Origin: a bacterium
GTDB lineage: Bacteria > Muiribacteriota > UBA9980
Assembly (NCBI GenBank): GCA_029571125.1
Contig: JAKPTH010000542.1
Location: 1 to 35,519, forward strand
Direction: 5' to 3'
Length of the DNA stretch: 35,519 nt
Each line of letters opens with the position of its first letter. The stretch's first letter is position 1. This document shows, piece by piece, positions 1 through 35,519 of this stretch. Below the pieces are notes generated by a model. It saw nothing but the letters and a program-made list of their open reading frames with translations. It made no database searches and was not told where the DNA came from. The position numbers and the translations under genes were made by a program.

Positions 1-36
1 CACAATGGCCACTCGCTACGCTTCGTGGCCATTGTG
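1..36. repeat. Perfect 12-bp inverted repeat (cacaatggccac / gtggccattgtg) with 12-nt loop, at the window edge
   Basis: Positions 1-12 are the reverse complement of 25-36. The next ~50 nt is GC-rich and non-coding-like. Confidence 0.8.
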
Positions 37-86
37 CGGGAGAACCGGAGGCCCGCAACCCGGGGGACCGGGGAAGGCCGCGAACC

Positions 87-140
87 AAAACCGGACATTT
101 CTACTTAAATAAAAACCGGACATTTTAACTTTAACTTGAC
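87..140. mobile_element. Putative transposon/IS terminus: two direct copies of AAAACCGGACATTT at 25-bp spacing, followed by a TTGACA end
   Basis: aaaaccggacattt at 87-100 and 112-125, then aactttaacttgacac. On the minus strand this reads TGTCAAGTTAAAGTTAAAATGTCCGGTTTTT...AAATGTCCGGTTTT, like the ends of DDE-integrase type elements (IS21/IS481-like) with repeated transposase sites. No transposase ORF is in the window. Confidence 0.45.
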
Positions 141-273
141 ACACCATATTTATTATGTTTGATATTATACAAAAAATATGATATTATTATATGCCTCCTG
201 AAAGCGAAGCTTTAATTACTATGTATTTCAGAAGTTTTCCATTTAGATTTTACAAACCGTATAACCTGTTTTT

Positions 274-1128
274 ATGCAAAACACAAAAAATAAAATCGAA
301 CAATTTTATAAAGATATAGTCGAAAAACTTCCCGTGCCTGTAAGAATAAGCAATTGCGACGGCGACATCATTTACATTAATCCAAAATTCACACAGACTT
401 TCGGCTACGAGCTCAGCGATATCCCCACGATTTCGGCATGGCGAAAAAAAGCCTATCCCGACGCCAAATACCGTAAAAAAGTAGATTACGAGTGGAACAG
501 CGAAGTAAAGCAAATAATCAAAACAAAATCGGATATGCGCGAATATTACTCCATAAGCTGCGCCGACGGCACTAAAAAAAATATCGAAGTCACCTTCACC
601 GTAGCCGATAATATAATATACGCGGTAATGAACGACGTAACGGAAATGATATCGCTTCAAAGAAAAATATCCGATTTCAAAAAACAGCTATTCGAAGCTA
701 CCGCCAAACTGGATAATAAAAACACTGCCCTGACCGAAGTTATCAACCAGGTCGAAACTGAAAAAGAAAAAATTAAAAAAGACATATATAAACGGATCAG
801 CGATTATTTTTTAAAGATCAAAGGCGGCCATAAATCGGTATACTCTAATTACTTGAAAATAGCGCCCGAGCTTATAGTAAAAAAAACCAAAGAGCTTATA
901 TTCGCCTCGTCCGATAAAGACGCCGTCAATTTAAAAACTATACTCACGCAGCGCGAATTAAAAATATGCTCTCTCATCAAAAAGGGATATTCATCCAAAG
1001 AAATTTCCAAAATGCTTAACATATCAATCAGGACCACCGAAAATCACCGCAACAGCATAAGAAAAAAACTGCTGATCACCGCAAATAAAACTTCTCTCTA
1101 CAATTACCTTCAAAACACTATTATTTAA
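274..1128 (+). CDS. PAS-domain protein with C-terminal LuxR-type helix-turn-helix
   Basis: PAS-like N-terminus (VPVRISNCDGDIIYINPKFTQTFGYELSDI) and LuxR HTH (LTQRELKICSLIKKGYSSKEISKMLNISIRTTENHRNSIRKKL). Confidence 0.85.
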   Translation: MQNTKNKIEQFYKDIVEKLPVPVRISNCDGDIIYINPKFTQTFGYELSDIPTISAWRKKAYPDAKYRKKVDYEWNSEVKQIIKTKSDMREYYSISCADGTKKNIEVTFTVADNIIYAVMNDVTEMISLQRKISDFKKQLFEATAKLDNKNTALTEVINQVETEKEKIKKDIYKRISDYFLKIKGGHKSVYSNYLKIAPELIVKKTKELIFASSDKDAVNLKTILTQRELKICSLIKKGYSSKEISKMLNISIRTTENHRNSIRKKLLITANKTSLYNYLQNTII

Positions 1129-1138
1129 GGATTTATAA

Positions 1139-1192
1139 ATCCCCGGATTTTCTTTACTTAATAAGAAATCCGGGGATCCTTTTATAATTTTT
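1139..1192 (+). terminator. Intrinsic terminator after the PAS-LuxR gene
   Basis: atccccggattt...aaatccggggat hairpin followed by ccttttataattttttt. Confidence 0.75.
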
Positions 1193-1205
1193 TTCGAAAA
1201 TATTT

Positions 1206-1234
1206 TCGACAAACTTTAAATTTTATGTTATAAT
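1206..1234 (+). promoter_or_regulatory. Sigma70-like promoter (TCGACA - 17 nt - TATAAT, with TGn extended -10)
   Basis: TCGACA at 1206-1211, tgtTATAAT ending 1234, about 38 nt upstream of the radical SAM ORF. Confidence 0.5.
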
Positions 1235-1271
1235 AAAAACATAGAAACTTTAATTTGACCGGAGTACGTTT

Positions 1272-2606
1272 ATGGACGTTAAAGACAAGCTTAAAATACT
1301 GTCCGCCGCCGCTAAATACGATGTTTCATGCGTATCGAGCGGGAGCAGCCGTCAGAATACCGCGGGCGGCATCGGCAACGCCGCCGAAAGCGGCATCTGC
1401 CACACATGGGGCGCCGACGGGCGCTGCGTATCCCTTTTAAAAGTGCTTCTCACCAATAATTGCATCTATAATTGCGCGTACTGCATAAACCGCGCGACCA
1501 ACGAAGTGCCGCGCGCGTCGTTTACCGTAGATGAAATCGTGGATCTTACCATTAATTTTTATATAAGAAACTATATAGAGGGCCTGTTTTTAAGCTCGGG
1601 CGTGGAAGTAAACGCCAATTACACCATGGAGCGAATGCTTCTTGCCGTAAAAAAACTCCGGCTCGAAAAGAAGTTCAACGGCTATATCCATTTAAAGGCC
1701 ATACCTGGCGCTGATTACAGTCTTATATCCGAAGCCGGAATGTACGCCGACAGAATGAGCGTAAATATAGAACTTCCGAGTGAAGAGAGCCTCAAGGCGC
1801 TCGCGCCCCAAAAAAATAAAGAAAATATACTTCTGCCGATGAAACGCATCGGCGCCGAAATAATAGAAAAGGCCGAAGAGCACAAAAAAAACTACAAAGC
1901 GCCGCAGTTCGTTCCGGCGGGCCAGAGCACGCAGCTTATAATAGGCGCCTCGCCCGAACCGGATTATAAAATCATAAAACTATCCGAATCGCTCTATGAT
2001 AAGTTCAATTTAAAGCGCGTATTTTATTCCGCTTATATTCCAGTTTCAGACAATCCTAAACTTCCCGTCATATCCAAGCCGCCGCTTTTGCGCGAGCACC
2101 GGCTTTACCAGGCGGACTGGCTGCTTCGCTTCTACGGATTTCTCGCCGACGAGCTGGTCAACCCCGCGCGGCCTCAGCTGGACGCCGCTCTCGATCCCAA
2201 AGCCGCATGGGCGATCAATAATCTTCAAAATTTCCCGGTCGAGATCAACCGCGCGAGTTACGAAACCATATTACGAATACCCGGCGTAGGAGTGCGCTCC
2301 GCCAAAAAAATCGTCACGGCCAGGCGCGTGCACGCCCTTAACTTCGACGATTTAAAGCGGCTGGGAGTGGTTTTGAAGCGCGCTAAATATTTCATAACAT
2401 GCTCGGGTAAATATTACGAAAAACTGGTATTCGAAGAAAGCTCGCTGCGCGTTAAATTAATAGGGCCACCCCCGGCGCTCCCCGGCTCCGGCGCAGCCGG
2501 ACTGAAAAAGAAAAAAGAAGACGAAGACCAGCTTTTACTTTTTGAAAACGACGTTCCGCACGACGTTTCAACCAATATAAGCGCGGCCGTAACGGGGGAA
2601 TTTTAA
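1272..2606 (+). CDS. Putative DNA modification/repair radical SAM protein with helix-hairpin-helix (TIGR03916-like)
   Basis: CX3CX2C (NNCIYNCAYCINR) and C-terminal HhH (ILRIPGVGVRSAKKIVTARR). Stop codon directly abuts the next ORF. Confidence 0.85.
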   Translation: MDVKDKLKILSAAAKYDVSCVSSGSSRQNTAGGIGNAAESGICHTWGADGRCVSLLKVLLTNNCIYNCAYCINRATNEVPRASFTVDEIVDLTINFYIRNYIEGLFLSSGVEVNANYTMERMLLAVKKLRLEKKFNGYIHLKAIPGADYSLISEAGMYADRMSVNIELPSEESLKALAPQKNKENILLPMKRIGAEIIEKAEEHKKNYKAPQFVPAGQSTQLIIGASPEPDYKIIKLSESLYDKFNLKRVFYSAYIPVSDNPKLPVISKPPLLREHRLYQADWLLRFYGFLADELVNPARPQLDAALDPKAAWAINNLQNFPVEINRASYETILRIPGVGVRSAKKIVTARRVHALNFDDLKRLGVVLKRAKYFITCSGKYYEKLVFEESSLRVKLIGPPPALPGSGAAGLKKKKEDEDQLLLFENDVPHDVSTNISAAVTGEF

Positions 2607-3392
2607 ATGGGCGCGACGTACATATACGACGACAGCTTCGACGGACTTTTAACGGCGCTTTTTACGGCCCACTGCGCCGCCGTTAAGCCCGAAGCCATAG
2701 CGGCGGAAAGCGAATTCGAAGACGGGCTTTTCGCCGAAAAAATCACCGTAAAAACCGACCCGGACATGGCTGCCGGCGCCGTAAATATAATATCTAATTT
2801 CATTTCTCTGGACGCCATGCATAATATCTTCTATGCCTTTTTAGCCGAATCCGAAAACCACGGCGGCGTAATTTACGATTACTTCAGCTTTGGCGTCGAA
2901 AAAGGCCGCGCCGTCGACAAATTTCTTCATGATCCGCGCGTTATAGGCGTGCATAAACTCCGCGACAAACTGCACTGCGAAAAACACAGGCTGCTCGGGC
3001 TTATAAGATTCAAAAAAGTGGAAACCGGAACGGCCGATTCAAAAAATCCGGCCGGACATCTTTATTACGCCAGCATAGAGCCCGACAACAACGTAATAGG
3101 CCTCGTGGCGCCGCATTTTGCGCACAGACTCCCGGGCGAACCCTGGATGATACACGATCTGAAACGCGGCATAGCGGCCTTAAACAACGGACAAGGCCGG
3201 GGCGCGAACTGGTCGATCGTGGACATCTCATTAAACGCCGCGCCGCAATCGGCGGAAAAAGAAGACCTCTACCAGGACCTCTGGCGGGCATTCCTCAAAA
3301 GCCTCGTCATAGAAACTCGAATAAATCCTAAACTCCAGAAACGATGCATGCCCGTCCGCTACTGGAAGCATCTCGTGGAAATGTCGAAATAA
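2607..3392 (+). CDS. TIGR03915-like putative DNA metabolism protein (DUF4130), partner of the upstream radical SAM protein
   Basis: ATG immediately follows the upstream TAA. YIYDDSFDGLLTALF N-terminus, HDPRVIGVHKLRDKLHCEKHRLLGLIRF and FAHRLPGEPWMIHDLKRGIAALNNG motifs. Confidence 0.8.
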   Translation: MGATYIYDDSFDGLLTALFTAHCAAVKPEAIAAESEFEDGLFAEKITVKTDPDMAAGAVNIISNFISLDAMHNIFYAFLAESENHGGVIYDYFSFGVEKGRAVDKFLHDPRVIGVHKLRDKLHCEKHRLLGLIRFKKVETGTADSKNPAGHLYYASIEPDNNVIGLVAPHFAHRLPGEPWMIHDLKRGIAALNNGQGRGANWSIVDISLNAAPQSAEKEDLYQDLWRAFLKSLVIETRINPKLQKRCMPVRYWKHLVEMSK

Positions 3393-3436
3393 CCCCTCCC
3401 CCTGACAGGCTCGGGAGCCGGCGTAACCCCGGCCGG

Positions 3437-3870
3437 CTATCCCATGCTCACAATAAGCTTTTCGAGCCTGGTTATCTTTTCGGCCATGAGCTTGAGCATT
3501 TCGCTAACGGCGCGCGGATTTTTCATTATGCGCCCGTTGATTCTGTCAAAATTAAACGCGAGCACCAGCGAATCGCCCATTATGGATTCCGCCGTAATGG
3601 TGGAAGGCTTGTTCAAAACGAAATTCTCCTCGCCGACTATGCTCTGAGGACCGGCCACCATAAGCGTCCCGGTCCATCCGTCGATGGAGTTGCGGCATAT
3701 TTCTATAAAGCCGTCCATTAAAACGTAAAACTCGTTACTGTAAACGCCTTCCCACAGCAAATCTTCGTTATTTTTAAAGACTTTCTGACGGGCCGTTCCG
3801 GCTATTTTTATGAGCTCGGCTTCGCTGAATGACGAAAATACGGAAATATTCCTTAGAAAATCTATTCTTT
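3437..3870 (-). other. Cyclic-nucleotide-binding (Crp/cNMP)-like domain at the NRPS C-terminus
   Basis: FLRNISVFSSFSEAELIKIAGTARQKVFKNNEDLLWEGVYSNEFYVLMDGFIEICRN...GPQSIVGEENFVLNKPSTITAES follows the cNMP-binding fold pattern, but the usual phosphate-binding Arg (PRxA) is replaced (PSTITA). Confidence 0.8.
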
Positions 3871-6800
3871 CGCCAAACGCGCGCGTGATCATCTTAGAAA
3901 GTTTTTCGGTCTCGAGCTTCGGCCATTCAAAACCGGCCCGCCGCAGGATCGTTTCGGTTTTATCCGACAGCACGCTGAAGTACGCCTCCTTTTTATCGGA
4001 GTCGTCGAGCCAGCCCATGTGCGTCATGATCTGGCCTATATAATCAGCCATACCCTTTTTATCGTAGTTGTCGTATAAATGTTCTATGAATTTTTTAAGT
4101 TCCAGCCGCTCCACGTTAAGTTCCAGCGCCTCGTCGGTCAGAAGCTCTGAAAGTTTGACGGTTTCGGGATTCCATATGTGAAAAATCTCGTTATCGAGTC
4201 CGGCGCGGCCGAACAGCAGGCATATGGCCCGCGAAAGATGATTCACGAACGAAAATTCAGCTTCGTCGAGAGCTTCAGGCACCGCGCCTATATTTAAATA
4301 AGATTTTATCTGGTTATAAAAAGCGTTGTCTTCGATATTTTCCTGGTAAAGCCCCGAGTCGGAGTTGAACACTATATTTCCGACCCTGTATATGCTGGCG
4401 TTCAACCCGGCGTTTCTGGCGTTTATGACTTCCTTCTCGGCGAGAAATTTAGTTTTGAGATAATAGTTATCGTGCTTCTGGCCGAAGTCCGTATCGTACT
4501 CGGTAAACACGGCAAATTCACGGTCGTCTAAAGTTCCGGATGCGACGGATACGGTGGATATATAGCTGAAATCTTTCTTTTTTGAGGCGGAAGCGAATTT
4601 CAACAGATTCGCGGTCGAAACTACGTTGCCGCTGAAAAATTCTTCATAGTGGCCGTAATGCTTGACTATGGCGGCTGAATGTATTACGGCGTCCACGCTT
4701 TCGGAAAGCGCGGCGTATTCTTCTATTGAAAGCCCCAGATTTTCCGCCGACAGATCGCCCCTGTAAATTTTCACTTTTTCGAATTCAGCGCTGTTTATGA
4801 CGTCGCCGCCGAAATAATATTCGAGCTTGGCACGCACTCTGGCGGCCGCGTCGTCATTATCTTTTCCCCTTACGATAAGCGTGAGCCCGCAGTCCATACT
4901 GAAAATTATTTCGCGTAAAAGATGAACGCCGAGAAAGCCGGTGCCGCCCGTCAAAAGGATATTTTTGTAATTTTTGCCCTTCGAAAAATCCATTGCTTCA
5001 TATTTTTTATTCTTAAGGCTGTATTCCCTGGAAATCCTCTCATATTCACTTATGAATTCGGGGCTTTCGGAAATATCGCCGCCTTCGCCGCTTTCTTCCA
5101 TGATAGCGGCCAGCTTCAGCTTCAGACCGTCCTGCCTGGGCTTGATATTTTTGGCGAGTTCTACCAGTACCTGATATTCGAATATTTCATTTATAGAAAC
5201 GTCGAAGTGCCTGGAAAGTTTAGAAACGGCCGCTATGGCCTTTATAGAATTTCCGCCGGCAAGGAAGAAATTGTCCGTGACGCCGATCTTTTCGAGCCCC
5301 AGCACTTCCTTCCATACCTTCGCTATCTTTATCTCGTTCGGCGTAGAAGGCTCTATATATTCGGATTCCGCGCTCTTGATTTCCGGAGACGGAAGCGCCT
5401 TCTTATCTATCTTGCCGTTCGGCGTCAGCGGCATTTGATCCAGCCGAGTAAAATAAGAAGGAACCATATATTCAGGAAGCTGTTTAGCTATAAGCTTTTT
5501 AACGGATTCAACGTCGAAGTTTTCAGCGCCGCTCACTATATAAGCCGAAAGATACCTGTTGCCCGAAGCATCGGCCAGATCTATTACAACGGCGTCTTTT
5601 ACATTTTCAACCTTGAGTATCTGCTGCTCTATCTCGCCAAGCTCTATGCGGTAACCCCTTATTTTAACCTGCTGATCGATTCTTCCAAGAAATTCTATAT
5701 CCCCGCAGGTAGTCCATTTAACCAGATCTCCCGTTTTATAAAGCATCGAATTTAGACCGCATGTTTTAAACGGGTTCTCTATAAACTTCTCGGCCGTAAG
5801 CTCGGGCCTGTTCAAATAGCCGCGCGCCATCTGCGCGCCCGATATGCACAGCTCGCCGGGCACGCCTATAGGAACGGGATTGCCGTTTCTATCCAGAACA
5901 TAAAGCCATGTATTAGCCAGGGGCTTGCCTATCGGAATATTGTCGTATAATTTATCCACCACGAACGCCGTGGCCGAAATAGTGTATTCCGTCGGGCCGT
6001 ATTCGTTTACCAGCCTGAATTTTGAAGGCTTATAAGTCCTGAGCTTGTCGCCGCCGGTAACCAGCGTCTTAAGCGAGCGGTTTTCGGCGCTTTCCATGAA
6101 CTGCTCGCAGAACTGCGTGGGAAGGTTGGTTATGGTTATGTTGTTTTCGTTGAAGTAATCGTTCAGTTTTTCCGGAGACAGCCTCAACTCGTCCGCTATT
6201 ATGTGAAGCGCAGCGCCGCACGTTATAAACGGCGTCATCTCCCATATTGAGGCGTCGAAGCTGAACCCCGAATAGGCCGCCGCGTTATCGGCGAATGTCA
6301 CGCCGTGGAACTTGTTATGCCATTTGCACAGGTTGACCAGGTTTCTGTGCTCTATCATGACGCCTTTCGGTTTTCCGGTCGAACCGGACGTATATATGAC
6401 GTAAAGCAGGTCGCTCGATTTATTCACGTTTTCAAGCTCGGCCGGGCTTTCGCTAATATAATCGCGAGCGTCGAGGTCTATCCATTCGCCCTTGAACCCG
6501 TCAACTCTTCCCCTCAGCGCAGAATGCCCCAGAAGCGCTATGGCGCCGCTGTCTTCCAGCATATACATTATCCTGTCGTCGGGGTATGACGGGTCTATCG
6601 GAAGGTAGGCCCCGCCGGCTTTTATTATCCCGAGCATCGATATTATTATGTCCTCCGAGCGGTTTATCAGTATCGCGCTCACCGAGCCGGGCTTTATTCC
6701 TTTCTTGCGAAGACGCGCCGCCAGACGGTTGGTTATCTCGTCAAGCTCGCGGTACGTATATTTTTTATCCCTGAAAACCAGCGCCGTTTTCTGAGGATAG

Positions 6801-9800
6801 CCCGCGGCAGCCTCTTTGAACAGATCCTGTATCGTGGCGTCAAAAGGCACCTCCAGCGCGGTATCGTTAAATTCGACGAGAATCTTATTCTTTTCGCTTT
6901 CAGGCAATAAATCGTATTCGTCCACAGGCTTATTCGCGTCGCGAATAACTTCGTCCACGAGTTTTTCAAAATGCGCTGAAATCAGCTCTACGAAAGCGGC
7001 TTCGTAAACGTCGGCGTTATAATTGAACCGGACCGCTATCTCCTTCGCCGGCGCCATAACGACGCTGAAATCGTAACTCACCTGGTCGAATCCCGATTCT
7101 TCGCGCAGCGAAAAGCCTTCGGGCAGCTCCAGTGATTTATCCGAAAAAGTTTGAAGCGTAAGGAATGTATCGATTAGCTCCGAACGCAGGCTCGACTGCG
7201 ATTGTATTTCGGCGAGAGGAAGATATGAATGCTTGTCGGACATAAGGGCGTTTTGCTGTACCGCTTTTAAAAGTTCTTCAAAAGTTATTTTATCATTGGC
7301 GCTTATGCGCACCGGTATGGTATTTATAAAAAGCCCTATCATTTCATCTATTCCAGCCACGTTCGCGCCGCGCCCGGACACCACCACGCCGAAAACAGCG
7401 TCGTTACTGTTGTTATATCTCATCAGCATAATGCCCCACATCACCTGCAGCACTATGCCGAGCGTAACGTTATTTTTCCTGGCTATCGCCTGCAGTTGCA
7501 AAACCTTTTCTTCCGGAACCACTATATTCCGGTCGGCGAAATTCGGCCGGTCCGCGCTTTTTTTCAACCGTTTTTTATTGGGCACGACGGTCGGCGCGTC
7601 AAGGCCGGCAAGGTAGCCGCGCCAGTACCGCCTGGATTCGTCTTTATCGGCGGCTTCGAGCCATTGAATGAAATCAGAGTAGGGCCTGCTTTCGAACTCT
7701 TCGATTTTTTTTCCGGACTTGATAAAGCAATAATCCGCGAATAAAGACTTTTCTATTATTCCCATGCTCCATCCGTCCACGATTATATGCATGAAACTGA
7801 CTATGACGGCGCTTCGCTTATCCGATAATTTCAATACGGCCGCCCTTACAAGCGGCGCTTTAGAAAGGTCGAACCCGCGCTTCCTTTCCTCTTCGGCCGC
7901 GCGTTCGATCTCCAGTTTTTGCTCTTCGGGCGAAAGGCCGCGTATGTCGTAAAAAGCGATCGGCGTTTCAACTTTTTTTAAAACGACCTGCCTGATGCGC
8001 TCGAGCCCGTCGATCACAAAGCCGGTCCTGAAAACATCATATTTTGAAATCATTCTTGAAAAATTACCGGCGAAAAGCGCGTCATCCATTTCGCCTGTGA
8101 ATTCATAATTGCTCTGCTCGAAATACGCTGCCGAATCTTTCCCGGCCGACATATTTAAAAATATCATGCCTTCCTGCATCGGGGCCAGAGGATATATTTT
8201 TTCAATATTATCGCCGTAAACGGATCTTATCAGATTGAACTCTTCCAGAGTAAGAGCGGAATCCGCTATATCCGAGGGCGTATATTCGCGATCGCGCCCG
8301 GCGCAATGATCCGCGATGTTTTTAAGCGCGGCGGCATAGCAGCCTGCAAGTTTTGCTGCCGTTTCGCCTTTATACTGGAATTTATTGTAGCCTATTGAAA
8401 TATTAAGGGCGCCGTTATTTATTATAGTAGTTATGAACAGCTTAAAGTCGAGGGCTTCGTCGGGGCCGGAATCCTCTCCTGCGTGAATATCTGCTAAATT
8501 AAAAAAGCCGCCGCTTTCAACGTCATTACCGATCCCTATTTCGCCGAAATGATTGAATTCGATCTCGGGCCTTAATTTTTCGGGCCAATCGCCTTTCAGT
8601 TCCGGCGGCGTGAGCTCGTGGATTATTTCATACGCGACCCCGCGCTCGGGAATATGGCGCATATATTCCTTGTTGATCTTGATAATATCGGCTAACTCGC
8701 CCGATTCGGCCGAGAGGACCACGGGATATGTCGAGGTAAACCAGCCCACCGTTCGCGTTATATCGGCGCCTATAACTTCCTCGCGGCCGTGGCCTTCCAT
8801 CGTGACCGCCGTTTTTTTGACAGAACCGCCGCTCCATTCTTTAATAGCTAAAACAAGCCCCGACAGCAGGACTTCATTTACATTCAGCCCGTACGCTTTG
8901 CGGCAGCCTTCAAGCAGGGCGGACGTCGCCGGCGCGTCGACGGAAATTTCTTCCCTGATAAGATCGGCGTAAACCGAGCTTTCAGGATCGCTCACGTCGG
9001 CCGGCAGAGGGTCTATCCTCGTGCCGTCAACTTTTTTCCAGTATGGAAACTCTTTCGAAACGGCACTGCTTTTTGCATACTGAGAAAGCTTTTCGGCCCA
9101 TTGCATAAACGGCGCCGTTCTTTCGGGCAGCTCCGGCTTATTCCCCGCCGCTATAGCTTTATAAGCGGTTTCGAGGTCCTCTACGATTATATTCCATGAA
9201 ACGCCGTCAACTACCAGATGATGTACGATAAGCGCTACATAATCGCCGACGCCGTTTGCGGGATCGCCTTTAAAAAGGCCGGCCTGCAAAAGCGGCCCTT
9301 CGCTCAAGTTTATGCCTTCCTGCAGCCGCGACGCCTTACGGTGTATTTCTTCGACCGCTTTATCGTTATCGCCGGCTTCCAGATTGAATATAATTAAATT
9401 AAAAAGCGGGCCTTCGTCTATTTTACGGTTGTACTGCCTTATATTATTTTCATTGAATCCGTAAACCATCCTTAAAGCGTCGTGATGCCTTGCGAGCGCG
9501 GCGAGCGCTTCTTTTAAAAACTCCTCATTTACGGGCTTCGCCGCTTTGAGCAGATTCGAATGGTTCCAGTGGCTGGGATTTTTTAATTTTTGCGAAAAAA
9601 ACCAGCGCTGAATGGGCGTAAGCATGACTTCGCCATAAACCGGGCCGGCCGCGGCCGTTTCTTCTATCCGCTCGAGCTGCGGGGCGAGCTGCGCGACCGT
9701 CGGGGTCGCAAAAAGTTTTCTGGTCTCGAGCTTGAAATTAAATTTTTTAAGGCGCGCGCCGGCCTGAATGGATTTTATAGAATCGCCGCCGAGGCTGAAG

Positions 9801-12800
9801 AAGTTATCGTTAATGCCGACTCGCCTGGCCCCAAGCACTTCCATCCATACCCCGGCCAGTATTTTTTCGCGCTCGTTGCGTGGCGCCTCGTATTCCGCGC
9901 CCGCGGCCTGATCAATTATAACCGGCTCCGGCAGAGCCTTTTTATCTACTTTTCCGTTCGCCGTAAGAGGGATCGCATCTAAAAAGACGAACGCAGCCGG
10001 TATCATATAATCCGGCAATATTTGCGAAATCCGCGCTTTTATTTCGGCCTCGGAAGCGCCCCCGGCTATGTAGGCGCATAAATATTTAACGCCGTCCGGG
10101 CCGCTCCTGTCTATAACCGCTGCGTCCTTTACATTTTCGCATTCTATTATCTGCCGTTCTATTTCGCCGAGCTCAATACGGTATCCCCTGATTTTGACCT
10201 GCTGGTCGATTCTTCCGAGAAATTCGATATTCCCGTCGGCTAGATATCTCACAAGATCGCCGGTCTTGTAAAGCGTCGAATTCATTTCACAAGTGGCGAA
10301 AGGGTTTTTAACGAACTTCTCCGCCGTAAGCCCGGGCCGGTTTAAATAACCGCGGGCCATCTGGGCGCCGGATATGCAAAGTTCGCCCGGAACGCCCGCC
10401 GGAACTAGATTTCCGGCCCTGTCGAGGATATAGATCCATGTGTTGGCGAGGGGCTTTCCGATAGGTATGTTTTCATAAAATCCGTCCACATGGAATACCG
10501 TGGCCGAAACCGTATATTCGGTGGGGCCGTATTCGTTTATGAGGCGGTATCCGCGGGGCCTGAACGAACGCAGTTTATCGCCTCCCGTAACCAGCGTTTT
10601 GAGCGTTTTATTGTCGGCGATTTCCATGAACTGCTCGCAGAACTGGGTAGGAAAATTAGTTATGGTGATATCGTGCTTCGTAAAATAATTATTTATGTCG
10701 TCGGGCGAAAGCCTTATTTCGTCGGTTATGATGTGAAGCTCCGCGCCGCAGGTTATAAACGGAAACATTTCCCATATTGACGCGTCGAAGCCGAACCCGG
10801 AGTAAGCCGCGGCGTTGTCTTCGTGCGACACGCCATGGTAATGGTTATGCCACGCGCAAAGGTTGACCAGGCTTCGCTGTTCGATCATTACGCCCTTAGG
10901 CTGGCCGGTCGATCCCGAAGTATATATTATATAAGCCAGATCATCCGGCCGGTTTGCAAGCTCTATTTCGGCCGGGCCGGAATACAGGTTTTTATCGCCG
11001 AGGTCGAGGATTTCGCCTTCGAACCCCGATGCTTTTTCCAGAAGGGATTTCTGGGTTAAAAGCATGATCGCGCCGCTGTCTTTAAGCATATACGCTATCC
11101 TGTCGGCCGGATAATCCGGGTCTATCGGAAGATAGGCCCCGCCGGCCTTCATTACCGCGAGCGCGGCGATCATAATATCCGCGGACCGGCGGACCATTAC
11201 CGCGATCACTTTATCTCGCCCGGCGCCTTTAGCGCGTAAAAGCCCCGCCAGCGAGCCCGTTTTTTTATCCAGCTCGAAATAACTGTATTTTTCGCCGGCG
11301 CACACCAGGGCTGTTTTATTTTTATATGCCTCGGCGGTTTCCATAAAAATCCGCGGGACCGTCTTTTCAAAAGGAACGGCGAGGGCGGTATCGTTTAAAT
11401 CGCAGAGCAGGAACTTTTTCTCGCCTTCGCATAAAATATTAATCTTATCGAGCTTTATTCCCGCGTCGGAAACGGCCGCTTTTAATATATTCACGTAATG
11501 CGCGGCCATCCTCTCGATCGTTTCAGGCCTGAAGAGCTTTACGCAATACTCGATGAGCATTTCAAGCTTTCCGCCGATTATCTCGGCTTCGAGCGTCAGA
11601 TCTACCTGCGAAACCTTGTTTTGAAGCTTCCATGGCGTCATTTCAAAATCGGCGCCGCTGAAATTGACGTCGCCGGCGTTTTGAAGCACGAACATGGAAT
11701 CGAACACGGGGTTGCGGCTCGCGTCGCGTTTGACCGCGATTTTACCCGCCAGCTCTATAAATTCGTAATATTGATTGTCCATGGCTTCCAGCGCGGTGGC
11801 GCGGACCTGGCTCAAAAATTCCGAAAAGGACTGCTCGCCGCGCGGGCATTCCCTTATCGCCACTGTGTTTACGAACATCCCCATTATGTCGGAAAGATCC
11901 GGATGCGCGCGGCCGGCCACCGGAGTTCCCACTATTATATCGTTCTGGCCGGTATAACGGTAAAGCAGGACGTACCAGGCGGCAAGAAGCGTATGGTACA
12001 AAGTCGCGCCGCCCCGGCCGGCGAGTTTCTCAACGCCGCCCAGCAGCTCTTCGTCTATGGTGAAGTAATGTTTTTTCCCTTCGAAACTCTGTTTCGCGGG
12101 GCGCGCGAAATCGGCGGCAAGATTAAGCGCCGGCAATTCGCCTTCATATTTTTTCAGCCAGTAGTCCCTCTGCTTTTTATACGCCTCGCTTTCTTTGAAA
12201 AGCTTTTCCCACGCCACGTAATCCCTGTATTGATGTCCGGGAGGCGGAAGGACGGCGCCCTCGTAAAGCGCGGCGAGCTCCTCGAAAAAAATGCCCGCGG
12301 AAGTCCCGTCGAAAATTATATGATGGGCGTCTATTATGAATATATATTCGCCTTCAGCGTATTTAACGAGCGCGCCGCGTATCAGAGGCGCCCTGGCCAG
12401 ATCGAAACGGCTTATAAATTCATTGGCCGTCTCATTGATAAAATCATCGAAACGCGCCGATCCCTTAAAAGACTGAATGGATAATTTTTCTCCGCCGCCA
12501 GCGCTTTCGGCCATTATTGCGCTAATATCCTTTTCGAGGTACTCGAGATCGAAGCTTACCGTTTCTTCAACGCTCTGGATGGCGCCGAATTGCGCGTCCT
12601 CGGCGAACGACGTGCGGAACGCTTCGTGGCGGGCTATAATGGCCCTTATGGCTTCTTCGAGTTTTTTAACATTCACTTTTCCCCTGAGCGTATTTACGAT
12701 CGGAATATTGTAGCTGGTGGAGCTTTCTTCGTCTCTGGCCAGAAAATACATCGACATCTGGGAAGCGGAAAGAGGAAATTTCGCGGTCTTCTCCGCGCTT

Positions 12801-15800
12801 ACCACGGCGGGAATATCGCTATGGGCGAGGCCGGATATGTGCCGCGCCAGGCCCTCGATTGTCGGATTATCAAAAATATCTGCCAGCGAGACTTTCACAT
12901 TCATAATTTTCTGCATTTTAGACTGCAGCGCGCTCGCTTTGAGCGAATGCCCGCCCAGGTCGAAGAAGTTGTCCTTCGCGCCGGCGCGTTTAACGCCGAG
13001 AATCTCGCGCCACAGTTCGGCGAGCTGAATTTCCGTTTCGCCCGACGGTTCGACGTATTCGGCCGCCGCTTTAATTTCCGGCACGGGAAGCGCCCGGCGG
13101 TCGACCTTGCCGTTAGGGGTAAGAGGTATGGCTTCAAGCCTGGTAAAATAAGCCGGAACCATATATTCCGGCAGTTCTTTCAAAAGAGCCTTTTTGACGG
13201 CGTCTATATCTATGGCTTCGGCAGCGGCCACTAAATAGGCGCAAAGATATTTATTGCCGGATTCGTCGGAAATATCGTTTACTACGGCGTCTTTTATACT
13301 TTCAATTTTTAAGAGCCTCTGCTCTATTTCCCCCAGCTCGATTCGATAGCCTCTGATTTTAACCTGCTGGTCGATTCGGCCGAGAAATTCGATATTGCCT
13401 TCGGCCGTCCATCTGACCAGATCGCCGGTCTTATATAACTTTGAATTCAATTCGCACGTCTTAAAAGGGTTTTCGATAAATTTTTCACGGGTGAGCTCGG
13501 GCCGGTTTAAATAGCCCCTGGCGATCTGCGCGCCGGAAATCCATAATTCGCCCGGCGTTCCCACCGGAACCGGGCCGCCCGATTTATCGACCACGTAAAG
13601 CCATGTATTGGCAAGCGGTTTGCCTATCGGAATGTTGTCGTATAATTTATCCACCACGAACGCCGTGGCCGAAATAGTGTATTCCGTCGGGCCGTATTCA
13701 TTTACCAGCCTGAAGTTCGAGGGCTTGTAAGCCCTGAGTTTATCGCCGCCGGTAACCAGCGTTTTAAGCGAATGGTTTTCGGCCGATTCCATGAACTGCT
13801 CGCAGAACTGAGTCGGAAGGTTAGTTATGCTCACGCCGTTCTTATTGAAATACGCGTTTAAATCGTCAGGCGAAAGCCTGAGTTCGTCCGCTATTATATG
13901 AAGCTCGGCGCCGCATGTCAAAAACGGCGTCATTTCCCAGATGGAAGCGTCGAAACTGAATCCGGAATAAGCCGCTGCAACGTCGTTTGCGGTGACGCCA
14001 TGAAAAAGGTTCTGCCATTTGCATAAATTCACGAGATTTCGGTGCTCGATCATAACGCCCTTGGGCTTGCCGGTAGAGCCTGAAGTGTATATTATATATA
14101 TGAGATCGCTGGATTCATTAATATTTTCAGGCTTGCAAGGGCTTTGCTGCATATATTCGCGCCCGTCGAGGCTTATCCATTCGCCCTTGAACCCGGCGGC
14201 CCTTTCGCGCAGAGGCGAATGCCCCACAACCGCCACCGCGCCGCTGTCTTCGAGCATATATAATATCCTGTCGTCTGGATAACCCGGGTCTATAGGCACA
14301 TAGCAGCCGCCCGCCTTTATGATGCCGAGCATCGCTATTACTATGTCCTCCGAGCGCTTCACTATAATGCCGCAAACCGAACCGCGAGTCACGCCGTTTT
14401 TCCTGAGGCGGTTGGCGAGCCTGTCGGTAATTTCATCGAGTTCGCGGTAGGTATATCTTTTGTCCTTGAACACTAGCGCCGTTTTTTCGCCGTAAACGGC
14501 CGCGGTTTGCGCAAAAAGCTCGTGTATCGTTTTATCGAGAGGAAAATTTTCGCGCGTGGCGTTAAATTCTTCAAGCAGCTTACGCCTTTCGGAGTCGGGC
14601 AAAATATTTATATTTTTTACCGCGGTTTCAGGGTTCGAAACCGCCTGCTTTAAAATATGCTCGAGCCTTCTATATAAAAGTTCGATTTCTTCTTCGGAAG
14701 CGATCGCCGGCCAGTAATTTATTATAATCTCAAGCCCGCCGGAATCAACGGCCCTGTTCGGATTAATATTTATAGTAAGAGGCGATGGGCTTTCCGGAGG
14801 CGGATAAAAAAAACACCATGCCGCCTGATTTTTTAATTCAGGAATTTCAACGAGATTGATATCGAGAAGATTTTTAAATTCCTGTTTCCGGTTTTTAAGG
14901 TCCTGCGCGAGAATATTAAACGGATAATCTCCCGGGCCGCTTAAAATATGATTTAGTTCATCTGAAACTTTTTTAGAATAATCTGAAAAATTTATATTTT
15001 CATCAACAATCGACCTGAAAAGCGTCGTGCTCACCAGCATCGCGCAAAGCCGCCTGGCACGGCCGCGTCTTGAGACGTATGGAAATCCGATAACGGTATC
15101 GTTATTGGCGGATACTTTTGAAAAATATACCGAAACGGCGGACATGAATAAAATAAAGCGCGTGATATGATTCGCACTGCAATAATGGTCTATTTCAGAG
15201 GTTAGACTCGCGCTTAAATTAAAGCGTTTTTCATTTGTTTTATACCCCGCGCTTTTTTTTCCTGAAGCGGTAAAAATATTTCCTTCCGGCGGCGGAGACA
15301 GCTTTTCAAGCCAGTATTCACGATGCTTGATAAAGTTCTCGGAACATGTATATTCGTTTTCGGCGTTTAAATAATCGGCATATGAATATGTCTTGGTGAC
15401 ATTCGGCTCTTTTCCCGACGATATCTCCGAACATAATTTTTCAATTTTATCCAAAAAAATTATGGCGCTGAATCCGTCGTGTATAAGATGGTGAAACCTG
15501 GCATAAATGCCCGAAAAACCGGTTTTAAATTTTAGTATTACAATATCGAACAATTCGGAGTCGTATATTTCGAATACTTTCTTATTGTTTTCTTCCACCC
15601 ATTTTATATAATCAGGATCGGTTTCGGAAAAAAATTCAACCGCTTCGAAGTCGTGTCCATAAAATTCTTCGGCGTACTGAAGAGGATCCTCCTGCCGTGA
15701 AATTTTAAACCTCAGCGAATCGTGCATTTTTATAAAACAATTAAGGGCCTTTTTAATGACGGCGGCATCGTAATTATTTTTAAATTTTACCGTATAGCAG

Positions 15801-15886
15801 ATATTCGCAAAACACGAGCCGGGATTCAATATCTGATCAAAATAAATTCTTTTCTGAGCGTTCGAAAGGTTATAAAAAGTTTTCAA
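3437..15886 (-). CDS. Three-module non-ribosomal peptide synthetase, C-A-T-C-A-T-E-C-A-T-R plus C-terminal cyclic-nucleotide-binding-like domain
   Basis: Four C/E-type motifs (HHLIHDGFS, DAHHIIFDGTS, VHHLVVDGVSW [E-type], MHIIVDGWS); three A domains (YTSGSTGKPKGVMIEH, YTSGSTGQPKGVMIEQ, YTSGSTGKPKGVMIEH; NGKVDRRALP/NGKVDKKALP/NGKIDKKALP); three T domains (DNFFDLGGHSL, DNFFSLGGDSI before E, DNFFLAGGNSI); thioester reductase (NILLTGGTGFLGVHLLREI). Start codon is TTG at 15886-15884 with upstream GAGGTG. Confidence 0.93.
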   Translation of the reverse strand: MKTFYNLSNAQKRIYFDQILNPGSCFANICYTVKFKNNYDAAVIKKALNCFIKMHDSLRFKISRQEDPLQYAEEFYGHDFEAVEFFSETDPDYIKWVEENNKKVFEIYDSELFDIVILKFKTGFSGIYARFHHLIHDGFSAIIFLDKIEKLCSEISSGKEPNVTKTYSYADYLNAENEYTCSENFIKHREYWLEKLSPPPEGNIFTASGKKSAGYKTNEKRFNLSASLTSEIDHYCSANHITRFILFMSAVSVYFSKVSANNDTVIGFPYVSRRGRARRLCAMLVSTTLFRSIVDENINFSDYSKKVSDELNHILSGPGDYPFNILAQDLKNRKQEFKNLLDINLVEIPELKNQAAWCFFYPPPESPSPLTININPNRAVDSGGLEIIINYWPAIASEEEIELLYRRLEHILKQAVSNPETAVKNINILPDSERRKLLEEFNATRENFPLDKTIHELFAQTAAVYGEKTALVFKDKRYTYRELDEITDRLANRLRKNGVTRGSVCGIIVKRSEDIVIAMLGIIKAGGCYVPIDPGYPDDRILYMLEDSGAVAVVGHSPLRERAAGFKGEWISLDGREYMQQSPCKPENINESSDLIYIIYTSGSTGKPKGVMIEHRNLVNLCKWQNLFHGVTANDVAAAYSGFSFDASIWEMTPFLTCGAELHIIADELRLSPDDLNAYFNKNGVSITNLPTQFCEQFMESAENHSLKTLVTGGDKLRAYKPSNFRLVNEYGPTEYTISATAFVVDKLYDNIPIGKPLANTWLYVVDKSGGPVPVGTPGELWISGAQIARGYLNRPELTREKFIENPFKTCELNSKLYKTGDLVRWTAEGNIEFLGRIDQQVKIRGYRIELGEIEQRLLKIESIKDAVVNDISDESGNKYLCAYLVAAAEAIDIDAVKKALLKELPEYMVPAYFTRLEAIPLTPNGKVDRRALPVPEIKAAAEYVEPSGETEIQLAELWREILGVKRAGAKDNFFDLGGHSLKASALQSKMQKIMNVKVSLADIFDNPTIEGLARHISGLAHSDIPAVVSAEKTAKFPLSASQMSMYFLARDEESSTSYNIPIVNTLRGKVNVKKLEEAIRAIIARHEAFRTSFAEDAQFGAIQSVEETVSFDLEYLEKDISAIMAESAGGGEKLSIQSFKGSARFDDFINETANEFISRFDLARAPLIRGALVKYAEGEYIFIIDAHHIIFDGTSAGIFFEELAALYEGAVLPPPGHQYRDYVAWEKLFKESEAYKKQRDYWLKKYEGELPALNLAADFARPAKQSFEGKKHYFTIDEELLGGVEKLAGRGGATLYHTLLAAWYVLLYRYTGQNDIIVGTPVAGRAHPDLSDIMGMFVNTVAIRECPRGEQSFSEFLSQVRATALEAMDNQYYEFIELAGKIAVKRDASRNPVFDSMFVLQNAGDVNFSGADFEMTPWKLQNKVSQVDLTLEAEIIGGKLEMLIEYCVKLFRPETIERMAAHYVNILKAAVSDAGIKLDKINILCEGEKKFLLCDLNDTALAVPFEKTVPRIFMETAEAYKNKTALVCAGEKYSYFELDKKTGSLAGLLRAKGAGRDKVIAVMVRRSADIMIAALAVMKAGGAYLPIDPDYPADRIAYMLKDSGAIMLLTQKSLLEKASGFEGEILDLGDKNLYSGPAEIELANRPDDLAYIIYTSGSTGQPKGVMIEQRSLVNLCAWHNHYHGVSHEDNAAAYSGFGFDASIWEMFPFITCGAELHIITDEIRLSPDDINNYFTKHDITITNFPTQFCEQFMEIADNKTLKTLVTGGDKLRSFRPRGYRLINEYGPTEYTVSATVFHVDGFYENIPIGKPLANTWIYILDRAGNLVPAGVPGELCISGAQMARGYLNRPGLTAEKFVKNPFATCEMNSTLYKTGDLVRYLADGNIEFLGRIDQQVKIRGYRIELGEIERQIIECENVKDAAVIDRSGPDGVKYLCAYIAGGASEAEIKARISQILPDYMIPAAFVFLDAIPLTANGKVDKKALPEPVIIDQAAGAEYEAPRNEREKILAGVWMEVLGARRVGINDNFFSLGGDSIKSIQAGARLKKFNFKLETRKLFATPTVAQLAPQLERIEETAAAGPVYGEVMLTPIQRWFFSQKLKNPSHWNHSNLLKAAKPVNEEFLKEALAALARHHDALRMVYGFNENNIRQYNRKIDEGPLFNLIIFNLEAGDNDKAVEEIHRKASRLQEGINLSEGPLLQAGLFKGDPANGVGDYVALIVHHLVVDGVSWNIIVEDLETAYKAIAAGNKPELPERTAPFMQWAEKLSQYAKSSAVSKEFPYWKKVDGTRIDPLPADVSDPESSVYADLIREEISVDAPATSALLEGCRKAYGLNVNEVLLSGLVLAIKEWSGGSVKKTAVTMEGHGREEVIGADITRTVGWFTSTYPVVLSAESGELADIIKINKEYMRHIPERGVAYEIIHELTPPELKGDWPEKLRPEIEFNHFGEIGIGNDVESGGFFNLADIHAGEDSGPDEALDFKLFITTIINNGALNISIGYNKFQYKGETAAKLAGCYAAALKNIADHCAGRDREYTPSDIADSALTLEEFNLIRSVYGDNIEKIYPLAPMQEGMIFLNMSAGKDSAAYFEQSNYEFTGEMDDALFAGNFSRMISKYDVFRTGFVIDGLERIRQVVLKKVETPIAFYDIRGLSPEEQKLEIERAAEEERKRGFDLSKAPLVRAAVLKLSDKRSAVIVSFMHIIVDGWSMGIIEKSLFADYCFIKSGKKIEEFESRPYSDFIQWLEAADKDESRRYWRGYLAGLDAPTVVPNKKRLKKSADRPNFADRNIVVPEEKVLQLQAIARKNNVTLGIVLQVMWGIMLMRYNNSNDAVFGVVVSGRGANVAGIDEMIGLFINTIPVRISANDKITFEELLKAVQQNALMSDKHSYLPLAEIQSQSSLRSELIDTFLTLQTFSDKSLELPEGFSLREESGFDQVSYDFSVVMAPAKEIAVRFNYNADVYEAAFVELISAHFEKLVDEVIRDANKPVDEYDLLPESEKNKILVEFNDTALEVPFDATIQDLFKEAAAGYPQKTALVFRDKKYTYRELDEITNRLAARLRKKGIKPGSVSAILINRSEDIIISMLGIIKAGGAYLPIDPSYPDDRIMYMLEDSGAIALLGHSALRGRVDGFKGEWIDLDARDYISESPAELENVNKSSDLLYVIYTSGSTGKPKGVMIEHRNLVNLCKWHNKFHGVTFADNAAAYSGFSFDASIWEMTPFITCGAALHIIADELRLSPEKLNDYFNENNITITNLPTQFCEQFMESAENRSLKTLVTGGDKLRTYKPSKFRLVNEYGPTEYTISATAFVVDKLYDNIPIGKPLANTWLYVLDRNGNPVPIGVPGELCISGAQMARGYLNRPELTAEKFIENPFKTCGLNSMLYKTGDLVKWTTCGDIEFLGRIDQQVKIRGYRIELGEIEQQILKVENVKDAVVIDLADASGNRYLSAYIVSGAENFDVESVKKLIAKQLPEYMVPSYFTRLDQMPLTPNGKIDKKALPSPEIKSAESEYIEPSTPNEIKIAKVWKEVLGLEKIGVTDNFFLAGGNSIKAIAAVSKLSRHFDVSINEIFEYQVLVELAKNIKPRQDGLKLKLAAIMEESGEGGDISESPEFISEYERISREYSLKNKKYEAMDFSKGKNYKNILLTGGTGFLGVHLLREIIFSMDCGLTLIVRGKDNDDAAARVRAKLEYYFGGDVINSAEFEKVKIYRGDLSAENLGLSIEEYAALSESVDAVIHSAAIVKHYGHYEEFFSGNVVSTANLLKFASASKKKDFSYISTVSVASGTLDDREFAVFTEYDTDFGQKHDNYYLKTKFLAEKEVINARNAGLNASIYRVGNIVFNSDSGLYQENIEDNAFYNQIKSYLNIGAVPEALDEAEFSFVNHLSRAICLLFGRAGLDNEIFHIWNPETVKLSELLTDEALELNVERLELKKFIEHLYDNYDKKGMADYIGQIMTHMGWLDDSDKKEAYFSVLSDKTETILRRAGFEWPKLETEKLSKMITRAFGERIDFLRNISVFSSFSEAELIKIAGTARQKVFKNNEDLLWEGVYSNEFYVLMDGFIEICRNSIDGWTGTLMVAGPQSIVGEENFVLNKPSTITAESIMGDSLVLAFNFDRINGRIMKNPRAVSEMLKLMAEKITRLEKLIVSMG
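3900..4985 (-). other. NRPS terminal thioester reductase (R) domain
   Basis: GGTGFLG Rossmann motif, VDAVIHSAAIVKHYG, Y-x3-K (DNYYLKTKFLAEK), YRVGNIVFNSDSG. Confidence 0.85.
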
Positions 15887-15951
15887 AACAGCACCTCGGA
15901 ATACACATATTTAAGTATTTAATATCTTTTTTATTATAAAGGGTTTAATAA

Positions 15952-17337
15952 CTACGATTCCAACTCTTTTTGAGCCGGTGTCTTTGAGCACGAAGCTTCC
16001 TCTTCGTTTTCTCCGTTGTTATCGCCTTCATCGGCTTTTTCATCGGAATCGCTTTCTTCGCCGTCTGAATCTTCATCGTCTTCGTCGACCGCGCCGATTT
16101 CATCGGCAACTCTCGGAATCGAAAGCATCGCGAAACATATGATCAGGCCGCCGGCCGCGTTCAAAAGCGCGGCGTATTTGAGCGTGAAATAATCCGTGAT
16201 AACCCCGGCCATCATATAAGACAGCGGAGTAATGCCGGCGGTGATAGAGCTCATCATTCCAAAAAACCTGCCCTTGAATTCGTTTTTAACCACGTTCTGG
16301 AAGAACACGAAAGACAGCGCCAGGTCCGCCGCAAAAACGCAGCCGACGCAGAAGATGATGGCCGATATAAAAATCTTGTTCGTCGAAAAGGCGAGCGCGC
16401 CCATCAGCATGGCATAAATGATATAGTTGGCGGATATCATGGCGTAAAAATTTTTATAGCTGCTCTTAAAGCTGAACAGCAAAGCGGTTATTACCACCCC
16501 GACCGATATGGATGTCTCAAAAATCGCCACCCACGCTATATCCTCGTGTAAAACGTCCTTTACTATAAGCGGAATTAAAACGAAAATAGACATTATAAAA
16601 ATAGTCCCGGCCGTATAAAGAAGCGAAAAGGCCATCAGCGGAACGTTTGAACGTATATATTTGAACCCGCTCTTCAATTCGGCGAAATAACTTTCTTCTT
16701 CGCCGCCGTCTTCGTCTTTTTCTTGCTGTACGTGCGAAAGGTTCAATTTGATGCTCATAAGAAAAAACACTCCCACAAAATAAAGCGCTATATTGATTAA
16801 TATGGTGTTGAGCATGCCGAACTGCAGCACTGAATAAGCGCTTCCGCTCGCCGCGATTATATTCGAAAAATCTATCGAAGAAGACTGCGTGGCGGTGGCG
16901 CTCGATAAATGCTTTTTATCCACTACAAGCGCTATCGAGGCGCTCACGGAATCCTCGAACTGCGGAACGAAACAGCTCATAAGAAAACTTAAAGCGCATA
17001 AAATGGGAAAGGAAAGCATATTTTTATAAAAAAGAGCCGCTATGATGGAAACGAATAGCATCTGCATCAACGCGCCCATTATCATGCATTTCTTCTTGTC
17101 GTACCTGTCGATCAGAGGCCCTACGAAGGGGCTTAAAAAAAATATAGGTATGGCCTCGAGCGACATTAAAACGCCCACCCATTTCCCGTTTTCACCTTCC
17201 TGCGAAACTATCCACCATACGAATGTTATAGCGAAAAATCTTTCGGCGATAGCGACCAGAACGTCTCCTATAAAAAAATTGCGAAAATTAGGAAATAAAT
17301 ACAGCGGGTGGTTTCTTATCTTATCTGCTATGCTCAT
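15952..17337 (-). CDS. MFS transporter, likely exporter associated with the NRPS, with acidic C-terminal tail
   Basis: About 12 hydrophobic segments, GPLIDRYDKKKCMIMGALMQ MFS loop motif, LVPLIVKDVLHED. Same strand, 66 nt upstream of the NRPS start. C-terminus is DEDDEDSDGEESDSDEKADEGDNNGENEEE. Confidence 0.85.
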   Translation of the reverse strand: MSIADKIRNHPLYLFPNFRNFFIGDVLVAIAERFFAITFVWWIVSQEGENGKWVGVLMSLEAIPIFFLSPFVGPLIDRYDKKKCMIMGALMQMLFVSIIAALFYKNMLSFPILCALSFLMSCFVPQFEDSVSASIALVVDKKHLSSATATQSSSIDFSNIIAASGSAYSVLQFGMLNTILINIALYFVGVFFLMSIKLNLSHVQQEKDEDGGEEESYFAELKSGFKYIRSNVPLMAFSLLYTAGTIFIMSIFVLIPLIVKDVLHEDIAWVAIFETSISVGVVITALLFSFKSSYKNFYAMISANYIIYAMLMGALAFSTNKIFISAIIFCVGCVFAADLALSFVFFQNVVKNEFKGRFFGMMSSITAGITPLSYMMAGVITDYFTLKYAALLNAAGGLIICFAMLSIPRVADEIGAVDEDDEDSDGEESDSDEKADEGDNNGENEEEASCSKTPAQKELES

Positions 17338-17442
17338 AAACTCTCCTTAAATGATGACTTATCGGGTTAACAAAGTTCGATTATATCACATTATCCATAT
17401 ATTGTCCAAACCTTTGGTAAATAAATTTAAAATAAAAAATTA

Positions 17443-17471
17443 TTGACTTGCATGCCCACGGCTGATATAAT
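17443..17471 (+). promoter_or_regulatory. Strong sigma70-like promoter (TTGACT - 17 nt - TATAAT, TGn extended -10)
   Basis: TTGACT at 17443-17448, TGaTATAAT ending 17471, spacer exactly 17 nt. Confidence 0.75.
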
Positions 17472-17525
17472 TCTATTAAAACGCCGTTAGCTTTAAAGAT
17501 AACCGGCCGCATATTTATATTTCTT

Positions 17526-17640
17526 CGACCCCGACGTTCTAAAGCGCCGCATCGCCATGAACCAGGGGCGGCCTGGAATGATTTTCAGGCGAGGGCCTCA
17601 CCGGAAACGGTTTGCGCCTCCCGTGTTCGGAAAGGAGAAA
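17526..17640 (+). ncRNA. Molybdenum/tungsten cofactor (Moco/Tuco) riboswitch-like leader
   Basis: CCCCGACG...CGCCATGAACCAGGGGCGGCCTGGAATGATTTTCAGGCGAGGGCCTCACCGGAAACGGTTTGCGCCTCCCGTGTTCGGAAAGGAG. Hairpins: GCCTGGAA..TTCAGGC (17571-17590), ACCG-GAAA-CGGT (17600-17611), CTCC..GGAG (17618-17637). It lies between a promoter and a terminator, upstream of a tupA-like gene. Confidence 0.7.
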
Positions 17641-17651
17641 AACGCGCGACC

Positions 17652-17681
17652 CCGTCCGTATTTTCTCCGGACGGTTTTTTT
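17652..17681 (+). terminator. Intrinsic terminator, possible expression platform of the riboswitch
   Basis: CCGTCCG-tattttctc-CGGACGG followed by TTTTTTT. Confidence 0.85.
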
Positions 17682-17741
17682 ATTTATTGCCATACGGTAA
17701 AAACGGAAGAATTATTAATTTAATAAAACCGGAGGTTAATT

Positions 17742-18857
17742 TTGAAAAAAATTATTATTTTAACGTTTTGCGCGATTATAATCGCGCTTTCGACGGCCGG
17801 CGACGGTATCGTCGAAACCTTCTACGGCGGAGGCTCCGCCTTTATAATTAAAGGCGCAGTTAAAAAAGAAACGGCCGTCAGCTACGGTAAAATTTCAAAA
17901 CTGCGCTCGTCCGTCAAGCGCGTTAAAATTTATAACGAAAAAAACGAATACGCCTGCAGCCTTGAAATGGATGGAGTAAGCCTTCAGGACGTTCTGGAAC
18001 TCGCGCGGCCAGAGAAAAAAAGGAACGACGGTTTCGACCGCGATCTCGATATGTACGTGGTCGTGCGCGGCAAAAATGGAAAATCTGCCTTATTTTCATA
18101 CGGCGAAATAATTTCGGCTAAAGATATGAACTCGATAACCATAACCAAAAGCGCTAAACATATATTCCCGCACAAACACTCTGATCTGAGCCAGGCCGGC
18201 TTCGATATGAATAAATGGACGACAGCGTCAGGCGCGGCTAAGCTCGATTTAAAAAACTGCGCGTCGTGCCATGACGGAAAAGATCAGAAACCCGTATACT
18301 TCCCCGAAGGCTTCTGCCTCTTCGCCGCATGCGACGCTTCCAGCGCCCGTTTCGTTGAAAACATAGCCGAAATCGAAGTATGCCAGGCGCCCAAAATGAC
18401 ACTTACGCCTGAAAAAGATAAGGAAAACATGTGGCACGAAAAACCGGCGCTGATTTTTTCCGGTAAAAATACCGTTGAAATAACTATCGACGGCGTTAAA
18501 AACCTCACTAAATTCAGCCATACCGAAAATACCGTGGGCATGGGCAAAGGGTTCCACGGAAAGATCGCTTACGGAGGTTATGACATGGCGCAAATCATCA
18601 AAAACAACCTGCAGGACAAAACCGAAACACCAAAAATGTACGTTCTCGTAACCGCCGCGGACGGCTACAGAAGCCTGTTTTCGGCCGGCGAAATATTCGA
18701 TTCCCTTTACGGGCCCAACCTGTTTCTGGCCGATACCGAAAACGAAAAAGAGCTCCAGAAAAGCGGCGGCAAATTCAGGATTTTTATAAAAAGCGATTTT
18801 TTCGTCGACCGCTCGATACGCTCGGTGAAAGAAATATCCTGCGAATATTATAAATAA
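17742..18857 (+). CDS. Exported protein with two molybdopterin-binding (sulfite-oxidase-like) domain repeats and a central CxxCH motif
   Basis: Signal peptide (MKKIIILTFCAIIIALSTAG). Repeat 1 MYVVVRGKNGKSALFSYGEI, repeat 2 MYVLVTAADGYRSLFSAGEI. CASCH motif at 18258-18272 between them. Confidence 0.6.
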   Translation: MKKIIILTFCAIIIALSTAGDGIVETFYGGGSAFIIKGAVKKETAVSYGKISKLRSSVKRVKIYNEKNEYACSLEMDGVSLQDVLELARPEKKRNDGFDRDLDMYVVVRGKNGKSALFSYGEIISAKDMNSITITKSAKHIFPHKHSDLSQAGFDMNKWTTASGAAKLDLKNCASCHDGKDQKPVYFPEGFCLFAACDASSARFVENIAEIEVCQAPKMTLTPEKDKENMWHEKPALIFSGKNTVEITIDGVKNLTKFSHTENTVGMGKGFHGKIAYGGYDMAQIIKNNLQDKTETPKMYVLVTAADGYRSLFSAGEIFDSLYGPNLFLADTENEKELQKSGGKFRIFIKSDFFVDRSIRSVKEISCEYYK

Positions 18858-18910
18858 GCAATATATTATATATAAGCTTAGTAAAACAAAAAAGAAGAAG
18901 GAGTTTTATT

Positions 18911-19771
18911 ATGAAAAAGTTCAACCCCGTCAACCGTTTAATTTTAATCATGGCAGCTCTGGCTTTTATTTTCAATTTCAGCTGCGCTTTCGCGCAGGAC
19001 GCCCTCCAAAAAGACTCTACCGGCGAAACCATTATCCTCGCCACCACCTACAGCGTTTTCGACACCGGCCTGCTGGACGTTATTTTAAAAGATTTTACGG
19101 CAAAAACCTCTATAAGCGTCAAACCAATAGTGGTCGGATCCGGCGAATCCCTTAAAATGGGCGAACGCGGCGAATGCGATATAATACTGGCTCACTCGCC
19201 CGCGCTCGAAGAAAAATTCATCGCCGACGGCTTCGGCAAAGACAGAAAATCATTCGCTAAAAACGAATTTTACATAGTCGGGCCCGAAAACGATCCGGCT
19301 AAAATAAAAGACTCGAAAGACGTTTTCGAAGCGTTCGCCAGACTCGACAGCACAGGCGTTTTTATATCGCGCGGCGATAAATCTGGCACGCATACCCGTG
19401 AAATGTCGATATGGAAAAGAACCGGCGCCGACAAAAAAGCCGGCGCAAATTACATGGTAACCGGCCAGGGCATGGCCGAAACCCTCAAAATCGCCGACGA
19501 AAAAGCCGCCTATACCCTCTGCGACTCGGCCACTTACACTTTTATGAGCGAAAAACTTAAAATTAAAAGCATTTACGCCGACGCTAAAAATTTATCCAAC
19601 GTTTACAGCGTAATCACCGTAAATCCAGATAAAACAAAACACGCCAAATACCAGCCGGCTAAAAAATTATACGATTTCATTCTTTCACCCGAAGTTTTAA
19701 AAACCGTATATGAATTCGGTGCGGATAAATTTAAAAAACCGCTTTTTGAAAAATACGAAGAACATAATTGA
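18911..19771 (+). CDS. tupA: Tungstate/molybdate ABC transporter substrate-binding protein, TupA-like
   Basis: Signal peptide; ILATTYSVFDTGLLDVILKDFTAKTSISVKPIVVGSGESLKMGERGECDIILAHSPALEEKFIADGFG...IVGPENDPAKI...FISRGDKSGTHTREMSIWK. Confidence 0.85.
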   Translation: MKKFNPVNRLILIMAALAFIFNFSCAFAQDALQKDSTGETIILATTYSVFDTGLLDVILKDFTAKTSISVKPIVVGSGESLKMGERGECDIILAHSPALEEKFIADGFGKDRKSFAKNEFYIVGPENDPAKIKDSKDVFEAFARLDSTGVFISRGDKSGTHTREMSIWKRTGADKKAGANYMVTGQGMAETLKIADEKAAYTLCDSATYTFMSEKLKIKSIYADAKNLSNVYSVITVNPDKTKHAKYQPAKKLYDFILSPEVLKTVYEFGADKFKKPLFEKYEEHN

Positions 19772-19811
19772 ACCGATTTATAATTTAACGCGTTACGGCG
19801 CTTACACGATA

Positions 19812-19855
19812 AAAAACGGCGGATATAGGGTTTTAAACCTCTTCCGCCGTTTTTA
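19812..19855 (+). terminator. Intrinsic terminator after tupA
   Basis: AAAAACGGCGGA...TCCGCCGTTTTTA. Confidence 0.8.
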
Positions 19856-19898
19856 TATATAAAGGGATTTTTTTATGGTTCGCCGCCGGCGCGGGCCG

Positions 19899-20939
19899 CT
19901 AAAACTTATACTTGATAAGCCTAAAGCCGTTTTCATCTCTTTCATACGACAGAACCGTGTCTTCGGAAAGCACGACGAATTTTTTCAATATTTTTATGCG
20001 GCTTTTATCGGGCTGCGGCTCTATCCTTATTTTAACGTAACTTTTCTTCTCGCGGTCGAATTTAACCAGATAATGCGCCACTTCTTTTCCATTTTTATCC
20101 ACCAGATATGCTTTTACATAGGCGTTGTTTTTGCGGTCAAAACCGATGACATGACATTCGGCTATTTTAGCGTCTTTATGCTCGGGCGAACAGGTCTCTG
20201 AATATACCGGTTTTTCGGGATCCGCCGCGTTCATAACGCTGAACGTGTTATCCTTTAAACTTGAAATATATACGCAATTCGAATCGTCGCCGCCGCATAC
20301 GTATGAAAATATTTTATTCGATAAAGGAATCCTTATTTCGCCGGTCAGTTTCATGTCTTCGCCGAATATCGAAATTTTGTGTTCCAATGAGTCTATAGCC
20401 ACCAAGTTAGAAGAATTGTCGGTGAATATATATTTGACTTTCTTAATGAGCTTCTCGTTTTTCTCCCGGCCTATAACGCCGGCATGCTTTCCGTCGGCGC
20501 CGAATTTATGAATTAAATTGGTTTCGGCATCGGCTAAGTAAATATAGCCCGATTTAGAAACCGCTATGTCCGATACATAATTCTGGCCTATTCCACTAGC
20601 GCCGTATGAGAAACTTTTCGAAATGGATTTATCCGAAGGGTTTATTTTGAGAACCTTTTGAGAGCCCGAATCGCAGACGAATATATTCTCGCTGGAATCA
20701 ACAGTAAAAGCGCTCGGCTCGAGCGCTTTTAAATCGCCCTCGCCCCGGTCTATTTTTATAATAAGCTCGCCCTTAACGGCCGGTCTGCTTTCACCCGCAT
20801 AGATTAAACCTATGTTGATAAGTATTATCAATGAAATTACTGCCGCGGCGAATAAAAAATACCGCTGGTAACGCCGCTTCTTATTATTGTAATTCTTCCT
20901 CATAAACAGCCTCCCTGTATATTCATGGGCGTATTTCAC
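19899..20939 (-). CDS. Membrane-anchored NHL/6-bladed beta-propeller-like protein
   Basis: N-terminal TM segment (YFLFAAAVISLIILINIGLIYAG). Repeats such as SAFTVDSSENIFVCDSGSQKVLKINPSDK and SDIAVSKSGYIYLADAETNLIHKFGADGKHAGVIG. Confidence 0.75.
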   Translation of the reverse strand: MKYAHEYTGRLFMRKNYNNKKRRYQRYFLFAAAVISLIILINIGLIYAGESRPAVKGELIIKIDRGEGDLKALEPSAFTVDSSENIFVCDSGSQKVLKINPSDKSISKSFSYGASGIGQNYVSDIAVSKSGYIYLADAETNLIHKFGADGKHAGVIGREKNEKLIKKVKYIFTDNSSNLVAIDSLEHKISIFGEDMKLTGEIRIPLSNKIFSYVCGGDDSNCVYISSLKDNTFSVMNAADPEKPVYSETCSPEHKDAKIAECHVIGFDRKNNAYVKAYLVDKNGKEVAHYLVKFDREKKSYVKIRIEPQPDKSRIKILKKFVVLSEDTVLSYERDENGFRLIKYKF

Positions 20940-21046
20940 ATATTAATTATAACACTCATGACGTTTTCAAAGGCAGGATAAAAATCAAAAATCTTGCCGT
21001 TCAATATCTATAAATAAACCGGCCCTCATAAAACTAAAACATTTCA

Positions 21047-21076
21047 TTTACAAATTCAAACTCATTATGTTATAAT
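21047..21076 (+). promoter_or_regulatory. Sigma70-like promoter (TTTACA - 18 nt - TATAAT, extended TGn)
   Basis: TTTACA 21047-21052, tgTTATAAT to 21076, upstream of the histidine kinase. Confidence 0.5.
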
Positions 21077-21120
21077 AACTTTAAATGCATAGCGGCAATT
21101 TTTAAATCATATGGCTTTTT

Positions 21121-22575
21121 ATGAAAAAAAACTTTGAAAAAATTTATACCAATCCTGTGTTTTCCGGTTTCTGGGAATGGAACTTCAAAACGGAAACGGC
21201 TTTCATAAGCCCTGATTTTAGAACGCTTTTCAACCTCGACGCTTGCGCCGCCATCGACAAACCTTACCTCTGCAGTTCGATAATTTTAAAAGAAGACGAA
21301 CCCCCACTTTTAGCCTGCCTTGAAGAACATATCAAGTCGGGCGGTAAAACTCCGTTTTATATAAAATCAAGGTATCATAGGCCCGATAAGTCGGTTTTTT
21401 CCGCGGTCTGCTCCGGATGCGTTACCGAATGGGACGACGCCGGAAATCCCGTTAGAATGATCGGATGCCATACTTCATGCCTCGAAGATTCGCTTAAAAG
21501 CGATTTCATAATAGAAAACGCCGACGAGTTTAAAACAGTTTTTTCCTTGCTGCCGAACCTTATATGCGTAATTTCACGCGAAGGATATTTTACTAAATTA
21601 AACTCTAACTGGGTTGATTTATTAGGTTACGAAATTGAAGAACTCAAGAAAAAGCCTTTTATAGATTTCGTTCATATCGAAGATTTAAAAGCCACTTCAG
21701 AAGAAGTCCAAAAAATTTTATCCGGCAAAAAAACCGTCAATTTTATAAACCGCTATTTAAAAAAAGACGGCTCTGTAATCTGGCTCGAATGGAACGCCGT
21801 CCTTTCAAAAAATCAAACTCAAATTTACGCTTCAGCACGCGATATCAGCATTAGAAAAAAATTTGAAATATCGTTGATCGAATCCGAAAAAAAAATGCAT
21901 GAAGACCATGAAAAACTTCAGGCTTCCTTTAAAGAAAAAGAAATACTGCTGCGCGAATTATACCACCGCACTAAAAATAACATGCAGGTTATATGCTCGA
22001 TGCTTCTGCTTCAGGCATACGACACCGACGACAAAAACGTTCAAAATATTCTCGGCGCGATGGAATCAAGAATACACTCCATGGCGCTTATACATCAAAA
22101 GCTTTATCAGTCGGGCAACCTTTCCAATATTTCAACTTATGAATATATTACCGAGCTAGCGCAGATGATCGCTGAAAATTACGGCGGCAAAGAAAAAAAT
22201 ATTAAGCTCGCATGCGATATCGACGACTTTTCGTTGAATATAGAATACGCTCTCCCGTGCGGCTTAATCCTCAACGAATTAATCACCAACGCCCTCAAGC
22301 ATGCGTTTCTCGCTTCAAGCTCGGATGGCGGAACCGTTTATCTGGCTTTTAAAAAAAGGCCCGAACGCGAAATTTTTATAGAAGTGCGCGACGACGGACA
22401 GGGCGCCATAAAAAATTTCGATCCCGCACGCAACGCTAAAATGGGCCTTCAAATAATTCTTGCCATAGTAGAACATCAGCTGGAAGGAAACGTTATTTTT
22501 GAAAACATCAAAGGCTTTTCATGCGCTATAACTTTTAAGGAAAAGGATATAAAGTCATTATATGAAATTAAATGA
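21121..22575 (+). CDS. PAS-domain sensor histidine kinase, HisKA_2 (HWE-like) family
   Basis: PAS segments (LLPNLICVISREGYFTKLNSNWVDLLGYEIEEL); ELYHRTKNNMQVICSMLLLQA HisKA_2 H-box; ATPase motifs GLILNELITNALKHAF and VRDDGQGA. Confidence 0.9.
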   Translation: MKKNFEKIYTNPVFSGFWEWNFKTETAFISPDFRTLFNLDACAAIDKPYLCSSIILKEDEPPLLACLEEHIKSGGKTPFYIKSRYHRPDKSVFSAVCSGCVTEWDDAGNPVRMIGCHTSCLEDSLKSDFIIENADEFKTVFSLLPNLICVISREGYFTKLNSNWVDLLGYEIEELKKKPFIDFVHIEDLKATSEEVQKILSGKKTVNFINRYLKKDGSVIWLEWNAVLSKNQTQIYASARDISIRKKFEISLIESEKKMHEDHEKLQASFKEKEILLRELYHRTKNNMQVICSMLLLQAYDTDDKNVQNILGAMESRIHSMALIHQKLYQSGNLSNISTYEYITELAQMIAENYGGKEKNIKLACDIDDFSLNIEYALPCGLILNELITNALKHAFLASSSDGGTVYLAFKKRPEREIFIEVRDDGQGAIKNFDPARNAKMGLQIILAIVEHQLEGNVIFENIKGFSCAITFKEKDIKSLYEIK

Positions 22576-22948
22576 TTTAAAAGTGATGATAGTAGAAGAC
22601 GAAGCCCTGGCCGCACTTTTGCTTACAAAATTTCTTAACAAGCTCGGATGCAATGTGACCGGCGCCGTCGCAAACGGAAACGACGCCATCACTAAAGCCG
22701 ACGAAACAAAACCCGACCTGATCTTTATGGATATCCGCCTGGCGGACGAAATAGACGGTATAACCGCCGCAACCGCCATACTTGAAAAAAGAAAAACCAA
22801 TATAATTTTTATGAGCGCCTATTCCGATAAGGGCGTCGTTGAAAAAGCCATGAAACTAAATCCCATGGCCTTCGTCAACAAACCTCTGACGCTCGAAAAG
22901 TTAAAAAATTTAATCGAATCTTCTCCGTTGATCGAAAAAACTCAATAA
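22562..22948 (+). CDS. Single-domain response regulator (CheY-like), partner of the upstream kinase
   Basis: KVMIVEDEALAA...PDLIFMDIRLADEIDGITAA...IIFMSAYSD...PMAFVNKPLTLEKL. Overlaps the kinase ORF by 14 nt. Confidence 0.92.
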   Translation: MKLNDLKVMIVEDEALAALLLTKFLNKLGCNVTGAVANGNDAITKADETKPDLIFMDIRLADEIDGITAATAILEKRKTNIIFMSAYSDKGVVEKAMKLNPMAFVNKPLTLEKLKNLIESSPLIEKTQ

Positions 22949-22953
22949 AACAC

Positions 22954-23964
22954 TTATTTCACTTCGATTTTAACGAGCGTAAAACCCTGGTCGTCTTCTT
23001 TATAAGAAATTAAAAAATCCTCTTTGATTATTAAAAACTGTTTCGCCAGAGCCGTTTCATCTTCCTCCGGAAGCGGAAGAACGGCCTTCTTAACCAATTT
23101 TTGATCGCGAGAAAACTTATAAATGTAATTCGATTCGACCGGCCCCTCCGCCTGCGAATAAGCCGCCTGACAGTACATATTTTTCGCCGCGTCGAATCCT
23201 ATAAACCCCGCATAAAAAACATATAGCTTTTCTGCCTTGTCTTTTTTATAATTTAAAACCGCTTTTTTAGGATTTATGCCGTAAACGCTAAATCCGTCGG
23301 GAACTATCGTGTTAACGTAAAATCTCGCGGCGCCGTCGGAAGCATACGTATTGTAAACCTCTTCATCAGATTTTAAACTTACCGTTTTAACTGTTTTGCC
23401 GCTTTTATCGAATAATATAATCTGAGGATTTTCAAAATATTCATCGGTGAGCGCCGGCGCCCCTGAACCATCGGCAAAAATAAAACGCGGCTGCTTGATC
23501 TGCTCCTTGTCGCCTATTTTAGCCGCAATTTCACATTTTTTAGCGTCGGCCGAAAGCTTAAAAAGCCCCTTTAACGTCAATAAATAAACGCTATTATCTA
23601 TTACCGCCATGTCTATAAAAGTTTTTCCGGCCGCTGCCGTTTTTGAAAAATCACAATAATCCGAAACCTTTAAATCGTTTATATTCACTTTTATAATCTT
23701 TTGATTTACCGCATCGGCTATATGGACTGAATTAAAACCGTCATAACACAAAGCCTGAGGGCTTTTAACCAAAACTTCGCCTGAAGTTTTAGGCGAGCCG
23801 AGCTGGGCCGCGCCGGAACCGTATGGTATCTTAACCAGATCGGAAATTTCAGCGCGCGCCTGCTGAAAAAACAATGCTGTAAGCATCAACACCGCTATAA
23901 GTAAATTTTTATATAAAACTTTTAAATAAAATAAATTATTTTTTAATGTCGATTTCATATTCAA
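22954..23964 (-). CDS. Secreted beta-propeller-like protein, probable paralogue of the 19899-20939 product
   Basis: N-terminal hydrophobic signal; propeller-like repeats; C-terminus LISYKEDDQGFTLVKIEVK parallels VLSYERDENGFRLIKYKF. Confidence 0.6.
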   Translation of the reverse strand: MNMKSTLKNNLFYLKVLYKNLLIAVLMLTALFFQQARAEISDLVKIPYGSGAAQLGSPKTSGEVLVKSPQALCYDGFNSVHIADAVNQKIIKVNINDLKVSDYCDFSKTAAAGKTFIDMAVIDNSVYLLTLKGLFKLSADAKKCEIAAKIGDKEQIKQPRFIFADGSGAPALTDEYFENPQIILFDKSGKTVKTVSLKSDEEVYNTYASDGAARFYVNTIVPDGFSVYGINPKKAVLNYKKDKAEKLYVFYAGFIGFDAAKNMYCQAAYSQAEGPVESNYIYKFSRDQKLVKKAVLPLPEEDETALAKQFLIIKEDFLISYKEDDQGFTLVKIEVK

Positions 23965-24017
23965 CCTCGCTATAAAAATCTCGGCCGCTTCCGGCCATTA
24001 ACTCATTATCAGCACGA

Positions 24018-24045
24018 TAGGGGACGGCATCTTACCCGTCCCCTA
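24018..24045. terminator. Hairpin/possible terminator between convergent or tandem genes
   Basis: TAGGGGACGG / CCGTCCCCTA 10-bp stem, followed on + by TTTATTT. Confidence 0.4.
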
Positions 24046-24079
24046 TTTATTTAAATTTTATTAACTTGACAGCCGCGCG

Positions 24080-24808
24080 CTAAATCTTTCCGGAATTCGA
24101 TTTTTTAGAACCGTTTATAAATGTCATCGGATCAAGCGGATTTTTATTTTCATCGAGCACTTCAAAATGAAGATGCGCTCCGGTGCTCCATCCTGTGTTT
24201 CCTGATTTTGCGCCTTCTATAGGCTTGCCCTGCGTTACTTTAGTGCCGAGCTTGCACTTTTTGGAAAGATGCGCATAACGGGTATAATAAGTTTTTCCGC
24301 CTATCTCATGCTTTATGAGTATGGTTATTCCATGGCCCGTAGCTATTTTAGACTCCACTACCACGCCGTCGCCCAGAGCGTAAAGCGTGCTGCCAGTTTT
24401 TAAACTTATATCTATGCCTTCGTGAAGCTTTTTCTTCTTTTTAAGAGGATGGATCCTATAGCCGAAATAACTGGTTATCTTGCCTATGGCAGGCATTACT
24501 CCGCCAAATAAAGAAGTGCTTTCTCCTTCCTGCTTGACCGATTCGGAACCCGATGCGTCGCCCGCCGAAGAAGGATTAGCCTTTTGCTCAGAACCGGCGG
24601 CGGCGTTGCCGCTAACTTCTGGCGCCGCTGAATTTTCTGGCGCCGCCTGCTGACCGCTGGAAATACTGCCTTCGCCTATCGAATTTATAAGACTGTTGGT
24701 AGATGAGCTGAACTCCTCTGCCGAGGCCGAAAAAGCCCATATCATGCAGAAAATGAAAACCGAGATCGTTAAAAAATGCTTTTTATTCATAGCAATGACC
24801 CCTTTCAT
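24080..24808 (-). CDS. M23-family (LytM-type) peptidase
   Basis: FGYRIHPLKKKKKLHEGIDISLKTGSTLYALGDGVV...YYTRYAHLS...GNTGWSTGAHLHFEV, with metal-binding H-x-GxD and HLHFE motifs and a signal peptide. Confidence 0.92.
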   Translation of the reverse strand: MKGVIAMNKKHFLTISVFIFCMIWAFSASAEEFSSSTNSLINSIGEGSISSGQQAAPENSAAPEVSGNAAAGSEQKANPSSAGDASGSESVKQEGESTSLFGGVMPAIGKITSYFGYRIHPLKKKKKLHEGIDISLKTGSTLYALGDGVVVESKIATGHGITILIKHEIGGKTYYTRYAHLSKKCKLGTKVTQGKPIEGAKSGNTGWSTGAHLHFEVLDENKNPLDPMTFINGSKKSNSGKI

Positions 24809-24935
24809 ATAAAAACTTTTTGAATGCTTATAAATTAATATAATAATTATAGCAGCTTTTTAGATTTCTTATCTATATTATACTAAAAATTTATAAAATT
24901 GTTTCCGCTTTTTGTCTTCTTTTTTTTCTTATTTT

Positions 24936-26012
24936 TTATAGCGACGTTTCTTTAATCAGAGTTTCATAAAATTCAACCGGCGCAAGCTCAAAATACTTTT
25001 CTCCGCCAAATTTATTAAATAAAAATAACCTGATATCAACACATAAATGACACTTACCACAATATCCATCGCTCTTTTCAATGTAGCCCATTTTTTGAGC
25101 ATACACAAATAAACCCCTGATACCTTCATTAAATAATAACTTTATCAGCGGCTTATCGTTTAAATTTATCTCAGCATCGGCTTCATTATACGAACACATC
25201 TTTATGCCGCCGCAAAGGCCGCCGGGCATATAATTGCCATATGCATCAATATGAAAATGTGAAGTAGATAACAACTCTCTTTCACACGAAGTCATGAAAA
25301 AATCTGTCGCCGGTTTTTTATCTGCGACCGGCGGTTTCGAATAACCGCAACGGCCGCCCGGTATTAAATAATACATATCTCCGGCGCGTCTGACGATATC
25401 AGGGCTAATAGAACTCCAATCTATAGTTTTTGTTATATCGTTCTTATTGAGCATATTTAAAAATTCAGGGATCCAGACGAACGCGCCGTGAAAACCAAAA
25501 ACGCTTCTGACCGACTTAATCGCATTAATCGTAATCTGAGGTTTTATAAATTCGGCATGAAATGGAGATACAGATATCAAAACGGATCTGAGCCCGATTT
25601 TATAAAGCTCCTTTAAAACCGGTTCATATTTATTGAAATTATTGCCCCAGAAACCATTAGTTTCAACGTAAGATAATTTTATGCCGGCGGCTACAGCCAA
25701 CTCCACTGTATCTATCAGGCATTGCGTATTTAAAAACGGCTCGCCGCCGCCTATATGTATCTCCGCGCCCGGGCCGGCACGCTTTATATATTTAAAAATT
25801 TCTTCCGCCTCGTCGCGGCTAAGCCATTTGTTTTCCCGTTCGGGCGAACCGGCCACCAGACAATGACGGCAACGATTCGTACATTTATAGCTCAAAACGA
25901 TCCCGCCGCCCGAAAGCTCCGGTAACTTAATTTTTTCACGGTAGTTAAATTCATTGTTCAAATTTATATTAAATCCCATAACCCCTCTGCCGCCCGCATA
26001 ATATAATCTCAT
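24936..26012 (-). CDS. Radical SAM protein with C-terminal Cys motif (SPASM-like); likely start is the internal MGFNINL
   Basis: LSYKCTNRCRHCLVAG (CX3CX2C); GAEIHIGGGEPFLN; C-terminal GYCGKCHLCVD cluster. Confidence 0.85.
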   Translation of the reverse strand: MRLYYAGGRGVMGFNINLNNEFNYREKIKLPELSGGGIVLSYKCTNRCRHCLVAGSPERENKWLSRDEAEEIFKYIKRAGPGAEIHIGGGEPFLNTQCLIDTVELAVAAGIKLSYVETNGFWGNNFNKYEPVLKELYKIGLRSVLISVSPFHAEFIKPQITINAIKSVRSVFGFHGAFVWIPEFLNMLNKNDITKTIDWSSISPDIVRRAGDMYYLIPGGRCGYSKPPVADKKPATDFFMTSCERELLSTSHFHIDAYGNYMPGGLCGGIKMCSYNEADAEINLNDKPLIKLLFNEGIRGLFVYAQKMGYIEKSDGYCGKCHLCVDIRLFLFNKFGGEKYFELAPVEFYETLIKETSL

Positions 26013-26027
26013 GCCGGCCCGAATGCG

Positions 26028-26612
26028 CTAATAAAGCTTATTATATCCCTGACGCTGCTGATAAACTCCCCTGATTGTAACATTGCGGTTGACCGGGTCT
26101 ATATAATCGATAATAATTTTTGCGTAATTACCGCCGTACCGGCTCCATTTATATATTGCATAAACGTTATTCATCTTTAACAGCGTAACGCCGGAAGTGT
26201 CAGGCAAATACACTACGCCGGTCTTAACGTCGGCATAAACAGAATCGTACGCCTTAATATCCGGAAGCGTATCTATAATTTCATATTTAACCGACTTGAG
26301 ATCCGAAATCTTTAAATAATACTTTACGCCGTCAGTAATATAATATCCGCCACGTAACCCTATTTCGGCCGAAGAGCCGGCATAAAAAAAATTCAAATCG
26401 TACGCGGTCTGAGAATTTACAGGATTAGCGTCGCAGTCCTCGCCTCTTAAATTTATATAATCGTTTATATTAAGAGTACGCTGAAACTCCACAACGCCCG
26501 GCTCCACATTTACTGCCGTACCTTTGTCGCCGCAGCCTGAATTAAACGTCGTAAATATAAATGGAACAATCAAGTATATTAGAATTATATGATGTATTTT
26601 TTTTGTGTTCAT
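26028..26612 (-). CDS. Small exported/lipoprotein-like hypothetical protein, 15 nt upstream of the radical SAM gene
   Basis: N-terminal hydrophobic signal ending FNSGCGDKG (possible lipobox); no recognised family. Confidence 0.55.
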   Translation of the reverse strand: MNTKKIHHIILIYLIVPFIFTTFNSGCGDKGTAVNVEPGVVEFQRTLNINDYINLRGEDCDANPVNSQTAYDLNFFYAGSSAEIGLRGGYYITDGVKYYLKISDLKSVKYEIIDTLPDIKAYDSVYADVKTGVVYLPDTSGVTLLKMNNVYAIYKWSRYGGNYAKIIIDYIDPVNRNVTIRGVYQQRQGYNKLY

Positions 26613-26686
26613 AAATTATTCTCGATTCGATTTTTTTTAACGTTAAATGCAATTTAATATTATTGTTTAATAACTCTTTTTTTGAT

Positions 26687-26723
26687 AAGGGAAGGCGAGG
26701 TGCCATGGCCCCTCCCTTCCCTT
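26687..26723. repeat. Hairpin AAGGGAAGG...CCTTCCCTT with palindromic GCCATGGC loop
   Basis: Left arm 26687-26695, right arm 26715-26723, plus internal GAGG/CCTC pairing. Confidence 0.6.
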
Positions 26724-26892
26724 AAAATCCCTTCCAACCCCTGAATTGCCTGACGCTTTATTTTTGTGATGTGCCCGCTTTTCAGTTGGCGCTTTAATTT
26801 GCTTAACTCATGCCCTTTTCAGTGATTGCCTCAAATTTCTTTTCCATTCCGCTTTCTATTTTTCTATTTCTGTTTTTTGTTTCTGTTTTTTT

Positions 26893-26920
26893 GCAGACGC
26901 GCGCTTACGCGCGCGTCTGC
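26893..26920. repeat. Perfect 12-bp GC-rich hairpin gcagacgcgcgc-ttac-gcgcgcgtctgc
   Basis: Exact reverse-complement arms 26893-26904 and 26909-26920. The T-tract precedes it rather than follows it. Confidence 0.8.
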
Positions 26921-27107
26921 GCTGCAATAATGGCCTATTGGTAAGTCAGCTTTATAGTTTATTTGTAGGCATTCTGGTTAATCAGCTTTCATATGGTCAA
27001 TAATCCTTTTCAGCCTATTCAAAAAACTTTCAGGTTAAAAACCGTTGTTTAAATTGCTTTTAAGCGAGTAGCAGGGGCCAGACAAAATTTTTGAGGGCCG
27101 CCTCCTT

Positions 27108-27182
27108 GCCATCCATGGCATCGGCGGCACTAAGACATCCTTGTCTGTCGGGCAAGATGCTGATCTGAAACCCATGGATGGG
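27108..27182. repeat. Cluster of three short palindromes of similar form (gccatccatggc, agacatccttgtct, cccatggatggg)
   Basis: 27108-27119, 27133-27146 and 27171-27182. The outer two are also near reverse complements with flanking sequence. Confidence 0.65.
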
Positions 27183-27264
27183 CGGGAGGTCGGGGCACGG
27201 ACGCCCTAATGCCGCACGAACGGCAAAAATTCCGGATTGCAAAAGAACAAAGGTTCGCTCACCT

Positions 27265-27306
27265 AAAAAAAACGCCGCGCGTCATCAACACACGGCGTTT
27301 TTTTTA
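27265..27306. terminator. Bidirectional intrinsic terminator
   Basis: AAAAAAAACGCCG...CGGCGTTTTTTTT, just downstream of the minus-strand gene 27343-28299. Confidence 0.8.
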
Positions 27307-27342
27307 GCGATGCGGCTTCAATTAGAAGCCGGCCACATATAA

Positions 27343-28299
27343 CTATTTGGTTCTTACAACGACAGGAACTCTCTTCGAGGATTCGCCTTCGGTGCGAAGC
27401 TCGATGCTGCCTTCAAGACGGATTTTCGGAGCCGAAGGAGCGGTTATGTTAACTTCTACGTCGATCGATGAACCCGGTTCAATCGTAACTACCGTCGGAT
27501 TTACCGTTATCCAGTTTTCTATGGGAACTACGGTGCCTTCATAAACCGATTTAGCCTGGTTTCTAACGCTGATGCGGGTCGTAGCTTCGGCGCCCGGCTC
27601 GATCCTGTTGTAAAGCGCTCTGGCAGGATTGATTCTCAGTTTCGAAGGCTGCTTAACGGCGGGTTTTTCAGCTTCAGGCTTGCTTTCTTCAGCAGGCTTT
27701 TCGGCTTCCGCAGCCCCTTCTTCACCGGCGCGTTTCTGTTTTAATTTTTCAAGAATTTCTTTGCCTTTTTCGGTTTTTGCTACAGCTTCTTCATCGCCCG
27801 AAGCGGTTTCGGCAGCGGCCGTTTCTTCGGCAGCAGGAGCCGCGCTCTCAGTGTATTTAGCGACTATGGATTCTTCTAATTCTTTTAATTTTTCTTCGCT
27901 GGCTTCTAATTTAGGTGATTTGTCTTTTTTGAGTTTTTTGATCTGTATTTTAGCTTTTTTCCATTTTAAAAGATCGTTAGCTAAAGCTTTAGCCATCGCT
28001 TTATCGAATTCTTCGGATTTAGGGTTAACGTATTTCTGTGCGAACTCGATATCTTTGTGCACTGAATTGAAAGTTTTAATAAGGCTCGACAGCGTTTCGC
28101 CTTTTTTCTCGGGCTTAGCTTTCGCCGCTTTTTTGGCGGGAGCTTTTTTGGCCGCCTTTTTAGCCGGCGCGGCAGGAGCCGCAGGAGCTTCGGGAGCGGC
28201 TGCCGCTTCGGGTTCCGCTTCCTGGGCTACGGCGTAATTTAAGTTGAGAACCAACACCGACATGATAATTATAAAAATCGAACTGAAAAATTTCTTCAC
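27343..28299 (-). CDS. Secreted protein with Ala/Lys/Pro-rich low-complexity segment, helical middle and C-terminal Ig-like beta-domain
   Basis: Signal peptide MKKFFSSIFIIIMSVLVLNLNYAVAQ; EAPAAPAAPAKKAAKKAPAKKAAKAKPEKK; C-term NWITVNPTVVTIEPGSSIDVEVNITAP...GSIELRTEGESSKRVPVVVRT. Confidence 0.65.
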   Translation of the reverse strand: MKKFFSSIFIIIMSVLVLNLNYAVAQEAEPEAAAAPEAPAAPAAPAKKAAKKAPAKKAAKAKPEKKGETLSSLIKTFNSVHKDIEFAQKYVNPKSEEFDKAMAKALANDLLKWKKAKIQIKKLKKDKSPKLEASEEKLKELEESIVAKYTESAAPAAEETAAAETASGDEEAVAKTEKGKEILEKLKQKRAGEEGAAEAEKPAEESKPEAEKPAVKQPSKLRINPARALYNRIEPGAEATTRISVRNQAKSVYEGTVVPIENWITVNPTVVTIEPGSSIDVEVNITAPSAPKIRLEGSIELRTEGESSKRVPVVVRTK

Positions 28300-28689
28300 T
28301 TAATATCGATCTCCTTTTAATTTGAATTTTTCGGAGCTTCATGCTGTCCGAAGAAGAAAACGACGGCATCAACATATAAATATACTAATATGCTGATATA
28401 TTAGAAAGGCCTGTATATAACCTTTTTAACACCTCCCTGTATTTTTAGAAAAGATATATTTATTGAGTTTAATAATGAGTTTTTATTATATATGGAGTTC
28501 TTTATTTATTAAACCTTAACTTATCACTGAGTTGCAGTGATGATATTATATGTAAAAATAAAATTACTCAAACCTAAATTACAATATGTGAATTTAAATA
28601 TATTAATTTTTCTCGTTCAATCTCTAATTATCTTTTTTTTTCTTACTTTTTCAAATATTAAATTAATTTATTTTATATTATTTGAATAT

Positions 28690-29556
28690 TTAAACTTCGA
28701 ATATCTTTCCCGGCACTATGTAATCTACTTTAATAACGCCCGCAGTAGAATATTTTTCAATCATTTTATTGACTTCGCTCTTGATTTCATCGTACTTGTA
28801 GCGCGTTGAAATATGCATCAATATGAGACGTTTCGTCTTAGCGCGCACCGCTATGTCGAAGGCCTCCTCGAGCGTCGAATGCAGCTGGCCGAACCGGTCG
28901 TCGGTTTTTAAAAACGTGGCTTCGTGAATTAATATGTCGGTACCCATGAACCTTTCCACGGGCGCGTTAACCGAATCGCCGCAGTAAGTAAGCGTTCTTT
29001 TGTCGTCGACATAAATAACGTTGTCTCGGCCTTTTTCGTCGATCAATTTCTTGACGTTTTCAGGCGCGACATCGGCGAATTCGGGCCTTAATTTTCTGCG
29101 GCGCTCGATAATATTATAGCCTATGCTGATAACGTCTTTTGTATGCTCGACTCCGAACGTTTCAAGATATGTGTCGAGCTTAGTATTGAATTCATAGCAG
29201 CGGCCGGGTTCTACCTCGACCCATTTGATTTTAAATTCCTTCTGCCCGTCGTTTAATTTATAAAAATCCCTTATGTACTGTATATAAGCTATAAGAGCGT
29301 TGTCGTTCTTCGGATAAAATATCGAAAGATCGTTGAACTCGCCGGTAGAATAATAATGGCCGAATTTAGTCATCAGAATATTTATAAGCCCGGTGTAATG
29401 GTCGGTATGCCCGTGAGACAATATAATATTATTTATCGCCACGATCTTTTCTTCGAGAATGGTGTTGATGCCCTCCCCGGCGTCGAAGAGCGTGTGGTAT
29501 GGCGAATAATAAAGCCAGTTGCTGTATTTAGCTTTCGAATATCCTTTGAATATCAT
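28690..29556 (-). CDS. Metallo-beta-lactamase fold hydrolase (RNase Z/ElaC-like)
   Basis: FDAGEGINTIL...IILSHGHTDHYTGL; GDSVNAPVERFMGTDILIHEATF; LILMHISTRY. ATGA overlap with the upstream gene. Confidence 0.85.
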   Translation of the reverse strand: MIFKGYSKAKYSNWLYYSPYHTLFDAGEGINTILEEKIVAINNIILSHGHTDHYTGLINILMTKFGHYYSTGEFNDLSIFYPKNDNALIAYIQYIRDFYKLNDGQKEFKIKWVEVEPGRCYEFNTKLDTYLETFGVEHTKDVISIGYNIIERRRKLRPEFADVAPENVKKLIDEKGRDNVIYVDDKRTLTYCGDSVNAPVERFMGTDILIHEATFLKTDDRFGQLHSTLEEAFDIAVRAKTKRLILMHISTRYKYDEIKSEVNKMIEKYSTAGVIKVDYIVPGKIFEV

Positions 29557-31424
29557 AACGGAAAGATTCTCACTTCCTGATTTTCTAAATGTAATGAAGA
29601 TGAAATTATATTGCTCTGGACGTTATATAACACGTTTTTTATATTGATAGTCACTCCGCCGTACATAACGTCGATTACCTTTACCACCCCGCGGGTTTCG
29701 GTATTCATTTCCTTGAGGACCCGCTCTTTTTCGCCGTGCAGGTATTCCCACTTAGTTTCAAGCATGGCGCGCGTGGCGTCGAGCCTTTTTATCATTTCCT
29801 CTATGTCGCCCTCTATTTTCTTTTCGCCGCGCGCGCGGCTGAGCCTTAAATAATTCTGCGCCTGATTGATTTTTTCGATCTCTTTTTCGGTAAAACTAAA
29901 ATCGTTGCATATGCTTTCAAAATATCCGAGTGAAAGCGTGTCGAAGCCGAGATTTAGCCTGGTGGCGACTCCCACCGGCGCCCCTATGGTTTTGGCCATT
30001 ATCTCGTTGGAAGCGAAAAGCTCCCCGCCTATGATCTGACCGCGCTTGCCGACCGCCTCGATTTTATCGCCCGCGGTGACCCTGGAGTGTATTATTACAA
30101 GATCGGCCACCACGCGCTCTTTAGCCTCTATGGTTCCCCCTTCGGCGAATTTGATCATGACGCTCTTTCCCGATTTTAAAACGCCCTTGTTTTTGCCGAT
30201 AAACCCGGCCGGAAGGCATATATCGCCCTCCGCCTCGATGACGGCCTCGCCTACTGGATTTTCCACGTAAACGTTGCCGCCGGCTTTTACGGAAAAGCCG
30301 TCCAGGACAGTCCCTTTTACGACAACCGATCCCGCGAATTCTATATTTCCGGTTTTATATCCGACGTCGCCGTATATTTCATAAACAGGATATACGTTAG
30401 CGACCCCGCATTCGAATTTGATCTGGCCGTCGATCGAGGATATTATCTTTGTTTTATCCTCGCTTAAAACGATATTTTTGCCCAGCGCTATATTTTTTTC
30501 GCGGCCCGGCTTGGCCGGTACGGCCTCACCGTAAATATCGCGCCCGTCTATTCCCGAAGTGGCGTTCAGAACGTCGCCGATAACCTGATCTTTTTGAATA
30601 TTCGAAAGAAGATATACTTTTTTGAAATCGACCGAGCCGTCCGGCCTTAAATAAACTATCTTTTCCGGCCCCATGCGCTCGACGCGCCATTCCACGCGCG
30701 TGTCGCTTCCGTTAACGGGGGCGTCGCCTTTCGATATCAGAAACGAAGAATTGCTCACCCTGTTTTTAATGGCGTTTTCAACTACCTGCCTGTCGATCTG
30801 AGTTTTAACGCCAAGCTCGTAAACGAGACGCTCTATTTCGTCGTATTTAGGGAATTTTCCAAACCCGCGGGGCGGAACGAATTTTAAATACAGCCCCATT
30901 TTATCGCCGGCCGCTTCAAAGACCGGCCGCGCGTCAACGTCTTTATACTCGGGATTAAGCCTGGCCACCACGTGAGGTTTTCTTACTTTATTGGGTTCGA
31001 AAGCCGCCATTATGGATTTTTTAACGAGCCCGATGTATCTGGGATTATTAAGCCTTTCATAGGCGTCTTTGATAGTGACCGGCTTTCCCGCGCCTACGTG
31101 AGGATAAATAGTAAGAACCACGTCGTCGCCGACAACCTCGAGCCTTATAAAGCCGTCTTTAGTATTCGCGAAAGCTTCGGCCTGCTTTATAAGATTATCG
31201 ATGGCTATCTCGTTTCGAAACCTTTCGTGCCTCACGAAAAAATCGTCGATAATCTTTATCTTAACGCCGCCGAAACGGCCGGGCGGAGCGTCGTCGTGCG
31301 AATCGGAAACGAATTCGTATTTAATATTTCCGCGTTCCACGCCGAATCGTTTAGACGCTTTAATGAGCGCCTCTTCGAGGCTTCCGGCTTCTATTATTAT
31401 ATTGTTTTCGTCTTTAACGCCCAT
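29553..31424 (-). CDS. FapA family protein (DUF342) with Jag_N-like N-terminal domain
   Basis: N-term GSLEEALIKASKRFGVERGNIKYEF (Jag_N-like). Beta-helix region GNIEFAGSVVVKGTVLDGFSVKAGGNVYVENPVGEAVIEAEGDICLPAGFIGKNKGVLKSGKSV, then a coiled coil. Confidence 0.88.
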   Translation of the reverse strand: MGVKDENNIIIEAGSLEEALIKASKRFGVERGNIKYEFVSDSHDDAPPGRFGGVKIKIIDDFFVRHERFRNEIAIDNLIKQAEAFANTKDGFIRLEVVGDDVVLTIYPHVGAGKPVTIKDAYERLNNPRYIGLVKKSIMAAFEPNKVRKPHVVARLNPEYKDVDARPVFEAAGDKMGLYLKFVPPRGFGKFPKYDEIERLVYELGVKTQIDRQVVENAIKNRVSNSSFLISKGDAPVNGSDTRVEWRVERMGPEKIVYLRPDGSVDFKKVYLLSNIQKDQVIGDVLNATSGIDGRDIYGEAVPAKPGREKNIALGKNIVLSEDKTKIISSIDGQIKFECGVANVYPVYEIYGDVGYKTGNIEFAGSVVVKGTVLDGFSVKAGGNVYVENPVGEAVIEAEGDICLPAGFIGKNKGVLKSGKSVMIKFAEGGTIEAKERVVADLVIIHSRVTAGDKIEAVGKRGQIIGGELFASNEIMAKTIGAPVGVATRLNLGFDTLSLGYFESICNDFSFTEKEIEKINQAQNYLRLSRARGEKKIEGDIEEMIKRLDATRAMLETKWEYLHGEKERVLKEMNTETRGVVKVIDVMYGGVTINIKNVLYNVQSNIISSSLHLENQEVRIFPL

Positions 31425-31496
31425 CGCATTCAGCCCCGGTTAAAATATTGGCCGCGCCCTCGAAAGCCACGTCAGCGTGACGCTTCAAGCGGACGA

Positions 31497-34280
31497 TTAT
31501 TCCTCGAGCGAGTTCATCGTCGATATAAGTTTTTCTTTTATCTGGGCGTACTTTTCGAGTTTCGCCTTTTCTTTTTCAACCACGTCAGGCGCCGCGCGCT
31601 CTACGAAATTTTTATTCTGCAGCTTGTTGTTTACGCGAGCGAGCTCCTCTTCGGCCTTGGCTATTTCGCGCGAAAGACGGTCTTTTTCTTTGTTTATGTC
31701 TATGAGACCGGCGAGCGGAACGTATATGTCCACGCGGGTCATATCGCCCGCCGGCGACTTGATCTCGGACATTATCGAACATACCGCCATGCCTTTCGGC
31801 TTTTCGGACATTTCAGCCCTGTGGCTGATTTCCTCGGCGCGCATAACGGCTTTTATCCAGCGCGCGTTGGATTCGAGAGCGTCTTTTACCGCGCCCGTGC
31901 CGCAAACGAAAAGAGGCTTGATTTGAACTCCCGGCGATACGCCGAGCTCGGCCCTTATTTGACGGGTAGCCACTATGGCTTCTTTTAAAAATTTAAACGA
32001 CGCGTAAACGTTTTTCTTCTCTTCATCGGACATATTAAATCCGGTCCTGGCGGCGAAACTTTCAGCGTCAGGATAGCCGGAAAGCATGAGCGATTCCTTT
32101 TCGCAGGGAAGTTTGGCGAACGAAGAGTAAATTTCCTCGGTTATAAACGGCATGAAAGGATGCGCTATCTTCATGGTTTCGACGAATATATAATTTAAAA
32201 CTGCACTGGCGGCTATTTTTGACCTGTCGCCCTCTTCTTTCGAATAGAAGCGCGGCTTGATGATTTCTATGTACCAGTCGCACAGTTCGGACCATATAAA
32301 CTCATAAACGGCCATGGCGGCATGCGAAAATTCATACTCGTCGATATTTTTTCTCACCGTTTTAATAAGCTCTTCAAGCTTTAAAAGCATATATTTATCG
32401 GGCAGCTCGAGCTCCAGATCGCTGAGCTTCTTTATGGCCGATATCTTATTTGAATCGAAGCCGTCGAGGTTCATAAGCGAAAAGCGGGCGGCGTTCCATA
32501 TCTTGTTCGCGAAGTTGCGGTAGCCTTCGATCGAGCTGATCGAAAGGTTCAAATCGGCCGTAGTAGTGGACTGCGCGGCAAGAGTGAAGCGCAGCGCGTC
32601 CGTGCCGTAGCTCTGGATAATTTCCAGCGGATCTATGGCGTTGCCTTTCGATTTGCTCATTTTTTCGCCTTTCTCGTCGCGGACGAGCATGGTGAAATAT
32701 ACCTTGCTGAAAGGGATCTTGCCCATGAACTTCTTGCCCATCATTATCATGCGCGCGACCCACAGGTATATTATGTCGAAACCGGTTATCAGAACGCTCG
32801 TGGGATAAAAAGTCTTAAGGTCGTCGGTTTTTTCGGGCCAGCCCAGCGTTGAAAACGGCCACAGAGAAGACGAAAACCATGTATCGAGAACGTCCTCCTC
32901 CTGCCTGAGCTTCGTGGAAGAACATTTTTCGCATTTGACGGCCACCGTTTCCGAAACGTTTACCGCGCCGCAGTCTTCGCAGAACCATACCGGTATGCGG
33001 TGGCCCCACCATAGCTGCCTGGATATGCACCAGTCGCGGACGTTTTCGAGCCAGTGGAAATAAGTTTTTTCCCAGCGTTTGGGTATGAACTCTATTTCGC
33101 CGTCGCGGACGGCCGCTATGGCCATTTCGGCGAGAGGTTTCATTTTAACGAACCACTGCGTGGAAAGGTAAGGCTCTATTATTGTGTCGCAGCGGTAGCA
33201 ATGACCGACCGCGTGCGGGTGCTCGTCGATTTTTACCAGCAGGCCCTGCTCTTCCAGGTCGGCTATCACTTTCTTGCGCGCGTCGAACCGGCTCATCCCG
33301 GCGTACGGCGCGGCGTTTTCGTTTATGACGCCGCGGATATCCATAATAGTCAGGTTTTGCAGATTATGGCGCCTGCCTATTTCAAAATCGTTGGGGTCGT
33401 GCGCCGGAGTGACTTTTACGGCGCCCGTTCCGAATGACATGTCTACATATTCGTCGGCGACTATCGGTATTTCACGGTTTACGAGCGGCAGCCTTACTTT
33501 CATGCCTATCATGTTCTTATAACGGTCGTCTTTCGGAGAAACGGCCACGCCAGTATCGCCGAGCATGGTTTCGGGACGCGTGGTGGCCACTATTATATAA
33601 TCGGGAATATCGTTTCTTCCGGCTTCTTTCACCACGGGGTATTTAATATGCCATAATTTTCCGGCCAGGTCGTGGAATTCGACCTCGTCGTTGGAAAGAG
33701 CCGTGGTGCAGCGCGGGCACCAGTTGATTATGCGGTCGCCGCGGTATATAAGGCCTTCTTTATAAAGCGCGACGAACACTTTTTTTACCGCTTCAGACAG
33801 CCCTTCGTCCATGGTGAAGCGCTCGCGAGACCAGTCGCAGGAAGCGCCCAGCTTTTTGAGCTGGTTTATAATGGTGGAACCGGTCTGGTTTTTCCATTCC
33901 CATACTTTTTCCACGAATTTTTCGCGGCCGAGGTCCTGCCTTCTTATTTTTTCTTTCGCCAGTTTCTTCTCGACGACGTTCTGCGTCGCGATGCCCGCGT
34001 GATCGGTGCCCGGAAGCCATAGAACGTTTTTGCCGTTCATTTTATTGTAGCGGATGACTATATCGTGGACCGTCGAATTCAGCGCGTGGCCCATGTGAAG
34101 AATGCCCGTCACGTTAGGGGGCGGTATCACTATGGTAAACGAGTTGGCGTTATTGAATTCCGGGCCGGTTTTAGCCTTGAAGTAATTGCGCTCGCACCAG
34201 AGTTTATACCATTTTTCCTCCACGTTTTTCGGGTTGTAAGCCTTTTCCATGCTGATTTCTTCCAAGATAATTACCTCCAC
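31497..34280 (-). CDS. valS: Valyl-tRNA synthetase
   Basis: PPPNVTGILHMGHALN (HIGH), KMSKSKGNAIDP (KMSKS), TTRPETMLGDTGVAV editing domain, C-terminal coiled-coil arm. True start probably the internal MEKAYNP. Confidence 0.97.
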   Translation of the reverse strand: MEVIILEEISMEKAYNPKNVEEKWYKLWCERNYFKAKTGPEFNNANSFTIVIPPPNVTGILHMGHALNSTVHDIVIRYNKMNGKNVLWLPGTDHAGIATQNVVEKKLAKEKIRRQDLGREKFVEKVWEWKNQTGSTIINQLKKLGASCDWSRERFTMDEGLSEAVKKVFVALYKEGLIYRGDRIINWCPRCTTALSNDEVEFHDLAGKLWHIKYPVVKEAGRNDIPDYIIVATTRPETMLGDTGVAVSPKDDRYKNMIGMKVRLPLVNREIPIVADEYVDMSFGTGAVKVTPAHDPNDFEIGRRHNLQNLTIMDIRGVINENAAPYAGMSRFDARKKVIADLEEQGLLVKIDEHPHAVGHCYRCDTIIEPYLSTQWFVKMKPLAEMAIAAVRDGEIEFIPKRWEKTYFHWLENVRDWCISRQLWWGHRIPVWFCEDCGAVNVSETVAVKCEKCSSTKLRQEEDVLDTWFSSSLWPFSTLGWPEKTDDLKTFYPTSVLITGFDIIYLWVARMIMMGKKFMGKIPFSKVYFTMLVRDEKGEKMSKSKGNAIDPLEIIQSYGTDALRFTLAAQSTTTADLNLSISSIEGYRNFANKIWNAARFSLMNLDGFDSNKISAIKKLSDLELELPDKYMLLKLEELIKTVRKNIDEYEFSHAAMAVYEFIWSELCDWYIEIIKPRFYSKEEGDRSKIAASAVLNYIFVETMKIAHPFMPFITEEIYSSFAKLPCEKESLMLSGYPDAESFAARTGFNMSDEEKKNVYASFKFLKEAIVATRQIRAELGVSPGVQIKPLFVCGTGAVKDALESNARWIKAVMRAEEISHRAEMSEKPKGMAVCSIMSEIKSPAGDMTRVDIYVPLAGLIDINKEKDRLSREIAKAEEELARVNNKLQNKNFVERAAPDVVEKEKAKLEKYAQIKEKLISTMNSLEE

Positions 34281-34495
34281 TTTCTGGGTTTGCCGTTTTT
34301 ATTAAACAGCATAAGCTGTTCGTCTATCTTTATTTTCTGCGGGCACGATAAAATTGCCACGCCTGCTTTCTGTTTGCAATCGTTGATGCAGTCGCGGCAA
34401 AGAACGTTGTATTGCTCGTCCGCAATGATTTCAGGTTTAATTTCTTCTTTAATGATTTTTTTTCTCGCCATAATTTTAGATAATGAATTTACCAT
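34271..34495 (-). CDS. Small Cys-containing hypothetical protein (likely start MARKKII)
   Basis: VLCRDCINDCKQKAG cysteine motif; overlaps the annotated start of valS. Confidence 0.45.
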   Translation of the reverse strand: MVNSLSKIMARKKIIKEEIKPEIIADEQYNVLCRDCINDCKQKAGVAILSCPQKIKIDEQLMLFNKNGKPRKWR

Positions 34496-34851
34496 AAATT
34501 ATGATATTTTTCAAGGAAAATATTTCGGCTTTAACTCAAAATCTCATAAATTCAATGTGGTTCTTTCTCAATTGACGCGGGTAAAACTTTTTAATCAAGG
34601 CGAGAGTTCAAAGTGAAGAACTAAACGTGCCTTCAATGTCATGCGCATGCGATAAAAAGCCGCGTTTTGCAAAAACGCGTCGCAATTTGCAATGGCGGCA
34701 TAAATTTAAAGCGATTGCCCTTCCGGGCCGGATCAGAACCAAAACCCTCTATTTTCAATAGTTTTAAATAAATCAACCAAAACGGCACGGCTTATGCAAT
34801 TAACTACTGCGTAAAATAAAACGTAAAAAATAAAATAAAGGAGTGGTTTTT

Positions 34852-35519
34852 ATGATGAACGTAAATTTTAAAAATTACCGGACCGGCTTTTCTCTTATTG
34901 AACTTATGATAGTAATAGCCATAATAGGCATTCTCGTTGCGGTCGCGCTTCCGCAGTTCAACGATATGATAAGAGACACGCAGATGACCAAGGCGAAACA
35001 GGACTGCGACACACTTGTAAACGCCATTCAAAAATTCAACTCGCTCGAAGGAACGACCGTACAGGATAAATATATGAAAGAACTCAAGGGCAAATACGTC
35101 GCCACTATAGACACTTTAAAAGACCCCTGGGGCAACCGTTACGAACAGGATTATAAAAAAGGCGTCGTGTATTCAAAAGGCCCGGACGGAAAGCACAAAG
35201 ACGGCGCGCAAAACGCTCCCGAAAATAAAGACGATATAGTGATAACCTATATAGGCGCTCTCACGCTCGTTTCGGCAAAATTAGAGGTAAACCCGCTCGG
35301 AGGAAATTTCATGGACCCGCTGGAAACCGACAGGTGCTACGACGTATTGCATCTTTATTTCAATAAAGAAGCGCGCCTGCCCGAAAACGGAATTAATTTA
35401 AAAGCCGCGGCCTCTTCCAACGCCGTTTCCACGTCGAGCGATCCTCTGGCTACCGCCGATTCTATTTTCAGATATTATAACGCGCCCAGCCTTAAATCGC
35501 AGCCTATAACGCCGGGGGC
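34852..35519 (+). CDS. Type IV pilin/pseudopilin (GspG-like) with extended C-terminal region; runs off the window
   Basis: AAAGGAG RBS, then [44 protein letters not shown] (prepilin motif); [13 protein letters not shown]...[12 protein letters not shown]. Open at the right edge. Confidence 0.88.

What the first reader, a model, noticed from the sequence alone, without database searches (positions are those of the whole stretch)
17443..17681. Moco/Tuco riboswitch-like leader complete with extended -10 promoter and terminator
Seen: TTGACT-N17-TATAAT with TGn, then a ~115-nt structured segment containing GCCTGGAATGATTTTCAGGC, a perfect ACCG-GAAA-CGGT tetraloop hairpin and GCCTCCCGTGTTCGGAAAGGAG, then an intrinsic terminator (CCGTCCG..CGGACGG-T7). 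Established: Moco RNA motifs (Regulski et al. 2008) sit upstream of Mo/W transport, Moco synthesis and Moco enzyme genes, and some variants are proposed to sense the tungsten cofactor. The downstream tupA-like gene makes a Tuco-responsive attenuator plausible.
Basis: partly seen in the sequence, partly recalled or inferred. Interest (0 to 1): 0.75.

Follow-up and report, generated by a model that had tools for sequence, protein, structure and literature searches.

The report
Moco-class riboswitch before tungstate-uptake gene
A genuine molybdenum/tungsten-cofactor riboswitch precedes a tungstate-binding protein gene in an uncultured bacterium and is built to end transcription when cofactor is plentiful; the mechanism is ordinary, but the genes it controls break a published rule for telling molybdenum sensors from tungsten sensors.

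Summary
Window 17511-17653 (+) matches Rfam RF01055 (Moco RNA motif) full length, 63.3 bits against a cut-off of 36. It lies between an extended -10 promoter (17443-17471) and an intrinsic terminator (17652-17681). I add the switch itself: the P1 3' strand (GGAGAAAA, 17634-17641) is perfectly complementary to the terminator loop and stem base (UUUUCUCC, 17661-17668). Aptamer and antiterminator therefore exclude each other, giving an OFF switch. The own genome has a second copy before a bona fide P5C dehydrogenase. Four species of the genus carry six copies in all; 36 other genomes of the phylum have none. In one relative a single riboswitch heads P5C dehydrogenase, an exported heme-c-like protein and TupA; in the window's species and another the operon is split and each half has its own riboswitch. 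All six aptamers have P3, with compensatory changes. By the 2008 criterion P3 marks Moco sensors never linked to tungstate transport, so tupA is an exception to that rule as published. The genomes encode both tungsten (AOR-family) and molybdenum (xanthine-oxidase-family) enzymes, so the ligand (Tuco, Moco or both) stays open. New member of a known class with an unusual regulon.

The parts
17443..17471 (+). sigma-70-type extended -10 promoter TTGACT-N17-TATAAT
   Evidence: 11/12 consensus, TG before the -10; similar sequence before the relatives' copies
17511..17653 (+). Moco RNA aptamer (RF01055), with P1-P5
   Evidence: 63.3 bits, cut-off 36, E 4e-13, model 1-135; conserved in six copies in four species, covariation
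17521..17526 (+). P1 5' strand UUCUUC
   Evidence: invariant in six copies; pairs with 17634-17639 in 100% of cells
17571..17590 (+). P3 hairpin GCCUGGAA..UUUCAGGC (the element said to mark Moco rather than Tuco sensors)
   Evidence: helix 5: four pairs with changes on both sides
17600..17611 (+). P4 tip with GAAA tetraloop ACCG-GAAA-CGGU
   Evidence: GGAAAC invariant
17634..17641 (+). switching strand GGAGAAAA: 3' strand of P1 and 5' strand of the antiterminator
17661..17668 (+). antiterminator 3' strand UUUUCUCC, inside the terminator loop and first base of its 3' arm
   Evidence: perfect 8-bp complement of 17634-17641
17652..17681 (+). intrinsic terminator CCGUCCG-UAUUUUCUC-CGGACGG-U7
   Evidence: hairpin -10.6 kcal/mol; helix 9 is 100% paired with compensatory change
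17742..18857 (+). first regulated gene: exported protein with weak PF00174 (SUOX-type Mo-binding) similarity and a conserved CxxCH motif
   Evidence: same gene follows P5C dehydrogenase behind the riboswitch in L011 and G037
18911..19771 (+). second regulated gene: TupA-like tungstate-binding protein
   Evidence: 3lr1 Geobacter TupA E 4e-60; NF041772 183 bits, below its 400 cut-off; pocket residues H, R, T and D kept, TTTS changed to TTYS

Best explanation
The leader is a Moco-class (RF01055) riboswitch working as a transcriptional OFF switch for a small Mo/W-supply operon. When molybdopterin-metal cofactor is scarce, GGAGAAAA (17634-17641) leaves P1 and pairs with UUUUCUCC (17661-17668). This holds the terminator open and RNA polymerase reads into the CxxCH protein and tupA. 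When cofactor is abundant, ligand binding locks P1 (UUCUUC:GGAGAA), the terminator at 17652-17681 forms and tungstate-binding protein is no longer made. The same aptamer controls the genome's only group-1 P5C dehydrogenase. My inference is that this NAD-dependent aldehyde dehydrogenase stands in for tungsten aldehyde oxidoreductases when cofactor is lacking, as metE stands in for metH under B12 riboswitches. Shown: aptamer family, P3, terminator, complementarity, gene order and conservation. Inferred: ligand binding, direction of switching, and identity of the metal in the ligand.
For: RF01055 hit far above threshold; six copies in all four held genomes of the genus and none in the other 36 of the phylum. 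Aptamer plus terminator structure: 92% of cells paired against 36-51% when slid, and 10 pairs with changes on both sides against 3.1 in shuffles. Antiterminator: 8/8 complement in the window (0.06% of shuffles) and 7-7.5 of 8 in three others; in G037/G039 GGAG to GAAG is matched by C to U in the partner strand, and the helix extends to 11 bp in a shifted register. The window RNA is nearly bistable: antiterminator -61.0, P1 plus terminator -59.7 kcal/mol. Riboswitch, P5C dehydrogenase, CxxCH protein and TupA form one operon in L011; where it is split (G000, G038) each half has its own riboswitch. TupA-like protein is close to structurally solved tungstate-binding TupA. Both W (AOR, 3-5 per genome) and Mo (XO family, 3-4) enzymes are present.
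Against: No ligand data. Only six related sequences, so antiterminator covariation is slight (one pair with changes on both sides; 103 of 500 shuffles reach the score), and complementarity in G037/G039 alone is weak (3% and 9% of shuffles). In five of six copies the terminator state is more stable by 4-14 kcal/mol, so antitermination would have to be kinetic. TupA scores below its equivalog cut-off and has TTYS for TTTS. TupB and TupC are encoded elsewhere without a riboswitch, so only the binding protein would be controlled.
Confidence: 0.78

Rival explanations
1. The aptamer senses Moco only, as its P3 stem predicts, and represses Mo/W uptake generally; TupA-like protein here serves molybdate, or cross-regulation is tolerated.
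For: P3 is present and covaries in all six copies; published P3-bearing RNAs go only with MPT/Moco genes (PMC2408646); XO-family molybdoenzymes and a MocA-like gene exist; D. alaskensis TupA also binds molybdate at nM Kd (PMC5517513).
Against: A separate Mod/Wtp-type transporter exists without RF01055, while the riboswitch sits on the tungstate-type binding protein; no convincing DMSO-reductase-family enzyme was found; 3-5 AOR-family genes per genome.
Confidence: 0.35
2. The aptamer senses Tuco (or both metals' cofactors), so P3 is not a specificity mark in this lineage.
For: tupA is a target in three species and the operon split kept a riboswitch on tupA; several AOR genes per genome; lineage-wide departures from the Rfam consensus near P3 (an inserted base between P2 and P3, and G/A for C in J3/4).
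Against: No ligand data; P3 criterion points the other way; the core is otherwise conserved with E. coli moaA.
Confidence: 0.45
3. The leader is a degenerate, ligand-blind attenuator that sets a constant low level of tupA.
For: In five of six copies terminator states are clearly more stable; P2 has mismatches relative to the model and bit scores (60-75) are lower than E. coli moaA (103.6).
Against: Compensatory changes in P2, P3, P4 and the terminator and invariant core nucleotides over 61-99% identity show selection on the folded aptamer.
Confidence: 0.07
4. The switch is an ON switch: cofactor promotes read-through.
For: P5C dehydrogenase is not an obvious uptake gene that cofactor should shut off.
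Against: The P1 3' strand is the antiterminator strand, so stabilising P1 must free the terminator; known Moco RNA in E. coli represses (PMC2408646).
Confidence: 0.04

Closest known systems
Moco RNA motif / molybdenum cofactor riboswitch, RF01055 (Regulski et al. 2008, PMC2408646), P3-containing type, e.g. E. coli moaA leader
   Same: P1-P5, GAAA tetraloop on P4, invariant GCCUCCCGU-UU-GGAAAG core, P3 present
   Different: Terminator/antiterminator instead of a translational platform; controls tupA and P5C dehydrogenase, not moa; one base inserted between P2 and P3; G/A instead of C in J3/4; weaker P2
P3-lacking 'Tuco' variants of the same motif (Regulski et al. 2008)
   Same: Context of tungstate transport; some are followed by intrinsic terminators (Syntrophomonas wolfei array)
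   Different: P3 is present here and covaries
TupABC tungstate ABC transporter
   Same: TupA binding residues H, R, T and D conserved with solved TupA; TupBC-like pair encoded elsewhere
   Different: TTTS motif is TTYS; tupA is separated from tupBC and under a riboswitch

Membership tests
RF01055 Moco RNA motif | Covariance-model score above the curated cut-off, full length | tested here: met
   63.3 bits against 36, model 1-135; relatives 59.6-75.2
RF01055 Moco RNA motif | GNRA tetraloop on P4 with receptor-like bulge in P2 | tested here: met
   GGAAAC and CUAAAGC..AUG invariant in all six; docking itself not tested
RF01055 Moco RNA motif | Expression platform downstream (terminator or RBS sequestration) | tested here: met
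   Terminator 17652-17681 and antiterminator
RF01055 Moco RNA motif | Upstream of Mo/W transport, cofactor synthesis or cofactor enzyme genes | tested here: met
   tupA-like gene; the P5C dehydrogenase copy is outside this set
RF01055 Moco RNA motif | Cofactor-dependent gene control | not testable with these tools
   needs reporter strains
Proposed Tuco subtype (P3 lacking) | Absence of P3 | tested here: not met
   P3 present in all six, four compensatory pairs
Proposed Tuco subtype (P3 lacking) | Association with tungsten transport or tungsten enzymes | tested here: met
   tupA in the operon; AOR genes in each genome
Proposed Moco subtype (P3 bearing) | Exclusive association with MPT/Moco genes | tested here: not met
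   tupA and P5C dehydrogenase instead; moaA of the genus lies elsewhere with no RF01055 hit
TupA (NF041772 equivalog) | Score above the equivalog cut-off of 400 bits | tested here: not met
   183 bits; call it TupA-like

The most novel reading that the evidence does not exclude
P3-bearing Moco-class aptamers in this lineage sense the tungsten cofactor, so P3 does not decide Mo against W. They also run a metE-like swap: when tungsten cofactor is short, they switch on an NAD-dependent semialdehyde dehydrogenase in place of tungsten aldehyde oxidoreductases, together with tungstate uptake.
Probability: 0.25. Interest if true: 0.7.

Novelty: new member of a known kind. Interest (0 to 1): 0.42.

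Why it matters
Whether P3 distinguishes molybdenum from tungsten cofactor sensors was proposed in 2008 from gene context; the papers found here report no direct test of it beyond a P3 deletion that abolished regulation in E. coli. This genus gives clean natural test RNAs: P3-bearing, terminator-coupled, on a tungstate-binding protein gene, in genomes with both kinds of enzyme. The P5C dehydrogenase target extends the class to an enzyme that needs neither metal and suggests isozyme replacement.

Tried and rejected
I first took the genus for a tungsten-only organism, because no DMSO-reductase-family enzyme was found. A search for xanthine-oxidase-family proteins rejected that. A whole-collection DNA pattern scan found nothing, and the TupA scan of the genome collection returned only two same-genus records, so the P3/tupA association could not be counted across other phyla. 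AlphaFold2 on the CxxCH protein with three sequences failed (mean pLDDT 34), so no fold search was made. A first alignment with a wrong stretch for G039 was replaced.

Full report
What is there. The leader in front of window gene 17742-18857 begins with an extended -10 promoter (17443-17471). It continues with a full-length match to Rfam RF01055, the Moco RNA motif, at 17511-17653 (63.3 bits, cut-off 36, E 4e-13), the only Rfam hit in the window. It ends in an intrinsic terminator at 17652-17681. E. coli moaA, run as a positive control, scores 103.6 bits with the same model and the same core.

Conservation. The window's own genome (4.87 Mb, 725 contigs) has two RF01055 copies. All three other held genomes of the genus have one or two, and the 36 other genomes of the phylum have none. 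Two of these relatives match the public records bacterium ADurb.Bin243 and bacterium UBP16_UBA6123. On the six aligned copies the aptamer plus terminator keeps 92% of pair cells, against 36-51% when partners are slid. Ten pairs show changes on both sides, against 3.1 expected from shuffles. P3 alone has four such pairs (GCCUG/CAGGC to GUUCU/AGAAC in G039), so P3 is a real, selected helix.

How it switches. The P1 3' strand GGAGAAAA (17634-17641) is the exact complement of UUUUCUCC (17661-17668), which is the terminator loop plus the first base of its 3' arm. The 5' arm of the terminator lies inside the loop closed by this antiterminator, and no linker remains between the antiterminator 3' strand and the terminator 3' arm. 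The two cannot coexist (my reading of the geometry). The complement is reached in 0.06% of shuffles for the window and 0.5-1% for three other copies; for G037 and G039 it is 3% and 9%. In those two species the P1 strand is GAAG and the partner strand has changed C to U at the matching position. Their antiterminator also extends in a shifted register to GAAAAAACGCG:CGUGUUUUUUC in G037, 11 contiguous pairs, with an 11-pair helix in G039 too. The window RNA is almost balanced (-61.0 antiterminator, -59.7 P1 plus terminator), whereas the others favour the terminator by 4-14 kcal/mol. Since ligand is expected to stabilise P1 in this class, the predicted sign is OFF with cofactor. This is inference from anatomy; nothing was measured.

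What it controls. The operon in the window is a 371-aa exported protein with weak PF00174 similarity (22.0 bits, cut-off 24) and a conserved CxxCH motif, followed by a TupA-like protein. The TupA-like protein matches the solved TupA of Geobacter (3lr1, E 4e-60). It keeps the pocket His, Arg, Thr and Asp named for D. alaskensis TupA (PMC5517513) but has TTYS in place of TTTS in all three species. It scores 183 bits against the 400-bit TupA equivalog cut-off, hence 'TupA-like'. The second copy in the same genome directly precedes a bona fide group-1 P5C dehydrogenase (TIGR01236, 788.6 bits, cut-off 613.6), the only one in the genome. In L011 (G039) a single riboswitch heads P5C dehydrogenase, the CxxCH protein and TupA as one operon. 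In G037 the CxxCH gene follows P5C dehydrogenase up to the contig end. In G000 and G038 the operon is in two pieces, each with its own riboswitch. Keeping a riboswitch on both pieces is good evidence that control of tupA is useful to the cell.

Which metal. Regulski et al. (PMC2408646) proposed that P3-bearing RNAs sense Moco, being exclusively linked to MPT/Moco genes, and that P3-lacking RNAs sense Tuco. Here P3 is present and the target is tupA, so one half of that rule fails. The genomes contain 3-5 AOR-family (tungsten) genes, 3-4 xanthine-oxidase-family (molybdenum) genes with a MocA-like gene, and no convincing DMSO-reductase-family gene. They also contain a Mod/Wtp-type transporter and an unlinked TupBC-like pair, neither with an RF01055 copy. 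moaA is elsewhere and not under RF01055. I put Tuco or both at about 0.45 and Moco alone at about 0.35. All six copies share two small departures from the consensus next to P3, an inserted base between P2 and P3 and G or A for C in J3/4. These are candidates for specificity changes, but untested.

Why P5C dehydrogenase. No proline dehydrogenase domain was found in any of the four genomes, so the enzyme is not an obvious part of proline breakdown. In Aromatoleum a tungsten AOR and an NAD-dependent aldehyde dehydrogenase do the same step, and the tungsten enzyme takes over when the dehydrogenase is deleted (PMC6365974). A switch that turns on the metal-free enzyme when cofactor is short would parallel B12 riboswitches on metE (own knowledge). 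This is a hypothesis.

Limits. The wider census that would tell whether P3-bearing copies next to tup genes are common today could not be run: collection scans were exhausted or gave no answer, and other taxa could not be chosen as a centre. All six sequences come from one genus.

Verdict. A true, complete Moco-class riboswitch of the transcription-terminating kind; ordinary in mechanism, unusual in its targets. New member of a known kind, interest 0.42.

Noticed in passing
window 17742-18857; L011:6182-7294; L053:1486-2598; L054:1492-2607: Exported protein family with PF00174-like stretches, an HKH motif and a conserved CxxCH (heme c-like) motif, found in this genus and two distant genomes of the phylum; function unknown.
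   Followed up: partly
L003:4174-4311 and 4428-6059: Second RF01055 copy in the same genome, directly before a single-copy group-1 P5C dehydrogenase, in genomes with no proline dehydrogenase.
   Followed up: yes
window 17408-17380 (-): Back-to-back extended -10 promoter TGGACA-N17-TATAAT for the opposite MFS exporter (17337-15952) and a 4149-aa NRPS-like protein (15886-3437) that seems to end in reductase-like and cyclic-nucleotide-binding-like sequence.
   Followed up: no
window 17482-17510; L009 upstream of 9078: A hairpin (GCCGUUA..UAACCGGC; in G038 GCCGUC..GACGGC) sits between promoter and aptamer in the tup copies but not, by eye, in the P5C dehydrogenase copies of the same genomes.
   Followed up: no
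L009:7434-8006 and 8153-8902: The MFS exporter gene of G038 appears as two separate open frames where the window has one.
   Followed up: no
L027:5363-7261, L028, L029: TupB/TupC-like pair encoded far from tupA in three genomes of the genus, without a Moco riboswitch.
   Followed up: partly
window 18911-19771: TupA tungstate-pocket motif TTTS reads TTYS in all three species of the genus, while the TupA homologues read from other genomes of the phylum (L058, L060, L061, L066) keep TTTS.
   Followed up: partly
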